A DNA stretch of 64,000 nucleotides from a virus: IMG/VR virus record IMGVR_UViG_3300043466_001817, positions 1-64,000 of that record, one strand, 5' to 3'. This document shows, piece by piece, positions 1 to 64,000 of this stretch. Every line of letters starts with the position of its first letter. Positions within the stretch are counted from its first letter, which is position 1. A model generated the notes under the pieces. That model was not told the origin of the DNA, did not search any database, and saw nothing but the letters and a program-made list of their open reading frames with translations. The position numbers and the translations under genes are program-made.

Positions 1-1
1 C

Positions 2-447
2 CAAGGCATCCAAGGGAACACTGGAGCAACTGGTGCCACTGGAGCAACTGGTGCCACTGGTGCTCAAGGCATTCAAGGCATTCAAGGAAACACTGGTGCC
101 ACTGGTGCCACTGGTGCCACTGGAGCCCAAGGCATTCAAGGAAACACTGGTGCCACTGGTGCCACTGGAGCCCAAGGTATCCAAGGGAACACTGGAGCAA
201 CTGGTGCTACTGGAGCCCAAGGTATCCAAGGGAACACTGGAGCAACTGGTGCTACTGGAGCCCAAGGTATCCAAGGGAACACTGGAGCAACTGGTGCCAC
301 TGGAGCAACTGGTGCCACTGGAGCCCAAGGTATCCAAGGGAACACTGGAGCAACTGGTGCCACTGGAGCCCAAGGCATCCAAGGGAACACTGGAGCAACT
401 GGTGCCACTGGAGCCCAAGGCATCCAAGGAAACACTGGTGCCACTGG
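2..447 (+). repeat. Tandem repeat block 1 encoding collagen-like Gly-X-Y triplets
   Basis: Direct repeats with units of about 36-45 bp (core ACTGGTGCCACTGGAGCCCA) run from the window edge to about 447. All are in frame and encode [16 protein letters not shown]. Length variation in such blocks is expected by slippage or recombination. Confidence 0.9.
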
Positions 448-2764
448 TCCAGTTGGAGATTATGTAATATCATTTAACGGACTGACAGGTGCAGTTACTG
501 GTGTTTCTTCTGTAAATGGTGTTACCGGAGCGGTTACAAATATTGCAGTAACAAACGCAGCTCAAACATTTAGTGGATTGCAATCATTTAGCACGGGAAT
601 TTGTGCTGCTGGATTTACATTTACTGGAAATACATTCTATACAAATTCTTATTTTGCTATAACTACTCCTCTTGTTGGATCAGAAGCTCCGGGCCAAACC
701 AGCATAATATTGAATGCTGGAGATGGTAATATCTCCCCCGATCCAAATTACGTTAAATTTAATACTACAACAGTAGATTTTGGAGCGGCTGGATTGAGTG
801 GATACGTAGTCACATCTGTAAAGGCTCCAAATACAGGAACTCCAATTTATGGAGATGTGATAATAAATGGTTCGGCATACATAGGTGCCGCAAGTTCATC
901 AAAAACCATAACATTAACCAATAATGGTGTTCAAACATTTAATGGATCTACTGGAAACGTTGTTGGGGTTAACAGAGTAAATGGTCTAACTGGTATAGTT
1001 GGATTATCTGCTGGATCTAATATAACAATTTCTACTAGTGGAAATACATTAACAATTTCTGCTGCAGTGCTTATTGGTGCAACTGGAGCCACTGGTGCAA
1101 CTGGAGCCACTGGAGCCACTGGTGCCCAAGGCATCCAAGGAAACACTGGAGCCACTGGAGCCACTGGAGCCACTGGTGCCCAAGGCATTCAAGGAATTCA
1201 AGGAAACACTGGTGGTACAGGTCCTCAAGGCATCCAAGGAAACACTGGAGCCACTGGTGCCACTGGAGCTCAAGGCATCCAAGGCATCCAAGGAAACACT
1301 GGAGCCACTGGAGCCACTGGAGCCACTGGAGCCCAAGGCATCCAAGGAAATACTGGAGCCACTGGTCCAGTTGGAGATTATGTAATATCATTTAACGGAC
1401 TGACAGGTGCAGTTACTGGTGTAACTACAGGATCTGCAAATACTTTTGGCCCACTTCAAAGTTTTACAAATGGAATATCGTTTGCTGGAGCAACCTTCTC
1501 TGGCGTGATGCGAGGATCTGGATCTATAAGAAGCACCGGAGATGTAACGGTTTTTAGAAGTGGTGCGTTTAACACATCAGTTACAGTTGGAAACAATTCT
1601 GTTTCTTTCTATGAATCTGATATTGTTGGTGCTACATTATCTTTGACAGGTATTGCTACAAGCGGAGATGTAACAATAACAATACCGGGTTCCGTATCAA
1701 CGACTTTGGCTGGATTAGGAAATTCACAAACTTTTTCTGGAACTAACACATTTAGTTCTATCATAGCGGCAAATGGTGGTTTGTCCGCTGCAGGATCTAC
1801 CTTTACGGGATTAATAAGAGCATCTGCTGGTATATGTGCATCCGGTGGAACTTTTAGTGGAACACAAACTTTTGTAAGCGGAGCTACATTTAGTTCAAAT
1901 ATAAATTTACAGAACACAGAATTTATTCGAAATACAACAAATGGAAGAGTAGATATAATGCCCGCTCCATCAGGAACTACGGCATTTGGAATGTATTTTG
2001 ACACGACATCATGGGGATTTGGCGTTATTATGGGAACTGTTCGTTCATCGGACAGCGCAATTAATACTGGTGGTAATTTTAGATTCGATGTTCCGATTAC
2101 AATACTCAATGATACCAGATTCCAATTGGGTTCTGATGGTCACTATGGATTATATCGTACAGATACCGGAAACAATACTGCACAACTTTTTGCACTGTCT
2201 AATAATGCAAATAATAGCGGTGCATTTGCTATTGTAGGTTATTTTGATGTTGGAAGTGCAAATAGAAGCCCCGGAATCACACACGTAAATCCAAATCTTT
2301 ATATTTACGCAAATGGTGTTACAAGCGCAAATGATTTTATAAGATTTGAACACGATATTGCAAATGGAAATATAGTATCTGGTGGAACTAGTGGAATTTC
2401 AATCCAACCCGGTTCCGGTACTGTTGGTGTATCTGGATCTATTTCTTCAAGTGGATTTATTTTAAATTCATCTGGTATTAAAAATTTAACAGGAGTTACA
2501 TACACGTTATTGTCAGCAGACAATGGAGATGTATTGACAATAAATGCTGCTGGTGGCTCAACCTTTACAGTTCCATCGGGTCTGCCAGTAGGATATAGCG
2601 TAACAATAATAAATCTAAGCACAAACGGTGTAGGTATAACATCGGCGTCTGGAGTTACTTTAAATAGTTATACCAGCAAATATGCAATTGCTGGTCAGCA
2701 TGCTGCGGTTGGTTTGATTTCTTATGCTACAAACATTTTTAACTTATCAGGTGGATTAACGTAA
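2..2764 (+). CDS. Tail fibre with collagen-like repeats (5' end outside window)
   Basis: The reading frame is open from base 2, so the N-terminus lies upstream; 920 residues are visible. Two blocks of Gly-X-Y collagen-like repeats (units such as [13 protein letters not shown]; roughly residues 1-148 and 358-455) are each followed by the same segment [19 protein letters not shown], identical at DNA level. The rest is Gly/Thr/Ser-rich beta-structure. The C-terminus (about residues 830-920, with [10 protein letters not shown] and [10 protein letters not shown]) resembles the end of many phage tail-fibre and collar proteins. Such repeats form trimeric rods, so host-receptor binding at the tail is the likely role. 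The stop overlaps the ATG of the next gene (TAATG). Confidence 0.85.
1075..1367 (+). repeat. Tandem repeat block 2 encoding collagen-like Gly-X-Y triplets
   Basis: Second in-frame Gly-X-Y block of the same fibre gene, including [10 protein letters not shown] and [10 protein letters not shown] units. It is followed by a copy of the segment that also follows block 1 (about 445-510 versus 1363-1425), so block plus linker looks duplicated. Confidence 0.85.
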
Positions 2765-5049
2765 TGTTTCTGCCCAATTTAAGAAGTCTAGTTTTAAGAA
2801 TAATATTGCCAATAATCAGTGGACCGACACCTCCGGGACCAACTGGGCCTACTGCAAGTACATTTTTATTTGTTAATGGTAGACAAATAACATCCAATCA
2901 TGGTTTAAATGAAAATATTGGAACTTTATCATCAGACAATCCAAGACAAGTTGGAGCAAACAATTGGGCTGTTCTGGCAAAAGGTGTAAACGTTAGTTCG
3001 TCTGGATTTATGGTTGCTATAAGATCTGGAGGATCTTTATGGTCATGGGGTGCGGGGACTATTGGACAAACAGGATTATCTACCATATTAACAAGAAGTA
3101 GCCCATCACAAATAGGTTCTTTTACAGATTGGTCAAAAATTTCTGCTGGCACATATACGTGTGCAGGTGTGAGGACAAATGGTACTTTATGGGCTTGGGG
3201 AAGGAATAATTTTGGACAACTTGGTCAAGGAAATGTAACTATTAGATCAAGTCCTGTTCAAATTGGATCTGATACAAATTGGTCCGATGTACTTGTAGGT
3301 GAATATCATTGCATAGCATTAAAAACTAATGGAACATTATGGACATGGGGAAATAATGCTAGCGGACAATTAGGTTTAGGTGTAGCGGGTACAGGACAAA
3401 GTGTTCCTGTTCAAATAGGAACTGGAACAAATTGGTCTAAAATAGCAATCGGATCAAGAAGTAGTGGTGCAATAACAAATACTGGTCAATTATGGGTTTG
3501 GGGTTTTAATGGATATGGTATGTTGGGTTTGGGAGATACCGTCAATAGATCATCACCAGTACAAGTTGGTGCTTTAACAGATTGGAATTCTTTATCTTTT
3601 GGCTCTACAAACTATGGTAGCAGACACGCAGCGGCAACTAAAACAAATGGAACTCTTTGGACGTGGGGAACTAATAATTATGGACAGTTAGGCCAAAATA
3701 ACACAACAAACAGATCAAGTCCGGTTCAGGTTGGAACTGACACATCATGGTCCTTGGCAGAAGTTTTTAGATATGGATTTTTAGCAATAAAAACAGGCAC
3801 TCTTTGGTTTTCTGGAAGAAATACATATGGTCAGCTGGGATATAGAATATCAATTCGTGGTTCTAATTTGTCACCCATACAAGTAGGAACTGCAACTGGT
3901 TGGACATCATCTCCCGGAAAACTTACAACAGCATATGGATGTCATGCTATTGGCAATACTGGTGGTTTGTGGGCATGGGGAAATAATACTTCAGGACAGT
4001 TGGGATTTAATGATACTACTAATAGATCTTTACCAACTTTAGTAAGCGGAGTAACATCTTGGAATGCAGTATCACATTATTATCAGGCAGGAGTCAGAAG
4101 GGCATTAGGAGGAAGAACAGATGGAACATTATGGGCATGGGGTTCGAATGCTAGCGGTCAATTAGGTTTAGGTAATGTAACACAAAGAAATTCACCTGTA
4201 CAAATTGGAACTGGAACTGGATGGGGGATTACGGGTGGCCAATTTAGCGCTGCTCCTGATTTTTCTATAGCAGTAAAAACTGATGGAACCTTGTGGGCGT
4301 GGGGATTGGGGTCATATGGTATGTTGGGTTTGGGTGATACTGTTAGTAGATCATCACCAGTTCAAGTTGGTGCTTTAACAGATTGGTCAAAAGTTTCTTG
4401 TGCCAGAAGACATACTTTAGCATTAAAAACTAATGGAACGTTGTGGGCATGGGGTTTGAATAGTAATGGTCAATTAGGCCAAAACAATGTAACAAATACA
4501 TCAAGTCCAGTCCAAATTGGGACAGCAACTGATTGGGCATTTATTTTTGCTGGTTATAGTACCTCACACGCAATAAAAACAAATGGAACTCTTTGGGCGT
4601 GGGGAAATGCATCATCGTCGCGTTTAGGATTTGGCGGTTATGGAAATTATACTTCACCGAGACAAGTTGGTTCACTGACAGATTGGTCAAAAGTTTATAG
4701 TTCTACTGGACACACAGTCGCAATAAAAACAAATGGAACTCTTTGGGTATGGGGATTTGCTACTTATGGTAGACTTGGATTAAATGATGGTGTTAATAGA
4801 ATTAGTCCAGTGCAAATAGGTTCAGAAACAAACTGGGGAGTTGCAAAACCGGGTGCAGCACACACAGTTGCAATAAAAACAAATGGAACTCTTTGGGCTT
4901 GGGGACTTCACTCAGGTGGAAGATGTGCATTTGCTGGAACTGCAAATTATGCTGCTAATATCTCTTCTCCAGTTCAAGTAGGTTCTCTAAATACATGGAG
5001 TAACGTTTCTCCAAGATTTACTGATACTGTTTTTGGATTAAAAACTTAA
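2764..5049 (+). CDS. RCC1-repeat beta-propeller protein, probable tail/fibre component
   Basis: A 761-residue protein with about 13 repeats of the RCC1 type (TNGTLWAWGxNxxGQLGxG, then SSPVQIG, about 50 residues each), enough for roughly two seven-bladed propellers. A short Pro/Gly-rich N-terminal stretch (GPTPPGPTGPT) recalls the collagen segment of the fibre before it. The start overlaps the fibre stop, so the two are translationally coupled. RCC1 propellers are binding scaffolds; in phages they occur in or beside receptor-binding genes. A role as distal fibre part or adhesin is inferred from position; no enzymatic motif is seen. Confidence 0.75.
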   Translation: MFLPNLRSLVLRIILPIISGPTPPGPTGPTASTFLFVNGRQITSNHGLNENIGTLSSDNPRQVGANNWAVLAKGVNVSSSGFMVAIRSGGSLWSWGAGTIGQTGLSTILTRSSPSQIGSFTDWSKISAGTYTCAGVRTNGTLWAWGRNNFGQLGQGNVTIRSSPVQIGSDTNWSDVLVGEYHCIALKTNGTLWTWGNNASGQLGLGVAGTGQSVPVQIGTGTNWSKIAIGSRSSGAITNTGQLWVWGFNGYGMLGLGDTVNRSSPVQVGALTDWNSLSFGSTNYGSRHAAATKTNGTLWTWGTNNYGQLGQNNTTNRSSPVQVGTDTSWSLAEVFRYGFLAIKTGTLWFSGRNTYGQLGYRISIRGSNLSPIQVGTATGWTSSPGKLTTAYGCHAIGNTGGLWAWGNNTSGQLGFNDTTNRSLPTLVSGVTSWNAVSHYYQAGVRRALGGRTDGTLWAWGSNASGQLGLGNVTQRNSPVQIGTGTGWGITGGQFSAAPDFSIAVKTDGTLWAWGLGSYGMLGLGDTVSRSSPVQVGALTDWSKVSCARRHTLALKTNGTLWAWGLNSNGQLGQNNVTNTSSPVQIGTATDWAFIFAGYSTSHAIKTNGTLWAWGNASSSRLGFGGYGNYTSPRQVGSLTDWSKVYSSTGHTVAIKTNGTLWVWGFATYGRLGLNDGVNRISPVQIGSETNWGVAKPGAAHTVAIKTNGTLWAWGLHSGGRCAFAGTANYAANISSPVQVGSLNTWSNVSPRFTDTVFGLKT

Positions 5050-5071
5050 TTTATATTGTTTAATTTTTACT

Positions 5072-6835
5072 ATGAAACATAAAATTTATTTTCTTTCAGG
5101 ATTACCAAGAAGTGGTTCTACTGTAGTATCTTCTATTTTAAATCAACATCCACAAATTTATTCAAGTTCAACTAGTGGATTAATTGATATAATGGGTGCC
5201 ATATGTATGGCATGGGAAGAATCCCCATCCACCATAGCACAATCTTCCAATAAAGAAGAAGTTTATAGAATATTAAGATCTACTATAGAGAGCAAATACG
5301 AATTAATAGATAAACAAATAATAATAGATAAAAACAGAGGTTGGGCAAATCCAACAATAATGGAAACAATAAAAAATGTTTTAGGTTATGAACCAAAAAT
5401 TATAGCAACTGTAAGGCATCCAGCAGATTGCACGGCTTCCTTTGTGCGAGTGGCAAAACCAGAAAATTTAGATAATTTTTTAAGAAATTCCGAATTAATA
5501 AAACATTTAAAATCATCTTATGCAACATTAAAAAATGGATTTGAAAATAAACCTAATAATTTTTGTTTTGTAGACTATGATGATTTTTTATTAAATCCAC
5601 AAAAAGAGATGGATAAAATTTGCAAATTTTTAGATATAGAATCATTTAATTTTGATTTTAATAATATTGATACGGAAGTTGTGTCTGAAAAAGATGAAGA
5701 GGCATGGGGTATACCAAATCTACACAAAATATCTCCAAAATTGGGAAAACAAAATAATCAAAATTCAAAAGACGTTTTAGGATATCAATATGATAATTTT
5801 GATCCTCCAAAATTTTGGAAAGGTGAAACACACAATAATGTAGAAAGAAAAAAAATAGACATATCCGTAGAATTATCAATGAAAGGTAATTTTGAAAAAT
5901 CATATGAAGTGATTTGTGAAGCAGCAAAAGAAAATCCTAATTGCAATAAAATTGCATTCAATATGGGGTGGTATGCTCTAAGACAAAATAAACTTCAAGA
6001 AGGAATGAATCTCCTTGCTAGAGGAAGATATGAAAATTGTTTTGGAAACCCAAAACCGGACGTTCCAACTCCAATATGGGATGGAAAAACTATAGGGACA
6101 GTTTTATATTATCTTGAAGGTGGTTTGGGAGATCAAATACATTCTTTAAAATACGTTGAAGATATTAATAAAAGGGGATGTGATGTAATTGTCGCATGTG
6201 CTCCAGAACTATTTTCCTTAGCTCGTTCATGTAAAGGTGTTAAAGTTGTATGTGAACAAAAAGCGGCTGGTGGAATATATCATGATTTTTGGGTACCGGG
6301 AATGTCAGTATTGATTCCTTTGGGGTATGAATATTGCGATATAAGTGGTAAACCATTCATACCAAGAACAAAGATAGTAAAAAATAAAAAACCAGTAATA
6401 GGAGTTAGATGGCAGGGAAATCCAAAATTTGAACACGAACAAAATAGAAAATTTCCTCTAGAACCATTCTTTAATGCATTAAAAAATATAGATGCAAATT
6501 TTATTTGTCTGCAAAGAGACGAAGGCGAAGAGCACTGCCCAGATTTTATTAAAAAGGTTTCTTTAAATAATTGGGAAGAAACAAGAGATGCAATCTCTAA
6601 TTGTGATTTAGTTATTAGTTCATGTACAAGTATTGCACATCTTGCGGCTGCAATGGGGGTAGAAACATGGATAATTATTCCTGTTTTGAACTATTATTTA
6701 TGGGGAGTTCCAGGCAATAAATCACCATTTTATGATTCATTGACTCTTTTTAGACAAGAAAAATTTGGTTGTTGGGAAGCACCTATAAATAAATTAAAAG
6801 TGCAATTACAGCATAAATACGGTGAGGAGAAATAA
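5072..6835 (+). CDS. Sulfotransferase / GT9-like glycosyltransferase fusion
   Basis: A 587-residue two-domain protein. Residues 1-220 look like a PAPS-dependent sulfotransferase: N-terminal P-loop FLSGLPRSGSTVVSSILN and, near residue 115, ATVRHPADCTASFVR, matching the 3'-phosphate motif. Residues about 270-320 look TPR-like. Residues about 345-587 resemble GT9 glycosyltransferases of the heptosyltransferase type (EGGLGDQIHSLKY, GVRWQGNP near 445, SSCTSIAHLAAAMG near 515). It lies behind the fibre genes and ahead of three more sugar genes, so modification of a virion or host-surface glycan is likely. Acceptors cannot be read from sequence. Confidence 0.8.
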   Translation: MKHKIYFLSGLPRSGSTVVSSILNQHPQIYSSSTSGLIDIMGAICMAWEESPSTIAQSSNKEEVYRILRSTIESKYELIDKQIIIDKNRGWANPTIMETIKNVLGYEPKIIATVRHPADCTASFVRVAKPENLDNFLRNSELIKHLKSSYATLKNGFENKPNNFCFVDYDDFLLNPQKEMDKICKFLDIESFNFDFNNIDTEVVSEKDEEAWGIPNLHKISPKLGKQNNQNSKDVLGYQYDNFDPPKFWKGETHNNVERKKIDISVELSMKGNFEKSYEVICEAAKENPNCNKIAFNMGWYALRQNKLQEGMNLLARGRYENCFGNPKPDVPTPIWDGKTIGTVLYYLEGGLGDQIHSLKYVEDINKRGCDVIVACAPELFSLARSCKGVKVVCEQKAAGGIYHDFWVPGMSVLIPLGYEYCDISGKPFIPRTKIVKNKKPVIGVRWQGNPKFEHEQNRKFPLEPFFNALKNIDANFICLQRDEGEEHCPDFIKKVSLNNWEETRDAISNCDLVISSCTSIAHLAAAMGVETWIIIPVLNYYLWGVPGNKSPFYDSLTLFRQEKFGCWEAPINKLKVQLQHKYGEEK

Positions 6836-6838
6836 AAA

Positions 6839-7261
6839 ATGGCAAAATTTGTAAGAATAGAAAATGATCAAATTATAGAATGTTTGGATTACCTTCCACA
6901 CAATCATCAAGGAGATTGGAGAGAAGCAATCGATATTGTACCACATCTAATCCCATTTAAACAAATACAAGGCCCACATTCATTTGATATATCAAAAACA
7001 CCAGTTGAAATTGTTTGGAGTGTAATTGATCTAACATTAGATGAAAGAAAACAAACTATTGTTAGTATTACAACAGGTGAACTTCAAAATGAAGTTGGGA
7101 AAGAATTAAATAAAGATTTATCAGATGCAAATCAAAATATAAATTTTCAACTAATAGAAAGTTTAGTTAATCAAATTAGAAGCAAAAAATTTGAAATTGA
7201 TGCAATTCAAACTCACGAAGAGATGGATCAGTATATCCAAAATAATAATATTGTGCCCTGA
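6839..7261 (+). CDS. Hypothetical protein, tail-fibre-accessory-like
   Basis: A 140-residue acidic protein (MAKFVRIENDQIIEC) preceded by a good GAGGAGA ribosome site inside the end of the sulfotransferase gene. The last base of its TGA stop is the A of the next gene's ATG. The N-terminal 50 residues resemble the short domain seen in small proteins near tail fibres, and the C-terminal half (NQIRSKKFEIDAIQTHEEMDQYI) is helical. No catalytic motif; the function is unknown. Confidence 0.6.
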   Translation: MAKFVRIENDQIIECLDYLPHNHQGDWREAIDIVPHLIPFKQIQGPHSFDISKTPVEIVWSVIDLTLDERKQTIVSITTGELQNEVGKELNKDLSDANQNINFQLIESLVNQIRSKKFEIDAIQTHEEMDQYIQNNNIVP

Positions 7262-8649
7262 TGCGTATAGCGTTTACAATAATTCATAACGGACTACATC
7301 ACTTAAAACACAACAACCAAGCTCAAAATATTTTAAAATTTTGTGATAAATGGATTGTTGTAGAAGGTGCTGCAAAATCAAATGGCAGCACTCAGTGGTG
7401 TAAATCATTTCCAGAGCATTTGCATAATAACGGTGCAAGCATAGATGGTACTTGTGAGTTTTTAGAAGATTTATCTAAACAAACAGATAAATTGGTATAC
7501 ATTAAATCAAATGGATTTTGGAATTCTAAAGATGATCAGGTTAACAGAGCCATACAAGAAGTTAAAAAGATAACAGATAAATGTTTTCTTTGGGAGATAG
7601 ACGCAGACGAACAATGGACTTCGGAAGCGATGGATATCGCTGAGAAAGAATTGTCTGAACTTTCAGGTATATCTGCAACATTCAGAGCCGATTGTTATGT
7701 TGGCAAAAATTTAAAAGCATTAGGTGAGTGGGGAGAAGCAAAAAGTTGCGGATACATAAGACTCTGGAAATGGAGTGGACAAAACTTTATTTGCCACGAA
7801 CCTCCAATTTTAGAGGGCGCTGGAATGAATCCAGCAATGTTATCTCCTAGATTCAAACACTACAATTATTATTTTAAAAAAGATGTAATTTTTAAAGATC
7901 TTTGGTATGGTGGTCACGAAGGAATACTGGAACGATGGAAACTTTTAAATTCATTACATGAAAAGTTCTTTCCACTTCATATATCAAATCTTATTACTGG
8001 TGATTGGGGAAAATCCAGTGCTGCTATAATTTATTCTAATGAAGATGAAAGAAGAGTTGTACAGATTGGCGCCAATATAGGTTATGATGCTGTAAGTGCA
8101 TTTTTACTCTTAAACAAATGTTCATGTATTTTTGTAGAACCAAATCCATATGCGCTAGAAATACTTAAAGAATGTTATAAAGAAAATGACAATTATTATT
8201 TTGAAAACGTCGCAGTTTCAAATTATAATGGTTTGATAAACATGTATTTTAATGACATTGATTGTGTAAATTCTGATTCCGCTCATAGTTCAGTATCACT
8301 TAATCATGTAATAGCACATAAAGAAAACAATATGGAAAATATCACCACCAGATTGGTTTCTTGTGTTACAATTGAAAATTTGTTAAAGAAGTATGATTGG
8401 CTGGATAAAGATATAGAATATCTTGTAATGGACACCGAGGGACATGATTGCGATATAATTCTTTCTACAAATTTTAATAAATTGAAAGTAAAAAATGTCT
8501 GCTTTGAAATAACACATTCAGATGGTCCGTTTATTAATGGTAAAAAATTAGAGAAAACAATTGAATATTTAAATTCATTTGGATATAGAATGAACTCCAA
8601 CAGTTCAAATAATTGTAATGTTACTTTCACACTATGTGAAGAGGTTTAA
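7261..8649 (+). CDS. Glycosyltransferase / FkbM-type methyltransferase fusion
   Basis: A 462-residue protein. Residues 1-240 look like a GT-A glycosyltransferase (IAFTIIHNGLHHL; metal-binding WEIDADEQW near 115; R/H-rich end). Residues about 262-455 match FkbM-family S-adenosylmethionine methyltransferases: VVQIGANIGYDAVSAF as the SAM loop, FVEPNPYALE as the acidic partner, and MDTEGHDCDII near 386 in place of the usual KIDxEGxE. The ATG uses the last base of the preceding stop, and the next gene follows with no gap, so it belongs to one operon. Probable role: adding and O-methylating a sugar on a virion protein or host glycan. Confidence 0.8.
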   Translation: MRIAFTIIHNGLHHLKHNNQAQNILKFCDKWIVVEGAAKSNGSTQWCKSFPEHLHNNGASIDGTCEFLEDLSKQTDKLVYIKSNGFWNSKDDQVNRAIQEVKKITDKCFLWEIDADEQWTSEAMDIAEKELSELSGISATFRADCYVGKNLKALGEWGEAKSCGYIRLWKWSGQNFICHEPPILEGAGMNPAMLSPRFKHYNYYFKKDVIFKDLWYGGHEGILERWKLLNSLHEKFFPLHISNLITGDWGKSSAAIIYSNEDERRVVQIGANIGYDAVSAFLLLNKCSCIFVEPNPYALEILKECYKENDNYYFENVAVSNYNGLINMYFNDIDCVNSDSAHSSVSLNHVIAHKENNMENITTRLVSCVTIENLLKKYDWLDKDIEYLVMDTEGHDCDIILSTNFNKLKVKNVCFEITHSDGPFINGKKLEKTIEYLNSFGYRMNSNSSNNCNVTFTLCEEV

Positions 8650-9552
8650 ATGTTTATAGTTACTGGTGCTCAAGGATTTATTGGAAGTCGAATGGTAAAG
8701 TATCTCAATTCAAAGGGAATTGATGATATCTGTGTTATTGATGATGTTGAAATCGATGAAGTTAGAGGATATGCAACAAAAGTAAATTACACAAATTTAC
8801 AAGATACTAAATTTAAAAAACTTTATCCAATCATATTGGACGAAAATACTATATTGCCAGAAGACAATATAGAAGCAGTTTTTCATTTTGGTGCTATCTC
8901 CAATACATTAGAAAAAGACTTTGGTAAAATTAAAAAATACAATATTGATTATACATATCAATTGAACCGTGCATGTAAAAAAAGAAATATACCATTAATA
9001 TTCAGTTCTACTGCAGCAATTTATGGAAATGGAAATGGGCCATTAAATTTATATGCGGAATCCAAACTTCAAAATGAAAAAGATATATCAGACTATGCCA
9101 TGTGTTTCAGACTATTCAATGTATATGGTCCTAATGAATCACATAAAGGAAGAATGGCTTCAGTAATTTTTAAATGGTTCAATGAACTTAAAGAAACTAA
9201 CTCAATAAAGATATTTGAAAATTCAAAAGAATACAAAAGAGATTTTATTTTTGTAGATGATGTCTGCAAAACATTTTATAATGCTTACAAAAAATATAAG
9301 CCGGGAATTCGTGATCTTGGAACCGGAACACAAAATAATTTTGATTATGTTGCAGATATTGTAATAAAGGAATATGGTAGTGGAAATAAAAATTATGTAC
9401 CAATGCCAGACGATTTAAAATTACAGTATCAAACAAACACTGAAGCAAAAATTTATAATGATTTGGAATTAAATTTTATTAATATTGAAACCGGAATAAA
9501 AAATTACATTTCACATTTAAAAAATAATTTACTTGTTTCTTCCAATAATTAA
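8650..9552 (+). CDS. NAD-dependent sugar epimerase, HldD/RfaD-like
   Basis: A 300-residue short-chain dehydrogenase/reductase of the extended type. The Rossmann loop is at the N-terminus (TGAQGFIGSRMVKYL), with FHFGAISNTLE near 78, a catalytic Ser/Thr segment IFSSTAAIYG near 118, and Tyr-x3-Lys in YAESK near 136. FRLFNVYGPNE and KRDFIFVDDV are typical of ADP-glycero-manno-heptose 6-epimerases, which is the closest family by eye. It lies in the glycan operon behind a GT9-like enzyme, which in bacteria uses ADP-heptose. A UDP-glucose-type epimerase cannot be excluded. Confidence 0.8.
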   Translation: MFIVTGAQGFIGSRMVKYLNSKGIDDICVIDDVEIDEVRGYATKVNYTNLQDTKFKKLYPIILDENTILPEDNIEAVFHFGAISNTLEKDFGKIKKYNIDYTYQLNRACKKRNIPLIFSSTAAIYGNGNGPLNLYAESKLQNEKDISDYAMCFRLFNVYGPNESHKGRMASVIFKWFNELKETNSIKIFENSKEYKRDFIFVDDVCKTFYNAYKKYKPGIRDLGTGTQNNFDYVADIVIKEYGSGNKNYVPMPDDLKLQYQTNTEAKIYNDLELNFINIETGIKNYISHLKNNLLVSSNN

Positions 9553-9560
9553 GATATATT
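9533..9560 (+). promoter_or_regulatory. Sigma70-like promoter of dUTPase gene
   Basis: TTGTTT, 16-nt spacer, TATATT, then 6 nt to the ATG at 9567. The predicted +1 is the A of ATG. It lies inside the end of the epimerase gene. Confidence 0.65.
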
Positions 9561-9566
9561 ATAAAC

Positions 9567-10085
9567 ATGTTTCTAGAATATACAAAAGCACATCATACCG
9601 TTGTAGATCCAAATTTTCAAACCAAGATGGCAGCATGTTTTGATCTTGGGGCCTTCATCCCAGCAGATGAAGAAGTCAAAATTTACATTGGAAAGACCCA
9701 GATGTCTGCCAAGCCCCTGCACTGTGGGGAGCGGAATGAGCCCTACATCACCCTGATGCCCATGGAACGGGCTTTAATCCGCACAGGGATCACCTTTAAG
9801 ATCCCTGACGGATACTCCATACGCCTCCATCCACGCTCTGGAATGGCTTTAAAGTATGGTCTGACCCTTGCAAATTGTGAGGGTGTCGTGGACGAAGATT
9901 ACACCTTTGAGACCAAAATTATCATGCTTAACACCAGCAACGATCATGTTAAAATTTACAACAGGGATCGAATTGCTCAGGCTGAACTCGTTAAGTACGA
10001 ACAACCACGGTTCCTAGAGATCTTTGAAACGATCACCAAAGAATCAAATAGAAACGGTGGTTTTGGTTCTACTGGAGTAAACTAA
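9567..10085 (+). CDS. dut: dUTP diphosphatase (dUTPase)
   Basis: A 172-residue trimeric-type dUTPase. Visible motifs: motif 1 ACFDLGAFIP (residues 20-30), motif 2/3 region HPRSGMALKYGL with a following VVDEDY (about 89-113), motif 4 DRIAQAEL (about 140) and the C-terminal motif 5 RNGGFGSTG that closes over the active site. It hydrolyses dUTP to dUMP and pyrophosphate, keeping uracil out of DNA and feeding ThyX (gene at 20933). Codon use is richer in G/C than in the glycan genes before it, and it has its own promoter, so it is probably early. The convergent gene ends 16 bases downstream. Confidence 0.95.
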   Translation: MFLEYTKAHHTVVDPNFQTKMAACFDLGAFIPADEEVKIYIGKTQMSAKPLHCGERNEPYITLMPMERALIRTGITFKIPDGYSIRLHPRSGMALKYGLTLANCEGVVDEDYTFETKIIMLNTSNDHVKIYNRDRIAQAELVKYEQPRFLEIFETITKESNRNGGFGSTGVN

Positions 10086-10101
10086 TAATACTTTTAAAGT
10101 A

Positions 10102-10722
10102 TTATCCACTTGTAACAATTTGCATAGTCAATATATTACTGCAAGCAATATTTGAATCAGTAACATTAAAAAGTCTAAAAGCTCCATCTGTCTGTGACAA
10201 TACAGTAGTTGCATTTGCAAAAATTTGTATAGTATCACCAGATGCAAATGTAACTGCTCCAGTTGATGTATTTTGTGCCCAAGTTGTCAAAATACCACCA
10301 TTTTTCTTATACTTAATTACTGTTGTATCGATACTTCCAGTAAGAATATCCCATTTTAAGGCAACTGCTGTAGAATTTCCAGAAATTGTAAAGGTTGGTG
10401 TTAGTGCAACATCACCCGAGAGATTGTCAATGTTTTGAGTAGTTGGAGAAAATGTTAGTGTATTTATTGTTGTTGGTGATGATGTAGGAAGAGTAGCGGC
10501 ATCTCCAGTTGCTGTTCCGTAATCCATCATGGCATACATGTCTTGGAATGCGATATTATTCATTTGCATGCCATTACTTGAATTAACCCAAGCATTCAAA
10601 TTATCATTCCAAGCAAAAGGGCCCATTGGAGTTGAAATGATCTTTGGACCATATCCTCTTGTTGGGACTACAGCCTCATTCATGGCTGTAAAAAATGTTT
10701 TCATTGTATCTTTGGCGCCCAT
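10102..10722 (-). CDS. Hypothetical structural/secreted beta-rich protein
   Basis: A 206-residue Thr/Ser/Asn-rich protein, last gene of a five- or six-gene minus-strand run. The N-terminal 60 residues (MKTFFTAMNEAVVPTRGYGP) look helical; the rest resembles phage beta-sandwich domains (FSPTTQNIDN, SGDVALTPTF). It starts after an AGAGG site. No enzyme motif is visible; it may be a decoration or tail protein. Function not recognised. Confidence 0.6.
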   Translation of the reverse strand: MGAKDTMKTFFTAMNEAVVPTRGYGPKIISTPMGPFAWNDNLNAWVNSSNGMQMNNIAFQDMYAMMDYGTATGDAATLPTSSPTTINTLTFSPTTQNIDNLSGDVALTPTFTISGNSTAVALKWDILTGSIDTTVIKYKKNGGILTTWAQNTSTGAVTFASGDTIQIFANATTVLSQTDGAFRLFNVTDSNIACSNILTMQIVTSG

Positions 10723-10741
10723 TAATATACCTCTGATATAT

Positions 10742-11380
10742 TTAGGATCTTCTGCGACGATTGGATGGCATTAAAAATAACGCACCAAGTGCAAGAACAC
10801 TTGGCCCCGGAATTACTACGTTTGCACCAAATCCGCAATCGTCAATGAAGTTTCCTTGGGTATTACCGCCAACTGCATTTACAGATTCAAATGCAAATCT
10901 TGTAAGATTTCCAATTGAAGTTACAGTACCTACGTGAAGCCCCCAAGCGGTATTTGAATCAGTAAATTCACCTTGGAATAATACGGTATCATCTCCACCA
11001 CCATATATTTGGTCTGCTCCAAGATCGGTAATTGTCAAACGCATTGTGTCTGTACCGTCTCTGCCACGGTGAGCAAACTTCCAATTTATCTGATTATTAT
11101 CTCCCAACCCATTTACATCTTGATATAAAGTTGATGCATAATTTGCATTCAATTCTGCAAAAGAGTTTCCTTCATATGCAGGAACTCCAAGAAATCCGTT
11201 TTCCCAAATTTCAAGAGTATTGTCTGGCGCTGTTGTGGCCCAGTTTACGGTTGGGCTTGAACCCGAATAAAAACCATACCCCCATACAGAAAAGTCTTCA
11301 AATCCACCGTTAACTAAATCCGCTTTAGCGGAGAATGAAAGTGTTAGTACAGCAATTACAGCAAGTAATTTTTTGAGCAT
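10742..11380 (-). CDS. Secreted protein with PEP-CTERM-like sorting tail
   Basis: A 212-residue protein with a clear signal peptide (MLKKLLAVIAVLTLSFSAKA, cleavage after AKA). The mature body, starting DLVNGGFEDF, looks like a carbohydrate-binding or DUF642-type jelly roll (NGGFE start, NSFAELNANYASTLYQDV). The C-terminus is the tripartite sorting signal IPGPSVLALGALFLMPSN followed by RRRRS, i.e. Pro-Gly-Pro, hydrophobic helix, basic cluster. In bacteria such proteins are processed by exosortases and displayed on the surface. For a phage this implies export through host machinery, perhaps to alter the infected cell surface. The ATG overlaps the preceding stop. Confidence 0.8.
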   Translation of the reverse strand: MLKKLLAVIAVLTLSFSAKADLVNGGFEDFSVWGYGFYSGSSPTVNWATTAPDNTLEIWENGFLGVPAYEGNSFAELNANYASTLYQDVNGLGDNNQINWKFAHRGRDGTDTMRLTITDLGADQIYGGGDDTVLFQGEFTDSNTAWGLHVGTVTSIGNLTRFAFESVNAVGGNTQGNFIDDCGFGANVVIPGPSVLALGALFLMPSNRRRRS

Positions 11381-12060
11381 TAATTTCTCTTTCTAGTATT
11401 GATAAGAGTGCCTAAAGTCAATACAGACATAGTTCCAGCATCTGGGACGCTTGTACCAGAAGCATTTAAACTACCATAACCATAATACTCACCAAATCCG
11501 TAATTGTTTCCTAGAGCAAGGGTTGTACTGTATACATCAAATGGTAGTGTGCTTGGTGTAAGGAATACAGCGAATGGGTCTGTAGGATTAAGTGTATTAG
11601 CATTTATTGGATCCATTGGTGTTAAATTTTGATTGTTTCCATAGTATACACTTTGAACTACAGATTGTGGTACTTGTGGTATAACAATTTCAGATTGTTT
11701 TTCTTGTTGTGGTTTCTTTTTTACCATAGCAAGAAGATCTGAATTTTTAAAATTTACTTGTTCTTCTTTTCCTTTTGGTAACTTTGGAGACCAAGGTCTT
11801 CCAATTATTCTATCATTTAAAGAAGTTTTGGTTGGCTCTTTTGTATCTTTTGCTGTCTTTCCATCTACAGCAGCCATAGCGCTGTTCATGGAATTTACAG
11901 TGGATATTACTGCTTTTGCCCCCTGCTCACCTAATAGGGTCAATGCAGCGGTACAAACTATAGTCAGCGTATATACCCTCTTTTGAAGGATCTTTACGCT
12001 TGCCTTTGCTTCATCGCAAACTTTAGCACAAGAATCGCAACCGTGAGAATGACTGTTCAT
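11380..12060 (-). CDS. Membrane protein with PEP-CTERM-like tail
   Basis: A 226-residue protein starting with a His/Cys-rich segment (HSHGCDSCAKVCDEA), then a hydrophobic segment near residues 30-45 (VYTLTIVCTAALTLLG). A polar linker is rich in Lys/Gln/Pro. The C-terminus, VPDAGTMSVLTLGTLINTRK, is a degenerate Pro-hydrophobic-basic sorting tail like that of the next gene (10742), to which it is coupled by a shared base. Function unknown; host surface display or envelope modification is an inference. The two neighbouring tails suggest they use the same host pathway. Confidence 0.65.
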   Translation of the reverse strand: MNSHSHGCDSCAKVCDEAKASVKILQKRVYTLTIVCTAALTLLGEQGAKAVISTVNSMNSAMAAVDGKTAKDTKEPTKTSLNDRIIGRPWSPKLPKGKEEQVNFKNSDLLAMVKKKPQQEKQSEIVIPQVPQSVVQSVYYGNNQNLTPMDPINANTLNPTDPFAVFLTPSTLPFDVYSTTLALGNNYGFGEYYGYGSLNASGTSVPDAGTMSVLTLGTLINTRKRN

Positions 12061-12125
12061 GTTAGTCCTTTCGTGAGAGAAACGACGGGCTAATCTAAAT
12101 TCTCAACAGATGTAATTGTAACTAT

Positions 12126-12428
12126 TTAGGTTTGTGTCTTTTCTTCCTGAATTACTGGGACTTCCTTTGCGGGAGTTCCGGGTTCTGCTTCGATGCAGTT
12201 TACAGGCTTTAGAACGAATGTTCTGACACCCCACATAAGAGCAATTACTGCAACTGGTCCGTACCAGAAGAGCCAACCATAAGATTCGATTTGTGCTCCG
12301 GGTTCTGCAATTTTATCCTTTAGTGCCATCATTACAACATTGTCTGATGTATGATCTGGGATGATGACTGGATCAGAGCTGCAGCCAGCGAGAAGAATCA
12401 TTGAAATTAGAAATAGAAATAGTCTCAT
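12126..12428 (-). CDS. Small lipoprotein with second membrane segment
   Basis: A 100-residue protein with a lipoprotein signal (LFLISMILLAGCSSD; lipobox LAGC, modified Cys at 16) and another hydrophobic helix near 50-68 (FWYGPVAVIALMWGVRTFVL). It follows a good AAGGAGTG ribosome site. Next to a holin-like gene, it could be the outer-membrane part of a spanin or another lysis-accessory protein. That is a guess from context, because the second helix is unusual for an o-spanin. Confidence 0.65.
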   Translation of the reverse strand: MRLFLFLISMILLAGCSSDPVIIPDHTSDNVVMMALKDKIAEPGAQIESYGWLFWYGPVAVIALMWGVRTFVLKPVNCIEAEPGTPAKEVPVIQEEKTQT

Positions 12429-12438
12429 GGTTCACTCC

Positions 12439-12876
12439 TTATGATTTATTGTTGGCTGCTGCGGAGCCAAAGTAGAATCCTACGATGCTTAGAAGAACTT
12501 CACGGTTCTCTGATGTCCAGAAGAATCCATTAATTTCTACGAATGCTTTCTTTGCAGATGCTGGGATCAAACCAAACAATGCTTCTGAATTTTTGACATC
12601 AACTTCTACGAAAGTAGGAACGCCAAAGAAGGGAAGAATGAAAGGTGCTGCGAAAGCTCCGAATAGAACGACGAGTACGATGATTTGACGAACAACTCTG
12701 CCTGCATCAAGGGGAACTCTTTGAGCTGCTTGATTTTGATTTTCAGTTGTTTGTTTGTTTGCTTGGATGAGCCGTTCGAACATTTCCTTTTGATCTTGGC
12801 TCTTTTGTGCCATATAACGAAAAAGAAATCCCGTTGCCCCACCACCTACCATGCTAATCAATTCTGGTGAAAACAT
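12439..12876 (-). CDS. GTA-type 3-TM holin-like protein
   Basis: A 145-residue protein with a short N-terminal hydrophobic segment (ISMVGGGATGFLFRY), a charged Gln-rich linker, a strong central helix (QIIVLVVLFGAFAAPFILPFF near 65-85) and a C-terminal helix (LLSIVGFYFGSAAANN). This layout and the GFYFG ending match the 'holin of 3TMs, gene-transfer release' family. It probably permeabilises the inner membrane at lysis. No endolysin gene is visible in the window. GAGG lies before the start. Confidence 0.65.
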   Translation of the reverse strand: MFSPELISMVGGGATGFLFRYMAQKSQDQKEMFERLIQANKQTTENQNQAAQRVPLDAGRVVRQIIVLVVLFGAFAAPFILPFFGVPTFVEVDVKNSEALFGLIPASAKKAFVEINGFFWTSENREVLLSIVGFYFGSAAANNKS

Positions 12877-12886
12877 AATCTATACC

Positions 12887-13483
12887 TCAATTCTTTTGAT
12901 ATGAAAGTTGCAATTCAATCGAAGCACGAATATTTTCAAAGTGATTCATTAAAATTTCTTCTTGAGCCAAATTTGGCATATAATCTTTATGCCATTGGAT
13001 CAATACGAATCCGACATTGATGTTTTTATTTTTTACTGGAAGACATGCAATGTGTGAAACAAATTCATCTTCAAAGAAGTGTTTTGAATGACTGTTATCT
13101 GGCATTGCGGCAACGCTAAAAATTAATGGCTTGTTTTCTACTACTCTGACAAGAAGAGGAATGAACAAAGAGCATAGAGAGGATTTTAATTTATTTGCTT
13201 GGGATGCATACCCTTTGTGAATAGATTCATGGGTTGTGGAGAACTTTTTCATGGAAATTCCATCCATGGTATATTCACCATTATGGAATTGAATAAGCAT
13301 AGTTCTCATTGCGTGGCTTGTTAGACGAAGTTCAGTCAAAAGTTCATTTATTTCGCTGTGAATTAGAATAAAATTGTCAGTCTTTTTCTTAGACTTCCAA
13401 AATTTTTTAATTCCAAGACCTAGGCCCAATAACCCGGCAACTGCAAGACCTATATCCTCTGCTAATTTTATGAAATCTGACAT
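12887..13483 (-). CDS. Membrane-anchored GAF-like hypothetical protein
   Basis: A 198-residue protein, first of the minus-strand late run. Residues 8-28 form a membrane helix (IGLAVAGLLGLGLGIKKFW). The rest is a soluble domain (QFHNGEYTMDGISMKKFSTT, PVKNKNINVGFVLIQW) with a GAF/PAS-like alternation of strands and helices. ATG at 13483 is preferred over a TTG one codon upstream because AGGGAG sits 5-6 nt before it. A TATAAATA late box lies 18 nt upstream. Function not known. Confidence 0.6.
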   Translation of the reverse strand: MSDFIKLAEDIGLAVAGLLGLGLGIKKFWKSKKKTDNFILIHSEINELLTELRLTSHAMRTMLIQFHNGEYTMDGISMKKFSTTHESIHKGYASQANKLKSSLCSLFIPLLVRVVENKPLIFSVAAMPDNSHSKHFFEDEFVSHIACLPVKNKNINVGFVLIQWHKDYMPNLAQEEILMNHFENIRASIELQLSYQKN

Positions 13484-13501
13484 CAAAACTCCCTGTCTGA
13501 A

Positions 13502-13509
13502 TATTTATA
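13502..13509 (-). promoter_or_regulatory. T4-like late promoter TATAAATA
   Basis: Perfect TATAAATA on the minus strand, 18 nt before the ATG at 13483. It is leadered, with an AGGGAG site in the leader. It probably drives the secreted/lysis run 13483-10102. Confidence 0.65.
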
Positions 13510-13511
13510 TC

Positions 13512-13539
13512 TTGACGAAGCCGTATTATGGGGTATATT
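13512..13539 (+). promoter_or_regulatory. Sigma70-like promoter of replication operon
   Basis: TTGACG, 16-nt spacer, TATATT, then 8 nt to the ATG at 13548. It lies just beside the minus-strand late promoter, forming a divergent early/late control region. Confidence 0.7.
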
Positions 13540-13547
13540 GGTCATCT

Positions 13548-13874
13548 ATGATGACCCGAGAACAACTATTTGAATTACACCAAAATATCTGCACAGAAGC
13601 CCTAGAATTGATGCGTAAGAAGAACAATGATTACGCAAACGGATTTGATCCGTTCCTAAATTTTAGACGAGCAGAATATCTTGGATTTTCTACCGCAGAA
13701 CTAGGTGTCCTTATCAGAATGACAGATAAGATGTCAAGAATTTCAACATTCCTGAACAAGGGCGAACTTTCTTTGCAAAATGAGAGTGTCCAAGATGCGA
13801 TTGTTGACATAATTAACTACAGTGTTATACTTGCTGGTCTGCTGAAGGACAAGGACGACAAGAAGGCTTCATGA
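13548..13874 (+). CDS. DUF1599-like (Nmad1) nucleotide-modification-associated protein
   Basis: A 108-residue helical protein (MMTREQLFELHQNICTEALE; KKNNDYANGFDPFLNFRRAE; IRMTDKMSRISTFL; VQDAIVDIINYSVILAGL). The pattern matches the DUF1599 family, linked by others to nucleotide modification or MazG-like dNTP metabolism (acidic EALELMRKKNNDYA and DAIVDIINY). The ATG pair at 13548 is chosen because a promoter ends 8 nt upstream; a longer frame upstream would run through that promoter. It overlaps the polymerase gene by ATGA. Confidence 0.7.
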   Translation: MMTREQLFELHQNICTEALELMRKKNNDYANGFDPFLNFRRAEYLGFSTAELGVLIRMTDKMSRISTFLNKGELSLQNESVQDAIVDIINYSVILAGLLKDKDDKKAS

Positions 13875-16381
13875 AATTTTATACTGGCTGTGCAATCAAA
13901 GGGAACAAGATTCTTGTTCGGGGCTATAGCAATGGAAAGCGATTTACCGACAATGTAAATTTTAAACCATCGCTATTCCTCAAGACTGACGAGGACAGCC
14001 AGTATAAGACTCTTACTGGAGTCAATGTCAAGCGTATCAAGTTTGACAAGATCTATGATTGTCGTGAGTTTTTAGACCAATACCGCGAGTTGGAGGATTG
14101 CCCAATCTATGGGAACACAGATTTCATTACTCAGTATCTACTGGAGACTTATAAGGGTGAGGTGGACTATGATCTTCCCACCATCAAAGTAGCCTATTTC
14201 GACATTGAGTGTGAGAGTGAAGGCGGCTTCCCTGATCTAGATAATCCGAATGAACGGATCAATCTTATCACGGTGAGAATTTCTGGTTTGAACTATGTGA
14301 TCGCCATGAAGCCCCTCAATCTTCCGGCTGGCTGTAAGTTCATTCTTGCTGCATCCGAGAAGGATCTCATTGAGAAGTTCTTCAAAGTCCTCAAGAAAGA
14401 AGATCCAGACATCCTTACTGGATGGAATATCAAGTTGTTCGATATCCCCTATATAATTGGTAGGGCACGACTGTTTTTTGATGAAAAGACAATCCAGAGT
14501 TGGCTTCCTTTTGAATTGCTGAAGGAACGGATTACGAACATTGGTGGCAGGGATTTCAAGATCTTTGAGATGCCCGGTTACACTATTTTGGATTACATGG
14601 ATCTTTACAAGAAGTTCTCTGGAACCAATCAAGAAAGTTACGCCCTGAACTTCATTGCAAAGGCGGAACTAGATGAGCAGAAATTGGATTATAGTGAATA
14701 CGGTTCTCTTCGGGAGTTTTATACTAAAGACTTTCAGAGATTTGCGGAATATAATATCCAAGATACTGAACTGGTTGAGAGACTTGACAATAAGCTCAAG
14801 TTGATCGATCTTGCGGTGTCGATTGCGTATGAGGCCAAGATCACTTTTGATACGGTGTTCTTTGCCACACGCATCTGGGAAACCATCTGCTGCGACTATC
14901 TTTTGCAGAAGAAGATTGTTCCACCCTTGAAGACTAAGTATGCCAAGGACGATCAGTTCGTCGGTGCGTATGTCAAAGAGGTAACACCGGGACTGTACAA
15001 GAATGTAGTCAGTTTTGATGCTACCAGCCTGTATCCCAGCATCATCATGGGCTGGAACATTTCGCCTGAAACTTGCACAATAAAGAACTCTTCTCTGAAT
15101 GCTGACGATTTCCTTCTTGGTAAGCGTAGTGACATTCCAGAGATGATTGAAGACGCAAAGACACGGAATTCGTGTCTGGCTTGCAATGGATCGTTCTTCA
15201 CCAATGAGGTTCGTGGGTTCATTCCAACCTTGATTGAGATCACATTCAATCAGCGCCAAGAAGCTAAGAAGAAGATGATTCAACTTGAGAAGGAATATGA
15301 AGGCAACAAGAACAAAGATCTTATTCCCCGTATTGCTGCTCTGAAGATTCGTCAATCGGTCAAGAAGATTTTGGCAAACAGTCTGTATGGATGCTTGGGC
15401 AATCCCGCATTCACATATTCTTCACCTGAACTGGCAACCGCTGTTACCGTAACTGGTCAGGTTATCATCCGTTCTGCAGAGAATGAGATGAACAATTATA
15501 TCAACAAGGTGATGAAGAGTCCTGAACCAAAGGATTATGTCATTGCCGTAGATACCGACTCGGTGTATCTGAATCTTGATGATATTATTACAAAAGTTTC
15601 TAGTAACAGCAAGATTCCAGACATTACATCATTTGTAAATGATATTTGCGAGAAGAACATCCAGCCACAGTTGACCAAGACTATGACTGAACTTTCTTCA
15701 AAGTTGAATTGCAGTCAAAACAAGATCTCATTCAAGCGTGAAGCCATCGCTTCGGCTGGGCTCTTTGTAGCCAAGAAGAGATACGCTCTGCTGGTATATG
15801 ATCTTGAAGGTGTTCGTTTCACCGAACCCAAACTTAAGATCATGGGTCTTGAGACTGCTCGTAGTAGCACTCCTGCAATCGTTCGTAATAAACTAAAAGA
15901 TTCAATCAAGATCATCCTTACAAAAACTCCTGAGGAGTTGCGACACTTTGTGAATAAATTTTATGATGATTTTATGAAATTACCTTTGGAAGATGTCGCA
16001 GCTCCTCGGGGCGTTAAGGGACTGAATAAGTATAAGGATGTTACGGACATTTACAAGTCTGGAACGCCCATTGCAACAAAGGCAGCATTGCTCCACAATG
16101 ACTACATAAAGAAGATTGGCATCGACAAGGAAGTTGCTGCAATCGGTGAAAATGACAAGATGAAGTTTGTGTTCCTAAAGGTTCCCAATCCTTATGGAAA
16201 GGGTGGCAAGGATGGAGTAATTGGATTCATCAATAAGCCCCCTGCAAAGTTTAATCTAGAAAAATACATTGATCGTAAGAAACAATTTGAGAAAACATTT
16301 GGTGAACCTCTGGACAATATTCTTGAGGCAATCAACTGGACGATAAAAGAACAAGTGACGCTTGAATCCTTCTTTGGGTGA
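13871..16381 (+). CDS. 43: Family B DNA polymerase, T4 gp43-like
   Basis: An 836-residue replicative polymerase with proofreading exonuclease. ExoI is AYFDIECES (near residue 108). Polymerase motif A is FDATSLYPSI near 382, motif B KKILANSLYG near 500, motif C VDTDSVYLN near 560, and KKRYAL a little further on. Its length is close to gp43 (898). It synthesises both phage DNA strands with the UvsX-like, gp41-like and gp61-like proteins encoded just downstream. ATGA overlap with the upstream gene shows translational coupling. No intein or intron is apparent. Confidence 0.97.
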   Translation: MKFYTGCAIKGNKILVRGYSNGKRFTDNVNFKPSLFLKTDEDSQYKTLTGVNVKRIKFDKIYDCREFLDQYRELEDCPIYGNTDFITQYLLETYKGEVDYDLPTIKVAYFDIECESEGGFPDLDNPNERINLITVRISGLNYVIAMKPLNLPAGCKFILAASEKDLIEKFFKVLKKEDPDILTGWNIKLFDIPYIIGRARLFFDEKTIQSWLPFELLKERITNIGGRDFKIFEMPGYTILDYMDLYKKFSGTNQESYALNFIAKAELDEQKLDYSEYGSLREFYTKDFQRFAEYNIQDTELVERLDNKLKLIDLAVSIAYEAKITFDTVFFATRIWETICCDYLLQKKIVPPLKTKYAKDDQFVGAYVKEVTPGLYKNVVSFDATSLYPSIIMGWNISPETCTIKNSSLNADDFLLGKRSDIPEMIEDAKTRNSCLACNGSFFTNEVRGFIPTLIEITFNQRQEAKKKMIQLEKEYEGNKNKDLIPRIAALKIRQSVKKILANSLYGCLGNPAFTYSSPELATAVTVTGQVIIRSAENEMNNYINKVMKSPEPKDYVIAVDTDSVYLNLDDIITKVSSNSKIPDITSFVNDICEKNIQPQLTKTMTELSSKLNCSQNKISFKREAIASAGLFVAKKRYALLVYDLEGVRFTEPKLKIMGLETARSSTPAIVRNKLKDSIKIILTKTPEELRHFVNKFYDDFMKLPLEDVAAPRGVKGLNKYKDVTDIYKSGTPIATKAALLHNDYIKKIGIDKEVAAIGENDKMKFVFLKVPNPYGKGGKDGVIGFINKPPAKFNLEKYIDRKKQFEKTFGEPLDNILEAINWTIKEQVTLESFFG

Positions 16382-16389
16382 GGTATAAT
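16362..16389 (+). promoter_or_regulatory. Sigma70-like promoter, leaderless start at 16396
   Basis: TTGAAT, 16-nt spacer, TATAAT, exactly 6 nt to ATG at 16396. It overlaps the end of the polymerase gene. Confidence 0.75.
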
Positions 16390-16395
16390 ATAGTC

Positions 16396-16959
16396 ATGTA
16401 TAGACGCATCTATAATGGATATGAAGTTGAATGGGCAGAGAATACAAGCACCTATTCAAAAATGATGTATGATGGTGTGCAATTTCATAATGTAATTGCA
16501 AGATTTTCAAATGTAACTTTGACGCTAAAAGTATCTGCTAAAGTCACTCCCTATTCTTCTGATGGAAAACAACAGCATTCTCCTGCTCTTCTTACTTTTG
16601 AAATTACAAAAGAATTGCTTGAAGACTTTGGAGTTAACATTCTTGATAATAAAACAGTTCAAGATGAAAGTTTTATTCCAAATGTCATAAAGGTTACCAG
16701 TAATATGGGTTTTTGGCATTCTAAAATGGTAAATGCAATTCATACACAAAATACTACATCGACACCAATTAATACCAGATATCCTAAAGCGTATTATAAC
16801 GATCAATTTTTTGATACAACTAAATTTGATACAACTCAAGATATAGATTATAAAGAACAATTGAAGATCAAAGATGAACTGATTGAAGATCTTCGCATGG
16901 AAATTCAAGATCTCAAAGATGAAATTGAGACTCTTAAGGCTATAGCACTAGATGCTTAA
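16396..16959 (+). CDS. Hypothetical protein with C-terminal coiled coil
   Basis: A 187-residue protein. The start at 16396 (MYRRIYNGYEVEW) is chosen over an ATG at 16378 because a consensus -10 box ends exactly 6 nt upstream and would lie inside the longer frame. Residues 1-110 look beta-rich. The last 40 residues (KEQLKIKDELIEDLRMEIQD) form a heptad coiled coil. It sits between polymerase and recombinase, where T4-like phages carry small replication-accessory genes. No family recognised. Confidence 0.7.
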   Translation: MYRRIYNGYEVEWAENTSTYSKMMYDGVQFHNVIARFSNVTLTLKVSAKVTPYSSDGKQQHSPALLTFEITKELLEDFGVNILDNKTVQDESFIPNVIKVTSNMGFWHSKMVNAIHTQNTTSTPINTRYPKAYYNDQFFDTTKFDTTQDIDYKEQLKIKDELIEDLRMEIQDLKDEIETLKAIALDA

Positions 16960-16973
16960 TTACAAGGAAAATT

Positions 16974-17996
16974 ATGTCAAAATATCTTAAAAACTTAATC
17001 AGTAAGATTGATAACCCAGACGCAACTCTAGTATCAGAGGGAATCGACGGCGCGGATGTAACCGGATTCATTGATACTGGATCATACGCACTTAATGCCC
17101 TGCTGTCTGGTTCAATCTTTGGTGGATTACCAAACAATAAGATCTCTTGCTTGGCAGGAGATCCGGCAACAGGAAAGACCTTCTATGCCATTGGCATCGC
17201 AGGCCAGTTCCTAAAGGATCACAAGGACGGTGTTGTGATTTATTTTGATACCGAGCAGGCAGTGACATCAGATATGTTCACCGCCCGTGGAGTTGATCCT
17301 GAGCGCATTGCAGTCATTCCTGTTGCCACAATCGAAGAGTTTAAGACTCAATCTCTCAAGATTGTCAATGACATTCTTGAGCAGCCTGAGGACGAGCGCA
17401 AGCCAGTCTTCATGATTCTTGACTCACTTGGAATGTTGTCTACTCGCAAGGAGATGACAGATTCTGCTGAAGGCAAGGATGTCCGAGATATGACAAAGGC
17501 CCAGCAGACCAAGGCAACCTTCCGGGTTCTCACATTGAAACTTGGCAAGGCAAGGATTCCCATGCTTTTGACCAACCACACATACCAAGTCATCGGCGCT
17601 TATGTACCGACAAAGGAACTGGGTGGCGGTATTGGCTTGAAGTATGCAGCCAGCAACATTCTAACTCTGTCAAAGAGCAAGGATAAGAGTGATGAAGGCG
17701 TTGTTGGTAACTTTATTAAGTGCACCAACTACAAGAACCGATTCGTCAAGGAGAACATGCAGGTTGAAACCCGACTGAACTATACTTCGGGACTAAGCAG
17801 ATATTATGGCCTGACTGATTTGGCTATGAAGTATAATATATTCAAGAAGGTATCGACTCGCGTTGAACTTCCTGATGGAACAAAAGTTTTTGAGAAGAAC
17901 ATTGATGATGAACCTGAAAAATATTTTACAAAAGATATCTTGGAAAAACTTGACAAAGAAATTCAGAAGGACTTTAAGTATGGACAAGGCAGTTGA
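16974..17996 (+). CDS. uvsX: RecA-like recombinase, UvsX-like
   Basis: A 340-residue strand-exchange ATPase. Walker A GDPATGKTFYAIG is near residue 62, followed by a strand ending in the catalytic-region acid YFDTEQAV, and Walker B is FMILDSLGML near 143. The loop LLTNHTYQVIGAYVPTKE matches the DNA-binding L2 region of UvsX. It pairs homologous DNA for repair and recombination-dependent replication. An AAGGA site precedes the ATG, 14 nt after the upstream stop. Confidence 0.93.
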   Translation: MSKYLKNLISKIDNPDATLVSEGIDGADVTGFIDTGSYALNALLSGSIFGGLPNNKISCLAGDPATGKTFYAIGIAGQFLKDHKDGVVIYFDTEQAVTSDMFTARGVDPERIAVIPVATIEEFKTQSLKIVNDILEQPEDERKPVFMILDSLGMLSTRKEMTDSAEGKDVRDMTKAQQTKATFRVLTLKLGKARIPMLLTNHTYQVIGAYVPTKELGGGIGLKYAASNILTLSKSKDKSDEGVVGNFIKCTNYKNRFVKENMQVETRLNYTSGLSRYYGLTDLAMKYNIFKKVSTRVELPDGTKVFEKNIDDEPEKYFTKDILEKLDKEIQKDFKYGQGS

Positions 17997-18303
17997 TTTT
18001 GACCTATTACCAGATGATACCACGGACTTGACAAATACTTGTCCGATTATCATCAAGAGTGGAAAATTTAAAGACATTGTTTATCGTTATGGAAAGATTT
18101 CATTTAAAGAACTAGAAGATGGTTCTCTGAATGTCAATATGGAAGTTGAAATGATTAAGGCTCCCGAAGATTTTAATCAACAAGATCCAGAATTTACTGA
18201 GACTGTTGGTAATATCTTTACAAAAATTATAGAAGATCAAGTTACAACACAAGAAAAAGATCTTGAAGCCGATGTTCATGAAGATCCTGTGGACAATACC
18301 TGA
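17980..18303 (+). CDS. Small acidic hypothetical protein between uvsX and helicase
   Basis: A 107-residue, strongly acidic protein (MDKAVDFDLLPDDTTDLTN; end QEKDLEADVHEDPVDNT), overlapping the uvsX end by 17 bases. ATG 17980 has AAGGA-like spacing from uvsX codons; longer in-frame starts would lie deep inside uvsX. T4-like cyanophages carry a comparable small gene here. A recombination-mediator role like UvsY is possible by position only. Confidence 0.65.
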   Translation: MDKAVDFDLLPDDTTDLTNTCPIIIKSGKFKDIVYRYGKISFKELEDGSLNVNMEVEMIKAPEDFNQQDPEFTETVGNIFTKIIEDQVTTQEKDLEADVHEDPVDNT

Positions 18304-18317
18304 ATAGGTGATATACT
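18290..18317 (+). promoter_or_regulatory. Sigma70-like promoter, leaderless start at 18324
   Basis: TGGACA, 16-nt spacer, TATACT, exactly 6 nt to the ATG of the helicase gene. Confidence 0.65.
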
Positions 18318-18323
18318 AACAAC

Positions 18324-19739
18324 ATGGAAACAGTAATTCTAAAGAACCTAGTCCTCAATGAGGACTATGCTCGCAAAGTCGTCCCATTCCTTCAGGAAGA
18401 ATACTTTCATGATAAGGCCGAGAAGACGGTCTTCAACATTGTCAGTAAGTTTATTCTGAAGTACAACAACATCCCTACAAAGGATGCAGTTCATATTTCT
18501 CTGGAGAATGATTCTGCACTTTCTGAAGTTGAATTCAAGAAGTGTGTTTCAATTTCCGATGAGATGTACAAGCAAGGTGAAATGTCAGACACCATTTGGC
18601 TTGTGGAGAACACTGAAAAGTTTTGCAAAGAAAAGGCCATCTACAATGGTATCATGGAATCAATCGGTATCATTGAGGGCAAGGATAAAGAGAAGACACA
18701 GAATGCCATTCCTGAAATCATGTCAAAGGCGCTTTCTGTTTCATTTGATACTCGTGTCGGCCATGATTTTCTAGAGGATGTAGATGAGCGATATGAATAT
18801 TACCACAGAGTTGAAGAAAAAGTCCCTTTTGATCTTGAGATGTTCAATCTCATTACTCGCGGCGGTGTTCGTAAAAAGACCCTTAATGTAGTCATGGCGG
18901 CTTCGGGTGTAGGTAAGAGTGCTTTCCTATGCCATCATGCTGCTGCCTGTTTGGCACAGAACTTGAATGTTCTTTACATCACGCTTGAGATGGCCGAGGA
19001 AGAGATTGCAAAGCGTATTGATGCAAACTTGCTCAATACAGATATGCATGACCTTGAGCGTATGCCGTTGACCCAATATGAGGGCAAGGTTGACACCCTA
19101 AGAAAGACTTGCCGTGGCAAACTTATCATCAAGGAATATCCTACCGCTGCCGCAAACGTAACCCACTTCCGTAATCTCATGGAAGAGTTGAAGATTAAGA
19201 AAAAATTTGTTCCCGATGTAATCTTTGTTGATTACTTGAACATTTGCTCCTGCGCCCGCTTCAAGTTGGGCAATGGTATGAACAGTTATACCTATGTCAA
19301 AGGCATTGCAGAGGAGTTAAGAGGGCTTGCAAAGCAGTTCAATGTCCCTCTATGGACAGCCACTCAGGTCAACCGTGAAGGTGCAAAGAGCAGCGACATG
19401 GAGATGACAGATACCTCTGAAAGTTTTGGTCTACCCCAGACTGCTGATCTGTTTTTTGCTTTGATTGAGACCGATGAACTTGCCGAGGCAGGACAACTCA
19501 TGGTCAAGCAGTTGAAGAATCGTGGAAACGATACAACTAAGAATAAGAAGTTCTTGGTAGGTGTCAACAAGTCTAAGATGAAGTTTTTTGATGTTGACAA
19601 TGGAAACAATAACTTGGTAAATTCAAATAATACTGACGAAGAAGGATTTGGTTCCGGCTTTGATGGAGCATCTTTTGATCCACAATTTGGAAAAAAGAAG
19701 AACAAAGTTGTTAGTTGGACATTTGAAGAGACTAAGTGA
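18324..19739 (+). CDS. 41: Replicative DNA helicase, T4 gp41-like (DnaB family)
   Basis: A 471-residue hexameric helicase. The N-terminal helical domain is residues 1-150. The RecA-like core has Walker A MAASGVGKSAFLCHH near 192, LEMAEEEIAKRIDANLL, Walker B PDVIFVDYLNIC near 300, and TATQVNREG near 352. It unwinds duplex DNA 5' to 3' at the fork and works with the gp61-like primase whose ATG directly follows its stop. The C-terminal tail is Asn/Gly-rich and probably contacts partners. Confidence 0.93.
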   Translation: METVILKNLVLNEDYARKVVPFLQEEYFHDKAEKTVFNIVSKFILKYNNIPTKDAVHISLENDSALSEVEFKKCVSISDEMYKQGEMSDTIWLVENTEKFCKEKAIYNGIMESIGIIEGKDKEKTQNAIPEIMSKALSVSFDTRVGHDFLEDVDERYEYYHRVEEKVPFDLEMFNLITRGGVRKKTLNVVMAASGVGKSAFLCHHAAACLAQNLNVLYITLEMAEEEIAKRIDANLLNTDMHDLERMPLTQYEGKVDTLRKTCRGKLIIKEYPTAAANVTHFRNLMEELKIKKKFVPDVIFVDYLNICSCARFKLGNGMNSYTYVKGIAEELRGLAKQFNVPLWTATQVNREGAKSSDMEMTDTSESFGLPQTADLFFALIETDELAEAGQLMVKQLKNRGNDTTKNKKFLVGVNKSKMKFFDVDNGNNNLVNSNNTDEEGFGSGFDGASFDPQFGKKKNKVVSWTFEETK

Positions 19740-20725
19740 TGAGTATATATATCGATAAGAAGTATGTGAATCTTTGTTCCGGTTCCCTTGAGAAGTTCAA
19801 GTGGAAGAAGGATAACCTAGCGACTTGCCGATGCTTCAAGTGCGGGGACTCAGTAAGGAACAAGACGAAGACAAGAGGTTACTTCTTCGAACACAAAGGA
19901 AGCTATGTTTACAAGTGTCATAATTGCGGATTTGCTTGTGGTGTATATGGTGTTCTTGAAAGTGTCTGCCCAAATCTCTGCAAAGAATACACATTCGAGA
20001 ACTTTAGAGAAAAAGAACCAGAGAGACCCGTCGAACAACCAAAACAACAAACTGAAAGTTTGTTTACCGATCTCGGCGTTAGGCTTGACAGGCTAAACCC
20101 GGATCATAAGGCAGTAAAATATGTTGAGTCTAGAGAAATTCCGAAAGAAAAATATAGCAACTTTTATTACTGCAGTGATTTTAGTAAAATCCTGCGAACT
20201 TTTGGCAAAGAAGGCAGAAAGGAAGATCGATTGGTTATTCCTTTCTATGATGAGACCGGAGAGTTGCTGGGTGTCCAAGGGCGGTCGTTTAATGAGTGCA
20301 AAGATGCAATCCGCTATATCACGCTCAAACGACCGGGTTGCGAAAATCTTTGGTATAATCTAGACAAAGTAGATCCCCGTGAGACTGTGTATGTCACAGA
20401 GGGTCCTATTGACTCTATGTTCATTCCTAATGCTGTTGCCATGCAAGGAGCAAAATGGATGGATGAACTGCCAGAGAAGATCAAGAAGTCAAAGGTAGTA
20501 TTTATTTTTGACAATGAACCAAGAAATCATGAAATCGTCAGCATCGTTGGCAAGTACATTGATGCTGGCAGAGATGTGGTTGTTTGGCCTGAAGAGATAA
20601 ATAAAAAAGATATCAATGATTTAGTTTTGGCTTATGGCATCTCCAAAACTGTGAGTCTTGTAATAAACAATGTTTATTCTGGACTAAAGGCGAAGATGCG
20701 TTATACTTATTGGAAGCGAGTTTAA
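19739..20725 (+). CDS. 61: DNA primase, T4 gp61-like
   Basis: A 328-residue primase. The N-terminal zinc ribbon has Cys pairs at CRCFKCGDS (near 31-34) and YKCHNCGF (near 59-62). The TOPRIM domain has VYVTEGPIDSMF near 219 (catalytic Glu) and VVFIFDNEPRNHE (DxD-like metal site) near 258. It makes RNA primers for lagging-strand synthesis with the gp41-like helicase. ATG 19739 overlaps the helicase TGA; a GTG one codon earlier is also possible. Confidence 0.9.
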   Translation: MSIYIDKKYVNLCSGSLEKFKWKKDNLATCRCFKCGDSVRNKTKTRGYFFEHKGSYVYKCHNCGFACGVYGVLESVCPNLCKEYTFENFREKEPERPVEQPKQQTESLFTDLGVRLDRLNPDHKAVKYVESREIPKEKYSNFYYCSDFSKILRTFGKEGRKEDRLVIPFYDETGELLGVQGRSFNECKDAIRYITLKRPGCENLWYNLDKVDPRETVYVTEGPIDSMFIPNAVAMQGAKWMDELPEKIKKSKVVFIFDNEPRNHEIVSIVGKYIDAGRDVVVWPEEINKKDINDLVLAYGISKTVSLVINNVYSGLKAKMRYTYWKRV

Positions 20726-20727
20726 AT

Positions 20728-20967
20728 ATGGAAAATAACGAAGAATTACCAGAAGACATGTCTGAAGAAATGCTAGACATGATCAGCAAGGCTTATATCA
20801 ATTTTACAGGAAGATTCAGCGACTACATCAAGGAAATGGATCCAGAACTCTGGGCACGTGCAAGAGCATACGCTGCAGACTATGTTGATGTTCCTGGTGT
20901 TACACTTGAAATTATTGATGAGGATGATGTAAATGACACAGACGACAACAAGCACGGCGCAGATTAA
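20728..20967 (+). CDS. Small acidic hypothetical protein
   Basis: A 79-residue acidic protein (MENNEELPEDMSEEMLDMIS; YIKEMDPELWARARAYAADY), overlapping thyX by 35 bases. It starts 2 nt after the primase stop. No motif recognised; acidic helices suggest protein binding. Confidence 0.6.
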   Translation: MENNEELPEDMSEEMLDMISKAYINFTGRFSDYIKEMDPELWARARAYAADYVDVPGVTLEIIDEDDVNDTDDNKHGAD

Positions 20968-21664
20968 GTATCCTGTTTTGGATCACGGTCATGTTGATTT
21001 GATTGATTACATGGGATCGGATCTCAGTGTTGTCAATGCTGCAAGAGTTTCATTTAACAAAGAAAGTTCTTGGGACAGTGATCATCATTGGACCGGAGCG
21101 CAAAAGAAGATTCTATCCGAGAAGGATCAGAAACTAATTTCTTATCTTGCAAAACACAATCACTTCACTCCATTCTGCCACCCACAGGTGAGTCTTCGTA
21201 TCAAGTGCCCGATTTTTGTTCGCGCACAACTTGGTAAGCATCAGGTTGGTCTCGTAATGAATGAAGTCAGCAGACGCTATGTTACATACGAGCCAGAGAT
21301 CTATGTTCCTTTCTGGCGCTCGGCTCCTACCAATGGAGCAAAGCAAGGTAGTAGCGGTCCTATTGAAGATATGGACAAGTGTATTTCTTTGCGCCAAGAA
21401 TACACAACCGTTTCAAATGAATGTTTGAAACTTTACAATGATCTAATAGGAGAAGGCGTCGCACCGGAACAAGCAAGATCAATTTTGCCGCAGGGCACAT
21501 ACACGGAGTTTGTATGGACGGGTTCTTTGTATGCCTTTGCACGTGTTTATAATCTTCGAATTGACGCACACGCTCAATGGGAAGTTCAGGAATATGCTAA
21601 GGCAATTGACAAAATTTTGGCACCAATTTTTCCAGTCTCGTGGAAGACTTTGACATCTAAATAA
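20933..21664 (+). CDS. thyX: FAD-dependent thymidylate synthase ThyX
   Basis: A 243-residue flavin-dependent thymidylate synthase. Signature region RAQLGKHQVGLVMNEVSRRY near residues 92-111 is a cyanophage-like version of the family motif RHRxxSxNExSxRY. HFTPFCHPQVSLRIKCP and AQWEVQEYAKAI also fit. It methylates dUMP to dTMP using methylene-tetrahydrofolate and FADH2. With dUTPase and the ribonucleotide reductase directly downstream it supplies dTTP for phage DNA. The start lies inside the upstream gene after a GAGG site. Confidence 0.92.
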   Translation: MTQTTTSTAQIKYPVLDHGHVDLIDYMGSDLSVVNAARVSFNKESSWDSDHHWTGAQKKILSEKDQKLISYLAKHNHFTPFCHPQVSLRIKCPIFVRAQLGKHQVGLVMNEVSRRYVTYEPEIYVPFWRSAPTNGAKQGSSGPIEDMDKCISLRQEYTTVSNECLKLYNDLIGEGVAPEQARSILPQGTYTEFVWTGSLYAFARVYNLRIDAHAQWEVQEYAKAIDKILAPIFPVSWKTLTSK

Positions 21665-21688
21665 GGAACCCAATTAGGAGTTAACAAT

Positions 21689-23578
21689 ATGGCAGAAAAT
21701 TTATCACCATTTCAATCGTTTATTTTCATCTCGCGCTATTCTCGCTGGCTACCAGAGAAGAATCGTCGTGAGACATGGGATGAGTGTGTAGATCGTTGGT
21801 GGAATTATTTCACTGGCAAGGTTCCTCAATTGCTTGAGCGCCCAGACGTGAAGGAAGCAATTTTAAATCTAGAAGTTCTTCCTTCTATGCGTAGTCTTAT
21901 GACTGCTGGTCCTGCTCTAGACCATGATAACACTTGCTTGTACAATTGTTCTTATCTACCGATTGATTCTATCCAATCATTTGCAGAGTTGTTTGTTGTA
22001 TTGATGAACGGAACCGGCGTTGGCTATTCTGTTGAACATCAATACACTGATAAACTTCCAACAGTTGCAAACAAGATTGAAAAAGAATTCAACATCACTT
22101 ATGTTGTTGAAGATTCAAAGGAAGGGTGGGGCAACGCAATCAAGTTCATTATCGAACACTTGTATGCAGGTCGTCATGTAAAGTGGGATCTAAGCAAGAT
22201 TCGTCCTGCTGGTGCAAGACTCAAGACCTTTGGTGGTCGTGCAAGTGGTCCTGCTCCTCTTGACAACCTATTCAAGTTTGCTGTCAAGTTGTTCTACAAT
22301 GCACAAGGCCGTAGACTAACTGCCCTTGAATGCCATGATCTCTGCTGTGCCATTGCTAACGCAGTAATCGTCGGTGGTGTTCGTCGTTCTGCTATGATCT
22401 CGTTGAGCGATCTATCTGATCGTGAGATGGCTCTATGCAAGAGCGGTGCATGGTGGGAGCAGGCTGGCTTCCGTTCATACGCCAACAACTCTGCTGTCTA
22501 TCGTGGCCGTCCTCCAATGGGCCAGTTCCTAGAGGAATGGACTTCGCTATACAACAGCCACAGCGGTGAGCGTGGAATGATCAATCGTAATGCTTTGCAA
22601 GCACAGGCTGCTATGTGGGGTCGTGATGCAAACTGTGAGTATGGCACAAATCCATGCTCAGAGATTATTCTGAAACCATTTGAGTTCTGCAATCTTTCAA
22701 CTGTTGTTGTTCGCCCCGATGACACTCAGGCAACATTGAAGAGAAAGATTGAGATTGCAACAATCATTGGAACAGTTCAATCGACATTTACAAACTTCCC
22801 ATACCTTCGTGAAGATTGGAAGAAGAACTGTGAAGATGAAAGATTGCTAGGTGTTAGCATGACAGGAATTTTTGATAATAAACTCACCAGCGGGCTTGAA
22901 GGTAAGCCAAAACTCGTGAGATTGCTTGAGACACTTCGTGACCATGCTACGGCCACGAATCTCAAGTGGGCAGATAAGTTGGGGATTGGCCCCAGCAAAT
23001 CGATTACATGCGTGAAGCCCGAAGGCACTACATCGTGTTTGGTGGACTCTGCCTCCGGTCTCCATCCTCGCTATGCGGAATATTATTTCCGTAGAATTCG
23101 TTTGGACAAGAAAGATCCTCTATATGAACTCATGAAGGATCAAGGCGTCCCGTGTGAAGATGATGTAATCAACCCAACTTCTACTGCCGTCTTTACATTT
23201 GCGATGAAGGCTCCAAAGGGAACTATGACCACAGAAGAACTTCGCGCACTAGACCATCTTGATTTGTGGAAGACTTATCAAGAACATTACTGCCACCACA
23301 AGCCATCGATTACCGTTAACTATAGGGATTCTGAATTCCTTGAAGTAGGTAACTGGCTATGGGAAAACTTTGATATCGCAACCGGTATCTCTTTCCTTCC
23401 CGGTGGGGACAGCCACACTTATGCTCAGGCCCCCTTCGAGCAGATTGATTCAGCAACCTATGCGGCACACCCCAAGGTTAAAGTTAACTTTGGTAATCTG
23501 TCAAAATACGAGGCTGAAGACAAGACTGAATCAGCAAGAGAGTATGCCTGCAGCGCTGGCGGTTGCCAGATAGTGTGA
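21689..23578 (+). CDS. nrdJ: Class II (adenosylcobalamin-dependent) ribonucleoside-triphosphate reductase
   Basis: A 629-residue monomeric class II reductase. Key parts: N-terminal substrate Cys in NTCLYNCSYLPID near 90, GTGVGYSVE, active-site NPCSEIILKPFEFCNLS near 321, VKPEGTTSCLVDSASG near 450, and C-terminal redox Cys pair in YACSAGGCQIV. No class I small subunit is present. It reduces NTPs to dNTPs using adenosylcobalamin as radical source, so it depends on host B12. AGGAG lies 9 nt before the ATG, and a strong terminator follows at 23605. Confidence 0.93.
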   Translation: MAENLSPFQSFIFISRYSRWLPEKNRRETWDECVDRWWNYFTGKVPQLLERPDVKEAILNLEVLPSMRSLMTAGPALDHDNTCLYNCSYLPIDSIQSFAELFVVLMNGTGVGYSVEHQYTDKLPTVANKIEKEFNITYVVEDSKEGWGNAIKFIIEHLYAGRHVKWDLSKIRPAGARLKTFGGRASGPAPLDNLFKFAVKLFYNAQGRRLTALECHDLCCAIANAVIVGGVRRSAMISLSDLSDREMALCKSGAWWEQAGFRSYANNSAVYRGRPPMGQFLEEWTSLYNSHSGERGMINRNALQAQAAMWGRDANCEYGTNPCSEIILKPFEFCNLSTVVVRPDDTQATLKRKIEIATIIGTVQSTFTNFPYLREDWKKNCEDERLLGVSMTGIFDNKLTSGLEGKPKLVRLLETLRDHATATNLKWADKLGIGPSKSITCVKPEGTTSCLVDSASGLHPRYAEYYFRRIRLDKKDPLYELMKDQGVPCEDDVINPTSTAVFTFAMKAPKGTMTTEELRALDHLDLWKTYQEHYCHHKPSITVNYRDSEFLEVGNWLWENFDIATGISFLPGGDSHTYAQAPFEQIDSATYAAHPKVKVNFGNLSKYEAEDKTESAREYACSAGGCQIV

Positions 23579-23604
23579 ATCAGATAAAAAACTCCTAGGG
23601 ATTT

Positions 23605-23631
23605 CCCTCCGCGAAGTTCGGAGGGTTTTTT
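23605..23631 (+). terminator. Rho-independent terminator after nrdJ
   Basis: Stem CCCTCCG / CGGAGGG with a 7-nt loop, followed by six T. It ends the replication/nucleotide operon. Confidence 0.9.
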
Positions 23632-23641
23632 ATTTTATGGA

Positions 23642-23647
23642 TAAATA
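23642..23647 (+). promoter_or_regulatory. T4-like late promoter box GATAAATA
   Basis: TAAATA core 11 nt before the ATG at 23659, with AGAGG in the short leader. Confidence 0.6.
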
Positions 23648-23658
23648 TCATAGAGGCT

Positions 23659-24207
23659 ATGTTTACTATGATGATCGGTATTGACTACTCTATATCCTGC
23701 CCGTGTTTATGCCTTTACGATGAACGGAAAGAATTTAAATTTGACAACTGCTATTTTTATTATCTAACCAATACTAAAAAATATGCAGATAAAATTGCTC
23801 CAAATATTACTGGAGAATCTTTTCAGGAATATGTGGCCGATGTAGATCGGTTTGATACAATTTCTGATTGGGCATCAAATTTATGTGTTGGGGCTGCTGA
23901 CATAGCCATCGAAGGATATGCATTCAATGCCACAGGAAGAATTTTTAATCTTGCTGAGAACATGGGAATCCTCAAACATAAACTCTATAAGCTCGCCCTC
24001 CCCGTAACCATCGTAGAGCCATCCAAGGTAAAGAAACTCGCCACAGGCAAGGGAAACGCCGATAAACAGGCAATGTACGAAGCCTTCTCAAAAGAGACGA
24101 AGACCGATCTTTTATCGGTCTTCAATCAAAAAACTTTGAGTAATCCTGTAACTGACGTGATAGACAGTTATTATATTTTGAAGGCTTTGTTAGCCACCAA
24201 AAATTAA
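23659..24207 (+). CDS. RuvC-like Holliday-junction resolvase
   Basis: A 182-residue RNase H-fold nuclease. The first acidic residue is in MMIGIDYSISCPCLCL (residues 5-20), the second in AIEGYAFNATGRIFNLAENM near 93, and the last pair near 165 in DVIDSYYILKAL. The segment EPSKVKKLATGKGNADK matches RuvC-like phage resolvases. It probably cuts branched DNA before packaging, the job of T4 gp49, and sits under a late-type promoter, consistent with that timing. Confidence 0.8.
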   Translation: MFTMMIGIDYSISCPCLCLYDERKEFKFDNCYFYYLTNTKKYADKIAPNITGESFQEYVADVDRFDTISDWASNLCVGAADIAIEGYAFNATGRIFNLAENMGILKHKLYKLALPVTIVEPSKVKKLATGKGNADKQAMYEAFSKETKTDLLSVFNQKTLSNPVTDVIDSYYILKALLATKN

Positions 24208-24509
24208 CGAACTATTCTTCCAGCATTCATATTAGCGCTGGCATCAAGTTTTGCATGAAATCTTTTTGGAACTTGACCACTGGATTTCATTTTATCAATT
24301 ACTTCCTTGAACTGGCTTCCAACAACTTTTTGTGGATTCAAAGTAGCATCCATGGCCAAAGATTGTCTTTCACCACCCCAGTCACGAATAATCTTTTTCT
24401 TCTTGCACTTTGGGCAGGGTTTCTTTGTTGGAATATCACGATCATTCACTGGTAAAGTTTCATCGAATGAATGGTCACATTTTTCACATCTAAAAGCATA
24501 ACTAGGCAT
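24204..24509 (-). CDS. FmdB-type zinc ribbon protein
   Basis: A 101-residue protein starting MPSYAFRCEKCDHSFDETLP. Cys pairs CEKC (8-11) and CPKC (about 32-35) form the zinc ribbon of the FmdB family, and the segment IIRDWGG follows. The C-terminal 60 residues are basic. ATG 24509 has AAGGA at good distance; a longer in-frame start upstream lacks one. In T4-like cyanophages a similar protein occurs near gp43 accessory genes. Possibly a regulator or DNA/RNA binder. Confidence 0.75.
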   Translation of the reverse strand: MPSYAFRCEKCDHSFDETLPVNDRDIPTKKPCPKCKKKKIIRDWGGERQSLAMDATLNPQKVVGSQFKEVIDKMKSSGQVPKRFHAKLDASANMNAGRIVR

Positions 24510-24999
24510 TTTTTGTCCTTTTAAAAGCAATCATCATGGACTCTATAAAGAAACCATACTTTGGTTCCTTTGGCTTATTCCTAAGTTCCATCTTGGCTTC
24601 TTTAGGAGTCCTGTTACCTTTATATAGGTTACAATCCTTACAGCAAGTTGCCAGATTGGTCCATGTAGAGCCACCGCCCTTGCTACGAGGAATAACATGG
24701 TCTACTGTAGCGGTCTTGTCACATAGATCCATACCGCAGTATTGACAGCAATAAGAATCTCTGTGAAAGATATTCTTTCTTGATGGTGCAATCTTCTTTT
24801 GGGGAAGTTTGATGTAATACTTAAGAACTAAAATTTTGGGAATCTTAATAGTCTCTTTGACCAACTTCACCTCATGAAATTCATCGGAATCAAAATCAGC
24901 ATAAACCTTATTTTTAGCAATAAGTTTATACGCTTTTTTGACAGTGATAATATTAATAGGGGATTGGTCGAAGTTAAGCAGGAGGACCTGTTTCGACAT
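24502..24999 (-). CDS. HNH endonuclease, 5-methylcytosine-restriction-like fold
   Basis: A 165-residue HNH nuclease. The HNH region near residues 85-135 has CQYCGMDLC, DHVIPRSKGGGSTWTNLATC and CCKDCNLYKGNRTP, with two Cys pairs for zinc and the His-His pattern. The N-terminus MSKQVLLLNFDQSPINII matches phage/bacterial stand-alone HNH proteins. ATG 24999 lies exactly 10 nt after a minus-strand TAAATA late box; an earlier ATG at 25041 would span that box. It may be a homing or DNA-processing nuclease. Confidence 0.8.
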   Translation of the reverse strand: MSKQVLLLNFDQSPINIITVKKAYKLIAKNKVYADFDSDEFHEVKLVKETIKIPKILVLKYYIKLPQKKIAPSRKNIFHRDSYCCQYCGMDLCDKTATVDHVIPRSKGGGSTWTNLATCCKDCNLYKGNRTPKEAKMELRNKPKEPKYGFFIESMMIAFKRTKNA

Positions 25000-25009
25000 A
25001 TTCTTTAAG

Positions 25010-25029
25010 TATTTAGAGAAATCTAAATA
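25010..25029. promoter_or_regulatory. Divergent pair of late promoter boxes
   Basis: TAAATA on the minus strand (25015-25010) and on the plus strand (25024-25029) lie back to back, each exactly 10 nt from its ATG (24999 minus, 25040 plus). Confidence 0.65.
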
Positions 25030-25039
25030 ATTCATAGCC

Positions 25040-26518
25040 ATGGATAATAAAGAAAATAGACAATTTTATTGGGAAGTCAAACAATTTGTCAACGGTAATC
25101 ATACCCCAAAAGCATCAGAAGTCAAGAAACCTTCTGTAAAAGATGCTATTTCTGGAGTATTGAGTGAAAACGATGTATACAAACAAAATAACTTTGTTAA
25201 GAACACGAGAACAAACGATGTAGTTCGTTCTTATTTAAATGTTTTGGGAACACAAGAGAAAAAGAATACTCCCGAAACAATCATGTTCACAAAAAATTCT
25301 ACTTTAAATCCATTCAATATCTTAAATGAGGCTGAAGCAAGAACTCTCCCTCCTCAAGTTATGGAGAGACCAAAATCAAGAGAAGACCTTGAAAGAGAAG
25401 CAGCAAAAGATCAACAGAGGGAAAGAAGAAGACAAGACGATCTTCAAAGATTAAAAGATGAATTAGATTCTTCTGGAGTGGTTGGTTATGATTCTAAAGA
25501 TTATGATAATCCTGATTTAACTGCAGATGAACTTTTGACAAAAATAGGATCTTCTGCAAGAAAAGAATTATACACAAAAAGATCTGAAAGAGAAAAAGAA
25601 AAAACCATAAAAAATCTTACAACCAGACTTCAAAAATTTGAAGGTAAAGATTTGAATAAACTATCTCAAGAAGAACTTCGAGATTTGGCTGGCATTCAAT
25701 TTAGCATAAAAAATTCTGGTTTTAATGTAGAAGATGATCCAGATACTGCCGAAGATGAAAGTTATTCGCTGGAAAAACAGATAAGACAAAGAACTCAACA
25801 AAGATTTGCAAAAGAACAAGCCAAAAAAATGGGTCCCAATTTTGGCCCAGAAGAAATTTCTACAAAAAGAACAGAAGGATTAATGAAAGGTGTTTTGGAT
25901 ACTGATAGAGATTTTATGAAAGAATTCCAACAACAATCTCAAGCAAGAATTAAAGCAGAACAAGAAGAAAAAGCCAGAAACACAGCAATCAGTCCTGGAT
26001 ATGGTTCAGTGACTCCAGCATCCTTTGAGGCTGCATATGGTGTTGCTTATGATCCAAGAAATCCAAAACATGGCACAATGATTCAAGCACTCCATGGTGA
26101 AAACACTGGAAAATACATTCAAGGTGCTGGAACTGTATCTGGTTGGAAGGATGTAATGGGTCAACAAAGATACAGTGATTTGACCAAGGAAAGAGAACAA
26201 AAAGTTAGAGGAGCACAAGAAAAAATTGATGCTATTAAGTTTGATATAGACAAACATAAAGCGATGACTCCAGCCGAAAGAACCGCCGAAAATGCTGCAG
26301 AGAGAGCAGAATTGCTTAAATCAAAACCAGAAGCCTTTATGAAAGAATTAGATGTTCAAGATATTTACCAAAATAAAGGTGGTTTGAATACTCCTGTTGA
26401 AGTTCCATCTTGGGAAGCAAGAAAAGGAATGTCACAAAGAGCCGTAGCATCAAGAGCAGCAACAATGTTCGGAAGTGGCCGCGCTGCATTAGGTTCAACC
26501 AACAGAATGAATGCATAA
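25040..26518 (+). CDS. Large charged helical hypothetical (late) protein
   Basis: A 492-residue protein rich in Glu, Lys, Arg and Gln with long helical or coiled-coil stretches (residues 105-260, for example ESREDLEREAAKDQQRERRR-like runs, and 285-320). A more globular middle follows (SPGYGSVTPASFEAAYGVAY, GTMIQALHGENTGKYI). It is the first gene of a late + strand set. Probably a virion-internal or scaffold-type protein; no family recognised. Confidence 0.65.
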   Translation: MDNKENRQFYWEVKQFVNGNHTPKASEVKKPSVKDAISGVLSENDVYKQNNFVKNTRTNDVVRSYLNVLGTQEKKNTPETIMFTKNSTLNPFNILNEAEARTLPPQVMERPKSREDLEREAAKDQQRERRRQDDLQRLKDELDSSGVVGYDSKDYDNPDLTADELLTKIGSSARKELYTKRSEREKEKTIKNLTTRLQKFEGKDLNKLSQEELRDLAGIQFSIKNSGFNVEDDPDTAEDESYSLEKQIRQRTQQRFAKEQAKKMGPNFGPEEISTKRTEGLMKGVLDTDRDFMKEFQQQSQARIKAEQEEKARNTAISPGYGSVTPASFEAAYGVAYDPRNPKHGTMIQALHGENTGKYIQGAGTVSGWKDVMGQQRYSDLTKEREQKVRGAQEKIDAIKFDIDKHKAMTPAERTAENAAERAELLKSKPEAFMKELDVQDIYQNKGGLNTPVEVPSWEARKGMSQRAVASRAATMFGSGRAALGSTNRMNA

Positions 26519-26521
26519 ACT

Positions 26522-27250
26522 ATGAATTTTCAAGACCACAACATTTTTTCAAACAATCTTTACGATAATCTTTTCTACTTGAGAAAAAAGCAGTTGAAAG
26601 AAAATATCGGTGGTACTTTAACTGGATTAAGAACAAATCCACAGAGACCTGTTCAAGGTCCAACTACTAAAAATTCTATGCTTCCATCCGATCCATCTCC
26701 TGTAAGCGGTAATTTTGGATTGCAAGGCCAAGGAGGAGGTATTGTTGGTCCAAATGCATCTGGAAGCAATAAACCAGATTTAAGTAGAGGGTTTACAGAT
26801 CCAGATACAGGAAAACAAATTGGTGGGCAGCAATTTAAACCAATGGAATATGAATTTGGCGGTGGAATGGGATTACCTTCAAAAATAAAAGGCGATTCTT
26901 CATATTTTAATCAACTTTCATCCACCATTCAATCTGGAAGCAGTCAAAATCAAGGAATGAATTACACACCTGGATTTACCAACGCACCAACAAATCAACA
27001 ACAAGAACAAAGCACTGAACAAAAGAATGCAGAGATTGCTGAAAGAAATAGGAAGAGATCTGGAATGCAATCAAATCAAATGTTAAGCAAAGGAATGCAA
27101 TTGGCACAGCAGTCAGGAATCAATCCTATGGGACAAATAAATTCTTCCGGTGGACTAAGCCCAAATACCATTCCATTACAAAATAGAAATGTTGGTTATA
27201 CTAATCAAGCAAACATTTCGGGATTTAGAGCATCAAGAGGATTTGTATAA
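26522..27250 (+). CDS. Low-complexity Gly/Asn/Gln-rich hypothetical protein
   Basis: A 242-residue protein. Residues 1-30 (FSNNLYDNLFYLRKKQLKEN) end in L-K-E, a possible prohead protease site. After that the sequence is disordered and rich in Gly, Asn, Gln, Pro and Ser. It begins 4 nt after the preceding stop and overlaps the next gene. Possible internal virion protein; function unknown. Confidence 0.6.
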   Translation: MNFQDHNIFSNNLYDNLFYLRKKQLKENIGGTLTGLRTNPQRPVQGPTTKNSMLPSDPSPVSGNFGLQGQGGGIVGPNASGSNKPDLSRGFTDPDTGKQIGGQQFKPMEYEFGGGMGLPSKIKGDSSYFNQLSSTIQSGSSQNQGMNYTPGFTNAPTNQQQEQSTEQKNAEIAERNRKRSGMQSNQMLSKGMQLAQQSGINPMGQINSSGGLSPNTIPLQNRNVGYTNQANISGFRASRGFV

Positions 27251-27549
27251 TGAACAAAGAATTTAAATTAAAAAATAAAATTGCAGATGAATTGTTGAGT
27301 GAAAGATACGGTTCGATTCATCAAAAAGATCTAAATGAAAATATTGTTACAGATGTAATAAGTTTTGTGGCAAGTCCATTGTACACTATCATAAGATCTA
27401 TTTTAGGGGGAGAAACAGAAGAAGCCCCTAAAATCAATAGACCAGACGAATCAATAGTAAATCCCGAACAATTGAAACTTCCTGCACCAAGAACAAGATA
27501 TACAACAACTCCAGGCTTTCAACTTTCCAGAGCCTCAACAATTGCATAA
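27250..27549 (+). CDS. Hypothetical late protein, 99 residues
   Basis: A small protein (MNKEFKLKNKIADELLSERY) with an amphipathic segment near residues 35-55 (VTDVISFVASPLYTIIRSIL) that could touch a membrane. The C-terminus is Pro/Thr-rich. It overlaps the upstream stop (TAATGA). No family recognised. Confidence 0.55.
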   Translation: MNKEFKLKNKIADELLSERYGSIHQKDLNENIVTDVISFVASPLYTIIRSILGGETEEAPKINRPDESIVNPEQLKLPAPRTRYTTTPGFQLSRASTIA

Positions 27550-27577
27550 CTTGTTATTTGTGATATAATTATATTAG

Positions 27578-28237
27578 GTGACCGTGAAAATATTTAATCA
27601 TAAATTTGTAGATTTAAACGTAGAACTAAAAGAAGTATATAAGAACGAGAAGCGTTTTTACTCCACCCCTGAAGGTGACTTCCCCAGTGTAACCACTGTT
27701 GTTGGTTTCGAGAAGCAGCAGTTCTTTGCTGAATGGAGAAAGAATAATCCAGAAGAAAGCAAGAGAGTTACTGTACGGGGAACCAAATTTCATTCTATTA
27801 TTGAATCGTATTTAAAAAATGAACCGATAGATTTTGAAAACATGATACCCAATTACAAGGTATTGTTTAATCAATTGAAACCGGAATTAGATAAGATCGA
27901 CAATATAGTTGCAATTGAAACCCCACTATGGTCCAAAACACTCGGACTGGCTGGAAGAACAGACTGTATCGCTGAATATGATGGAAAATTGTCCATCATA
28001 GACTTCAAGGCCAGTAGCAAAGAAAAGCGTACCAAAGACATTGATAATTACTTTATGCAGGCTACTGCATATGCCTTGATGTTTCAAGAAAGAACTGGGC
28101 AGATAATAGATAACTTTGCAATATTGATTTCATGCGAAGATGGATTCAAGCAGGTATTTGAAGGTAAGCCCATAAAGTACGTAAAATCTTTGAAGCAAAT
28201 AATAAACAGATACAGAGATCAAAATGGAATACATTGA
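27578..28237 (+). CDS. PD-(D/E)XK (RecB-like) nuclease
   Basis: A 219-residue nuclease with GTG start. The core is GLAGRTDCIAEYDGKLSIID then FKASSK near residues 127-150: acidic D in GRTD, and D-x-K in IIDFKAS. Upstream H in GTKFHSIIE and downstream QATAYALMF fit the Cas4/RecB exonuclease fold found in T4-like cyanophages. Likely a recombination or repair exonuclease. TATAAT lies 8 nt before GTG 27578; a second GTG two codons later is an alternative start. Confidence 0.82.
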   Translation: MTVKIFNHKFVDLNVELKEVYKNEKRFYSTPEGDFPSVTTVVGFEKQQFFAEWRKNNPEESKRVTVRGTKFHSIIESYLKNEPIDFENMIPNYKVLFNQLKPELDKIDNIVAIETPLWSKTLGLAGRTDCIAEYDGKLSIIDFKASSKEKRTKDIDNYFMQATAYALMFQERTGQIIDNFAILISCEDGFKQVFEGKPIKYVKSLKQIINRYRDQNGIH

Positions 28238-28823
28238 ATTAAGAACAATAGAGCAGGCCGTGAACACCAGAGGTACAAAACTCTGGACAAAGATGAATGA
28301 CAATTCAAAATCTGAAAGTAACCGCCATAGATTTGTACAAGAACATGGCGGTTTCTTTGTTAGAGAGGGAAGATACTGGAAATGGAATACACCAGTAACT
28401 GAACGAAATGGCTATTGGCTAAAGCGTGTAGACACTGGGGAAAAGACGTTTTTCTCTAATATGGCAGAATTTGCAGAACAGCAAGGAATGACTTCGGTTA
28501 AAGTTTGTGAACTTTTGAATGGTAAAAGAAAGACCTATAAAGGCTGGACCGCTGTAGAAGTTCGGGAAGTAAAAGATGATGTTGGTCCAAGAATCAAGGA
28601 AAAAGAAGAAAAGCCAAAGAAAGTCGGTATAACCAAAGCAGTAACTTTTTATAACCGGGTTACAAAAGAGATAATTCCAGTATCAAATGTGAGTGAATTT
28701 GCCAAAGCCAATAACATAGATTCTAATGCCCTTTATAAAGTTTCAAGAGGAGCATTGAAAAGTTATAAAAATTTAGAACTTTATAACCCATTAAAAATTA
28801 TCTCGGATTCTCCTGAGACATAA
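28224..28823 (+). CDS. NUMOD-like DNA-binding protein without nuclease domain
   Basis: A 199-residue basic protein with two copies of a module seen in homing endonucleases (NUMOD1-like): GEKTFFSNMAEFAEQQGMTS ending KRKTYKGW near 85-115, and KEIIPVSNVSEFAKANNIDS ending ALKSYKN near 150-185. Each looks like a beta hairpin plus helix-turn-helix. No HNH or GIY-YIG catalytic centre is seen, so it may be a solo DNA-binding protein or the remnant of a homing enzyme. It overlaps the nuclease gene by 14 bases. Confidence 0.65.
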   Translation: MEYIELRTIEQAVNTRGTKLWTKMNDNSKSESNRHRFVQEHGGFFVREGRYWKWNTPVTERNGYWLKRVDTGEKTFFSNMAEFAEQQGMTSVKVCELLNGKRKTYKGWTAVEVREVKDDVGPRIKEKEEKPKKVGITKAVTFYNRVTKEIIPVSNVSEFAKANNIDSNALYKVSRGALKSYKNLELYNPLKIISDSPET

Positions 28824-28826
28824 ATA
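28820..28826 (+). promoter_or_regulatory. T4-like late promoter ATAAATA
   Basis: ATAAATA ending 7 nt before the ATG at 28834. The predicted transcript starts at or next to the ATG. Confidence 0.7.
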
Positions 28827-28833
28827 ATTTAAG

Positions 28834-31221
28834 ATGAAATTTAAAGAACTACTAAATTTGCTAGAGGCTTCTAGAGAGACCAATGACGCCTTCAGAACTA
28901 CTGGAGAGGCCACATCCAAGGATAGGGCCAAGAGCAATGCTGGAGATGCAAAGGCCAAGGATGCTGCCAGAAAGCGCGCAGAGAGAGCCAGACAGACTCC
29001 CAAGGATAAACTACCAAAGACTGAATTGGTAAAGCAAGTTGTTGTAGTCAAGACTAAGGATAATAGAGTTCAATTAATTTTTAAAGACTCTTATAATCCT
29101 AATGTACACCAATTGTTGAGCAAAGACAAGGCCCTTTCAATGGAAGAGGCCAAAAATGCTACTGCCGATCCTGCATTCGAACAAACAAGAGCATCTAAAC
29201 TATTGTTTGGTAATGTAAAGGAAAAACCAAAAGGCGAAGTTCCACCAAAGAAAGCCGAGAAGGAAAAAGAAGAACCAAAAGAAAAAGGTGGAGAGTCAAA
29301 GGCAGAAGAAAAAGAAGAAAAGACAGAAGAAAGACCAAAGGCTAAAAAACTTTCCAAAAATGAAATGTTCCAAGCAATGGAACAAATGTCGCCAGAACAA
29401 TTGGCGATGTTGCCACCAGAAACAAGAGAAGAATACTTTAAGAAGTTGAGAAACCCACCTACAACAGGTGAGTTTGACAACATGACCTTTGAAGGGTTGA
29501 GCGTTCAATACGGTTTGAACCCAATTTCAAGTCTTCCATTCAATCAACAAGTATTGAATGCAATCGTATTCTTAGCAAAACTAAAAGCAGGCGCGGGCCA
29601 ACAAGAAATGGGAACTCTTGTCGCGTTGTCCCCGTCTGCAACGGACTTCACCAAGAAAGCATTCTTGCAAGCCAACAAGATTCTATCCCAAGTTGGCGAT
29701 GAGTGCATACAAAATCTACTGTCGCGTTCTGAAATAGGTGGAAAGAACATCTATGCAGAAGGCGCAGTAGACATGCAATGCGGTGATTACAAATTTAAAA
29801 TCGAAGCCGGTGGTGAGTTTAGCATCTCCACTGAAAGTTTCAACCAAGGAAATAAAATATTTAAAGGCATCCTTGCAACTTCTTTGAATGCTGCTTTGAA
29901 CAATCCACAAATAATTCAAAGTGACCCAGCAGTAAAAAGAATGATGCAAAATATGGATCCTGTTGTCAAGTCTTTTAATAAGGTGATGATTCCCGCTCAA
30001 AGCATGCAAGCGATAATGAGCAATCCAAAATATGTTGAACAACTACAAAACACTCCTGTGGTTGACGAAGAAGGAAACCAAGTTGGAACTGTTTTGGATG
30101 AACAAGGAAATTTAAATCCACAAGCATCTTATGAAAACTTCCAACAACAAATAATCAAGGCATCAAAGAGCCTTTTCAAGAAAGAATCAACGGGTGAGTC
30201 TTCCCCATTGTTAAATGCAATTTCAACTTCAATTTTGGGTGCATATCTAAGAGGAGATGGATTAAAGAAACCACAAGAGCAACCAACACACGTATTGACT
30301 GCAAACGGTGTATTTCCACTATCTCCAGATTATATTTCAGAAATTTCCAAAACAGCGATAATTAGTGTTAAAAAAAATGACAATCCAATAAACAGTGAAA
30401 ACTTGACATCTTACAATAAAAATGCTGGATCTATATTGGCAAAGTATAGAACTATAGTTGAAGCAAAAGAACAAAAAACTCCAAGTTTGAAAGAATTGGT
30501 AGTTGATAAAGATAAAATAAATCCATTACAAATGGTTGCATCTGATTTGGTCAATTCGTATAACTTCGATTTCAATGCAAGTTTGATTCCAGGATTTAGT
30601 CCAAAGGATCTAAATGCTGTTGAATACAACTATGTAAAAATTGATAACAAGCAAGTAAAGATTCCTGTAGTAAGAGCATCAAAAATAGCAAGCGATTTGG
30701 TCGCAGAAGATGCAATAATTTTAAATGATCTTATTATTGAAGCATTGACAAATAATTTTGTTCTTTCTTCACTTGTTCAAAATCGACTGATTGATTCTGT
30801 AGAGGCATCATTGTTACAAACACCAACTGTTCTTTTAGAACAAAATGGTTATGACCCAAATGATATATTGGCCACAATTTATCATAATAGTTTAGAAAGG
30901 TTGAACGAAGATCCAACTCTTCTTGTTTACAGTTTATATTCTATTCAAGAAGAAGCTGCCCGTGATTATAAGAAAGAATATAGAAATTATCACGGAAAAC
31001 CAAAACAACGCAAAGAGCGTGCTGCCAGAACTCGTGCAAGAGAACTAATGAAGAAAAAAGGCAGAGTTCGTAAAGGTGACGGCAAGGATATAGATCATAA
31101 AAAGCCTTTGAGATCCGGTGGTTCAAACGGTATAAATAATTTACGTGTCCGTGAAAAATCAGATAATAGATCTGACAATGGACACAAAAAAGGCGAGAAG
31201 CAGAACAAGGATTGGAAATGA
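28834..31221 (+). CDS. Large late protein with capsid-targeting N-terminus and C-terminal HNH nuclease
   Basis: A 795-residue protein. The N-terminus MKFKELLNLLEASRE resembles T4 capsid-targeting peptides, with possible protease site L-L-E. Residues 60-200 are Lys/Glu-rich. The middle (NPISSLPFNQQVLNAIVFLA to about 690) is globular. The last 90 residues are basic and contain an HNH centre, DIDHKKPLRSGGSNGINNLR. T4-like cyanophages have large structural proteins with such an HNH end. It may be packaged and act on DNA at entry, or act in head maturation. It overlaps the next gene by 10 bases. Confidence 0.75.
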   Translation: MKFKELLNLLEASRETNDAFRTTGEATSKDRAKSNAGDAKAKDAARKRAERARQTPKDKLPKTELVKQVVVVKTKDNRVQLIFKDSYNPNVHQLLSKDKALSMEEAKNATADPAFEQTRASKLLFGNVKEKPKGEVPPKKAEKEKEEPKEKGGESKAEEKEEKTEERPKAKKLSKNEMFQAMEQMSPEQLAMLPPETREEYFKKLRNPPTTGEFDNMTFEGLSVQYGLNPISSLPFNQQVLNAIVFLAKLKAGAGQQEMGTLVALSPSATDFTKKAFLQANKILSQVGDECIQNLLSRSEIGGKNIYAEGAVDMQCGDYKFKIEAGGEFSISTESFNQGNKIFKGILATSLNAALNNPQIIQSDPAVKRMMQNMDPVVKSFNKVMIPAQSMQAIMSNPKYVEQLQNTPVVDEEGNQVGTVLDEQGNLNPQASYENFQQQIIKASKSLFKKESTGESSPLLNAISTSILGAYLRGDGLKKPQEQPTHVLTANGVFPLSPDYISEISKTAIISVKKNDNPINSENLTSYNKNAGSILAKYRTIVEAKEQKTPSLKELVVDKDKINPLQMVASDLVNSYNFDFNASLIPGFSPKDLNAVEYNYVKIDNKQVKIPVVRASKIASDLVAEDAIILNDLIIEALTNNFVLSSLVQNRLIDSVEASLLQTPTVLLEQNGYDPNDILATIYHNSLERLNEDPTLLVYSLYSIQEEAARDYKKEYRNYHGKPKQRKERAARTRARELMKKKGRVRKGDGKDIDHKKPLRSGGSNGINNLRVREKSDNRSDNGHKKGEKQNKDWK

Positions 31222-32363
31222 CCTCTAAAACAGTACAAGTTATTCTAGAAAAAGTGTATGAAAAGTCTGGTTTAGGTAAATGGTTCAATAAAGAATCTGC
31301 TGGCGGTGGTCCGGGATGGGATCGTTATAATACCAAAGGCGAGAGAGTTGGCAAGTGTGGTGATGCTGATGAAGGTGATCCTTATTCTGCTTGCTTGAGC
31401 AGACAAAAAGCAGATAAATTGGGCAAAGATGGAATATCTTCTTTCGTTCGTCGCAAGAGAGCAGCACAAAAGAAGGCAGGAAGAGGTAAGAAGGGAACTT
31501 CTGAAAAAAAGGGAAAGAAACCAATCTTTGTAAAAACCGGGGCATCTGAAGTAAAGGAATCATTTGATACTTTTATTGCAGAAAGTGTATCTGGTGTATT
31601 TAAAATGGAATATTCACCAATTGAGGCAAAAGATCTTTTGCCGTGTGATTTAATCATAAATGAATCTGGTCAAGTTTTTGAAGTAGATTCTTTAGAATTG
31701 AATGAACAAAATTGGATTGTAACCATGTCTGATGAATATGGTCAACAACATCAAGAAACATTTTTACCAGAAACAACAATGGGATTCATTGACAATCTGG
31801 AAGAATTGATGGAAGAAGAATGTGGTGAACAACTTGAACTATTTGAAGATGATAAGAAGAAAGTCAAGTTGAATAAGATCATGCGTGGAGATGTCAAGAA
31901 GTACAAGGTTTATGTAAAAAATGACAAAGGCAATGTAGTCAAAGTAAACTTTGGTGATCCAAACATGGAAATCAAGAGAGATGATCCTGCACGCAGAAAG
32001 AACTTCCGTGCTCGCCACAACTGCGATAATCCAGGACCAAGATGGAAGGCTCGTTATTGGGCTTGCAAGACATGGAGTTCACAAACAGTAACTTCAATGT
32101 TGAAGGAAGGCGTAGATCTCACAGAAGAAAAGAAAAACAAACCAAAGAGTTCTAAAAAGTGGAATTCTTGCATTGCCCAAGCCAAGGCAAAGTTTGATGT
32201 ATATCCAAGTGCATATGCCAATGCATGGGCCGCCAAATGCTATAAAGGCAAGGGTGGAAAGTGGAAGAAAGTAAATGAAGGAGTGGTTCAAGATATCCTT
32301 GAATCATTTGAAAATTTAGAGTATAACCCAAATCTTTGGGGTCACCTAGACAATTCTAAATAA
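31212..32363 (+). CDS. Late structural protein with DUF5872-like N-terminus
   Basis: A 383-residue protein. Residues 10-60 (KWFNKESAGGGPGWDRYNTK, CGDADEGDPYSACLSRQKAD) match a small basic domain found in phage and algal-virus virion proteins. Residues about 255-290 (KRDDPARRKNFRARHNCDNP then PRWKARYWACKTW) are a Cys/Trp-rich block seen in T4-like head-region proteins. A further block, SSKKWNSCIAQAKAKFDVYP, resembles the N-terminal one. It is probably a virion or head-assembly component; there is no enzyme motif. Confidence 0.7.
   Translation: MEMTSKTVQVILEKVYEKSGLGKWFNKESAGGGPGWDRYNTKGERVGKCGDADEGDPYSACLSRQKADKLGKDGISSFVRRKRAAQKKAGRGKKGTSEKKGKKPIFVKTGASEVKESFDTFIAESVSGVFKMEYSPIEAKDLLPCDLIINESGQVFEVDSLELNEQNWIVTMSDEYGQQHQETFLPETTMGFIDNLEELMEEECGEQLELFEDDKKKVKLNKIMRGDVKKYKVYVKNDKGNVVKVNFGDPNMEIKRDDPARRKNFRARHNCDNPGPRWKARYWACKTWSSQTVTSMLKEGVDLTEEKKNKPKSSKKWNSCIAQAKAKFDVYPSAYANAWAAKCYKGKGGKWKKVNEGVVQDILESFENLEYNPNLWGHLDNSK
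32357..32362 (+). promoter_or_regulatory. Late promoter-like box CTAAATA
   Basis: TAAATA 11 nt before the ATG at 32374. It overlaps the stop of the preceding gene and leaves room for an AAGGGA site. Confidence 0.5.
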
Positions 32364-32373
32364 AAGGGAAGCC

Positions 32374-32934
32374 ATGAAATTCAAACAACTATTATCAAAA
32401 ATTGAATCGCTACAAGAAAATGCACCAGAACAAACTTTTGGTGGCGGTCTCTACATTGGAGATCCGAATGCCCCAAAAAATCAAAGTCCACTCACCAACA
32501 AAGGAACTTTTAATCTAAAACTTCCTTACTCAGTTGATGCAATCAATGCAATGTTGGCTGCAATGTCATCTAAAGATTACATTGATCCATCTGAAATGTT
32601 GGGTGTAGTAAAGCAAAAATTAAATCACTTTGGTTTAGATTTCTGCACAAAAAGACAAAATGAATTGTTTAGCGGTGATGGTTTGACCCAATTCCCACTA
32701 GTTCAATATGGTAGCACACAATTGGGCGTCTATGGTCAAAATCCATATGATGATATCAATGTAAAGGGATTCAAGCAAGGTGATGGAATCACAGAAAAGT
32801 TAGGACACGGACTATCTTTGACTGTCAGCATCCAAAAGAATCCAAATGGCTTAAGAAGAATGAACATGATTATCGTACCATCAGAGAGCGATCCAGAGAT
32901 CGCAGGTGAATCTGACTGTGGCTGTATGCACTGA
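32374..32934 (+). CDS. Late protein with capsid-targeting-like N-terminus
   Basis: A 186-residue protein beginning MKFKQLLSKIESLQENAPEQ, again a basic amphipathic start with L-Q-E as a possible prohead-protease site. The body (LPYSVDAINAMLAAMSSKDY, VVKQKLNHFGLDF) looks globular. The end ESDCGCMH has a Cys pair. It lies in the late cluster with an AAGGGA site. Function unknown; likely inside the virion. Confidence 0.65.
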   Translation: MKFKQLLSKIESLQENAPEQTFGGGLYIGDPNAPKNQSPLTNKGTFNLKLPYSVDAINAMLAAMSSKDYIDPSEMLGVVKQKLNHFGLDFCTKRQNELFSGDGLTQFPLVQYGSTQLGVYGQNPYDDINVKGFKQGDGITEKLGHGLSLTVSIQKNPNGLRRMNMIIVPSESDPEIAGESDCGCMH

Positions 32935-32941
32935 TAAACTA

Positions 32942-33337
32942 ATGAAAGATAAACTAACCTTGACAGAAGATAATTTTTTAGATTTCTGTCAAGGTTGTTA
33001 TTTTAATCCAGAATGCTCTGGAAAAAATGAATTTGTAGATGATTTGAAGAGAATAAAGTACATAAAGAGACTTTTGCAGAAGATTCATAAACATAAAACT
33101 TTGAAATCAATAAGAGAAAGATTGATTTTAAACCATCTCATAATTTTGAGAAATGTATTCGGTGAGGAAAATTCCTGCCGAATTTTATTTTTTAAACTTG
33201 AGCCAAAATTGCATTCTTATTTGAAATCTTTTCTGGTTTATCTTGAATTCAGTGTCAAGAACGTTCCAGAAGTAAATTATTCATTATTGAATACAGATCC
33301 CAGAGTTGACAGAAAACTCTCTTTGGCTGAAAACTAA
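32942..33337 (+). CDS. Conserved phage protein with N-terminal Cys cluster (DUF7207-like)
   Basis: A 131-residue helical protein. FCQGCYFNPEC near residues 17-27 gives three Cys in a metal-binding arrangement. The rest (RERLILNHLIILRNVFGEEN, RILFFKLEPKLHSYLKSFLV) matches a short conserved protein of T4-like phages. ATG 32942 is preferred; a start at 32906 would lie inside the upstream gene. A 13-bp perfect inverted repeat lies over its first codons. Confidence 0.65.
   Translation: MKDKLTLTEDNFLDFCQGCYFNPECSGKNEFVDDLKRIKYIKRLLQKIHKHKTLKSIRERLILNHLIILRNVFGEENSCRILFFKLEPKLHSYLKSFLVYLEFSVKNVPEVNYSLLNTDPRVDRKLSLAEN
32956..32996. repeat. 13-bp perfect inverted repeat over gene start
   Basis: AACCTTGACAGAA (32956-32968) and TTCTGTCAAGGTT (32984-32996), 15-nt loop. 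The hairpin would begin 14 nt after the ATG at 32942 and could affect translation or act as a terminator for upstream transcripts. Confidence 0.7.
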
Positions 33338-33340
33338 ATA
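33335..33340 (+). promoter_or_regulatory. T4-like late promoter CTAAATA
   Basis: TAAATA ending 6 nt before the ATG at 33347. Confidence 0.65.
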
Positions 33341-33346
33341 TTTTTG

Positions 33347-35197
33347 ATGCTTTCCAGTAATCTAGTATCCTCGTTTTACTTCAATAACTTTGCAGCAGCA
33401 ATTTCTGAGCCATTCACATCTTTAAATGCATATCGTGCAGGGGTCATAGACCAAGATGGGAACATTCTAAAGCCAGAAAGCAGCATAGATCCATTTGAAT
33501 ATTTGGTAATAAAATTAAAGAAGATCATTGCTGAACTTCCTTATGGTGTGACCAAATCAAAATTAAGTTCATACATTCCTGCTCTTCAATATTTTTCTGA
33601 AGAAGCAGCATCATTTGGTATTGATAAAGAACAAATGGACCTATTGATTGAGGGATTCATAACAGTAGAATCAAACGGAAATGCCAGTTATCTTGAATTG
33701 AAAGAAGACATGGCCTCGGGGAACTTAGGCGGGCCTGCTTCATCACCGACTCAAAATACTGGCTCTGTAACTGGTTTTGATCCACCTCTTGGCGGAATGT
33801 TCAGAAGAAAGCCACAACAATCTGTATTGGGATTTGAGAAGCAATCATGTGAGATGTATGATGTATGCCCAGAAGATTTTGATCTATACTCAAATCCAAA
33901 TATAAAATCTTGGGATGAAATTGAAGATAGTCCAACAAAGAGATTGATGCAAAGATCTCAAAGAAGAAATGGTGGATCAACAATCGTTATTCGTGATATT
34001 GGATCCAATCGTTATCATAAATTAAATTTGGCTCCAAGAAACATTTCAAAGATGTTTGAGGATGTAGATTTGTCAATATTTAAAACTGTATTATCTGAAG
34101 AACAAGCAGCAACAGTTGCATTTCAAGATAATTCGTCTCAAAGAGAAACAAACGTGGCAGTTCAAACAAATAATCAGGAAAGAAGAGAATTAAAAAACCC
34201 TCAACATGTAAAAAAAATGGCTGAAGGCCATTTATTAAACATAATGGGAACTATTAAATCTCAATCAAAAAATGAAGCATTGAGAAGTCATGCTGCTTTA
34301 CATGAAATTCGAACAAGAATGGCAATGACTTTAATTGGTATGCATGATTCTGCTTTAGATGATGAAGGTTCAAGACAAGGAATTGCACAAGATTATTTTG
34401 AACAAATATCAGAGCCGTCATACGTTAGCAAAGCCATAAGTGCTCCCGGAAAAGATTTTATAGCATATTCCAGAAATGCTCGTAAAAATGAATCAGGAAA
34501 ATATGAATTTGTAGCAGGTGAAACTAAACATAGACCATCTGGAAGAATATCAATTCCAACTAAACCAATTTTAAGTGCTTATGATACAGATATTGACAGA
34601 GAAATAGCACAAACTACATTTGAACGCGGACATTCATTTTCTGAACGTGGATCTGGATCTTCTTCGATAAGACCTACTGGAAAAACTAAAGAATTGTGGA
34701 ATGTAATTGCACAAGAACCAATTAAAAAATTAATGGGAGGTCTTGCAGAAACAGAAATAGGAAGAGGAACTATACCACACTCATTGAGTGTGTCTGGTGG
34801 ATTTAATCCAGTATTAGTACATGGTTCTGGTGTATTAGATTTTGCCCATTATCTAGCAACTCATAAATCTAAACAAGGGAATGTTGGTATTAGAACTATA
34901 AGACCTACTAGTTCACCATCAAGAGTTCAAACGGAATTTGGTGATGTTAAAATTCCTGAACAGATGGCTCACTTATTAGACTCGGTTCGCAAACAAAATC
35001 AAAGACAAATAATTGTAGACGACAAGCACATTAAACATCTAAGAAATAGAATGTTAGGTGATAATCCTACAGAAGAGCATAAATCCGATGTAGATGCTAT
35101 AATTGGAGACTGGACAAAAGAAATGTCATTAGGTGGTTTCTATAAACCAAACAGAGAAATTGCTCTAACAGGATCACAAATATCCGAAGTACTATAA
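33347..35197 (+). CDS. Large late hypothetical protein, 616 residues
   Basis: A protein of about 616 residues with its own late promoter. ATG 33347 is taken as start; a TTG lies one codon before. The first 110 residues look globular (LVSSFYFNNFAAAISEPFTS, DPFEYLVIKLKKIIAEL). Residues 120-220 are Pro/Gly/Ser-rich with CEMYDVCPEDFDLYSNPN. Residues 280-330 are helical. The end holds short Ser/Arg-rich stretches. Probably a virion protein; no family recognised. Confidence 0.65.
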   Translation: MLSSNLVSSFYFNNFAAAISEPFTSLNAYRAGVIDQDGNILKPESSIDPFEYLVIKLKKIIAELPYGVTKSKLSSYIPALQYFSEEAASFGIDKEQMDLLIEGFITVESNGNASYLELKEDMASGNLGGPASSPTQNTGSVTGFDPPLGGMFRRKPQQSVLGFEKQSCEMYDVCPEDFDLYSNPNIKSWDEIEDSPTKRLMQRSQRRNGGSTIVIRDIGSNRYHKLNLAPRNISKMFEDVDLSIFKTVLSEEQAATVAFQDNSSQRETNVAVQTNNQERRELKNPQHVKKMAEGHLLNIMGTIKSQSKNEALRSHAALHEIRTRMAMTLIGMHDSALDDEGSRQGIAQDYFEQISEPSYVSKAISAPGKDFIAYSRNARKNESGKYEFVAGETKHRPSGRISIPTKPILSAYDTDIDREIAQTTFERGHSFSERGSGSSSIRPTGKTKELWNVIAQEPIKKLMGGLAETEIGRGTIPHSLSVSGGFNPVLVHGSGVLDFAHYLATHKSKQGNVGIRTIRPTSSPSRVQTEFGDVKIPEQMAHLLDSVRKQNQRQIIVDDKHIKHLRNRMLGDNPTEEHKSDVDAIIGDWTKEMSLGGFYKPNREIALTGSQISEVL

Positions 35198-35419
35198 TTA
35201 CTCCTGAATAAACTGCTGACCTTCATTCATATTGTTTTTGCCTACTGCTTCTCTTGCTTCTCTGACAATTTTGTCGTTACAATCATTAAATCCACTTTTG
35301 TATTCATAGAACATGGTATCTGACCAGTCTACTGGCTTTACATAAGGACGGTCTTTGCCAGCATATCTGTCATTCCAGCCCATATTGTAATGCTTGCCGG
35401 GGATATATCCTTCGTTCAT
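35198..35419 (-). CDS. Small hypothetical protein
   Basis: A 73-residue hydrophilic protein (YIPGKHYNMGWNDRYAGKDR; EYKSGFNDCNDKIVREAREA), last gene of a five-gene minus-strand operon. Its ATG overlaps the upstream stop and has AAGGATG as ribosome site. It converges tail to tail with the late gene ending at 35197. No family recognised. Confidence 0.55.
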   Translation of the reverse strand: MNEGYIPGKHYNMGWNDRYAGKDRPYVKPVDWSDTMFYEYKSGFNDCNDKIVREAREAVGKNNMNEGQQFIQE

Positions 35420-35829
35420 TTTTCATCCTTTGGAAAATCTGTAATGAATGGATTCATGCTGTTGAGAATCTTGTCAAGAGTTTTGACATAAGCATACTGT
35501 TCAGTGATGTTAAGATAACCACGAATCTCTAGTAGTCTCTGATAATCATCAGGCATGATTACAGTTCTTGAGACCTTCATGTTTGGATTTTGACGAGGCC
35601 GTCTCTTATTGTTCATTGGCCTCTTGTTTTGAGAATCAATATTTCCAAACATCTTCATGATGTCATCATATGACATGTAGTTAGATGCGTTGTCTTTCTG
35701 CATCTTATTCCAGTCTTCCCACATGTTCTTAAACTTATCGTTGAATGGTCCCATATAGAAAAAGCCATCATCTGGACGCTCAGGACCAAAGTTTTCAAAA
35801 TCATCGTTGTTTGAATTATTGTCTCTCAT
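35416..35829 (-). CDS. Hypothetical acidic/basic protein
   Basis: A 137-residue protein. The N-terminal half is acidic and Asn-rich (MRDNNSNNDDFENFGPERPD), followed by a basic patch (KRPMNNKRRPRQNP). A C-terminal helical domain (PDDYQRLLEIRGYLNITEQY) recalls small DNA-binding repressor-like folds. ATG 35829 has AAAAGGA at proper spacing and lies inside the upstream gene end. Function unknown. Confidence 0.55.
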   Translation of the reverse strand: MRDNNSNNDDFENFGPERPDDGFFYMGPFNDKFKNMWEDWNKMQKDNASNYMSYDDIMKMFGNIDSQNKRPMNNKRRPRQNPNMKVSRTVIMPDDYQRLLEIRGYLNITEQYAYVKTLDKILNSMNPFITDFPKDEK

Positions 35830-36136
35830 TGTTATCCTTTTGGTTGATGTCGAAGAACTGCTCGTACAGTACCTTGCCACGATTGTCTGTGACAGATAGG
35901 TATCTGATATGGCGCTCCACTGCGTCAGTAATGCTCAGTGCGTCGTTTGGACCAAATGAGATGTGCTTGATCCAAGCAGGATTCCCACCGATGGAGATCC
36001 GAACTTCATGACCATCTGCATTGGTTCCGAAGAAATCAAATGAAAAATTATCACCAGTAAAGTAAGTGAAGAAGCAATCGACATCATCGTACTTCTTGCG
36101 GACCTGATCTAAGGTCAATGTATTTGACTTAACCAT
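35816..36136 (-). CDS. Hypothetical protein, 106 residues
   Basis: A 106-residue alpha/beta protein (LDQVRKKYDDVDCFFTYFTG; EVRISIGGNPAWIKHISFGP) in the middle of the operon, overlapping both neighbours by 8-14 bases. No motif recognised. Confidence 0.55.
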   Translation of the reverse strand: MVKSNTLTLDQVRKKYDDVDCFFTYFTGDNFSFDFFGTNADGHEVRISIGGNPAWIKHISFGPNDALSITDAVERHIRYLSVTDNRGKVLYEQFFDINQKDNNERQ

Positions 36137-36302
36137 TTGGTAGTCTCTTTAGCTTGACTGATAGAGGAAGTTGGCCAATCTCGTCAAGCTTACGAAGAGT
36201 TCCAACCTTAGCGTTCATGAGTTCCCGTGCACGAACACGCTTCTTGCGCTCATGACGACGCTTGTTCTTACGACTTAGAATACGCTGTTTTGAATTAGGC
36301 AT
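36129..36302 (-). CDS. Small very basic protein
   Basis: A 57-residue protein with a strongly basic stretch (MPNSKQRILSRKNKRRHERK then KRVRARELMNAK). ATG 36302 follows an AAGGAG site; an earlier start lacks one. Nucleic-acid binding is likely from charge; it looks a little like ribosomal S21-type helices. Confidence 0.55.
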   Translation of the reverse strand: MPNSKQRILSRKNKRRHERKKRVRARELMNAKVGTLRKLDEIGQLPLSVKLKRLPNG

Positions 36303-36324
36303 AAAAATATACACTCCTTATTAT

Positions 36325-36735
36325 TTATTCGTCAATTAGGTTGAGTCTGGATTCAATATCATCAAGACGATCATTGATCTCAAGGATATTATCGTTTTGC
36401 TGGGCCTTGATCTGTTGTTCAAGACTTCTTATAATTTTGTTCTGAAGTTCCAGTGCATCTGCATAATACTTCAGATTAGACTCCATAGTCTTAATTTTTT
36501 GCCACAAACCATTGATTTGCTCGGTGAGTTTATGGCTCATGCTTTCATCATAGGTATAATTGTAACTCTTATTCATGGTCTTATTTTTCCAATCAATTTC
36601 AGACATATCAAGTTTTACTGGTTTAGTTTTATAAGCCGCTTTTTTAATTTCTTCTTTTATAACAGATTCTATTTCAATATCAATATCGGCTAGAAGATCT
36701 TCTTCAAGAATTGGATCAGTTTGATTTTTATCCAT
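36325..36735 (-). CDS. Acidic coiled-coil protein, first gene of operon
   Basis: A 136-residue protein (MDKNQTDPILEEDLLADIDI) with a long C-terminal coiled coil (KLTEQINGLWQKIKTMESNL, IIRSLEQQIKAQQNDNILEI). ATG 36735 is chosen because a -10 box ends exactly 6 nt before it; two earlier in-frame ATGs fall in or beside the promoter. Likely a small early regulator or adaptor. Confidence 0.65.
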   Translation of the reverse strand: MDKNQTDPILEEDLLADIDIEIESVIKEEIKKAAYKTKPVKLDMSEIDWKNKTMNKSYNYTYDESMSHKLTEQINGLWQKIKTMESNLKYYADALELQNKIIRSLEQQIKAQQNDNILEINDRLDDIESRLNLIDE

Positions 36736-36741
36736 GCACAT

Positions 36742-36769
36742 AGTATACACTGTAATCAGCAGTTGTCAA
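36742..36769 (-). promoter_or_regulatory. Sigma70-like promoter, leaderless start at 36735
   Basis: TTGACA, 16-nt spacer, TATACT, exactly 6 nt to ATG. It directly follows the 3' hairpin of the tmRNA gene. Confidence 0.8.
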
Positions 36770-36776
36770 ATAACAA

Positions 36777-37113
36777 CACCCCTTTCGGGGTGCGGGTCGA
36801 TTCAGATGCGGGAGACCAAACCCCACTGCTTCAAGCAGCCATTGCCATAGGTGCGGCAATCAATTTTTGCAACGGTTTATTTACGACACTTGTTACCCGT
36901 GTCGGGCATCTCCTTCTTCAATACTCTGCGCCAATCGAAGCCAGTTCAGCCCCTAGATCCCGAAGCCTAGGACTTCGGGGATTGCCCCCTGCAAGAGGAC
37001 TTGACTCGCCATCTCTAATAGATTTGCAGAATCTATTTCGGTTAGGCTAATGGAGCCGAGGGGAATCGAACCCCTGTGTTGTTCGCATTTCTATCCGATA
37101 TCAACAATACCAA
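36777..37113 (-). ncRNA. ssrA: Circularly permuted (two-piece) tmRNA
   Basis: On the minus strand the acceptor piece comes first: T arm GGGGTTCGATTCCCC and 3' acceptor strand CGGCTCC with discriminator A at 37051. A spacer (37050-36954) follows, then the coding piece starting GGGGCTGAACTGGCTTCGAT at 36953. GGGGCTG pairs fully with CGGCTCC and gives a third-pair G-U, the alanyl-tRNA synthetase identity element. The tag frame (36884-36831) starts after GTGTC with GTA and reads VNKPLQKLIAAPMAMAA then TGA, the stop lying in a small hairpin. CGCA/TGCG can form the joining helix. The end is hairpin CACCCC-GAAA-GGGGTG (36792-36777). Function: rescue of stalled ribosomes and tagging for proteolysis. 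CCA is not encoded. tRNA-Pro lies 1 nt upstream. Confidence 0.87.
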
Positions 37114-37187
37114 TTAGGTAGAATGGATTTGAACCATCAACCTTCTCGACCCAAACGAGACGCGCTACCAAATTGCGCTACTACCTA
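37114..37187 (-). tRNA. tRNA-Pro (anticodon TGG)
   Basis: Acceptor TAGGTAG/CTACCTA pairs completely. D stem GCGC, anticodon stem TCTCG/CGAGA around loop TTTGGGT, and T loop TTCAAAT. Discriminator A, no encoded CCA. It directly precedes the tmRNA acceptor piece in the same orientation. Confidence 0.9.
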
Positions 37188-37203
37188 GTACAAACTTATT
37201 TAG

Positions 37204-37317
37204 ACAGTGATATGGGACTTGAACCCATTATCCAGCTTTGTCGGTCAATTTTAATAGACCGTTTTACGCTGGTACATCTCTTGTCAAGACTGCTTGTTCC
37301 CACCAAGCGGATCACTG
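37204..37317 (-). tRNA. Unusual tRNA-like structure, anticodon unclear
   Basis: Acceptor CAGTGAT/ATCACTG pairs over 7 bp, followed by D-arm-like GCTTG-GTGGGAA-CAAGC and a good T arm (ATGGG-TTCAAGT-CCCAT). Between them lie a weak anticodon-like hairpin (TCTTGACAAGAGA) and a 45-nt insert with nested stems CCAGC/GCTGG and CGGTC/GACCG. At 114 nt it is too long for a normal class II tRNA, and the first 34 nt overlap the end of the gene at 37284. It may be a degenerate or intron-bearing tRNA. Confidence 0.4.
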
Positions 37318-37925
37318 GTTTTTTCTATATCGTAATAATATTTGTCATCATCACCACTAAGAATCCATCTATCGCTTTTATCTTCGCATCTATAAATTTT
37401 ATCATCAACTTTGTAATCTGGATTTTCTGGAAATGGTTTAGTCGTGAAAGACATTTCTTTCCAAAAAATTCTATTGTTTGGTTGTAAGGTATAATTTCCA
37501 TTATCAAGTTCAATCATATGAAGGCATTTGTATTGACTTGGTTCATCGCTGTAAGGGTTGTCATACCAATCAAATGTCATCATATAATTTCCCCAACAAC
37601 TAGTTTTATCTTTAAAAATTACTTTTGCCCTTGCTCCATTTAAGTAATCATAAGAAATTACAGTTGACTTAATTGAAAAGCAATCCCATAGTTGAAGCAA
37701 ATCCAATTGCTGAATTTCACATGGTTTGCTGCAAAGTTTATTAATTGGAACTCTACTTCTTATTGTTCCATTATCAAGCATCACATTAAATAACATTGCT
37801 CTGCTTGGGCTTGATTGAGCTCCAAACACAGTTACCTTTTCATATTCACCTTTAAAATTTTTATCTTGATAAAGATGTTCTTTTCTTAATAAACAATAAA
37901 AGTGTGGTATGTTAAGATTATACAT
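37284..37925 (-). CDS. Conserved phage hypothetical protein
   Basis: A 213-residue beta-rich protein. ATG 37925 (MYNLNIPHFYCLLRKEHLYQ) lies just after tRNA-Tyr; longer frames would run through that tRNA. Features: FNVMLDNGTIRSRVPINKLC, LQLWDCFSIKSTV, SCWGNYMMTFDWYDNPYSDE and an acidic C-terminus. The motif of a small molecule or DNA mimic cannot be stated. Similar proteins occur in T4-like cyanophages. Its end overlaps the tRNA-like element. Confidence 0.65.
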   Translation of the reverse strand: MYNLNIPHFYCLLRKEHLYQDKNFKGEYEKVTVFGAQSSPSRAMLFNVMLDNGTIRSRVPINKLCSKPCEIQQLDLLQLWDCFSIKSTVISYDYLNGARAKVIFKDKTSCWGNYMMTFDWYDNPYSDEPSQYKCLHMIELDNGNYTLQPNNRIFWKEMSFTTKPFPENPDYKVDDKIYRCEDKSDRWILSGDDDKYYYDIEKTSDPLGGNKQS

Positions 37926-37928
37926 GAA

Positions 37929-38011
37929 TGCGAGCGGAGGGATTCGAACCTTCGTAGACAAAAGTCAGCAGATTTACAGTCTGCCCTCGTTGACCGCTTG
38001 AGTACACTCGC
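37929..38011 (-). tRNA. tRNA-Tyr (anticodon GTA)
   Basis: Class II tRNA. Acceptor GCGAGTG/CGCTCGC with one G-U pair, anticodon stem CAGA/TCTG around CTGTAAA, variable arm CTGACTTTTGTC, T loop TTCGAAT, discriminator A. Confidence 0.93.
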
Positions 38012-38157
38012 TTAAATCGGGCATTGAATCCTTTTTCCAGCCCTGATCAAGGTCTGGGAAGTATAATGCTAGCCCTGCGCGTTCTTCTACGGTATCCCGC
38101 GCCCCACCGCTGATTGCTGCAGGGTATCAGTTATCCCGAGCAGCTTAATAGTTCTGA
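38012..38157 (-). other. Structured noncoding stretch upstream of tRNA-Tyr
   Basis: A 146-nt gene-free segment, GC-richer than its surroundings. On the minus strand it can form GCGCG/CGCGC around a 16-nt loop, CCCTGC/GCAGGG, and the hairpin CCAGACC-TTGATCA-GGGCTGG. No tRNA cloverleaf could be built. It may be a leader, small RNA or tRNA remnant. Confidence 0.35.
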
Positions 38158-38292
38158 TTATTTAGTCTTCTTTTTTGAATTTTTCTTGGATTTCTTCTTA
38201 CCAAAAATTGCTTCAAAATTTTTACCATATTGTTCCATATTTACAGGGCGGGGAGAACTTCCTTTGCCTGCACCATGTGATCCATAATCCAT
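38158..38292 (-). CDS. Small basic conserved phage protein
   Basis: A 44-residue protein (MDYGSHGAGKGSSPRPVNME; end FEAIFGKKKSKKNSKKKTK). The Gly-rich start and Lys-rich end recall a short conserved protein of T4-like cyanophages. ATG at 38292 is exactly 6 nt from a -10 box. Function unknown; nucleic-acid binding is possible from charge. Confidence 0.65.
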   Translation of the reverse strand: MDYGSHGAGKGSSPRPVNMEQYGKNFEAIFGKKKSKKNSKKKTK

Positions 38293-38298
38293 GCCACC

Positions 38299-38326
38299 AT
38301 TATGGCACGTAGAAATGCTTTGTCAA
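38299..38326 (-). promoter_or_regulatory. Sigma70-like promoter, leaderless start at 38292
   Basis: TTGACA, 16-nt spacer, CATAAT, exactly 6 nt to ATG. Divergent from the late promoter at 38328. Confidence 0.75.
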
Positions 38327-38327
38327 C

Positions 38328-38333
38328 TAAATA
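38328..38333 (+). promoter_or_regulatory. T4-like late promoter CTAAATA
   Basis: TAAATA ending exactly 5 nt before the ATG at 38339. Its upstream half is shared with the divergent sigma70-like promoter. Confidence 0.7.
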
Positions 38334-38338
38334 TTCAT

Positions 38339-39106
38339 ATGAAGAACAATAAAGGCTATTACAGTTGGATCCACTCTATGAAAAACGCTGCCTTGGAATC
38401 TCACTTCAAGGGTCGTGAAATGATCAATGAAGCTAAAAAAAGAACAGATGATAATTCTGATTCCGAAGATAGATATGATCCAAAAATTGCCGCTGAATTG
38501 GCCAAATTAAGACAAGAAAGAGCCGGGCAATTTACTTCAGAACTAGAAAGATCTAGACGTGCAGAAGAAGCCCAAAAAGCAGAAGCTATGCGTCCATTAT
38601 CTTTAGATGTAGAAGGGGCCGAAGAACTTCCAGATGTAGGCATACAGGCTCATAGAAGAGCCATGCGAAAAGATTTAGGAGTAGAAGATTTAAATGGTGA
38701 TGGAGTAAAAGATGCCAATGATGTTGTTGCTGATGGACAAGACGGCGTAATGGGCAATCAAAGAATTCCTGCTGGATTACCAAAAGCCCAGTGGGCAGCG
38801 GCCAGAGGCATTCAAGGCACCAAAGGATTGGGAGAAATTCCAGGAACCCATCAAGCATTGAGAGATCTCACATTGGCTTTGGATATGAGATCAAAGGGTG
38901 AACACGGAGAGCTTTCAAAGTATCACAAACAATTATTAAAGATTCACGATCAAGCCGCAAGAGATGCTTCAATTTCTAGAGAAAGAAATGTAAGAGCCGA
39001 TGCTGCTGCAGAGCATGCAGATGAAATGCTAGGAGCAGGACATGGCCCGCTAGGTCTCAGATTTGAAAGTGTCAATCAAAAGATTTCAAGATTGTTGAAT
39101 GGCTGA
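38339..39106 (+). CDS. Late head-region protein with calcium-binding-like loop
   Basis: A 255-residue helical protein. The start MKNNKGYYSWIHSMKNAALE is typical of a virion-associated protein of T4-like cyanophages. DLNGDGVKDANDVV near residue 122 is an EF-hand/dockerin-like Asp-rich loop. The end FESVNQKISRLLNG resembles the amphipathic starts of the capsid-targeted proteins. ATG 38339 is set by the late box 5 nt upstream. Probably a virion or prohead protein. Confidence 0.7.
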   Translation: MKNNKGYYSWIHSMKNAALESHFKGREMINEAKKRTDDNSDSEDRYDPKIAAELAKLRQERAGQFTSELERSRRAEEAQKAEAMRPLSLDVEGAEELPDVGIQAHRRAMRKDLGVEDLNGDGVKDANDVVADGQDGVMGNQRIPAGLPKAQWAAARGIQGTKGLGEIPGTHQALRDLTLALDMRSKGEHGELSKYHKQLLKIHDQAARDASISRERNVRADAAAEHADEMLGAGHGPLGLRFESVNQKISRLLNG

Positions 39107-39313
39107 TCAGAGATCTGGATAACCGATCTCTCTAGACCACTCCCATTCTTCCCATAACAATTTAGCAAATTCGTCGTCAGGGTCATGACGACGAATTTCT
39201 ATTTCTGCGATACCTTCAGCACAAATGTGAGCATCCATTTCCCACGAAAACCAACGCCACACATCCGGCTGCAGGATCTTGTTAGTGATCAGGCAGCGGA
39301 CTTCTTTTGACAT
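39107..39313 (-). CDS. Small acidic Trp-rich protein
   Basis: A 68-residue protein (MSKEVRCLITNKILQPDVWR; FAKLLWEEWEWSREIGYPDL). CLITNKIL near the start recalls a treble-clef-like beginning, but a second Cys is isolated. It is separated by 1 nt from the gene upstream on the same strand. Function unknown. Confidence 0.55.
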   Translation of the reverse strand: MSKEVRCLITNKILQPDVWRWFSWEMDAHICAEGIAEIEIRRHDPDDEFAKLLWEEWEWSREIGYPDL

Positions 39314-39314
39314 G

Positions 39315-39563
39315 TTAATTCAATGTAAATGCAGTGCAACCAGCGGGTAGTGCTGCTGGTAGACCAAAAGGCTCTATTGGAAGGATATTTGGACCTTGTG
39401 GAAAGGTCAATGCTGTTTGGAATGTATTTCCGCTTCTATTTACAAAATAAAACGTAACTCCAGCAGCGGTGGCGCCAGTATTATTTACTAGAACGCCTTT
39501 GCACTTTAAAATTTTTGATCCATCTAAAGTTATTGGGTTTAATGAAAAGTATTTGTCGTACAT
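39315..39563 (-). CDS. Hypothetical late beta-rich protein
   Basis: An 82-residue protein (MYDKYFSLNPITLDGSKILK; NNTGATAAGVTFYFVNRSGN) that looks like one small beta-sandwich, as in phage decoration or fibre proteins. TAAATA lies 8 nt before its ATG, so it is probably expressed late. Confidence 0.6.
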   Translation of the reverse strand: MYDKYFSLNPITLDGSKILKCKGVLVNNTGATAAGVTFYFVNRSGNTFQTALTFPQGPNILPIEPFGLPAALPAGCTAFTLN

Positions 39564-39571
39564 GTTACAAA

Positions 39572-39577
39572 TATTTA
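39572..39577 (-). promoter_or_regulatory. T4-like late promoter CTAAATA
   Basis: TAAATA on the minus strand ending 8 nt before the ATG at 39563. Confidence 0.6.
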
Positions 39578-39598
39578 GTAATAGATAAATACTTTAAA

Positions 39599-39670
39599 TG
39601 CGGCTGGAGGGAATCGAACCCTCGTGACGGGTTTGGAAAACCCGCGTAATGGCCGTTATACGACAGCCGC
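39599..39670 (-). tRNA. tRNA-Gly (anticodon TCC)
   Basis: Acceptor GCGGCTG/CAGCCGC, anticodon stem CGGGT/ACCCG around TTTCCAA, T loop TTCGATT, discriminator A. Full cloverleaf of 72 nt. Confidence 0.95.
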
Positions 39671-39682
39671 AGAAAGACAAAT

Positions 39683-39877
39683 ATGAAAAAGATCAATGAA
39701 GGTAATCTTTATAATGTTGAAACAAGTGAACCTAAAAAAGACAGAAGTAGCGAACTAGACAGTGTTACTAAAGTAATGATGGATCAATTTTGGGAGGCTA
39801 TGGGCAGACAGGGAGTAACCCCAAAAAAAGCCAAAATGATAGCCAAACAAACTTTTGCATCAGACATCAACACCTAG
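39683..39877 (+). CDS. Small hypothetical protein
   Basis: A 64-residue protein (MKKINEGNLYNVETSEPKKD; VTKVMMDQFWEAMGRQGVTP). It starts 12 nt beyond the 5' end of the antisense tRNA-Gly and overlaps the convergent gene at 39860 by 18 bases. No clear ribosome site or promoter box, so the start is uncertain. Confidence 0.5.
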   Translation: MKKINEGNLYNVETSEPKKDRSSELDSVTKVMMDQFWEAMGRQGVTPKKAKMIAKQTFASDINT

Positions 39878-40066
39878 AGCAAATTTTATCTTATTCATCT
39901 TATTTGCATCGAAATGCTCATCAAATTGCTTGATGAGTTTTTCTTTCATCTGGCAAAATTTATTGTATTCTTTGGTAGAAGCCTGATCATCGGTTTCCAT
40001 TCTACCAAGACGATACATAACATGCCCGTACTCATAAATCAGTTCTTCCAATTCACTGTTATTCAT
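39860..40066 (-). CDS. Small hypothetical helical protein
   Basis: A 68-residue protein (MNNSELEELIYEYGHVMYRL; QMKEKLIKQFDEHFDANKMN). ATG 40066 is fixed by a consensus promoter whose -10 ends 6 nt upstream; the longer frame would cross this promoter. Two helices; function unknown. Confidence 0.6.
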   Translation of the reverse strand: MNNSELEELIYEYGHVMYRLGRMETDDQASTKEYNKFCQMKEKLIKQFDEHFDANKMNKIKFALGVDV

Positions 40067-40072
40067 GCTAGT

Positions 40073-40100
40073 ATTATAACACAAGTAAAACAATAGTCAA
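40073..40100 (-). promoter_or_regulatory. Sigma70-like promoter, leaderless start at 40066
   Basis: TTGACT, 16-nt spacer, TATAAT, exactly 6 nt to ATG. Divergent from the late promoter at 40102. Confidence 0.8.
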
Positions 40101-40101
40101 A

Positions 40102-40109
40102 TATAAATA
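40102..40109 (+). promoter_or_regulatory. T4-like late promoter TATAAATA
   Basis: Perfect TATAAATA ending exactly 5 nt before the ATG at 40115. Confidence 0.8.
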
Positions 40110-40114
40110 TCTAC

Positions 40115-40585
40115 ATGGTAAACAAAGACAAGAAATTTATTATCAATGAAGGCCGCGCAATCACCAATGGCAAATTTGCTTATGGTGGCTTCCCACGTAT
40201 ATTAAAAGAATCCAATTCATATGGATCTACACACATTGAAATGTTTGATGACATCATGGCCGGCAATGATCAAAAAGCCAAAGATTTAATTAAAAAAATT
40301 GATGCTGCGAGAGGAACCGGCCCTACTTTAGATGATGTCACACACAGCCTAGAATTACATAAGCATCTTTTGAGCACTCTAGGAGAAAATCACCCACACG
40401 TCCGTGGTCTAAGCAACGGATTAAAGGATATCTACGATACTGCTCTAGAGTTTGAAAAGAATCCATCAGGAATTTCACAAAAAGATCGTGAAGATTATGC
40501 CAAATCAGTTGACATGATGAAAAATGATAAACATGCCAACACACTATCTTGGATGATGGACTATATGGATCCCAATTACATGTAA
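40115..40585 (+). CDS. Late hypothetical protein with capsid-targeting-like start
   Basis: A 156-residue protein starting MVNKDKKFIINEGRAITNGK: a short basic/hydrophobic start with a Glu at position 12. The rest is helical (DIMAGNDQKAKDLIKKIDAA, DDVTHSLELHKHLLSTLGEN). It has a perfect late promoter. Likely an internal virion protein; function unknown. Confidence 0.62.
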   Translation: MVNKDKKFIINEGRAITNGKFAYGGFPRILKESNSYGSTHIEMFDDIMAGNDQKAKDLIKKIDAARGTGPTLDDVTHSLELHKHLLSTLGENHPHVRGLSNGLKDIYDTALEFEKNPSGISQKDREDYAKSVDMMKNDKHANTLSWMMDYMDPNYM

Positions 40586-40620
40586 AATTAAATACCCCTG
40601 AGATCGTATCTCAAGGCCGA

Positions 40621-40648
40621 CAACCCCGAGCGCTCGGGGTTGTTTCTT
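40621..40648 (+). terminator. Terminator hairpin overlapping a late promoter
   Basis: Perfect palindrome CAACCCCGAG/CTCGGGGTTG followed by TTTCTTT. The next gene's TATAAATA begins immediately after it at 40649. Confidence 0.85.
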
Positions 40649-40656
40649 TATAAATA
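40649..40656 (+). promoter_or_regulatory. T4-like late promoter TATAAATA
   Basis: Perfect TATAAATA ending exactly 5 nt before the ATG at 40662. Confidence 0.8.
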
Positions 40657-40661
40657 TTTCT

Positions 40662-41519
40662 ATGCTTAAACATGTTGGTGATAAATGGTATGTTCTTGAT
40701 TCAACTGGCAAAAAAGTTTTAGGCAAGCATGCCTCGAAAGCCAAAGCAGTTGCACAACTACAAGCAATTGAAATTTCAAAAGAAGAAAGAAATGAATCAA
40801 GGATAATGTCTTTCGGAGATTATCTCAAAGAAGGGTTATCTACTTTGGAATATCACCAAGAACTCAATCCTGAACTCTGGGATGGAAATGAGTTAAAACA
40901 AGAAGTTAAAGACAAACTAATTGAGATTGGGAAAACTTGGGTTGAATGGGCAAATATTCCGATTGAAGCCGTTAAAGATTTAATTTTGGTAGGTGGAAAT
41001 GCAAACTTTAATTACACACCAAAGTCGGATATTGATGTTCATATTCTCATTGATGTTGATGAGATTCCAAACTGCCCAGATTTTATTGATGATTATCTAA
41101 AAGACAAGAAACAACTTTGGTCTCTAACACACGACATCAAAGTTCATGGTCATGATGTAGAAATTTATGCTCAAGACATGAACGATGGGTTTGTTCAAGA
41201 TCAAGGAGTTTATAGTCTTACAAAAGATGAATGGTTAGTAGAACCAATTCATAAAGAAGTAAGCCTAGATGATCCTCATGTTAGCAAAAAGGTTCAAGAT
41301 TACATTGGACAAATTGATGCATTAATTGCATCAAATGCAGAAGATAAATCATTTGAAAAGTTGAAAAATAAGTTTAAAAATATGAGACAATCAGATATCA
41401 AAAAAGCCGGAGAATTTTCTCACGGCAATTTGATATTCAAAGAACTCAGAAATCTTGGTTATCTTGACCGAATGAATGACTATATCAAGTCAAAGCAAGA
41501 TGAACGCTTGAGTTTATGA
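40662..41519 (+). CDS. Late nucleotidyltransferase-like protein with internal capsid-targeting motif
   Basis: A 285-residue protein. Residues 1-45 (HVGDKWYVLDSTGKKVLGKH) form a small domain found at the ends of phage proteins. MSFGDYLKEGLSTLE at residues 49-63 resembles a capsid-targeting peptide and an alternative start at 40806. Residues about 105-170 look like a pol-beta-type nucleotidyltransferase: LILVGGNANFNY, then KSDIDVHILIDVDE (Asp-x-Asp pair) and VEIYAQD as third acid. It may be packaged and modify a host molecule by NMP transfer. This role is inferred. Confidence 0.7.
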   Translation: MLKHVGDKWYVLDSTGKKVLGKHASKAKAVAQLQAIEISKEERNESRIMSFGDYLKEGLSTLEYHQELNPELWDGNELKQEVKDKLIEIGKTWVEWANIPIEAVKDLILVGGNANFNYTPKSDIDVHILIDVDEIPNCPDFIDDYLKDKKQLWSLTHDIKVHGHDVEIYAQDMNDGFVQDQGVYSLTKDEWLVEPIHKEVSLDDPHVSKKVQDYIGQIDALIASNAEDKSFEKLKNKFKNMRQSDIKKAGEFSHGNLIFKELRNLGYLDRMNDYIKSKQDERLSL

Positions 41520-41663
41520 TTCTAGATATCCACTGTCTATGGCCATGCACCATAAACCATAAAGAATGATGCCGACCCCTACGGATGTAAAAGTCATCAG
41601 GAATAAGCAGAAATGCCAATTTTTAATTACAAAATCTATAAATTCTTTTATCGATTCTAGCAT
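41514..41663 (-). CDS. Small single-pass membrane protein
   Basis: A 49-residue protein (MLESIKEFIDFVIKNWHFCL then FLMTFTSVGVGIILYGLWCM) with one membrane helix at about residues 18-41. It overlaps the convergent gene end at 41519. ATG 41663 is exactly 6 nt from a perfect TATAAT. Function unknown; small early phage membrane proteins often act on host envelope functions. Confidence 0.65.
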   Translation of the reverse strand: MLESIKEFIDFVIKNWHFCLFLMTFTSVGVGIILYGLWCMAIDSGYLES

Positions 41664-41669
41664 AGGATA

Positions 41670-41697
41670 ATTATATAGATTTCCTATGGTTTAGAAA
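41670..41697 (-). promoter_or_regulatory. Sigma70-like promoter, leaderless start at 41663
   Basis: Perfect TATAAT exactly 6 nt before ATG. The -35 region (TTTCTA) is weak. Confidence 0.6.
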
Positions 41698-41700
41698 TGG

Positions 41701-41955
41701 TTAATTTCTCTCAACAAATTCAACCCAATCTTGCTTGACCAAATGGTTTCCCTGATAGCCATCTTTAATTTTTGACACATCCCACCAGATGGTATCACCA
41801 ACCTGGATATCCTCAGTTAGTTTATCTCCAATAGCAAGAACCTGTGCTGGGATAATTTTTGAAGTTGATTTTTCAGTATAAATGATGCCCGCTTCACTGG
41901 TCTTTTGACCACCGATCAAAGCCTTAGCCAATATCCATTTTCCAATAGGTTTCAT
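41701..41955 (-). CDS. GroES / T4 gp31-like co-chaperonin
   Basis: An 84-residue protein of GroES size. MKPIGKWILAKALIGGQKTS gives the first strand and start of the mobile loop. SEAGIIYTEKSTSKIIPAQV and LAIGDKLTEDIQVGDTIWW match the GroES pattern 'GGIVL..G.VLAVG....VKVGD'. QDWVEFVER is the last strand. It would cap host GroEL to fold the phage capsid protein, as gp31 does. The ATG overlaps the stop of 41952. Confidence 0.8.
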   Translation of the reverse strand: MKPIGKWILAKALIGGQKTSEAGIIYTEKSTSKIIPAQVLAIGDKLTEDIQVGDTIWWDVSKIKDGYQGNHLVKQDWVEFVERN

Positions 41956-42149
41956 GTTTTTCCTTTTATATCAAAAGTTTCATTTTTCCACATTTTTATT
42001 TGGTCTACTCGGAAATGTCTAATAGTGGAATCCGAAAGAACAACACACCAAACATCATTTTCAAAAGTTCCACCATCACGAATATAAATTGCGTATCCAT
42101 CTCCCAAAGGGGTTAACACTGGAATTGGATTTTTAAATTCGTGAAACAT
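41952..42149 (-). CDS. Small hypothetical protein upstream of co-chaperonin
   Basis: A 65-residue beta-rich protein (IPVLTPLGDGYAIYIRDGGT; VWCVVLSDSTIRHFRVDQIK), an SH3-like size and pattern. It is coupled to the GroES-like gene by ATGA-type overlap and lies just after tRNA-Gln. Function unknown. Confidence 0.55.
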   Translation of the reverse strand: MFHEFKNPIPVLTPLGDGYAIYIRDGGTFENDVWCVVLSDSTIRHFRVDQIKMWKNETFDIKGKT

Positions 42150-42159
42150 AATATTAAAA

Positions 42160-42232
42160 CTGGAGGTGAGAGATTTGAACTCCCGACATCAAGGACCAAA
42201 GCCTTGCGTTCTACCAACTGAACTAACCTCCA
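42160..42232 (-). tRNA. tRNA-Gln (anticodon TTG)
   Basis: Acceptor TGGAGGT/ACCTCCA, discriminator G. A weak first pair (T-A) and G discriminator are glutamine identity features. Anticodon stem CAAGG/CCTTG around CTTTGGT, T loop TTCAAAT. Its first 10 nt overlap the end of the HNH gene upstream. Confidence 0.9.
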
Positions 42233-42732
42233 CTATTTCTTCCTGCAAATGTATCTGTTTGTGAATGACAATTAGGACACAAAAATCTAAGATTATCTAT
42301 TCTATTATCGTTATGTATTCCATTTTTATGATCTAATTGTAATGTTATTGATTTTTTATTCCATATATCTTGCAACCCACATTCATCACATTTATAATCT
42401 AAAAGTTTTTCTTTAACTAATCTTTTTTTCAATATTTGTCTATTGTTATAGCATGAATTTTTTACAAGTATTTTTTTTAGATCTAAAGGAGTTCTAGCTC
42501 CTTTGGGTCTATTTTTATTAGAACCTCTTCCTTCTGGAATATGAGAATAATCAATTTTATCCTCTAATAATCTAGTCTTAAGAGTTTTTACATTTCCGCC
42601 TTTGTTTAATAAATTAAATTTGGAAAGTATACAAGAAAAAGTATCACATGATAAAACAATTTTAATTAATTCTTTTTTACTTATTTTCCAAATTGGGGAT
42701 CTTCTATTTCTCACACAAGTATTTAGTATCAC
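42223..42732 (-). CDS. HNH homing-type endonuclease
   Basis: A 169-residue protein. The HNH domain near residues 110-165 has CDECGLQDIW, LQLDHKNGIHNDNRIDNLRF and CPNCHSQTDTF with two zinc-binding Cys pairs. The N-terminal part (ISKKELIKIVLSCDTFSCIL) is a helical DNA-binding region with AT-rich codons unlike the GC-richer neighbours, suggesting recent acquisition. It ends inside tRNA-Gln, a common landing place for such genes. Confidence 0.82.
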   Translation of the reverse strand: MILNTCVRNRRSPIWKISKKELIKIVLSCDTFSCILSKFNLLNKGGNVKTLKTRLLEDKIDYSHIPEGRGSNKNRPKGARTPLDLKKILVKNSCYNNRQILKKRLVKEKLLDYKCDECGLQDIWNKKSITLQLDHKNGIHNDNRIDNLRFLCPNCHSQTDTFAGRNSGG

Positions 42733-42746
42733 AAATATTTTAACAT

Positions 42747-43313
42747 TTATTGTGATACTGTAGAATGAATTTTAGCGCAGTAATTATTCATAATAATTGA
42801 ACTTGCACAACCAACATTGATGCTTCTCACAGAGCCATACTGCGGAATGTAAAGAATGTCATCACACATATTTATCACGTCTTTCGGAATGCCGATTTGC
42901 TCCTGGCCAAACACAAAGACGTAATGGTTTGCAGGATCAAACTCGTAAGCATTTACATCTTTAGCATCATGTACATTGTCCACGCCAATTACTTTAATGG
43001 CCTTACCAACCCCATCCGGGCCAGCAAGCGATGCAACATAGTCGGCCAGTGAATCAATATCTCGTACATGCTTGAAATTAGTGTAGTGATGGGTTCCAAC
43101 AGTCCCACGACGATCATATTTTTTATTACCGTAGACGACAACTTCCTTCGCAAGAAATGCGTTAGCGTTTCTAATGACGGTAGCAATATTGAAATCGTTA
43201 CCAATGTTGCAACATACCACAGAAAAATTATGACGTTTGCTGTCAAGATCTGCAATAATAGCATCGTGGTTCCAATAGTGGTAATAGTCGATAAGGTTGC
43301 GAGTCTCGGTCAT
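42747..43313 (-). CDS. SpoU/TrmH-family RNA 2'-O-methyltransferase
   Basis: A 188-residue SPOUT methyltransferase. Motif 1 is NIGNDFNIATVIRNANAF near residue 37, motif 2 FVFGQEQIGIPKDVINMCDD near 133, and motif 3 IPQYGSVRSINVGCASSIIM near 155, making the trefoil knot SAM site. GTVGTHHY is also typical. It probably methylates a ribose in tRNA or rRNA, perhaps protecting or tuning the nearby phage tRNAs. It has its own promoter. Confidence 0.87.
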   Translation of the reverse strand: MTETRNLIDYYHYWNHDAIIADLDSKRHNFSVVCCNIGNDFNIATVIRNANAFLAKEVVVYGNKKYDRRGTVGTHHYTNFKHVRDIDSLADYVASLAGPDGVGKAIKVIGVDNVHDAKDVNAYEFDPANHYVFVFGQEQIGIPKDVINMCDDILYIPQYGSVRSINVGCASSIIMNNYCAKIHSTVSQ

Positions 43314-43320
43314 TGGTTAT

Positions 43321-43348
43321 AGTATACATCAAGAACGGGAAGAGTCAA
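43321..43348 (-). promoter_or_regulatory. Sigma70-like promoter of SpoU gene
   Basis: TTGACT, 16-nt spacer, TATACT, 7 nt to ATG at 43313. Confidence 0.75.
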
Positions 43349-44462
43349 CCATTGCAATGCGTTCTCCGATCCATTCCATGCAGTTCACGGCCATGCTGTT
43401 GCCAAGCGCCCTGTAGCGAGGACCATCGGGACATTCATCAGCAGACTTGTTCTTCCAAGGAATGCTAGTGTAGTTATCAGGGAAGCCCTGAAGCCTCTCA
43501 CATTCAATTGGAGTCAATCTACGAACAGACATGGACTGGACAACCGCAGTGGTTGCACGGGTATCACCGGAATCAAAAATATTTTGCGTAGGTGCGACAT
43601 CACCTTCAACCCAAGTCTCATCATCTGTGTTAGACTGGGCTCTCTTTGATTTGGTGAACGGTACGGGTATGTATGCACCATGCCCATCCAATTCAGTATG
43701 AGATCTCACACCGCGAGTGCCAAGAGTTCCAGAAACCTCCTGGGCCACCATAGCAAAGCCATCTGCCCTGCTGTAATCGTGGCAGGTAGTTTCAAGACAC
43801 GGGGCTATTTCGTGGCTTGTGACGCAATTGCTTGAAGTGCTTTCTCCAGAACCAAAGGCAATCTCCTCGCCCTTCTTTCTGCGCGACGCAGAATCCCGGA
43901 GCACGCTTTGGCGCTCAAAAAGAACCTTGGCTGCACTGGTTGTGTCTCCAAGACATCCGACAACGAACACACGTCTCCGTCTTTGCGGGACGGCGTTCGG
44001 ATGCCGTTGTGTTCTGACCCATTGAGAGTCAAGGACTCTGTAGGACCACCCATACCCCAGTTGCCCCAGCGCCCCGAGGAAGGAACCAAAATCCCTTCCT
44101 CCGTTGGATGACAGGACTCCGGGGACATTTTCCCAGACAATCCATCTAGGCCGTAGACGTTTAGCGATCTCAAGGTAGGTAAGCATGAGGCCACCTCTTG
44201 GGTCTTTAAGACCTCCTCTGAGTCCTGCAACTGAAAAAGATTGACAGGGGGTTCCCCCGACGAGTAGGTCGATGTCGCCTTCTTTGAGGTTCCACGTTTC
44301 ATATTTTGTCATGTCTCCTAGGTTTGGAACATTTGGGTAGTGATGTGCGAGAACAGCAGATGGAAATGGTTCAATGTCGCTAAATGCAACCGGCGTCCAT
44401 CCAAGAGGATGCCACGCCACAGTTGCTGCTTCAATTCCACTGCAAACTGAAAGATATCTCAT
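43329..44462 (-). CDS. C5-cytosine DNA methyltransferase
   Basis: A 377-residue Dcm-type enzyme. Motif I is LSVCSGIEAATVAW, motif IV GGTPCQSFSVAGLRGG with catalytic Cys near 71, motif VI WENVPGVLSS, motif VIII QRRRRVFVVG, a target-recognition region about 190-310, and motifs IX-X with RRLTPIECERLQGFP and ALGNSMAVNCMEWI. It adds methyl to cytosine C5, probably shielding phage DNA from host restriction. No partner nuclease is adjacent. It follows the adenylyltransferase by 1 base, so same operon. Codon use is GC-richer than that of the HNH gene. Confidence 0.95.
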   Translation of the reverse strand: MRYLSVCSGIEAATVAWHPLGWTPVAFSDIEPFPSAVLAHHYPNVPNLGDMTKYETWNLKEGDIDLLVGGTPCQSFSVAGLRGGLKDPRGGLMLTYLEIAKRLRPRWIVWENVPGVLSSNGGRDFGSFLGALGQLGYGWSYRVLDSQWVRTQRHPNAVPQRRRRVFVVGCLGDTTSAAKVLFERQSVLRDSASRRKKGEEIAFGSGESTSSNCVTSHEIAPCLETTCHDYSRADGFAMVAQEVSGTLGTRGVRSHTELDGHGAYIPVPFTKSKRAQSNTDDETWVEGDVAPTQNIFDSGDTRATTAVVQSMSVRRLTPIECERLQGFPDNYTSIPWKNKSADECPDGPRYRALGNSMAVNCMEWIGERIAMVDSSRS

Positions 44463-44463
44463 T

Positions 44464-44904
44464 TTAGTCTTTTTGCCAGTTGTTCAGAATCCAACTTGAA
44501 GAGTTCTTCTTATCTTCTCCACCGACACCGAACATGAATGAAAGATTAATATCATGATAATCCATCTCAGGAATGTTTTTTCCGTTCCTATCTCCGCCGT
44601 TGGCGAAGATAATGTGAGCATCGGGATACATCATTCTGACTTTATGAATAGCATCCTTTGCGCTGCCATCGTCATCATTGAATTCAATGACTTCATCAAC
44701 ACCCTTGATGTGCTTGATGATCGTGGCTCTTTCATTGAACGGCAAGAAACTCTTGCCCTTCTTTCTTACGAGCCATGCGTCGGAATTGACACCAACGATT
44801 AGATAGGTTCCATGACTACGAGCAGCAGCAATGTATGCAATGTGTCCGCTGTGAATGGGATCAAAGCCACCAGTAATCAAAACAATAGTCATGTTCTTGC
44901 TCAT
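44464..44904 (-). CDS. HldE/RfaE-like nucleotidyltransferase (HIGH superfamily)
   Basis: A 146-residue adenylyl/cytidylyltransferase. The N-terminus VLITGGFDPIHSGHIAYIAA contains the HxGH nucleotide-binding motif. LIVGVNSDAWLVRKKGKSFL and FNERATIIKHIKGVDEVIEF match the C-terminal adenylyltransferase domain of HldE. The ATG at 44904 follows GGAG and lies just beyond tRNA-Glu; a longer frame would enter the tRNA. It could activate heptose-phosphate to ADP-heptose for the HldD- and GT9-like enzymes encoded at 5-9.5 kb. Substrate not certain. Confidence 0.82.
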   Translation of the reverse strand: MSKNMTIVLITGGFDPIHSGHIAYIAAARSHGTYLIVGVNSDAWLVRKKGKSFLPFNERATIIKHIKGVDEVIEFNDDDGSAKDAIHKVRMMYPDAHIIFANGGDRNGKNIPEMDYHDINLSFMFGVGGEDKKNSSSWILNNWQKD

Positions 44905-44916
44905 GTAAATCTCCAA

Positions 44917-44990
44917 TGACCCCACCGAGAATCGAACTCGGAGTCTTCTCCTTGAAAGGGAGACGATTTAGCCACTTAATCTATGGGGCC
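44917..44990 (-). tRNA. tRNA-Glu (anticodon TTC)
   Basis: Acceptor GGCCCCA/TGGGGTC with one G-U pair, anticodon stem CTCC/GGAG around CTTTCAA, T loop TTCGATT, discriminator A. Confidence 0.93.
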
Positions 44991-44996
44991 TTTATA

Positions 44997-45440
44997 TTAT
45001 TTAATGCGCTTTCTTCCGTATGCAAACGCAGAAGCAATCACAATCAAAGCTGCGCCAGCAGGAGAAGGACAATCGTTTCCACGACCACACTGATTTGGAT
45101 CTATTCCACCGAAAGGCATCGTGATGCTTTCAATGCGATCATGCTGCACAGGAATGGCAAAGTCCTGATTCACCATCTGAATGGTGCAAACAAGATTGTT
45201 ATGGTTGTAGATCTTGTATATCCAATAGCCATCAGCCTTGCCCATGAATAGATTGTTACCGACAATCGACGCAGGAACCGTAGGAGGATTGATTGCCTCC
45301 GTGGTAGGCGTAGGCATTGTGTATGCCGTATCAAAGGTCAGAGGATTGTCGAAGTGTTCACCGAGGTAAGTAGAACCCTGATAAACGGAACGGTCAATAA
45401 CCTGACCGGGCATATAAAGAGTAGACACAGAAGTAAGCAT
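44997..45440 (-). CDS. Protein with PEP-CTERM-like C-terminus, no signal peptide seen
   Basis: A 147-residue protein. The body is beta-rich (GKADGYWIYKIYNHNNLVCT; HDRIESITMPFGGIDP). The end CPSPAGAALIVIASAFAYGR plus KRIK is a Pro-hydrophobic-basic tail as in exosortase substrates or a C-terminal membrane anchor. No N-terminal signal peptide is evident, so tail-anchored insertion is an alternative. It is early, with its own promoter 6 nt from the ATG. Confidence 0.62.
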   Translation of the reverse strand: MLTSVSTLYMPGQVIDRSVYQGSTYLGEHFDNPLTFDTAYTMPTPTTEAINPPTVPASIVGNNLFMGKADGYWIYKIYNHNNLVCTIQMVNQDFAIPVQHDRIESITMPFGGIDPNQCGRGNDCPSPAGAALIVIASAFAYGRKRIK

Positions 45441-45446
45441 GGTTGT

Positions 45447-45474
45447 ATTATATCCTGTCCAATAACAAAGTCAA
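45447..45474 (-). promoter_or_regulatory. Sigma70-like promoter, leaderless start at 45440
   Basis: TTGACT, 16-nt spacer, TATAAT, exactly 6 nt to ATG. Confidence 0.82.
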
Positions 45475-45475
45475 A

Positions 45476-45814
45476 TTATTCCATATCGGTTTTGCGGTGC
45501 AAATTATTATTATCGTTTGCTTCCTGAACCATATCATTCAGGCCAAGTTCTTCATCAAGCATTGCCAACCTGTCCATAGCCTGTTGACGCTTCATCATTT
45601 CAATTCTAGCCGGTGTGCGGAACTTCTTCATGAAGTCACATTTGCAATGTTCAAACTCACGGTCGTCTGCGTGAATGAGAAGCCCGTCCCACTCATCACA
45701 CCAATGCCATCCGTTGGCAACTTCTTCTGCGGTCAGAATGACATTCTCATCGCCATCAAAAGGCTGCATGAGGTAGTTCCAACGCTCTTCAGACATTCCG
45801 TGTTTATTAAACAT
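45476..45814 (-). CDS. Hypothetical acidic protein
   Basis: A 112-residue protein (MFNKHGMSEERWNYLMQPFD; WHWCDEWDGLLIHADDREFE). Cys and Trp in WHWCDEWDG and the pair HCKCDF might bind metal. The start at 45814 has GAGGAG; it overlaps the gene upstream. Last of a six-gene minus-strand early operon. Confidence 0.6.
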   Translation of the reverse strand: MFNKHGMSEERWNYLMQPFDGDENVILTAEEVANGWHWCDEWDGLLIHADDREFEHCKCDFMKKFRTPARIEMMKRQQAMDRLAMLDEELGLNDMVQEANDNNNLHRKTDME

Positions 45815-46187
45815 TATCGTTCTCCTCAATATCAAACTTTGGCGGTACTGCCTTGCCTTTGGAAACAACTACGCCGTTCAGCGTCTTGACGACTGGTGCG
45901 TTCTTGAAGCAGTCCCATCCACGCAACTCGGCCTCTTCCTTGGCAGTCGTTGCTCCATCCATCTCAACCCATTCGCACACTTCTAGTCTTGCCTCGTCGC
46001 GCTCGGCAGTAAGTTCAATAATCTTTTCAGAGCGCATATCACACATATGAATACGCTCGGTCAATTCATCACGAAGAAGTTCCATGTACTCATACGCCTC
46101 ACAGATATCCCGCAGAACATCAGGGGGAAGATCGGTGCGCTTGCTATGGCAGCGCAGGCGGTAGTCTATGGGTTCGTAGTCGGGCAT
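45807..46187 (-). CDS. Hypothetical coiled-coil protein
   Basis: A 126-residue protein (PDVLRDICEAYEYMELLRDE; SEKIIELTAERDEARLEVCE) with a long helical middle. TAATG overlap with the upstream small membrane protein. Unknown function. Confidence 0.6.
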   Translation of the reverse strand: MPDYEPIDYRLRCHSKRTDLPPDVLRDICEAYEYMELLRDELTERIHMCDMRSEKIIELTAERDEARLEVCEWVEMDGATTAKEEAELRGWDCFKNAPVVKTLNGVVVSKGKAVPPKFDIEENDNV

Positions 46188-46354
46188 TACTTACCAACCG
46201 TAATGGTGATCTTTTGAGCAATTGTAATCGCAAAGAGCATCATAGTGATTGCACAGGTAACCATCGTAGCAACAAATGCCACATCTCCAAAAAGTCTGAG
46301 AATCTTGGTGTTGGTATCAGAATCGGTCTTGGTGTTATTCTTTTTCGTAGCCAT
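46187..46354 (-). CDS. Small single-pass membrane protein
   Basis: A 55-residue protein. The hydrophilic Lys/Asn/Thr-rich start (MATKKNNTKTDSDTNTKIL) is followed by one membrane helix (VAFVATMVTCAITMMLFAIT near 26-46). AAAGGA precedes the ATG. The start MATK plus Lys/Asn run is like that of the next gene upstream (MATKNKNKK), suggesting duplicated starts. Confidence 0.6.
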   Translation of the reverse strand: MATKKNNTKTDSDTNTKILRLFGDVAFVATMVTCAITMMLFAITIAQKITITVGK

Positions 46355-46371
46355 GTTGTTTTCCTTTTGTA

Positions 46372-46563
46372 TTAGATTGCGTTAGCCAAATCACCGAGAT
46401 CATCCGAGATCTGGTAGAGCCTGTCCGAGATCTGATTTGGATTAATGTCTCCACTCTGAACTTCAGAGGCCAAATCATCAACGAGTGCAATGATCTCGTC
46501 AATCGCGTCCGTAACAGAAATGCTCTTCACAACGATCTTCTTGTTCTTATTCTTGGTAGCCAT
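46372..46563 (-). CDS. Small acidic hypothetical protein
   Basis: A 63-residue protein (MATKNKNKKIVVKSISVTDA; ALVDDLASEVQSGDINPNQI; YQISDDLGDLANAI). Helical and acidic after a basic start. ATG 46563 has GGAG upstream and lies next to the previous stop. Confidence 0.6.
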   Translation of the reverse strand: MATKNKNKKIVVKSISVTDAIDEIIALVDDLASEVQSGDINPNQISDRLYQISDDLGDLANAI

Positions 46564-46564
46564 A

Positions 46565-46831
46565 TTAGTCTCCGAGGTATTCCTTTTGAGTGTAACGAGT
46601 AATGCTCTTGATCTTACCGTACCGACGACGGGCACAAGCAACGATACGCTTGTATTCCTTCGCGGTGCAGTAGAAGTGTACATCAAAAGCGTTCTTTGTC
46701 AAGTGAGTTCCCGAACCATAGAACATCTCCGGGTAACGCTTTTCCAATCCGTTAGAAATCTGAAAATAGTTTCCACGGTTGTAATTGAAGTAGTAGTGGT
46801 ACTTGGTTTCTTTCTTGGTCTTGGTCATCAT
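46565..46831 (-). CDS. Hypothetical aromatic/basic protein, first gene of early operon
   Basis: An 88-residue protein rich in Tyr, Lys and Arg (TKYHYYFNYNRGNYFQISNG; EYKRIVACARRRYGKIKSIT). ATG 46831 (MMTKTKKETK) is exactly 6 nt from a -10 box; the in-frame ATG at 46837 would touch the box. Possibly nucleic-acid binding. Confidence 0.6.
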   Translation of the reverse strand: MMTKTKKETKYHYYFNYNRGNYFQISNGLEKRYPEMFYGSGTHLTKNAFDVHFYCTAKEYKRIVACARRRYGKIKSITRYTQKEYLGD

Positions 46832-46837
46832 ATGCAT

Positions 46838-46865
46838 AGTATATCTCCAGTTAGAGGTTAGTCAA
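46838..46865 (-). promoter_or_regulatory. Sigma70-like promoter, leaderless start at 46831
   Basis: TTGACT, 16-nt spacer, TATACT, exactly 6 nt to ATG. Confidence 0.78.
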
Positions 46866-46866
46866 G

Positions 46867-47115
46867 TCAATCGTTTGAAGGTTGAACAGTATTTTTCTTT
46901 GCTGCCTTGTAGACCTGCTGTTCACCGATCCACTCCGATGCTTTAACCATCCAATTTGCAAACTTAAATGCCATCACGGGACTGTGAATTTGAGCTTTGG
47001 AAGGAGTGTAGATGGTCAAGTTTTTGTGGTAAATTTTTACACATCGTTCGCCGTTACCATACTCATGACATTCGGCAATGAAGGTCTTATAGACAAACGG
47101 TGCGGGAGTATCCAT
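46867..47115 (-). CDS. Hypothetical protein, 82 residues
   Basis: An 82-residue alpha/beta protein (FVYKTFIAECHEYGNGERCV; VMAFKFANWMVKASEWIGEQ). Its ATG overlaps the stop of the gene upstream. No family recognised. Confidence 0.55.
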   Translation of the reverse strand: MDTPAPFVYKTFIAECHEYGNGERCVKIYHKNLTIYTPSKAQIHSPVMAFKFANWMVKASEWIGEQQVYKAAKKNTVQPSND

Positions 47116-47351
47116 TACAGTCGCTCCATGAAGTCCCGGTCGTCATCCTGATCGAAGAGAGGCATATCCATTTCATCCTCCGTCCAATCGGTATAATCGA
47201 CGCTAGTCTCACCCACTTGGTGCAGGCGGTAGTACTCCCACACATTATCAGAGGTGGGATTCCACTCCCACAGAAGGCCACGCATGACCTTGATCTTCTC
47301 GTTGAGGCGGACAATTTCGGCCTGGAGTTCGTTGATCTCGTTGCTGTTCAT
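47115..47351 (-). CDS. Small acidic protein with N-terminal coiled coil
   Basis: A 78-residue protein (MNSNEINELQAEIVRLNEKI then VMRGLLWEW). The N-terminal 25 residues form heptads; the end is very acidic (EDEMDMPLFDQDDDRD). ATG is exactly 6 nt from a -10 box. Unknown function. Confidence 0.6.
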   Translation of the reverse strand: MNSNEINELQAEIVRLNEKIKVMRGLLWEWNPTSDNVWEYYRLHQVGETSVDYTDWTEDEMDMPLFDQDDDRDFMERL

Positions 47352-47357
47352 GCCCAG

Positions 47358-47385
47358 AGTATAGCACGGGGATTGGGAGAGTCAA
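47358..47385 (-). promoter_or_regulatory. Sigma70-like promoter, leaderless start at 47351
   Basis: TTGACT, 16-nt spacer, TATACT, exactly 6 nt to ATG. Divergent from the late promoter at 47398. Confidence 0.82.
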
Positions 47386-47397
47386 GAGAACTCGCCA

Positions 47398-47403
47398 TAA
47401 ATA
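47398..47403 (+). promoter_or_regulatory. T4-like late promoter ATAAATA
   Basis: TAAATA ending exactly 5 nt before the ATG at 47409. Confidence 0.75.
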
Positions 47404-47408
47404 GTTTC

Positions 47409-47762
47409 ATGAGTGAAACACAACATGAAGTCGGAATCAGACCTTGGGGATCATACAAAGTTTTGGCAGAAGAACCCAAGACAAAAGTAAAAATTATTAC
47501 CGTAAAGCCAAAGGGCAAGTTGAGCCTGCAATATCACCACTACCGCCAAGAACATTGGTATGTGGTTCAGGGGAAAGGTAAACTCACCCTCGGCAACTCT
47601 TTCTGGACTCTCAATCCCGGAGATCATGCGGACATCCCCCTCGGAATGCAACACAGGATTGAAAATATTGGTGAAGAAGATTTAATTTTTGTAGAAGTTC
47701 AAACCGGTCAAAGTTTTGATGAGAATGATATTGTAAGAGTTGAAGATGATTATGGTAGATAA
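47409..47762 (+). CDS. Cupin, type II mannose-6-phosphate isomerase-like
   Basis: A 117-residue cupin. GIRPWGSYKVLAEE is the usual start of the C-terminal isomerase domain of ManC-type enzymes. LSLQYHHYRQEHWYVVQGKG (His-x-His, Glu and His metal ligands) and NPGDHADIPLGMQHRIENIG are cupin motifs 1 and 2. It would interconvert mannose-6-P and fructose-6-P or serve as a related sugar cupin. The late box 5 nt upstream fixes ATG 47409; an upstream extension is antisense to two genes. Confidence 0.8.
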   Translation: MSETQHEVGIRPWGSYKVLAEEPKTKVKIITVKPKGKLSLQYHHYRQEHWYVVQGKGKLTLGNSFWTLNPGDHADIPLGMQHRIENIGEEDLIFVEVQTGQSFDENDIVRVEDDYGR

Positions 47763-47765
47763 ATA
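47760..47765 (+). promoter_or_regulatory. T4-like late promoter GATAAATA
   Basis: TAAATA ending exactly 5 nt before the ATG at 47771. It overlaps the stop of the cupin gene. Confidence 0.75.
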
Positions 47766-47770
47766 ATGGT

Positions 47771-49864
47771 ATGCTGAGATTCAAATCATACCTAGTCGAA
47801 GACTTTGACGTACAAATTTTAATTCTTGAAGGAAAAGCCCAACACCAAGTTGTTAAACAGTTTGGGCCAAAAATTTTAGAACTAATGCAAAGAGATCAGG
47901 GGAGACTCGGTGAGGCTGGCGATCTTCCAGGAACTTTGCATTATGAAAAAATCAAAGATCAAGAAGGACATGGAACACCAGAACACATGTCCAATTACAT
48001 TTTAAAGCACATGGGGATTCCCGAAGCCCCAAGTTATTTGAATATCAGCAAACCAGAAGATGCAAATACTTGGAATCAGCATGTAAATTGGATGTTGACA
48101 AGATATGCTCAAGGCGGACAAGGAGTTGGTAAGGGTGGTATTCAAAGATTAGAAGATATTCAATATAGAGCATTACCAGCATTGGCCAAATTTCACAAAT
48201 TGACCAAAGAAGGAAAATTAAATGCATCTTCTTTGGCAAAGTGGAAGCATTTGACTGACATGGAAGATGCTTTGCAAAATGCAGATCCATTGAATGCAGA
48301 AGGCGTAGATCCAGATGAATACACAGTTCATGGTGAAAATGAGCATTGGACGGTTGTAACTCCACATACGGCAGAAGCAGCATGTTCATTGGGCCACGGA
48401 ACAAACTGGTGTACTACATCGGGGGCTTTTGAGCAATATAATGAACAGGGCCCATTACACATTGCAATTCCAAAGAAACCATCACATAAAAATGAGAAAT
48501 ATCAATTACATATAGAATCAAATCAATTCATGGATGAAGGTGATGAGCCAGTTTCAAAAGAACAGTTCTTGAATACACATAAATCAAGACCATTCCCAAC
48601 AAGTATTTCTGCACCTGCAAAAACTAAGTTTAATCTTTCTGCAGAACATTTCAATGAAGAAGAAATGGATCATATACTTAAAACAAACACTACAGCGGCA
48701 CTTCGCATTGGTCTAGGCGAACATATTAGCAAACCACGTGTAATGGAATACTTAAAAACTTCAAGACCTCGTGATATTGATAATGTAGCAAGAGTACTTA
48801 GTCAAACAAAACATATTCAAAAAGAAGATGTTGATTATATTTTCAATAATTTTAAAGGACATCACTCTGGTACAGGCGAATTTGGCCCACATGTCATTAA
48901 TGCATTTTTGGGTAAAAACTTTGTTGATATGCTTCCTGGTCACAAAGGAAAAACAAATTATGATGAGCATATTACACCAGAACATTTAAAAAATGCATAT
49001 GAGTATTCAATATCTAAAGATGCAGATTTTGAAACTGCAAAGAAACTTAAAGAAAAAATAACAAGTCACCCAAATGTACCAGAAGATGTTCTTGAACATG
49101 CTCGTTCAATTAGAAACCATTCAGCATATGCAAATCCAAGAACTACAGCAAAACAAATTGAACAATTTTTTGAAGAAGAAAAAGCAAATCCAAATAAAGA
49201 AACTCATAATGCTAGAAATACAATGGTTTTACAAAATGCTGTAAGAAATCCAAATTTCCCACAGCATATGTTTGAATCAATAATTAATTACGACCAACTT
49301 CCAAAGAGACAATCGACTTATTCATTACGATTTGATAATCGTAATGAATACGATTTTCATGGAATAAATGTATTCGATGCAGAAATGAAACAATTAAGAA
49401 ATTCTGTACTTCAAAATCCTTCATTGTCGGATAAACACATACACAAAGTTCTTGATACTCCATCATTGTTTAAAACTGAAAACGAGCATGCAGATGCACT
49501 GAGATCAATAATTTTTAATCCTTCAGCGACACCAAAACATATAGTAAAAGCAATAGAAACCGCACCAGTGGATATAAACAGTTCTTCAGTTAAAAAGAAC
49601 AAACACAGTTTTACTCATACTGTTCTTGACAAATACAATGCCCAAAGTAAAGGAGTCGTTCCTGAAGAAGTTTTTGATGCTCTTGTACGAAATGAAACTG
49701 GGATGTATGGAACTCTTGGTTCTTTAATAAAACACAGTCAATTTACTGATAAACATGCTGATGAATTGATGAAAAAATTTGAAGGAAATCAATTTGTTCA
49801 AGATGAAATTATCAAACAAATGAATTCAAAAAAACAGCAGCCAATAACCCCGAGCCAATACTGA
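47771..49864 (+). CDS. Large capsid-targeted-type protein with HEAT/LRV-like repeats
   Basis: A 697-residue protein. The N-terminus MLRFKSYLVEDFDVQ fits the capsid-targeting pattern with L-V-E as cleavage site. Near residues 195-260 is a conserved phage domain: EHWTVVTPHTAEAACSLGHG, then TNWCTTSGAFEQYNEQGPLH and KYQLHIESNQFMDEGDE. Residues about 300-690 are helical repeats of 25-35 residues (LQNPSLSDKHIHKVLDTPSL, FNPSATPKHIVKAIETAP), LRV/HEAT-like. It ends PITPSQY, like its neighbours end (T-P/Q-S-H-Y). Possibly an injected effector; unproven. Confidence 0.7.
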   Translation: MLRFKSYLVEDFDVQILILEGKAQHQVVKQFGPKILELMQRDQGRLGEAGDLPGTLHYEKIKDQEGHGTPEHMSNYILKHMGIPEAPSYLNISKPEDANTWNQHVNWMLTRYAQGGQGVGKGGIQRLEDIQYRALPALAKFHKLTKEGKLNASSLAKWKHLTDMEDALQNADPLNAEGVDPDEYTVHGENEHWTVVTPHTAEAACSLGHGTNWCTTSGAFEQYNEQGPLHIAIPKKPSHKNEKYQLHIESNQFMDEGDEPVSKEQFLNTHKSRPFPTSISAPAKTKFNLSAEHFNEEEMDHILKTNTTAALRIGLGEHISKPRVMEYLKTSRPRDIDNVARVLSQTKHIQKEDVDYIFNNFKGHHSGTGEFGPHVINAFLGKNFVDMLPGHKGKTNYDEHITPEHLKNAYEYSISKDADFETAKKLKEKITSHPNVPEDVLEHARSIRNHSAYANPRTTAKQIEQFFEEEKANPNKETHNARNTMVLQNAVRNPNFPQHMFESIINYDQLPKRQSTYSLRFDNRNEYDFHGINVFDAEMKQLRNSVLQNPSLSDKHIHKVLDTPSLFKTENEHADALRSIIFNPSATPKHIVKAIETAPVDINSSSVKKNKHSFTHTVLDKYNAQSKGVVPEEVFDALVRNETGMYGTLGSLIKHSQFTDKHADELMKKFEGNQFVQDEIIKQMNSKKQQPITPSQY

Positions 49865-49886
49865 TATGAAAAATTTTAAACAATTT
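49845..49886 (+). repeat. Gene-junction repeat, copy 1
   Basis: 42-nt direct repeat spanning the end of one gene (encoding T-P-S-Q-Y-stop), the spacer GAT and the next gene's first seven codons (MKNFKQF). It differs from copy 2 at three positions. Confidence 0.85.
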
Positions 49887-50378
49887 ATCATCGAAGCCAA
49901 CGAACTGGCAAGAATCGAACACAAAAAATCGCCAGCTCACCACTCACACCCAATGGGTCAATTTTTGCAATTCATGCGTGATGAACTTCCAAACATTCAA
50001 GTGGATGATTCTGTAGCGCATGGAATGTACAAGAAAGAATTGGATTCTTATCTTGATACATTGATGGGAGAAGATCCAAAACATTTTGATAATCTTCACA
50101 AGGAACTCACCACCGACGAAGAAGATGGAAGCACCAGAAGAAGAGATTTGTTTGATGTTCTTCTCCATGTTACTGGAGAGGCAAAGGAAAGAGCATATAA
50201 AAAACTTGTTCAAGTACACAACCCAAGAGCATGGGAGACTCATCTTGATGATTTAAACGATGTCAGAGAAAGAGTCAAGAACCACATTGACGAGAAGGCT
50301 TCGGCAATGATAAAGTCAAGAACAAAAGATAATCCAAAATTCAGTCATATCGAATCTACAACCGATATAGAAATTTGA
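49866..50378 (+). CDS. Capsid-targeted-type internal protein
   Basis: A 170-residue helical protein starting MKNFKQFIIEANELARIEHK, a near match to the T4 internal-protein leader with I-I-E as cleavage site. The body is charged and helical (FLQFMRDELPNIQVDDSVAH, HLDDLNDVRERVKNHIDEKA). It is 1 nt after the preceding stop. Probably packaged in the head and injected or retained; cargo function unknown. Confidence 0.7.
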   Translation: MKNFKQFIIEANELARIEHKKSPAHHSHPMGQFLQFMRDELPNIQVDDSVAHGMYKKELDSYLDTLMGEDPKHFDNLHKELTTDEEDGSTRRRDLFDVLLHVTGEAKERAYKKLVQVHNPRAWETHLDDLNDVRERVKNHIDEKASAMIKSRTKDNPKFSHIESTTDIEI

Positions 50379-50385
50379 GGATAAC

Positions 50386-51024
50386 ATGAAAAGTTTTAAA
50401 CAATTTCTAACTGAAGAAGCAGAAGAATCTTTTGATGGTGGAAAGCCATTCAAAAGCAGAATCATTCGCAGACCAACAGCACAATCAATAGACCCGGCTT
50501 TCAGAGCCCTTGATCTATCGACTGAATATGCAAATTTTCCATCTGACCAATCGGCTACCGAGAGATATGTCAATGTAGCCAAAGAAATTCATAAACTTGG
50601 GTCAAGTGAAAATAAAAATGAAAGAGAATATTACAACTGGTGGATGGATGTTGTTGAAGATCCAGGATTAAGGAACAGGGACAAAATCAGAGAATTAAGA
50701 AAAATTTCTGGATATTTGGTAGCAGCCAAGCGCGGAGAACTGTTCCCAGCAACAATCACACAGGACGCAACAGAGTTGAAACCAAGAAAATTAAACTTAC
50801 CCACAACCCTTTTCAAAGATCCAGAACAAAGAAAGAAGCCGGGTGGAAAATTAGTTCCTCTTTCTGGCGAAGCAGAGGAACTTCACACAGCATTGGGTAA
50901 CATACCCCATTACAGAGAAGTTCTTGAAAGACCAGAGCAAACCACCATCATTCCATCAGCATCGGTCAAGAGCAAAATTTTGGATATTACCAGACCATTC
51001 CATGTAACCCCAAGCCATTATTGA
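50386..51024 (+). CDS. Capsid-targeted-type internal protein
   Basis: A 212-residue protein starting MKSFKQFLTEEAEESFDGGK (L-T-E site). Body: TEYANFPSDQSATERYVNVA, EREYYNWWMDVVEDPGLRNR, then a basic C-terminal half (TELKPRKLNLPTTLFKDPEQ). The end HVTPSHY matches its neighbours. The ribosome site is weak (GAGGATAAC). Cargo role unknown. Confidence 0.7.
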   Translation: MKSFKQFLTEEAEESFDGGKPFKSRIIRRPTAQSIDPAFRALDLSTEYANFPSDQSATERYVNVAKEIHKLGSSENKNEREYYNWWMDVVEDPGLRNRDKIRELRKISGYLVAAKRGELFPATITQDATELKPRKLNLPTTLFKDPEQRKKPGGKLVPLSGEAEELHTALGNIPHYREVLERPEQTTIIPSASVKSKILDITRPFHVTPSHY

Positions 51025-51046
51025 TATGAAAAATTTTAAACAATTT
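51005..51046 (+). repeat. Gene-junction repeat, copy 2
   Basis: 42-nt repeat covering the codons for T-P-S-H-Y-stop, GAT and ATGAAAAATTTTAAACAATT. One mismatch to copy 3, three to copy 1. Confidence 0.88.
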
Positions 51047-51505
51047 TTAGCAGAGAGAAATTTTAGCCCGACCGACAACGATGAAGTAAGCGATGTGGAT
51101 TTCTATGGGGAACACACAAAATTATCCCCTGAAGATTACGGAAATTTTATCAAATCTTTGACTGATAAGTTTGCTACGATAGAAAAAGATTTCAATGATT
51201 CTCCCCTTTCCCGTGAAGATTATGATTATCTACGTGATATGCAGGGGGGACACCAAAGAGAACTTGATTACCACATAACAAACCCACATATCACGGATGA
51301 ACATTTACATCATGCCGTTCCTCATTTGTTGAATCACAATTTCAAGAGTACAGTAGAAAATTTAGATATTCCGTGGTCTGTAATGAAACCCCATGCAGAG
51401 ATGGCGATGGTGGCTTTCCCCGACAAGAAGAATATTAGAGCATTCAATGCCAGAGAAGAAATTGAAAAGGGTAAGGCTCCCTCTGTAACCCAAAGCCATT
51501 ATTGA
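51026..51505 (+). CDS. Capsid-targeted-type internal protein
   Basis: A 159-residue protein starting MKNFKQFLAERNFSPTDNDE (L-A-E site, the closest match to T4 internal-protein leaders). Body: YGNFIKSLTDKFATIEKDFN, YHITNPHITDEHLHHAVPHL. The latter resembles one repeat of the 697-residue protein at 47771. It ends SVTQSHY. Likely virion-internal. Confidence 0.7.
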   Translation: MKNFKQFLAERNFSPTDNDEVSDVDFYGEHTKLSPEDYGNFIKSLTDKFATIEKDFNDSPLSREDYDYLRDMQGGHQRELDYHITNPHITDEHLHHAVPHLLNHNFKSTVENLDIPWSVMKPHAEMAMVAFPDKKNIRAFNAREEIEKGKAPSVTQSHY

Positions 51506-51527
51506 TATGAAAAATTTTAAACAATTT
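51486..51527 (+). repeat. Gene-junction repeat, copy 3
   Basis: 42-nt repeat, 41 of 42 positions equal to copy 2. It covers codons for T-Q-S-H-Y-stop, GAT and the MKNFKQF start of the next gene. Confidence 0.88.
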
Positions 51528-51728
51528 ATCACAGAAAATTATGATGTCTACCTAGACATGCCCCATACCAAAAAATTCAGGGCTCTTATCACAATGGTAG
51601 ACAAGGATGGGAAGGAACACAATTTTCCAATAGGATCAGATGATAATGTCAGAGAGGCAGCACATAAGACAATCAAAGGGCTATCTGACAAAGGATTCAC
51701 CCTTAAGGATGTAGAATACGAATTTTAA
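51507..51728 (+). CDS. Small capsid-targeted-type protein
   Basis: A 73-residue protein starting MKNFKQFITENYDVYLDMPH (I-T-E site). After the leader only about 60 residues remain (KKFRALITMVDKDGKEHNFP; AAHKTIKGLSDKGFTLKDVE), an alpha/beta mini-domain. Last of the chain joined by the repeated junction. Confidence 0.65.
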   Translation: MKNFKQFITENYDVYLDMPHTKKFRALITMVDKDGKEHNFPIGSDDNVREAAHKTIKGLSDKGFTLKDVEYEF

Positions 51729-51733
51729 ACGGA

Positions 51734-51739
51734 TAAATA
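51734..51739 (+). promoter_or_regulatory. T4-like late promoter GATAAATA
   Basis: TAAATA ending exactly 5 nt before the ATG at 51745. Confidence 0.75.
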
Positions 51740-51744
51740 ACTTT

Positions 51745-52188
51745 ATGAACTACCTAACAAATTATTACAAAAATTTATGCGAACAACTAGAAATGCAACT
51801 TGCCCTATTGGAAGCCAAAGTAAAGGATTCCAAGAAGAAGAGCAAGGGCAAGAAACTTGACCCAGTAGGCAAGGAAGATGGTGACATCGACAATGATGGT
51901 GATGAGGATGAAACTGATGGATACCTAGCCAACCGTCGTAAGGCAATCGGTAAGGCAATGAAAAATAAAAAGAAAGTTGTCAAGGAAGAAACTTCAACAG
52001 GAGTAGAGGGAGACTACGAAGGGGAGATGTCAAAAGGGGAACTCCAATACACAATTCAAAATGCCCAAGAAATTTTAGATCAACTCAAGGATGATGATGA
52101 ACTAGAAGCATGGGTACAGAGCAAGATTACAAAGGCTTCTGACTATATTTCTACAGTAAAAGATTATATGGCTGGTAGGAATAAGTAA
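51745..52188 (+). CDS. Acidic late protein with Asp-rich loop, prohead-core-like
   Basis: A 147-residue protein. A helical start (MNYLTNYYKNLCEQLEMQLA) is followed by a Lys-rich patch and KKLDPVGKEDGDIDNDGDED, an EF-hand-like acidic loop common in T4-like head-region proteins. LANRRKAIGKAMKNKKK and an acidic helical C-terminus follow. It may act in the prohead core. ATG is fixed by the late box. Confidence 0.68.
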   Translation: MNYLTNYYKNLCEQLEMQLALLEAKVKDSKKKSKGKKLDPVGKEDGDIDNDGDEDETDGYLANRRKAIGKAMKNKKKVVKEETSTGVEGDYEGEMSKGELQYTIQNAQEILDQLKDDDELEAWVQSKITKASDYISTVKDYMAGRNK

Positions 52189-52657
52189 GGGGGTAATACG
52201 AGGGATAGAGTAAGGAAGATTGGGTAAAAAATATTGAAGAATTTTAAGAAAATTTGGAGTTAGACCCACACTCTCTAACACCCTTTAAACCTCTTATAAG
52301 CCATCCAGAGCCCGTCCAGCGCACAAAAGGCCCCCGGAGTCATGTCCGAGGGCCTTGTCTCTAATAGCCTTATAGGCGGTCAAGCAATTACTATCAAGAT
52401 TTTGACAAATTTTAGAGAATTTTTGACAATATTAGCACAACCCTGTCCAGAGTTCTCCATACCGTCCGCCATATGAGCAATGTAAGGGTTCTTATCGACA
52501 ATATCTTTAATTATTTTGACACTTGGGCTACATGCCGTCCGAGCACCGTCCAGATAACGTCCAGGGCCCGTACCGTCCGAGAATATATTAAAATTTTTGA
52601 GAATATTATAACCTACCTACCTAGGGGCCCTACACCCTGATAGTAGATAAAAAAATT
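52189..52657. other. 469-nt gene-free region rich in GTCC motifs
   Basis: No convincing gene on either strand. It holds at least nine GTCC-centred motifs (CCGTCCGAG, CCGTCCAG, CGTCCAGG), AT-rich islands and one palindrome at 52327-52356. The same GTCC words flank the six hairpin elements at 53-62.6 kb, so this stretch marks the border to the GC-rich block and may be regulatory or replicative. Confidence 0.6.
52327..52356 (+). terminator. Strong inverted repeat downstream of late cluster
   Basis: AAGGCCC/GGGCCTT with an inner palindrome CGGA-GTCATG-TCCG, followed by TTGTCTCT. It lies 139 nt after the last + strand late gene; a probable terminator. Confidence 0.6.
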
Positions 52658-52894
52658 TTAGATTCTTCCAGATCCCGTCCCGCTGGATCCCGTCCACAAA
52701 TTTTCAATAATTCTTGGAACGTCTGATATCTGAACAATTCCCAGACCCACCAGCGCACCGATAACCGTGGCGCTCACGAGTCCGATAACCCCCACAGTTC
52801 TCCAGAGAACAGCCCAGACGAGTCCGATAACCCCCCATGCCCCATAACTAGATCTACGGTACACACTAGGGCGATAGGGGGTTATCGGTCGCAT
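52658..52894 (-). CDS. Small membrane protein with repeated GVIGLV segments
   Basis: A 78-residue protein (MRPITPYRPSVYRRSSYGAW). Residues 20-55 are hydrophobic with two similar segments, GVIGLVWAVLWRT and GVIGLVSATVIGAL, encoded by repeats containing GTCCGATAACCCCC. Charged ends. ATG 52894 has an AGGGGA site and a promoter 12 nt upstream; an in-frame ATG at 52927 falls before the promoter. Function unknown. Confidence 0.6.
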   Translation of the reverse strand: MRPITPYRPSVYRRSSYGAWGVIGLVWAVLWRTVGVIGLVSATVIGALVGLGIVQISDVPRIIENLWTGSSGTGSGRI

Positions 52895-52906
52895 GAACAG
52901 TCCCCT

Positions 52907-52934
52907 AGTATACACCACAGGACCCATAAGTCAA
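52907..52934 (-). promoter_or_regulatory. Sigma70-like promoter of gene 52894
   Basis: TTGACT, 16-nt spacer, TATACT, 12-nt leader with AGGGGA. Confidence 0.7.
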
Positions 52935-53025
52935 GTAATGGCAAGGACTTACGATCCAGTGAAGACGTCCAGTTCTCTGGAGAAATGAATTAAATTTAAT
53001 ACCGTCCAGCCCGTCCCGTCCGCGA

Positions 53026-53090
53026 CTACTATCAGGGAGCGCAAATATTATGCAAAAAATCAAAGTTCCTCTGAGGAACTTTGATAGTAG
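53026..53090 (-). repeat. Hairpin element E1 (CTACTATCA family)
   Basis: Boxes CTACTATCA (53026) and TGATAGTAG (53082-53090) enclose the stem ATCAAAGTTCCTC/GAGGAACTTTGAT. Read on the minus strand it follows the VWA gene and gives a hairpin with TTTTTT behind it, so it can terminate transcription. One of six copies with different stems. Confidence 0.88.
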
Positions 53091-53113
53091 CCGGTATGTA
53101 TACAATAGAACAA

Positions 53114-53148
53114 CCCCCGGGCCTGGCTCTCTCCTTCCAGTCCGGGGG
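53114..53148 (-). terminator. Terminator-like hairpin after VWA gene
   Basis: CCCCCGG/CCGGGGG stem just behind the stop at 53167, before element E1. This hairpin-then-E order recurs in the other cassettes. Confidence 0.65.
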
Positions 53149-53166
53149 CGTTCCTACGGGGATTAC

Positions 53167-55269
53167 TTACTTGCAGGGCAAGCTGTAGATGGCTTCCGTC
53201 CCCCGCTTGAGGGGCTGGCCCGCCACGATGTCCACATACCGGGAGAGGAACACGCGGCTACCGCTGCGCTTCGCCATCGTCTTGACGAAGGTGTTCTTGA
53301 CCTTCGTGAAGGTTCCGCTGTCCACGATGGCATCCTCGTCCTTGACGATCTTCGGGGTCTTGACGAGGAAGTACGCATCGTACCCGTGGAAGATCTCGTC
53401 GTGGACAACGATGCAGCCGTCCTTGTACGCCTCCTTCGCAGCAGCGAACCGGGGAGAGGCGGCGAGGTTCTGATACGAACCCCTCTCCTTCGCGGCCACG
53501 CAGTACTGGTAGAAGAACGATTCGGTCAGGGCGTTGGGGCCAACCATCATCCCGACGAGGCGGGCGTTGAACTTCTCACGCAGGGAGTGCAGCATGATGC
53601 CGACGATCTCGTTGCCCAAGCACGAAGTCATCTCGCGGGAAGGCATCCGGGTGATCGTTCCCGTGATGTTGTTCTGCACCGTCAGCACCCCGTCCTGACC
53701 GACGCTGTACATGGAGTAGATATCGTCGCCCTTCGCGCCACGGATGCCGATGCCGTTGGGCGAACCGTCCGTGATGTGCATGAGCGTGGGGATCTGAATG
53801 TTGTTGGCCTTGATCCACTCCGCGACGAACTGGGACGCGATGGCGACGGCCTCCACCGTGGGCGTACCGCCCAACCGGATCGCAGCGGGCCGCTTGTTCT
53901 GAACGATGGACTCGTAGAGGTAGGCCATGACCTTCTCGCGCTTGTCCGCACCGTCCCGCGACGAGGCAATGTTGATGAGGCGGGCCTCGTTGAGCGTGAG
54001 GGTGTTCATCTGCTGTCCGACGATCTTCGGCTCAAACATCCTGCTGAAGTCGCTGTAGTACTTCGTGGGGTTCTTCTTGCGCCACTCATCGAACTTGCCG
54101 CCGTGGAACGCGGCCTGATTCACTTCGGTGTAGCCGAACACCTCAAAGGGGATCTTCGCCTTCTCGCAGAACCAAACCAACTGGCAGACCTGAAGGAAGC
54201 AGTCCGACAGAGAGTGCTGCATCGACCCGCTGAAGTCCATGAGGAACACGATGCCGTGGTTCTTGCCGTCCTGCTTGACGATCTTGGAAAGGAAGATATC
54301 GTCGTGGGTGCGGTACTGGTGGAGGCGGTCAAGGTTCAACTGGCCCGTCTGCTTGGGCCGCTCCTTGCGGATCGCGTCCGCTGCCTTGCGGCGCTCAAAC
54401 TGCATGACGAGCTGCCGAACGAACGAATCGGAGTCCTTGACGAACTGGCGGTAGCCGGTCAGATCGACCTGCGGGTACGAGGTCTGCTTCTCAAACTCGT
54501 CAAAGATGTAATCCGTGGGGACGATGGCAGCGTTGACATCCTCCAACATGGGGATGACAACCGTGGGCGAGTGAACCTTCGGGCCGGACTTCTTGCCGTG
54601 GCCCGCGATGTCAGTCTCCACGATCCCGTCCTGCATGGCTTCGGTGCCGATCGCGTCGGCCTGACCCTGCTGCTGCTCTGCCTTCTCGCGGGCAGCCTGC
54701 ATCTGCGGCGACTGGTAGATGATCTTGGCGAGGGCGATGCACTCCTCGAAAGTCTCGCAACCATCGACCGCATCCACGATGGCCTGCTCGTTCTCGTCCA
54801 TCGGAACGGTGACGAAACCGGGAACGCCCCACTTGAAGTGGATGTTCACCTTGTTGACGATGTTCGCGTCGGTCAAGTCCATCTTGGCGATGCCGAACAT
54901 ATCCAAGTCGTTGATCTCCTTGTAGCCCAAGAAGAAGTCGCGGCGGGTGCCGGGGAACTTGTCCTTCATCTTCTTCTCAATGCGGACATCCTCAATGACA
55001 TTGGCGATGCGCTGAAGCAACTCGATGTTGAACCCCTCCGCTTCGGCCTGATCGAACAGCACCTTCGACTGCTCGTAGGGAGTCCACAGGGCGTGGCTGA
55101 TCTCATGGGCGACGAGCATGGTCTGCACCGTTTCGGAAACCTTCCAGACGGGCATGACGAGGTGGCGGTTCTCAACATCGAACGACGCGGTGGCGGCGTT
55201 GGCATCGAAGGAGAACGAAATGTTTTCGGAGGCGAGGGCGCGAGCGAAGATGGAGAGAGAAGTGTTCAT
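53167..55269 (-). CDS. HExxH metallopeptidase-like / von Willebrand A protein (CobT-like)
   Basis: A 700-residue protein. Near residue 58 VAHEISHALWTPYE holds an HExxH zinc motif, followed by NVIEDVRIEKKMKDKFPG, the pattern of T4-like cyanophage 'peptidase'. A charged linker (180-260) leads to a VWA domain with MIDAS DFSGSMQHS near 343 and DGSPNG further on. VWA proteins of this type pair with MoxR/CobS AAA ATPases; the partner lies just upstream (56997-55735). The pair may remodel a protein or insert metal. ATG 55269 is chosen since a -10 box ends 6 nt upstream and the longer frame spans it. Confidence 0.82.
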   Translation of the reverse strand: MNTSLSIFARALASENISFSFDANAATASFDVENRHLVMPVWKVSETVQTMLVAHEISHALWTPYEQSKVLFDQAEAEGFNIELLQRIANVIEDVRIEKKMKDKFPGTRRDFFLGYKEINDLDMFGIAKMDLTDANIVNKVNIHFKWGVPGFVTVPMDENEQAIVDAVDGCETFEECIALAKIIYQSPQMQAAREKAEQQQGQADAIGTEAMQDGIVETDIAGHGKKSGPKVHSPTVVIPMLEDVNAAIVPTDYIFDEFEKQTSYPQVDLTGYRQFVKDSDSFVRQLVMQFERRKAADAIRKERPKQTGQLNLDRLHQYRTHDDIFLSKIVKQDGKNHGIVFLMDFSGSMQHSLSDCFLQVCQLVWFCEKAKIPFEVFGYTEVNQAAFHGGKFDEWRKKNPTKYYSDFSRMFEPKIVGQQMNTLTLNEARLINIASSRDGADKREKVMAYLYESIVQNKRPAAIRLGGTPTVEAVAIASQFVAEWIKANNIQIPTLMHITDGSPNGIGIRGAKGDDIYSMYSVGQDGVLTVQNNITGTITRMPSREMTSCLGNEIVGIMLHSLREKFNARLVGMMVGPNALTESFFYQYCVAAKERGSYQNLAASPRFAAAKEAYKDGCIVVHDEIFHGYDAYFLVKTPKIVKDEDAIVDSGTFTKVKNTFVKTMAKRSGSRVFLSRYVDIVAGQPLKRGTEAIYSLPCK

Positions 55270-55275
55270 GCGCTC

Positions 55276-55303
55276 ATTGTAGCAGGTCTGTAGGTGAATG
55301 CAA
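55276..55303 (-). promoter_or_regulatory. Sigma70-like promoter, leaderless start at 55269
   Basis: TTGCAT, 16-nt spacer, TACAAT, exactly 6 nt to ATG. Confidence 0.78.
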
Positions 55304-55365
55304 CTACTAGGATCGGAAAATGGCAATTCTTTTTTGCGTCCGATAAGGGACCGGCCCCGTCCAGG

Positions 55366-55434
55366 CTACTATCAGGCCGTCAAGCAAATAACACAAAATT
55401 CTCAAAGATTCCTCAGAGGAATCTTTGATAGTAG
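55366..55434 (-). repeat. Hairpin element E2 (CTACTATCA family)
   Basis: CTACTATCA (55366) and TGATAGTAG (55426-55434) around the stem TCAAAGATTCCTC/GAGGAATCTTTGA. It lies downstream (minus strand) of the 73-residue gene and upstream of the VWA promoter. It is followed on the minus strand by GGACGGGGCCGG and TTATCGGACGCAAAA. Confidence 0.88.
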
Positions 55435-55445
55435 CCCCTGCCTGG

Positions 55446-55479
55446 AAGATCCCCTGCCCCTTTCGGAGCAGGGGATCTT
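55446..55479 (-). terminator. Terminator-like hairpin after gene 55495
   Basis: 12-bp stem AAGATCCCCTGC/GCAGGGGATCTT directly behind the stop, 12 nt before E2. Confidence 0.75.
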
Positions 55480-55494
55480 GTCCTCTGAACAGCA

Positions 55495-55716
55495 TCAGAC
55501 CGTGGCCGGTGCGATCAGGGAGGTCAGGTCGTAGACCCCCTTGCTGACCGCGCTCTTGTGATCCTTCAGCACCCAAGTGGGGATGCCCTTCATGTTGATC
55601 GCCTGGGCGACGGCCAGCAGGTCGGCCTTGCTGAAGCTGTCGGTGGGGCGGTTGTGAACCTCCGCGTAGTGCTTGGCGGCGGCGACGAAACGGTTGCGCT
55701 TATTGAGGTACGGCAT
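55495..55716 (-). CDS. Small hypothetical protein in CobS-like operon
   Basis: A 73-residue basic/helical protein (MPYLNKRNRFVAAAKHYAEV; FSKADLLAVAQAINMKGIPT). AAGGAG precedes the ATG, 18 nt after the stop of the AAA ATPase gene, so it is its operon partner. The helix-turn pattern (ADLLAVAQAINMKGIPTWVL) hints at DNA binding; unproven. Confidence 0.65.
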   Translation of the reverse strand: MPYLNKRNRFVAAAKHYAEVHNRPTDSFSKADLLAVAQAINMKGIPTWVLKDHKSAVSKGVYDLTSLIAPATV

Positions 55717-55734
55717 TGTCAGAATCTCCTTGTG

Positions 55735-56997
55735 TTAGGCGTTGAGAGCGTAGGAAGTGTCAGTCGGGGCAGCGACAGGCTGCGCCTTCTTGTCCGCACC
55801 CTCCGGCATCGGCAGGATGGTGGGGTCGATCTTGGTGTAGAGGTCGAAGAAAGCCTTCTGCGTGGCGGGGTCGAACCGCGTCAGCGTCAACTTGATCGCC
55901 TTCTCCTTGTCCGCGAAGATGGCGAACGCCTTGCAGACCTCCTCCAAGCGGCGGGTCGTGATGATGTCATCCAAGCCGCCCTCCTTGAAGCCCAAGCGGA
56001 TCGTTTCCGCCCACTTGGTGAGGTACTGGGCGAACTCCTTGTCCTCGCGCCCGTAAGCCTTCATCTTGCGGATGATGATGCGGGCCTCCACGGTGCGATC
56101 CGCGTAGTCCTGCTCAAACCAGTACGAGAAGCGGTCGAGGAAAGCCTCGTTCATCACTCGCGTCCCGACGAAGCGGTCGGACTCGCCCTTGCCCTTCGTG
56201 TTGGCGGTGGCGACGGCGTTGAAGCCGACAGACGGGCGGACATACTGCCCGATCTTCTTGAGGTAGATGCCCTTGCCCTCAAGGACGGGCTGGAGGCACA
56301 TCATCCGCTCCGAACCCAAGTCGATCTCGTCCAACAGCAGGATGGCACCCTTCTGCATGGCCTGAACGACGGGGCCGTAGACGAACTTGGTTTCGCCGTT
56401 GACGAGGCGGAAGCCGCCCAACAGATCGTCCTCGTCGGTTTCGGAGGTGATGTTGACGCGGACGCACTCGCGGGCGTTGGCCGCGCAGATCTGCTCAATC
56501 ATCGTGGTCTTGCCGTTGCCCGACAGACCCGTGATGTAGATGGGCGCGAACTGCTTGGAGGCGAGGATGGTGGCGATGGTGTCGTAGTGGCCCCACGGAA
56601 CGAAGGTGTCGTTCTTGGAGGGAACGAGCGAGACATCGGACATGGGGAGGACGAGGTTGAAGTTGTTGGTGTTGCTGTTCATGGGCGTAATCTTATCACA
56701 AGTTTCGGTCGGAGTCAAGTCCACGGAAGGAAGATTCTCAACAATCTTTTGGGGAAATTCGAGGTTCAGGCGGGCACCGGCCACTTCGACTTCGGGGATG
56801 CTGTACAGGCCGCGACCCAGGCGACGAGCCTGATCAGTCACGAGCCAAGCGGGCAGGCACGAGTACGAGACCCGGTGCGTCTGCTTGCAGAGGTTGAGTG
56901 CGGTCAGGCACTCGTCACGGGTGAAAGAGGTGCGAAGCCCGAACGACAGGGCGAGGGATTCGAGGAAGTGCTGCTTACGAAGATCGATGCTGTTCAT
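55735..56997 (-). CDS. cobS: CobS/MoxR-like AAA+ ATPase, with an internal start at 56682
   Basis: A 420-residue protein if started at 56997, or 315 if started at 56682. The AAA core has YITGLSGNGKTTMIEQ (Walker A, near residue 156 of the long form), ITSETDEDDLLGGFRLVNGE, ILLLDEIDLGSERMM (Walker B near 222), and ATANTKGKGESDRF (sensor 1), close to the cyanophage CobS consensus. The 105-residue extension (MNSIDLRKQHFLESLALSFG) is unlike CobS. Each ATG has its own promoter (TACAAT 6 nt and TAAGAT 7 nt upstream), so two protein forms are likely. It probably works with the VWA protein downstream. Cobalt chelation itself is not demonstrated. Confidence 0.85.
   Translation of the reverse strand: MNSIDLRKQHFLESLALSFGLRTSFTRDECLTALNLCKQTHRVSYSCLPAWLVTDQARRLGRGLYSIPEVEVAGARLNLEFPQKIVENLPSVDLTPTETCDKITPMNSNTNNFNLVLPMSDVSLVPSKNDTFVPWGHYDTIATILASKQFAPIYITGLSGNGKTTMIEQICAANARECVRVNITSETDEDDLLGGFRLVNGETKFVYGPVVQAMQKGAILLLDEIDLGSERMMCLQPVLEGKGIYLKKIGQYVRPSVGFNAVATANTKGKGESDRFVGTRVMNEAFLDRFSYWFEQDYADRTVEARIIIRKMKAYGREDKEFAQYLTKWAETIRLGFKEGGLDDIITTRRLEEVCKAFAIFADKEKAIKLTLTRFDPATQKAFFDLYTKIDPTILPMPEGADKKAQPVAAPTDTSYALNA
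56690..56718 (-). promoter_or_regulatory. Internal promoter for short CobS-like form
   Basis: TTGACT, 17-nt spacer, TAAGAT, 7 nt to the in-frame ATG at 56682. It lies within the coding sequence of the long form. Confidence 0.68.
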
Positions 56998-57003
56998 GAG
57001 AAC

Positions 57004-57031
57004 ATTGTAATCTATGAGGCGAAGATTGCAA
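57004..57031 (-). promoter_or_regulatory. Sigma70-like promoter, leaderless start at 56997
   Basis: TTGCAA, 16-nt spacer, TACAAT, exactly 6 nt to ATG. Confidence 0.75.
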
Positions 57032-57110
57032 GACCAATCTTCCATTATTCTCAAGATTGTCTCCAGGTCCGATAACCGGCCCCAGAGTCTGGTGCTGTCC
57101 GTTCTGTCCA

Positions 57111-57178
57111 CTACTATCAGGGAAATAATATAATATCTCGGAAAAAATCAAAGACCGCCTGGCGGTCTTTGATAGTAG
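57111..57178 (-). repeat. Hairpin element E3 (CTACTATCA family)
   Basis: CTACTATCA (57111) and TGATAGTAG (57170-57178) around the stem ATCAAAGACCGCC/GGCGGTCTTTGAT. On the minus strand the hairpin is followed by TTTTTTCC. It is downstream of gene 57598-57254. Confidence 0.9.
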
Positions 57179-57190
57179 TGGCAAATAAAA

Positions 57191-57214
57191 ACCCCCAGCC
57201 TAGCAACTGGGGGT
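57191..57214 (-). terminator. Rho-independent terminator after gene 57254
   Basis: ACCCCCAG/CTGGGGGT stem, on the minus strand followed by TTTTATTTG, then element E3. Confidence 0.85.
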
Positions 57215-57253
57215 CGGAGGAACATCCTCCTTGAAGAAAGAAACGAACCTGAA

Positions 57254-57598
57254 TCAGCCCTTCAGGTACTCCGAAGCCGGGCCACTCTTGCAGCAGCCGG
57301 TACCATCGTTGTAGTAGGACTTCTTGCAGTCCTTGTTCTCGTTGTGGCACTTCTCCCACAGAACATCAACCTCGCGGTGCAGTTGCTCACGGGAGCCTTC
57401 CATCTCGCGCTTGAGTTCCGCAATCTTCTCGTTGCAGGAACGACCGCAGGCAAGCACCTCGTCAATTACATACCGCTCGCTGGCCTCCGTGTAGGTACGG
57501 ATGCTGCGAATCTTGTTGTCGATGTAGTTCTTGACGATCAGGCCGCAAGCAAGCACACCGAAGGCGACGGCAAAGATCAAAGCGTAGTTCTCGTTCAT
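57254..57598 (-). CDS. Membrane-anchored Cys-rich coiled-coil protein
   Basis: A 114-residue protein. An N-terminal membrane helix (YALIFAVAFGVLACGLIVKN, residues 5-24) is followed by a coiled coil (NEKIAELKREMEGSREQLHR) and a Cys-rich end (KCHNENKDCKKSYYNDGTGC then CKSG). The general layout resembles an i-spanin or other periplasmic protein, but nothing else supports this. It has a perfect AAGGAG and leadered promoter. Confidence 0.65.
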   Translation of the reverse strand: MNENYALIFAVAFGVLACGLIVKNYIDNKIRSIRTYTEASERYVIDEVLACGRSCNEKIAELKREMEGSREQLHREVDVLWEKCHNENKDCKKSYYNDGTGCCKSGPASEYLKG

Positions 57599-57622
57599 CT
57601 GAATCTCCTTGTTGTTGGTGGT

Positions 57623-57650
57623 ATTATACCACCTGGTTGTGGGTTGTCAA
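57623..57650 (-). promoter_or_regulatory. Strong sigma70-like promoter, leadered
   Basis: TTGACA, 16-nt spacer, TATAAT, 24 nt to ATG at 57598 with AAGGAG in the leader. One of few leadered promoters in this block. Confidence 0.85.
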
Positions 57651-57657
57651 GTCTGAA

Positions 57658-57741
57658 TAGGACGGGTGAGATTCGAACTCACGGTGCATAAAGCGGGCAA
57701 TTATAAGTCGCCTGCTGCTCTCCATCGCAGCACGCCGTCCT
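57658..57741 (-). tRNA. tRNA with TAT anticodon and long variable arm (tRNA-Ile by anticodon)
   Basis: Acceptor AGGACGG/CCGTCCT, D arm GCTGC/GCAGC, anticodon stem GGCGA/TTGCC around CTTATAA, T arm GTGAG-TTCGAAT-CTCAC, discriminator A. The variable region has 13 nt (CGCTTTATGCACC), a class II size normally seen in Leu, Ser and Tyr tRNAs, so identity by anticodon may mislead. Confidence 0.8.
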
Positions 57742-57858
57742 GTGTGAAGCCTTTTTACGGATGCTCCTTTGTCCGTGCATTCGCAGAATGCCTCTGTGCG
57801 GTTTTATGACTACCGCCAAAACTTATAATATAATCTGCATTGTGTTTCTCAATAGTGC

Positions 57859-57886
57859 ATTGTAGCACCTCTTTGTTCTGTGTCAA
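57859..57886 (-). promoter_or_regulatory. Sigma70-like promoter of the TAT-anticodon tRNA
   Basis: TTGACA, 16-nt spacer, TACAAT, about 118 nt before the tRNA. The leader (57742-57858) has no convincing gene. Confidence 0.75.
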
Positions 57887-57888
57887 GG

Positions 57889-57962
57889 CGTTTCCGGGGG
57901 GACTCGAACCCTCAACCTGCCGCTTAGAAGGCGGCTGCTCTATCCGGTTGAGCTACGGAAAC
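57889..57962 (-). tRNA. tRNA-Arg (anticodon TCT)
   Basis: Acceptor GTTTCCG/CGGAAAC, anticodon stem CCGC/GCGG around CTTCTAA, T loop TTCGAGT, discriminator G. Confidence 0.94.
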
Positions 57963-58055
57963 ATTCGGAAGGAGTACTCTACGGTCTAGGGAATCCCATT
58001 TTCCGACTTTTCGTCCTTCCTTATTGGATGAACTTGAAGAAGTCCATCTCGTTAG

Positions 58056-58140
58056 TGGGATTGGTGGGACTTGAACCCACAAGACTTTTGAGGTCGGCAG
58101 ATTTTGAGTCTGCTGCGTATGCCGATTCCGCCACAATCCC
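58056..58140 (-). tRNA. tRNA-Leu (anticodon CAA)
   Basis: Class II tRNA. Acceptor GGGATTG/CAATCCC, anticodon stem GCAGA/TCTGC around CTCAAAA, long variable arm, T loop TTCAAGT, discriminator A. Confidence 0.94.
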
Positions 58141-58149
58141 GATGCGCCC

Positions 58150-58178
58150 ATTATATCACACTATGGGCGGGTTGTCAA
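58150..58178 (-). promoter_or_regulatory. Strong promoter of tRNA-Leu
   Basis: TTGACA, 17-nt spacer, TATAAT, 9 nt to the tRNA 5' end. The initial sequence GGGC-CATC is like that of the tRNA-Lys promoter. Confidence 0.85.
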
Positions 58179-58431
58179 CCCTATCTTCTAGGGAGAATTT
58201 TTCTTCAATTTCCTCGAAGAATTCCGAATTGGCTCGGACCACCTGCTCATGGAGCCGGTCAACGTTGAGGCATTGGGCTGCGTTGTCCACCTCATCGAAG
58301 TACTGATTGATCAGTTCCTTCGGCGGGTTGCCGTTGCCATGGAGAATGTGTTCCATGATGCGGTCTGCGACAATGACCACGCGGTCATAAGCCTGGAGCG
58401 AGCTGATGTAGTGCTGTTCTGAAATCTTCAT
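58156..58431 (-). CDS. Hypothetical helical protein downstream of tRNA-Lys
   Basis: A 91-residue protein (MKISEQHYISSLQAYDRVVI; NQYFDEVDNAAQCLNVDRLH), all-helical and acidic. ATG 58431 has AGGAGG and lies 15 nt after tRNA-Lys, so both share a transcript; longer frames would run through the tRNA. Its end overlaps the tRNA-Leu promoter. Confidence 0.62.
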   Translation of the reverse strand: MKISEQHYISSLQAYDRVVIVADRIMEHILHGNGNPPKELINQYFDEVDNAAQCLNVDRLHEQVVRANSEFFEEIEEKFSLEDRVDNPPIV

Positions 58432-58445
58432 AGTGTCCTCCTGAA

Positions 58446-58518
58446 TGCCTCCGGTGGGGTTCGAACCCACGACCAATAGATTAAAAGTCTACTGCGCTAC
58501 CAACTGCGCTACAGAGGC
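58446..58518 (-). tRNA. tRNA-Lys (anticodon TTT)
   Basis: Acceptor GCCTCTG/CGGAGGC, anticodon stem TAGA/TCTA around CTTTTAA, T loop TTCGAAC, discriminator A. Confidence 0.94.
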
Positions 58519-58527
58519 GAGATGCCC

Positions 58528-58556
58528 ATTATATCCGATGGGCGCGGTGAAGTCAA
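58528..58556 (-). promoter_or_regulatory. Strong promoter of tRNA-Lys and downstream gene
   Basis: TTGACT, 17-nt spacer, TATAAT, 9 nt to the tRNA 5' end. Confidence 0.85.
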
Positions 58557-58557
58557 G

Positions 58558-58953
58558 TCAGTCCTTGTCGTTGTTTCCCAGTTCCTCTTCGATGTCGTTG
58601 ATGTACTCCCGCCGGTCGTGGGGGAAGTGCTTGCGCTCCAACTCGCCCGCGAACTCGTCGTAGGTCATGGACATCATGTCGCCCAAGAGCATCATGAACG
58701 CCGCGTCACCTGCCGTGACATCCTTCGGACGCTCGTTGCGCTCCTTCGCATCCGCGAGTTCCTGGGTCGCGTAGGCCATCGCAGCGGAGGCGACGAGGCG
58801 GAGCTTCTGATCCTTGAAGAAGGTCGGGTTCCGCATCACCAGTTCCACGAGGCTGTAGATCACCTCGTGGATGCTGGGCTTGAACTGCTCCATCATGGGG
58901 TGCGGCTCGTTGTTGTCGAAGAAGTTGCTGAAGTTGTTCGTCGGGTCAGGCAT
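58558..58953 (-). CDS. Hypothetical helical protein, 131 residues
   Basis: A 131-residue mostly helical protein (MMEQFKPSIHEVIYSLVELV; RLVASAAMAYATQELADAKE; end DIEEELGNNDKD). It overlaps the upstream gene by 8 bases. No family recognised. Confidence 0.62.
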   Translation of the reverse strand: MPDPTNNFSNFFDNNEPHPMMEQFKPSIHEVIYSLVELVMRNPTFFKDQKLRLVASAAMAYATQELADAKERNERPKDVTAGDAAFMMLLGDMMSMTYDEFAGELERKHFPHDRREYINDIEEELGNNDKD

Positions 58954-59176
58954 TGTTGGCTTCCTTGATCTGTGCGTGAAGGTTGAGGATGAACTCGTAC
59001 TCGTCGTCGGTGGTCATGTCGGGGTCGGCCATCTTGGTCAGCATCACATACGCTGACCCCATTCGCATCACCTTCTCCGGGTCGGTGTCCCAGTCCGGGT
59101 TAGCGAAGATGAAGTCGGAGATGCTGTTCAGCAGGTCGCTGACATTGCAGGTGGTGGGCTTCTTGGGCTTGTTCAT
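58946..59176 (-). CDS. Small hypothetical helical protein
   Basis: A 76-residue protein (VSDLLNSISDFIFANPDWDT; VMRMGSAYVMLTKMADPDMT), helical and acidic. ATG is exactly 6 nt from a consensus promoter. Unknown function. Confidence 0.62.
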   Translation of the reverse strand: MNKPKKPTTCNVSDLLNSISDFIFANPDWDTDPEKVMRMGSAYVMLTKMADPDMTTDDEYEFILNLHAQIKEANNA

Positions 59177-59182
59177 GGTGGT

Positions 59183-59211
59183 ATTGTACCGAAGTCAGAG
59201 GGGGCTGTCAA
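59183..59211 (-). promoter_or_regulatory. Consensus sigma70 promoter, leaderless start at 59176
   Basis: TTGACA, 17-nt spacer, TACAAT, exactly 6 nt to ATG. It overlaps the end of the upstream gene. Confidence 0.85.
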
Positions 59212-59524
59212 GCAGGGAATAGTCGATATTCGAAACAGAAACCTCGAGGCCCCAATGCTCCAAAGTTTTCTTCATATCGTCCACGAAAGTCAACTGGAGC
59301 ATCGGGTCGCAGTCGAAGTTGAGACAGGCGGTGATCATGCAGAACTCGTTCGCAATGTCGAACTGGAAGGTGGGGTTCTGTCCACGGGTCACGGCGTACC
59401 TATCGTCCGCAAAGTTCCATGCATGAAGGTAAGCGTTCGACATCTCCTTGAGGCGCATGGTAGCCCAAGACCGGCTCCGTGCCGTCTTGTGCATAACGAC
59501 GGTGATGTTGCTGTAGAGTGCCAT
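59195..59524 (-). CDS. Hypothetical protein, 109 residues
   Basis: A 109-residue protein (YSNITVVMHKTARSRSWATM; FQFDIANEFCMITACLNFDC) with alpha/beta pattern. Its ATG overlaps the upstream stop. No family recognised. Confidence 0.58.
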   Translation of the reverse strand: MALYSNITVVMHKTARSRSWATMRLKEMSNAYLHAWNFADDRYAVTRGQNPTFQFDIANEFCMITACLNFDCDPMLQLTFVDDMKKTLEHWGLEVSVSNIDYSLLDSPL

Positions 59525-59760
59525 CAGTCGAAGTCCTCGTCATCCACGAAGTCAGATGCGTCGAAGTCGCTCATCTCCGGGATGTCATCGTCGTGTTCGG
59601 TGTAGTCATCGTCCGCGTCGTAGAGGCCGATCATGCGGCGAGCCTCCGCTTCGCTGTAGCCTTCGGCCATCAACTCTTCGATGGCCTCCTCGTCGGTCAT
59701 CTCCTCAATGGCGTGGTCGTACTGATCGTCGGTGTTGTCGAAGTCGTTGTCAATGTCCAT
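59524..59760 (-). CDS. Very acidic small protein
   Basis: A 78-residue protein with strong negative charge (MDIDNDFDNTDDQYDHAIEE; DYTEHDDDIPEMSDFDASDF). The middle (EEAIEELMAEGYSEAEARRM) looks like a UBA/SAP-type short helical motif. It may mimic DNA or bind a basic protein. ATG 59760 is exactly 6 nt from a -10 box, and the longer frame crosses the promoter. Confidence 0.62.
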   Translation of the reverse strand: MDIDNDFDNTDDQYDHAIEEMTDEEAIEELMAEGYSEAEARRMIGLYDADDDYTEHDDDIPEMSDFDASDFVDDEDFD

Positions 59761-59766
59761 GCGCGC

Positions 59767-59794
59767 AGTATAGCCTATACCGGCGGGGATGCAA
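59767..59794 (-). promoter_or_regulatory. Sigma70-like promoter, leaderless start at 59760
   Basis: TTGCAT, 16-nt spacer, TATACT, exactly 6 nt to ATG. Confidence 0.76.
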
Positions 59795-59854
59795 GCGGTA
59801 GCATCCAAGAAAACGAAATATATTTTGCGTCCCATAACGTCCAGGTGGTCCGGG

Positions 59855-59917
59855 CTACTATCAGGCGGCGGCCGGTCCTATAAGAAATCAAAAATGCCTG
59901 GGCATTTTTGATAGTAG
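59855..59917 (-). repeat. Hairpin element E4 (CTACTATCA family)
   Basis: CTACTATCA (59855) and TGATAGTAG (59909-59917) around ATCAAAAATGCC/GGCATTTTTGAT. On the minus strand it is followed by GGACG and GTTATGGGACGCAAAA, like E2. Confidence 0.88.
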
Positions 59918-59928
59918 TCAAATAAAAT

Positions 59929-59952
59929 GCCCCACCTTGAAGAAGGTGGGGC
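59929..59952 (-). terminator. Rho-independent terminator before E4
   Basis: GCCCCACCTT/AAGGTGGGGC with 4-nt loop, followed on the minus strand by ATTTTATTTG. Confidence 0.85.
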
Positions 59953-60058
59953 GTGGGAGCTACCGTCCAAACTCCCGCGTTTCTCCGCACAGCGCTGTAC
60001 GGATCTTTTTTATGCCGCTTGTGGCCACACAGGGCATCCGGTTTTGATGGTTTGGGCG

Positions 60059-60292
60059 TTAGTCCTTGAACTCGCATCCCGTCACGACATAGCGAAGTCC
60101 GCCAAGCGTGAAGGTCAGGGTGAACGCGCAGAAGTACATCACGCCAGCGCAGAAGAGTCCGACTGCGTTGAGCAGCCACGAAATGTCGTTGGGGGCGAGG
60201 AATGCGTAGGTAAAGATCATCGGGAGGAACCACGCCGCAATCAGGACGAGGGCACCGATGAAACGGTCGATGTAGGAGGTGGTGAGGTTCAT
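60059..60292 (-). CDS. Small membrane protein, 2-3 helices
   Basis: A 77-residue hydrophobic protein (ALVLIAAWFLPMIFTYAFLA; LLNAVGLFCAGVMYFCAFTL) with at least two membrane spans. ATG exactly 6 nt from a consensus promoter. The 106 nt between its stop and the next hairpin hold nothing convincing. Function unknown. Confidence 0.65.
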   Translation of the reverse strand: MNLTTSYIDRFIGALVLIAAWFLPMIFTYAFLAPNDISWLLNAVGLFCAGVMYFCAFTLTFTLGGLRYVVTGCEFKD

Positions 60293-60298
60293 GGGAGT

Positions 60299-60327
60299 AT
60301 TGTACCTGGGTTGCAGGCGAATGTCAA
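60299..60327 (-). promoter_or_regulatory. Consensus sigma70 promoter, leaderless start at 60292
   Basis: TTGACA, 17-nt spacer, TACAAT, exactly 6 nt to ATG. Confidence 0.85.
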
Positions 60328-60623
60328 GCCCAGTTCAGCATCTTCTCCGTCTTGGGCGAGAATCCCATGATCCCGGTGATCTTGTCCTCACCGATCAGGA
60401 TCCAGTCCTTCTTGGTGATGTCGAAGGCGCAGATGTAGCCTTCGGTGGTGTGACGGAGGCCCTTCGGCAGATTGCCGCCGAGGTGACGGATGAAGGTCGC
60501 GTCCGTAGTGACCTCACGGGCAGCGGGAGTGCCGTCCTTCTTCGTGAAAGTGACCATCACGGTGTCGTTGTTGGAGAGCGAAACGCGGAGGACGGTAGCG
60601 AGAGGCAGGTCGGTGGTGTTCAT
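60324..60623 (-). CDS. WYL_2/DUF2693-like Sm-fold protein
   Basis: A 99-residue beta-barrel-like protein. VMVTFTKKDGTPAAREVTTD, then GYICAFDITKKDWILIGEDK, matches the small SH3/Sm-like family DUF2693 (WYL_2), found in phages and th­ought to bind nucleic acid or act as regulator. ATG exactly 6 nt from promoter. Its last codons overlap the next promoter. Confidence 0.62.
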   Translation of the reverse strand: MNTTDLPLATVLRVSLSNNDTVMVTFTKKDGTPAAREVTTDATFIRHLGGNLPKGLRHTTEGYICAFDITKKDWILIGEDKITGIMGFSPKTEKMLNWA

Positions 60624-60629
60624 GTGAGT

Positions 60630-60657
60630 ATTGTAGCCGGTTGGGGGTGAAAGTCAA
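60630..60657 (-). promoter_or_regulatory. Sigma70-like promoter, leaderless start at 60623
   Basis: TTGACT, 16-nt spacer, TACAAT, exactly 6 nt to ATG. Confidence 0.8.
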
Positions 60658-60686
60658 GAGGGAAAGAAAGATTTTTTGGTGGTTTC

Positions 60687-60715
60687 GGGAGGGGGCGGTA
60701 ACTCAACCCCCTCCC
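60687..60715 (-). terminator. Terminator-like hairpin after gene 60734
   Basis: GGGAGGGGG/CCCCCTCCC stem right behind the stop. No E element follows here. Confidence 0.7.
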
Positions 60716-60733
60716 ATCATGCACCACCATGAT

Positions 60734-61135
60734 TTACTGGATCAGGTCCTGCGCGGTGGGGACGCCCTGCTTCTCGAACTTCTCCGCTTCGGCCTGGAGG
60801 ATCTCGAAGAACAACTTCGGGCACTTCATCTGCAAGGCGGTGATGTTCTCACCGTTGTCCCCCGCGAGGATCGCGTCCCCGACGAGCGGCTGCTTGCAGA
60901 TGATGGAGGCGCGGGTGTTGAAGCGCGGGTTGTCGATGCACAGACCCTCCTCATCGATCCACATCATCGAATCCTCGATGTGGTTCAGCGGGACGCTGAT
61001 CGGCTGCACGAGGCGGCACGACATGATCGGGTACATCGACTCCAACGGGTTGTCGGCGTTCAGTTCCACGACGCGGACGGGCTGGTTGATGTCGGCGGGG
61101 ATCAGGATGGCGGGGATGGTGGTGATGTTCGACAC
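60734..61135 (-). CDS. DUF3846-like protein
   Basis: A 133-residue protein with GTG start preceded by AGGAG at 8 nt. MWIDEEGLCIDNPRFNTRAS and GDAILAGDNGENITALQ match the DUF3846 family (VDEEG..LP.N..A....I.GD.vv.G) known from phages and plasmids, function unknown. The leader is about 44 nt and contains GCCCC-ACAG-GGGGC, a small hairpin covering the ribosome site region. Confidence 0.68.
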   Translation of the reverse strand: MSNITTIPAILIPADINQPVRVVELNADNPLESMYPIMSCRLVQPISVPLNHIEDSMMWIDEEGLCIDNPRFNTRASIICKQPLVGDAILAGDNGENITALQMKCPKLFFEILQAEAEKFEKQGVPTAQDLIQ

Positions 61136-61178
61136 GGTGGTGACTCCTGCCCCTGTGGGGCAACTGGGTGATACGCGA

Positions 61179-61206
61179 ATTGTAGCAGGTTGGCTGGCGA
61201 TTGCAA
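61179..61206 (-). promoter_or_regulatory. Sigma70-like promoter, leadered gene 61135
   Basis: TTGCAA, 16-nt spacer, TACAAT, then a 43-nt stretch with hairpin GCCCC/GGGGC and AGGAG before the GTG. Confidence 0.72.
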
Positions 61207-61282
61207 GTAGGTAGGTCGCGATTCGAAAGATTTATTTCTTTCCTCGTACCGGCCACAGGGCTCGAGCCCGTCCAGGTGGGCG

Positions 61283-61340
61283 CTACTATCAGGCGGCGTC
61301 CAATAAAATCAGAGGGCCCTAGAGGGCCCTCTGATAGTAG
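61283..61340 (-). repeat. Hairpin element E5 (CTACTATCA family)
   Basis: CTACTATCA (61283) and TGATAGTAG (61332-61340) around ATCAGAGGGCCCT/AGGGCCCTCTGAT. On the minus strand the hairpin is followed by TTTTATTGGACG. Confidence 0.9.
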
Positions 61341-61354
61341 CCCGAGGGGCTGGC

Positions 61355-61495
61355 TCAAACTTCTCGAGCCAGTTCCCTCTTTCCCTCCCTCCGCGCCATC
61401 CGAGGGTCGCGGCTCTTCTTGCCCCAAGTCTTGGGGCGGAGCCGGATGCCTTCACGGAAAGCGTCGTGGACGAACTTGCCTGGGCGGTGCTTCAT
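61355..61495 (-). CDS. Small basic protein
   Basis: A 46-residue Arg/Lys-rich protein (MKHRPGKFVHDAFREGIRLR; DPRMARREGKRELAREV). ATGA overlap with the upstream gene and GAGGAG before the start. Its stop lies in the stem CTGGCTC/GAGCCAG (61350-61372), the first hairpin before E5. Probably binds nucleic acid. Confidence 0.6.
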   Translation of the reverse strand: MKHRPGKFVHDAFREGIRLRPKTWGKKSRDPRMARREGKRELAREV

Positions 61496-61737
61496 CGTGT
61501 CTCCTCTAGGTCGATCAGGGCGGAATCAATCTTGATCTGAAGGCGGCGAATCGTGTCGCGCTCCGCCTTCGCTTCAGCGTAGAACGCATCATGAGCTGCG
61601 GTTTCCCGGTAGGTGTTCATTTCACGCAGCACATCCACCATAGCGGTGAACATGAAACGGGAAATAATTTCCATTTCGCGCTTCGACAATTCCACCTGCA
61701 TGGCGGGCTTGCGAATTGGCTTGAGGGTGGTGATCAT
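61492..61737 (-). CDS. Small helical protein
   Basis: An 81-residue, mostly helical protein (MQVELSKREMEIISRFMFTA; AERDTIRRLQIKIDSALIDL). ATG exactly 6 nt from a promoter. Function unknown; coupled to the basic protein downstream. Confidence 0.6.
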   Translation of the reverse strand: MITTLKPIRKPAMQVELSKREMEIISRFMFTAMVDVLREMNTYRETAAHDAFYAEAKAERDTIRRLQIKIDSALIDLEETR

Positions 61738-61743
61738 GGTGGT

Positions 61744-61772
61744 ATCTTACCTTCCTGTCCTGTCCCTGTCAA
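61744..61772 (-). promoter_or_regulatory. Sigma70-like promoter, leaderless start at 61737
   Basis: TTGACA, 17-nt spacer, TAAGAT, exactly 6 nt to ATG. Confidence 0.8.
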
Positions 61773-61786
61773 TAGGGTAGGGCGGA

Positions 61787-62407
61787 TTACTCCGCCTTTC
61801 CCCTGATGATGATCCACAGAAGCGCCTGCATGTCGGCGGCGGGCATGTTCCACGAATCGGCCATGAGCCGAACGGCAGCGGCGATGGCACGGTACTCAAC
61901 GGCGCTGGGCGCATCCTTCGGCTGGCCAGCGTACTTCGACTTCGGCCCGTAGGTGAGGCCGGCAGCGCGGCACATCCAAATGTCGATCACGACCGCATCG
62001 GGGTCGCCGCCGATGGCACGGGCGAACGCGTTCGTCTTCGGCCCGCGCAGGCCGTCGAAGCCTTCGCGCTGGCAACGGTCCGCAGCGTCCAGCGCCGAAC
62101 GCAGGCCCGCAGGGCGCTGGCCCATAGCGTACTCGGCGGCCTTGCGCTTGTTGAGCGCCCAAGTAACGCGGGGCGAGAATGCCGACACGACGCTAGCGGA
62201 CACTTCGAGCGTCCACGACGGCGCGATGGTGCAGAGCGATTCCGCGAACGCGTTCGCGTCGCAGTACCATGTGCCCGCCCGCTTGATGTCGGCGGGCGTG
62301 GCCGACGCCAGCAGGGTACGGAAGCGGCCTTCGGCCTCAACGCGGACGGCGGACATGCGGGCGAGGGTAGCGGCGGACGGCTGACGGGTGGTGGTGGTGG
62401 TGATCAT
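61787..62407 (-). CDS. HhH/DNA-glycosylase-like hypothetical protein (DUF7178-like)
   Basis: A 206-residue helical protein. VVSAFSPRVTWALNKRKAAE near 90, then GLRGPKTNAFARAIGGDPDA and VVIDIWMCRAAG near 125-150, match a phage/bacterial family with a helix-hairpin-helix DNA-glycosylase-type fold ('GPKT..F...I.GD...V.VD.W'). The Asp in VVIDIW takes the place of the glycosylase catalytic Asp. It may act on damaged or modified bases. ATG exactly 6 nt from a -10 box. Confidence 0.66.
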   Translation of the reverse strand: MITTTTTRQPSAATLARMSAVRVEAEGRFRTLLASATPADIKRAGTWYCDANAFAESLCTIAPSWTLEVSASVVSAFSPRVTWALNKRKAAEYAMGQRPAGLRSALDAADRCQREGFDGLRGPKTNAFARAIGGDPDAVVIDIWMCRAAGLTYGPKSKYAGQPKDAPSAVEYRAIAAAVRLMADSWNMPAADMQALLWIIIRGKAE

Positions 62408-62413
62408 GCGGTA

Positions 62414-62441
62414 ATTGTAACCGAATGGCTACAGAATGCAA
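62414..62441 (-). promoter_or_regulatory. Sigma70-like promoter, leaderless start at 62407
   Basis: TTGCAT, 16-nt spacer, TACAAT, exactly 6 nt to ATG. Confidence 0.78.
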
Positions 62442-62517
62442 TAGGGTAGCCCGCTGAAACGCAAAGAATAATTATTCATCGCGGTGCATAGTTATGCAGG
62501 GCGTCCAGGTCGTCCGG

Positions 62518-62570
62518 CTACTATCAGGCCGTCCAATAAAATCAAGATCGCCGGGCGATCTTGATAGTAG
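62518..62570 (-). repeat. Hairpin element E6 (CTACTATCA family)
   Basis: CTACTATCA (62518) and TGATAGTAG (62562-62570) around ATCAAGATCGCC/GGCGATCTTGAT. On the minus strand the hairpin is followed by TTTTATTGGACGG, the same tail as in E5. Confidence 0.9.
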
Positions 62571-62585
62571 CCCACAAACAACCTA

Positions 62586-62604
62586 GCCCCGAGCTAATCG
62601 GGGC
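62586..62604 (-). terminator. Terminator-like hairpin after gene 62643
   Basis: GCCCCGA/TCGGGGC stem, 5-nt loop, between the gene stop and E6. Confidence 0.7.
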
Positions 62605-62642
62605 AGGGACGAATCCTCTTCGGTTGTAAGAGCACCACCTCT

Positions 62643-62909
62643 TTAGTCTGTGGCCGGTGCGAGTGCCGCCTCCTGTCCGACGCGGATTCCTGCGCGGAAT
62701 GCGTGGATCAGTTCCAGCAGTTCCCGCTTGCTGCGGTAGCCGGGGAAGATGGCGATGCAGGCTCCGTGGGGGCCGACGAGTTGCTGTAGTTGCCATCCGC
62801 CGTATGCGCCCTGGAGGTAGTACGCACCTGGCGTGGCAGCGGTCGCCCCGACGAGTTGGTTCAGGACGCGGGTGGCGGCTTCAAGGTCGCGGATCGTGGT
62901 GTGCTTCAT
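62643..62909 (-). CDS. Small hypothetical protein
   Basis: An 88-residue protein (MKHTTIRDLEAATRVLNQLV; GAYYLQGAYGGWQLQQLVGP; GYRSKRELLELIHAFRAGIR). The middle Gly/Tyr-rich segment plus the C-terminal helix resembles a short protein widespread in phages of GC-rich hosts. ATG 62909 is about 7 nt from a weak -10 (TAAGGT) with TTGATT 17 nt further up. Confidence 0.62.
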   Translation of the reverse strand: MKHTTIRDLEAATRVLNQLVGATAATPGAYYLQGAYGGWQLQQLVGPHGACIAIFPGYRSKRELLELIHAFRAGIRVGQEAALAPATD

Positions 62910-62945
62910 AGTGTGAACCTTACTGTATCGGGGGGCGGGAATCAA

Positions 62946-62983
62946 GGGGGCAGGAAAGATTTTTTACTTTCTTTCCTGCCCCC
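62946..62983 (-). terminator. Strong terminator hairpin after gene 62999
   Basis: 13-bp stem GGGGGCAGGAAAG/CTTTCCTGCCCCC. On the minus strand it is followed directly by the TTGATT -35 of the next gene. Confidence 0.8.
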
Positions 62984-62998
62984 CACCGGGGGCTTGGG

Positions 62999-63403
62999 TT
63001 AGATGGTCACGGAGCGGAGGGGGCGCGTCGGGGCGCGGTCGGCCTGCTTCGAGGCCGTGTCGCGTCCGTCGATCCAGTTAGCCGCAGCGAGGAGGCCGTA
63101 GGCGACGGCCCGCATCTCGTTCGCGGTGCAGGAGCAGCCCGCCCGCTCATCGAAGGCACCGAAGAGGTTGAACGACGCCATCCGGTGGTTGGGCGACGAG
63201 AGGACGCGGACGGCGTAGGGGCCGACCGGGATCATGAACGCCGCAGCCGACTCGTGGTCGAAGCGGATGCGGGTGTAGTTGCTGCGGTTGCTGATCGTGC
63301 AGTCGCTGATGCGGTTCTCGCGCTCGTTGCTGCGGAGGTTGTCAACGGAGCGCGACGGGCTGAACACGATGTCGGTGGCGCAGGAGAAGGTGGTGGTGGT
63401 CAT
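62999..63403 (-). CDS. Hypothetical protein, 134 residues
   Basis: A 134-residue alpha/beta protein (MTTTTFSCATDIVFSPSRSV; SAAAFMIPVGPYAVRVLSSP; ANEMRAVAYGLLAAANWIDG). ATG 63403 follows AGGAG; longer frames lack a site. Second gene of a two-gene cassette. No family recognised. Confidence 0.6.
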   Translation of the reverse strand: MTTTTFSCATDIVFSPSRSVDNLRSNERENRISDCTISNRSNYTRIRFDHESAAAFMIPVGPYAVRVLSSPNHRMASFNLFGAFDERAGCSCTANEMRAVAYGLLAAANWIDGRDTASKQADRAPTRPLRSVTI

Positions 63404-63435
63404 GGTAGATGCTCCTAGTGAGAGGGGTGCGATTG

Positions 63436-63627
63436 TCAAGCGGTAACGCAAGATTCTGCGCGAAACTTTGCCTTGCTCCAGCGCGGGTCGGCATCGTACC
63501 CGTTGGTGAGGAGCAGGTAGCGGAACTCCTCAATGGCCTGGGCCTTGGAGTCAGCGCGAACCGTGGTGGAGTGAATGATGCCGCCGAGGGTGCAGGTGAC
63601 GCGGAAGAGTTGGGTGGTGCTGTTCAT
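63436..63627 (-). CDS. Small beta-rich protein
   Basis: A 63-residue protein (MNSTTQLFRVTCTLGGIIHS; STTVRADSKAQAIEEFRYLL), beta strands then a helix, similar in size to small phage dodecin-like or HicB-like folds. ATG exactly 6 nt from a -10 box whose -35 is inside the 29-bp inverted repeat. Function unknown. Confidence 0.6.
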   Translation of the reverse strand: MNSTTQLFRVTCTLGGIIHSTTVRADSKAQAIEEFRYLLLTNGYDADPRWSKAKFRAESCVTA

Positions 63628-63633
63628 GCGTGT

Positions 63634-63661
63634 ATGGTAGCGAATCTACAATGGAAGTCAA
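63634..63661 (-). promoter_or_regulatory. Promoter inside inverted repeat, leaderless start at 63627
   Basis: TTGACT, 16-nt spacer, TACCAT, exactly 6 nt to ATG. Confidence 0.75.
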
Positions 63662-63744
63662 TACCCTTTCTCAAATATTTCTCGAGCGCCCCCAGGCGAC
63701 CGATAACCTACCGGCAGAAATATTTGAGAAAGGGTATTGACTTC
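63654..63744. repeat. 29-bp perfect inverted repeat between divergent promoters
   Basis: Left arm 63654-63682 and right arm 63716-63744 are exact reverse complements, 33-nt spacer containing GACCGATAACC. Each arm's outer end is the TTGACT -35 box of a divergent promoter, so both genes share one mirror-image control region. Confidence 0.95.
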
Positions 63745-63764
63745 GATAGCAAACTTGCTACCAT
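63737..63764 (+). promoter_or_regulatory. Promoter inside inverted repeat, leaderless start at 63771
   Basis: TTGACT, 16-nt spacer, TACCAT, exactly 6 nt to ATG; mirror image of the minus-strand promoter. Confidence 0.75.
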
Positions 63765-63770
63765 TAGCGC

Positions 63771-63989
63771 ATGGACACCACCCACACCGATTCGCCCGAC
63801 AACTTCCCCTGCCAGTGCCACCTGTCGAAGTACGCCTACGAGGACGCGCTCTGCCCCGAGTGCGAGGAGCGGGAGCGGCAGCTCGAAGCCCAGGTGGAGG
63901 CCGAAGCGCTGCGCGCCGAGGCCATGGAGGAGAGGGACTGGGACGCCGATAACGATTGGCTCGCCTCAGCGGGCTGGGGCGAGATGTGA
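63771..63989 (+). CDS. Small zinc-ribbon-like acidic protein
   Basis: A 72-residue protein. Cys/His near the start (FPCQCHLSKYAYEDALCPEC) could bind one zinc (CxCH...CxxC). The rest is a charged helix (RERQLEAQVEAEALRAEAME) and acidic end. It is the only clear + strand gene of the GC-rich block, divergent from 63627. Function unknown. Confidence 0.6.
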   Translation: MDTTHTDSPDNFPCQCHLSKYAYEDALCPECEERERQLEAQVEAEALRAEAMEERDWDADNDWLASAGWGEM

Positions 63990-64000
63990 GCCCCAAATAA

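Follow-up and report, generated by a model that had tools for sequence, protein, structure and literature searches.

Does a stretch of phage DNA whose acceptor part precedes its tag-coding part encode a circularly permuted, two-piece tmRNA, and could the phage make use of it? The window, i.e. the whole stretch of DNA analysed here, comprises the first 64 kb of an IMG/VR virus record of 94,095 bases in total. Proteins encoded in this record include a T4-type DNA polymerase, a DnaB-like helicase, a primase, a ribonucleotide reductase, a RuvC-like resolvase and tail fibres, identifying the carrier as a T4-like phage. Among cultured phages, cyanophages have the nearest DNA polymerases, with an identity of only ~42%. 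Elsewhere in the window, a large protein adjoining a tail fibre gene (2764-5049, plus strand) matches phage families annotated as regulator of chromosome condensation, and one stretch carries long open frames on opposite strands (53050-55293, plus, and 53167-55326, minus; 747 and 719 amino acids), the plus-strand frame being without a PHROG match.

Results

A permuted tmRNA gene and its surroundings

The Rfam model RF04321 (tmRNA_permuted) matches window positions 36831-37111 on the minus strand with 64.4 bits (cut-off 47; E = 3.9e-10 for 64 kb), and independently of Rfam, ARAGORN calls a tmRNA* at 36740-37142 of the same strand. Starting at 37111, the gene ends with the terminator at 36776. 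The T arm and the 3' acceptor strand come first and are separated by a spacer from the 5' acceptor strand; a D-loop-like region, a pseudoknot and a short open frame are next, and the stop hairpin and the terminator complete the order (Table 1). The acceptor and T-arm part is encoded 5' of the 5' acceptor strand and the tag part, as is characteristic of the permuted two-piece form. Gene type, locus, strand and order of the parts are as given in a preliminary description of this DNA; the intervening sequence had not been separated out there. The two acceptor strands, GGGGCTG and CGGCTCC, pair in 7/7 positions with the G-U third pair that had been described (G3.U70), and a second G.U is found at position 6.

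Table 1. Features of the tmRNA locus, with positions in the window.
Feature	Position	Strand	Evidence or remark
tRNA-Pro(UGG)	37114..37187	-	ARAGORN and Rfam; two bases 5' of acceptor piece
Acceptor piece	37051..37111	-	RF04321 match; pair counts over 52 sequences; sequence
P2 5' strands (acceptor piece)	GGUAU 37111-37107; UGCG about 37087-37084	-	RF04321 and pair counts
T arm AGGGG-UUCGAUU-CCCCU	37075-37059	-	RF04321 and pair counts
Acceptor 3' strand CGGCUCC	37058-37052	-	RF04321 and pair counts
Discriminator A	37051	-	UUA next; CCA not encoded
Intervening sequence, 97 nt (P0, HP1, HP2, HP3)	36954..37050	-	covariation; covariance model R1; fold z -2.3
Coding piece (acceptor 5' strand, D-loop region, P2 3' strands, PK1, tag, 3' hairpin and pseudoknot, to terminator)	36776..36953	-	sequence, RF04321, pair counts
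Acceptor 5' strand GGGGCUG	36953-36947	-	sequence and pair counts
Pseudoknot PK1	36869..36904	-	S1 covariation; S2 conserved
PK1 S1 CGACAC/GUGUCG	36904-36899 with 36889-36884	-	covaries
PK1 S2 GUAAC/GUUGC	36896-36892 with 36873-36869	-	GUAAC or GCAAC; GUUGC invariant
Tag frame GCC GCA CCU AUG GCA AUG GCU GCU (AAPMAMAA)	36834..36857	-	spacer lengths, synonymous changes, Rfam resume codon (L101), ARAGORN homologue tags
Resume codon GCC; stop UGA	36857; 36833-36831	-	as for tag frame
Stop-codon hairpin CUGCU-UGA-AGCAG	36826..36838	-	covaries: CCGCU/AGCGG in L027 and L109
Intrinsic terminator-like hairpin GCACCCC-GAAA-GGGGUGU, then UGUUAUUU	36776..36793	-	sequence

SmpB was found neither in the carrier record nor in 20 related records, so that SmpB of the host would be needed; this absence is only suggestive, as the 94-kb contig may be incomplete.

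Two tRNA-like elements occur near tmRNA genes of this kind. The one in the window (37198-37315, minus strand) combines a canonical T arm with the acceptor-like stem CAGUGAU/AUCACUG, and three other arms replace the cloverleaf. Its fold z is -2.8, ARAGORN and Rfam give no call for it, and homologues with compensatory changes are present in L029, L101 and L117. It is overlapped by the 3' end of the neighbour gene (37284-37961, minus strand; PHROG 3704, annotated as PurM or ferredoxin in other phages, no Pfam match), which is ~10 residues longer than the versions of relatives. The second element, of 81-97 nt, lies 5' of the tmRNA in other loci (L011:527-615, L120, L128, L137 and others); it has a stem GCGUAGU/ACUACGC, a lengthened anticodon-like stem and the T loop UGCAAGU, and received no ARAGORN call in the loci scanned.

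Conserved pairing in a family of 52 genes

Homologues were searched in IMG/VR viral contigs by the neighbour gene, by the permuted-tmRNA pattern and by a P2/PK1 signature. Of the 42 records found via the neighbour gene, many being fragments, 17 have an RF04321 score above the cut-off; of the 24 found via the pattern, 23 do. The comparison set comprises 52 distinct sequences of one family, that of the window included. Counting 37 pairs over this set, 1913 of 1924 cells are paired, compared to 1796 +/- 4.6 with shuffled partners, and none of 1000 shuffles equals the observed value; the shuffles permute partners among sequences and ignore relatedness, while double changes are independent of them. 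Both a match to a permuted-tmRNA model and conserved pairing in related phages, on which the preliminary description had made its proposal depend, are thus present.

The acceptor stem occurs in nine versions and is fully paired in 51/52 sequences, with G3.U70 in all 52. Double changes that keep the pairing are seen in the T stem, P2, PK1 S1 and the stop hairpin, where the stop codon lies as previously proposed. P2 varies between GGUAU/AUACC, GGCAU/AUGUC and GACAU/AUGUC, and PK1 S1 between CGACAC/GUGUCG, CGUUUC/GAAACG (L092) and CGUU/AACG. PK1 S2 pairs GUAAC or GCAAC with GUUGC in all 52; an alternative S2, ACGG/CCGU, fits the window alone and was dropped.

A distant DNA search of the cultured phages in INPHARED returned only short matches in the T-arm region, and none of the 80 GTDB matches listed is a bacterial genome with the family signature. 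As to a bacterial donor, the GTDB stretches with TGAAGAAGGAGATRYCCG are chance matches only, among the matches listed, which is weak evidence.

The preliminary description had likened the tag to cyanobacterial ones ending in APVAA. This affinity is not supported: the window scores 34.7 bits with the cyanobacterial model RF01851 (cut-off 70) and 32.8 with the betaproteobacterial model RF01850 (cut-off 84; best homologue seen 53.8), and the alphaproteobacterial model RF01849 has no match at the tmRNA locus. The covariance-model check that had been suggested thus succeeds with the general permuted model and fails with the clade models, and we assign no cyanobacterial, alpha or beta label.

The tag comprises eight codons

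The tag reads AAPMAMAA and is followed by a UGA stop. An open 8-codon tag with an Ala-Ala end is found in 52/52 homologues, synonymous codon changes included; the family has eleven tag peptides, among them AAPMRMAA, ANELAMAA, ANQLAMAA, ANYMAMAA and AAPMAMAA. The last bases of codons 1 and 4, which pair in a tag hairpin, are C and G or U and A in all 52, and this double change is synonymous in Ala and Leu codons while the hairpin is kept.

A longer tag has been proposed: 17 residues, VNKPLQKLIAAPMAMAA, in the preliminary description, and VVNKPLQKLIAAPMAMAA as printed by ARAGORN in the window, i.e. 17 or 18 residues. The frame is indeed open upstream as far as GUA/GUC, but the upstream codons fall in PK1 S1 and S2, and the VNKPLQKLI stretch corresponds to PK1 and a spacer that varies by one base. 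Across homologues GUUGC is followed by a 10- or 11-nt spacer and then by GCC or GCU. L099 and L100 share one tag, yet their spacers differ by one base; the spacer is therefore not translatable in the tag frame. This is further supported by RF04321 and the betaproteobacterial model, which align the resume codon at the corresponding GCC in L101, and by ARAGORN, which gives 8-residue tags in five homologues (L101, L117, L029, L090, L098). The longer tag is thus extremely improbable.

The sequence before the resume codon resembles that of E. coli in many homologues, with AAAAAAUAAUU before GCU; in E. coli tmRNA the resume codon GCA is preceded by six A and then UAGUC (PMC2481249). Position -4 is always a purine (A in 44, G in 8 including the window), which fits the rule for A86 of E. 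coli tmRNA; A86 sets the frame, and A86G lowers activity to a weak level without abolishing it (PMC2481249). A harmful A86C-like change was considered for the window and dismissed, as the C in question sits upstream of PK1 S2 and not at -4. An alternative resume codon, GCA (within 36873-36868), combined with a +1 frame shift or with slippage on AAAAA, was likewise rejected: in relatives 12 or 13 nt separate it from the tag, its GC is part of PK1, and cases that have no long A run (L095) speak against slippage.

A structured spacer between the two pieces

Of the 52 genes, 42 have an intervening sequence of 71-99 nt with a conserved structure. A GCC/GGC stem (GGC/GCC in L095) closes it. The first hairpin has a CUGCAA-like loop, and its stem occurs in at least eight variants; a second hairpin CCUCG/CGGGG follows, and a third hairpin is missing in the 71-74-nt forms. 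Pairing is found in 94% of cells and falls below 50% when the partners are slid. Double changes occur at 12 of the 26 pairs, compared to a mean of 4.4 in shuffles. The loops of HP1 and HP2 may possibly be in contact (CUGCAA/UUGCAG): this putative pairing shows double changes at two positions (CUGUAA/UUACAG in L012, CUGCG/CGCAG in L092), and its fifth pair is broken in 15/22.

A covariance model of the spacer, R1, matches only inside tmRNA genes in 60 sources, and in six further contigs the spacer again lies behind an acceptor piece; we thus discarded a free-standing RNA. The Rfam models leave the spacer unpaired, and no description of such a structured tmRNA spacer was found in the open literature searched. 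Such spacers are normally treated as unstructured, and the conserved structure of the 97-nt spacer seems to be a new feature.

Six genes (L034, L038, L039, L107, L120, L138) have an intervening sequence of just 5-6 nt, a tight loop joining the acceptor strands; identical copies of the L034 form are present in many fetched loci. Genes with neither form carry a 165-167-nt insert, similar to a tRNA-like element that these phages also have at other places. A relative of the 37198-37315 element, GGUUAGCGGCGUGG...GACAAAGCCGG...CUAACC, lies inside the tmRNA spacer of L027 (about 3639-3803), L099 and L109.

It is conceivable, if somewhat doubtful, that the excised spacer is itself a functional RNA, a compact three-hairpin domain with a possible loop-loop contact and compensatory evolution, for which relatives have swapped in the 5-6-nt loop or the tRNA-like element. 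Its task may be to bring the precursor into shape for RNase P and 3' processing, or it may work as an independent small RNA once released.

Discussion

Judging from gene organization and covariation, the locus very probably encodes a functional two-piece tmRNA of the phage. A single transcript would contain the tRNA-Pro, the acceptor piece, the structured spacer and the coding piece. From the order of the parts, RNase P cleavage and processing at the 3' end are expected to yield two RNAs, in the manner known from Caulobacter (Keiler et al. 2000, as cited in PMC9004378). RNase P would cut before GGGGCUG, and 3' trimming and CCA addition, required as UUA follows the discriminator, would take place after A 37051. 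The predicted products are an acceptor RNA of ~61 nt and a coding RNA of ~175 nt, joined through pairing in the acceptor stem and P2. Charging, via G3.U70, would be by alanyl-tRNA synthetase; with host SmpB the RNA could enter ribosomes stalled on broken mRNA, add Ala and AAPMAMAA, and release the ribosome at the UGA in the hairpin. Ribosomes would thereby stay available for phage translation while mRNA is degraded during infection.

A role in ribosome recycling and proteolysis is plausible. The AND..Y part of the E. coli tag serves in SspB binding, and strong proteolysis is uncertain because the short tag is without this part. The G at -4 in the window is a counterpoint to full activity, compared with the lowered activity of E. 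coli A86G (PMC2481249).

The same base bears on another possibility, namely that the phage RNA acts as a decoy which titrates host SmpB or occupies stalled ribosomes and so blocks host trans-translation. A decoy role of this kind has been proposed for the RNA of mycobacteriophage DS6A, which consists of the tRNA-like domain (TLD) only, and a TLD-only phage form inhibits E. coli tmRNA (PMC11915505, PMC4131195). A possible weakening of tagging by G at -4 in the clade of the window would agree with this. A decoy, however, would have no use for the tag frame, the stop codon, PK1 and the resume spacing, and 52/52 homologues keep them all, which renders this explanation improbable. A further alternative is a captured host gene carried along without function. 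That only part of the phages sharing the neighbour gene have the tmRNA (17/42 records above cut-off, many being fragments) could point to such a relic, but the strong compensatory change, the intact tag in all 52 and the lack of the family signature in bacterial genomes among the 80 GTDB matches listed make it very improbable.

The 52 distinct genes add a large family from uncultured phages to a list of tmRNAs mostly derived from isolates. They constitute a natural test set for the needs of trans-translation, with acceptor-stem swaps, very short tags and spacers of 5 to 167 nt. They also illustrate that tag calling in permuted tmRNAs can go wrong if PK1 is not modelled, and the structured spacer makes it testable whether the portion cut away from a permuted tmRNA serves a purpose.

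The tmRNA described here is a new family of a known kind, and its unusual feature is the structured spacer. With the permuted tmRNAs of Alphaproteobacteria, Betaproteobacteria and Cyanobacteria (RF04321) it shares the gene order, the tRNA-like domain with G3.U70, P2, PK1, the resume codon and tag, the stop hairpin and the terminator. It differs from these bacterial genes in being phage-borne, in its 8-codon tag, in not encoding CCA, in reaching no clade model cut-off and in its structured intervening sequence. Bxz1-like mycobacteriophages and Bacillus phage G also encode tmRNAs, of the one-piece form and not permuted. The TLD-only RNA of DS6A is phage-encoded as well but, unlike the tmRNA in the window, has no tag frame (PMC4131195). 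The preliminary description had named few or no cases of permuted tmRNAs in phages; a count of 2022 corrects this, as the 133 unique phage tmRNA structures included 53 predicted two-piece forms, 50 of which came from marine or aquatic phages (PMC9004378). Whereas the tmRNA in the window is without a match to the alphaproteobacterial model, that of Methylophilales phage Melnitz (MZ577097), the phage which the 2022 paper describes, scores 106.7 bits with it, is thus of alphaproteobacterial type, and is given the tag ANDNYVPVDYALAA by ARAGORN; Melnitz and other marine phages are likewise cases of a permuted tmRNA in a T4-like aquatic phage (PMC9004378).

Follow-up and report, generated by a model that had tools for sequence, protein, structure and literature searches.

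The region analyzed lies in a virus record of 94,095 bases, itself a fragment, of which a stretch of 64,000 nt (hereafter, the window) was studied. According to the list of open reading frames (ORFs), a plus-strand ORF (51745–52188) and a minus-strand gene (53167–55326) flank a convergent intergenic region (52189–53166, set by the ORF list and the GC step), which we call the border. GC content by position is 38% at 51–52 kb, then 44%, and reaches 60% at 53–54 kb, so that the compositional border proposed in the first-pass annotation, with the plus-strand ORF ending at 52188 and a GC-rich minus-strand block beyond, was recovered. In the 94-kb record, GC content drops again to 44% at 64–66 kb and is lower still beyond. 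The block to the right of the border is thus a GC-rich island of 11 kb on the minus strand (about 53–64 kb), and the gene block to its left is AT-rich and plus-strand. The island has about 58% GC versus about 38% for the genome, a contrast that is retained across the clade.

The same annotation had described dense CCGTCC and CGTCCAG words at 52189–53025. When this segment was compared with 200 dinucleotide shuffles, its minus strand was found to contain ten copies of GGACGG, the complement of CCGTCC (0.30 expected, shuffle maximum 4), five of CTGGACG, the complement of CGTCCAG (0.06 expected, shuffle maximum 1), and three of GTTATCGG (0.01 expected). The plus strand has none of the first two and one of the third. 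The border words therefore exceed chance, far above background, yet they do so on one strand only. In addition, GTCCGATAACC occurs three times in the 94-kb record (52780, 52822, and 57067), 0.05 copies being expected for the 64-kb window, and GGAC occurs 18 times in 52180–53170, four of them inside a small ORF.

The record has matches to T4-type DNA polymerase and ribonucleotide reductase, to a gp32-like protein, and to two baseplate wedge proteins, which identifies a T4-like phage. The protein encoded at 53.2–55.3 kb matches phrog_459 ("peptidase") and its neighbor matches phrog_249 ("porphyrin biosynthesis"); we take these to be a VWA-like and a CobS-like protein, respectively. A blastn search of positions 50000–56000 against 50,697 phage records returned 135 records, and the 20 matches listed all fall inside the plus-strand ORF 51745–52188. 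With the VWA-like protein, tblastn returned 463 records, all below 60% identity and for the most part cyanophages. The relatives compared here (L-numbered loci) are IMG/VR contigs, 15 of which encode the VWA-like protein. The GC step is visible in 13 of these 15, L017 and L018 ending too early, and L006 aligns across the border without interruption (98.4% identity, 6,487 bases). Because the border is kept in this way in relatives from other metagenomes, it is neither an assembly chimera nor a fresh recombination scar, and the scar suggested earlier is disfavored.

Several other features of the record were observed. Five proteins start with MK[NST]FKQF[IL] (window 49866, 50386, 51026, and 51507 on the plus strand, and record 73805 on the minus strand); the last is a lysozyme-LysM protein (L004:12928–13806; lysozyme by Pfam). 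This start resembles the capsid targeting sequence found in internal head proteins of T4, and the five proteins may be packaged and injected. L006 (98% identical) lacks about 430 bases at window ~51055–51484, between stretches that match a 46-base repeat near 49845–49890, as if recombination had occurred between repeated MKNFKQF starts. The minus-strand gene at record 67235–68242 (L004:7236–8243) matches phrog_1211 ("2-aminooxy adenylosuccinate synthetase," E 6.4e-63), possibly a PurZ-type enzyme for modified DNA bases. ARAGORN reports a doubtful permuted tmRNA (window 36740–37142, minus strand; tag VVNKPLQKLIAAPMAMAA) that overlaps a tRNA-Pro. Within the island, all on the minus strand, the protein at window 61787–62407 has a DUF7178 match over the cut-off (E 3.8e-26), the protein at 60324–60623 has a WYL_2 match below the cut-off (E 0.0015; 19.2 vs. 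26.7 bits), which makes it a candidate nucleic-acid-binding regulator, and four tRNA genes lie at 57658–58518, several of them directly behind near-consensus sigma70-like promoters.

Read along the minus strand from the end of gene 53167–55326, the border begins with a terminator-like hairpin within 53105–53158 (RNA fold −28.3 kcal/mol). An armed terminator follows (53026–53090), in which CTACTATC (53090–53083) and GATAGTAG (53033–53026) enclose an inner ATCA..TGAT hairpin with a T-run, and three overlapping GGACGG lie 3' of it (53002–53021). Next comes a sigma70-like promoter, TTGACT-16-TATACT (52934–52907; 10/12 consensus match), whose block was found in 13 of the 15 border sequences compared; it is followed by CTGTTCATG and by a CTGTTC-ATG block with the hairpin CCGATAACCCCC...GGGGGTTATCGG (52821–52900). 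The start codon opens an ORF of 78 aa (52658–52894; MRPITPYRPS...GVIGLV...). The GATAACC words are located in this ORF, behind the promoter: it carries three copies of GTTATCGG (52758–52831; starts at 52831, 52789, and 52765), spaced 42 and 24 nt, two of which are TTATCGGAC. Beyond it on the same strand are the left arm CTACTATCA at 52646, which is unpaired, and, far downstream of it, a partial right arm, GATAGTA (52395; 52389–52646 together), and GGACGG words within AT-rich DNA (52462–52578). A GC-rich hairpin flanked by AAAA/TTTT (52326–52357; minus-strand fold −24.7 kcal/mol) could stop transcription arriving from either direction. An Rfam scan of 52000–58600 yielded only three tRNAs at the gathering score and two other matches below it, so a known RNA family was rejected for the border elements.

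The inverted copy reported near 52877 is present (52877–52896), and CCGATAACC/GGTTATCGG form a covarying hairpin that adjoins the start codon of the 78-aa ORF. The start block occurs in 13 of the 15 border sequences compared (absent in L016 and L017, with L018 left out) and additionally in L031, L080, and L092. Folded over 97 nt, all 14 sequences have minimum free energies between −39.0 and −47.7 kcal/mol. In an alignment of 14 rows (13 distinct), 93.9% of cells are paired, compared with at most 49.1% for slid structures, the hairpin having been derived from the same sequences as those tested, which favors it. Eight of its 19 pairs changed on both sides, a value reached in 0 of 500 shuffles; further pair types, one of five covariation measures, were not above shuffles (245/500). 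A covariance model found one strong match per border (60.6–90.2 bits) in 18 of 37 sources (16 contigs), with reverse-strand shadows of up to 34.2 bits and at most 21.4 bits elsewhere. It found no strong match in L095–L101, L016, or L017; L017 has a different strong hairpin (−38.8) and L016 only one of −19.5. A switch in which the 5' hairpin arm pairs with the later GTTATCGG copies was also considered and is disfavored, because both arms co-vary in L008 and L009 while the later copy keeps TTATCGG.

The ORF frame stays open in every one of the 14 sequences (65–127 aa), and the other two frames close after 0–3 and 8–51 codons. Judged pair by pair from dN against dS (W–L007 0.115/0.362; L008–L019 0.064/0.259; L010–L013 0.235/0.348; L012–L020 0.339/0.587; L012–L031 0.224/0.512; L020–L031 0.262/0.294; L014–L012 0.482/0.566), constraint on the predicted protein differs between pairs: some show it clearly, and in two it is weak. 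The putative product is of membrane type in most relatives: a hydrophobic 19-mer is present in 12 of 14 (mean Kyte-Doolittle 1.92–2.75), and L009 and L011 are without such a segment (0.55 and 0.71). It has no Pfam match at E ≤ 0.1. All 20 Val-Ile-Gly triplets in the border ORFs are encoded GTT-ATC-GG, with GTT used for 31 of the 63 remaining Val and ATC for 29 of the 119 remaining Ile, and GTTAYCGG stands 23 times in phase 0, against 12 in phase 1; these counts leave out the near-duplicate L006, include both L080 and L092, which have the same protein, and come from rows that are related, not independent. The GTTATCGG word in this ORF thus seems to be kept as nucleic acid besides protein.

The elements of the border recur throughout the island. 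CTACTATCA has 13 copies in 94 kb, all at 52.6–62.6 kb, as six inverted pairs and one single copy. The six pairs delimit elements of 53–69 bases, each around a terminator-like hairpin that shares ATC with the left arm. Apart from that of the border, these minus-strand armed terminators lie at 55366–55434, upstream of the 53.2–55.3-kb gene, at 57111–57178, at 59855–59917 with TTATAGGAC inside (59883), and at 61283–61340 and 62518–62570, each with TTATTGGAC inside (61306 and 62539). Among 19 clade sources there are 73 armed elements, 68 of them distinct. In 67 of the 68, the inner hairpin uses the arm's ATC; only 41 have at least four T in the eight bases after the hairpin, and 58 have GGAC within 25 nt downstream, versus a 12% background expectation. 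The ninth arm base pair is A-T in 48 elements, C-G in 11, and not Watson-Crick in nine. The arms are conserved by sequence and the inner stems by pairing. There are 58 different inner 8-mers among the 68, for which reason mobile or REP-like copying of the elements was rejected. The order within island cassettes is a terminator-like hairpin within CTACTATC...GATAGTAG arms, then GGAC words, then promoters, the ATG often standing at the predicted +1; the annotation's observation that the same words recur between hairpin elements and promoters further on is borne out here.

The core GGAC word is the nine-base TTATNGGAC. The island has eight copies of it against 0.07 expected, every one on the transcribed strand, and the rest of the record has one. 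Three minus-strand examples illustrate its placement. TTATCGGAC at 55338–55346 is 43 nt upstream of TTGCAT (55303), which is followed by TACAAT and N6-ATG (55269); TTATCGGAC at 57067–57075, coinciding with the third GTCCGATAACC, is 44 nt upstream of the −35 of TTGCAA-16-TACAAT-N6-ATG; and TTATGGGAC at 59829–59837 is 43 nt upstream of TTGCAT (59794), with TATACT-N6-ATG beyond. More generally, the distance of TTATNGGAC upstream of the −35 clusters near 23, 32–36, 42–44, and 52–55 nt, with a period near 10.5 bp. In the record and L006–L078 with duplicates removed, the phasing at 10.5 bp was R = 0.70 for 31 sites whose ATG lies 6–7 bases after the −10 (non-redundant at 75%), and 0.66 for all 42 promoter-like sites scoring at least 9. 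A chosen clade set, non-redundant at 70%, gave R 0.73 for 38 sites (33 chosen loci of 117, plus 52.1–64.05 kb of the record). As common descent gives orthologous promoters the same spacing, every combination of gene class and spacing was also counted once, which left 28 values with a best R of 0.61 (9.5–11.5 bp), matched by 3 of 20,000 uniform random sets (29 chosen loci of 117, plus the same part of the record); for these last two sets, membership in the clade, judged from arms, motif, or CobS-like identity, decided which loci were chosen. The controls gave R 0.10 for GGAC outside the motif (n = 103), 0.06 for TTAT outside it (n = 87), and 0.13 for GGAG (n = 64), so that GGAC alone is not phased to promoters. 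At the VWA-like gene promoter, the spacing jumps by one turn (32–33 nt in seven cases, 43 nt in three); off-phase spacings of 47, 78, and 85 also occur. Such phasing would be expected if an activator bound the DNA there, with TTATNGGAC as its putative site. The regulator-binding array proposed earlier is partly supported, in that TTATNGGAC is restricted to the transcribed strand in the island and helix-phased to the −35; part of the words, however, are codons and hairpin arms.

Many promoter-like sites may give leaderless mRNAs. An ATG starts six bases after the −10 hexamer at 252 of 1,469 promoter-like sites in the record and L006–L078, where overlapping loci on the same contigs mean that some sites are counted repeatedly; each other offset from 0 to 14 accounts for 14–52. 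A −10 signal some 10 bp before the start codon, with no leader, is the mark of leaderless genes; PMC3160421 interprets such signals in this way and describes them as common in Actinobacteria and Deinococcus-Thermus. The border promoter has its ATG some 6 nt downstream of the leaderless offset, so that the border mRNA would carry a very short leader. TTATNGGAC marks a subset of near-leaderless promoters (41 of 205). WhiB was considered as a clue to an actinobacterial host and dropped, the record having no WhiB match.

A scan with the CobS-like protein retrieved 34 loci. At identities of at least 77%, all 17 loci have both arm words and at least one near-leaderless promoter, 16 have complete armed elements (not L082, by the pattern used), and 16 have TTATNGGAC on the transcribed strand (absent in L086, CobS-like 79%). 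No complete element occurs in the five loci at 58–64% (L095–L099), of which four have near-leaderless promoters. Complete elements, TTATNGGAC, and near-leaderless promoters were all absent from the ten loci at 50–54% (L100, L101, and L103–L110) and from L111 and L112 (34–36%). Several viral matches without TTATNGGAC and the 5' hairpin were set aside as unrelated on inspection. A structured pattern scan of genome contigs gave five matches, none with a nested terminator hairpin on inspection and only L116 with a single TTATNGGAC, and a host-genome repeat was rejected on this basis.

The word-rich segment 52189–53025 is thus a conserved, putative control region bordering the GC-rich gene block of a T4-like phage lineage that has not been cultured. 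We lean toward a reading in which regulatory cassettes, with a terminator, in many cases a TTATNGGAC activator-like site, and a promoter, would separate the presumably early genes of the island, the border being the final one in the row. The terminator-like hairpin between the invariant CTACTATC and GATAGTAG arms would end the upstream transcript. GGAC words, in many cases with TTATNGGAC, come next in the cassette; on TTATNGGAC, a DNA-binding activator of phage or host origin may sit on one helix face, at an upstream distance of two to five turns from the −35. From the sigma70-like promoter, transcription would then start at or next to the ATG, producing an mRNA that would be leaderless, and island expression would presumably be early. 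The border cassette itself would drive a small protein with a membrane segment in most relatives, the long hairpin right after the AUG may set translation or stability of its mRNA, and through the extra word copies in the ORF the regulator could act on this gene or be titrated by it. These copies, at distances of 42 and 24 nt, are not whole turns apart throughout, and they suggest another role for the word there, such as feedback or titration. The scheme builds on what can be read directly from the sequences: the enrichment and strand bias of the words, the arms and hairpins, the helical phasing, the covariation, and the conservation of the ORF. A bolder version is possible but doubtful: in an undescribed system, the asymmetric TTATNGGAC would switch on dispersed leaderless early promoters from several helical-turn positions, and the in-ORF copies of the border gene, kept as nucleic acid in two frames, would together with the start-codon hairpin act as a feedback or titration device.

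The arms also invite a reading as recombination cassettes, in which arms and spacers would let relatives swap gene modules and the regulatory words would be passengers; this has been proposed for the promoter early stem-loops (PeSLs) of T4-type phages (Arbiol 2010; Comeau 2014; as cited in PMC4503421), with which the island shares the order of cassette, terminator, and promoter, and identical arms at six island places would suit it. We consider it unlikely, because the inner stems differ, leaving an inter-cassette homology of some 8–9 bases per arm plus loose words, and because the phasing of TTATNGGAC to the −35 is unexpected from recombination alone. Still less probable is that the words act on RNA or are by-products of hairpin arms, codons, and terminator flanks, with no DNA-binding protein: the position of the GATAACC words in a conserved ORF and a covarying hairpin, and of TTATTGGAC directly 3' of several terminator hairpins, would be explained, whereas the 10.5-bp phasing upstream of promoters and the retention of GTTATCGG in two reading frames with fixed codons would not.

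T4 origins, where a promoter makes an R-loop primer, offer a parallel for the replication origin that the annotation had suggested. The border promoter, followed by AT-rich patches at 52.4–52.6 kb between converging transcription units, could make such a primer, and cumulative GC skew lies in a broad low plateau there. However, this plateau extends over 46–55 kb without a sharp turn at the border, in a record that is only a fragment, and the identical cassette type stands at five other places, so that an origin is unsupported and very improbable.

If the favored reading, that of regulatory cassettes, is true, it would provide a sequence-defined handle on early-gene firing in an uncultured T4-like lineage, with a site testable by half- and whole-turn shifts. 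It would also mean that many early mRNAs of a T4-like lineage are leaderless, and that selection acts jointly on the protein, the RNA hairpin, and the DNA sites of a single coding sequence. A literature search, with subscription papers mostly outside its reach, found no earlier description of these elements.

Among known systems, the ESAS/SAS of cluster K mycobacteriophages likewise have inverted repeats, separated by a variable spacer, that recur in intergenic DNA ahead of genes, mostly in one orientation, and ESAS arms are imperfect 17-bp repeats tied to the start-associated sequence (PMC3203893). As far as that description goes, the island elements differ from ESAS in having arms of 8–9 bases around a terminator-like hairpin, upstream of promoters, and are not assigned to them. 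The stoperators of cluster A mycobacteriophages bind repressor and stop elongation; like the island site, theirs is short and asymmetric and is repeated many times over a phage region with one orientation, but the island site is phased to promoters. Class I activator sites (e.g., those of CRP) lie upstream of the −35 and are tolerated at distances one helical turn apart. The spacing of TTATNGGAC, phased near 10.5 bp, appears similar, whereas TTATNGGAC is an asymmetric 9-mer at phage promoters and a putative activator site. On the descriptions available, PeSLs are the nearest known kind: both are repeated intergenic cassettes of T4-like phages that combine a terminator-like stem-loop with a sigma70-like early promoter, predicted in our case. 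In the island, terminator-like hairpins are joined to promoter-like sites (from a consensus scan and comparison, with predicted activity), and the repetition amounts to six complete armed elements in a T4-like genome region. PeSLs are not known to have invariant CTACTATC/GATAGTAG arms, a phased TTATNGGAC, or an ATG at the predicted +1, which the island cassettes carry. These cassettes are best read as probable promoter-terminator units like PeSLs, to which a helically phased, activator-like site has been added.
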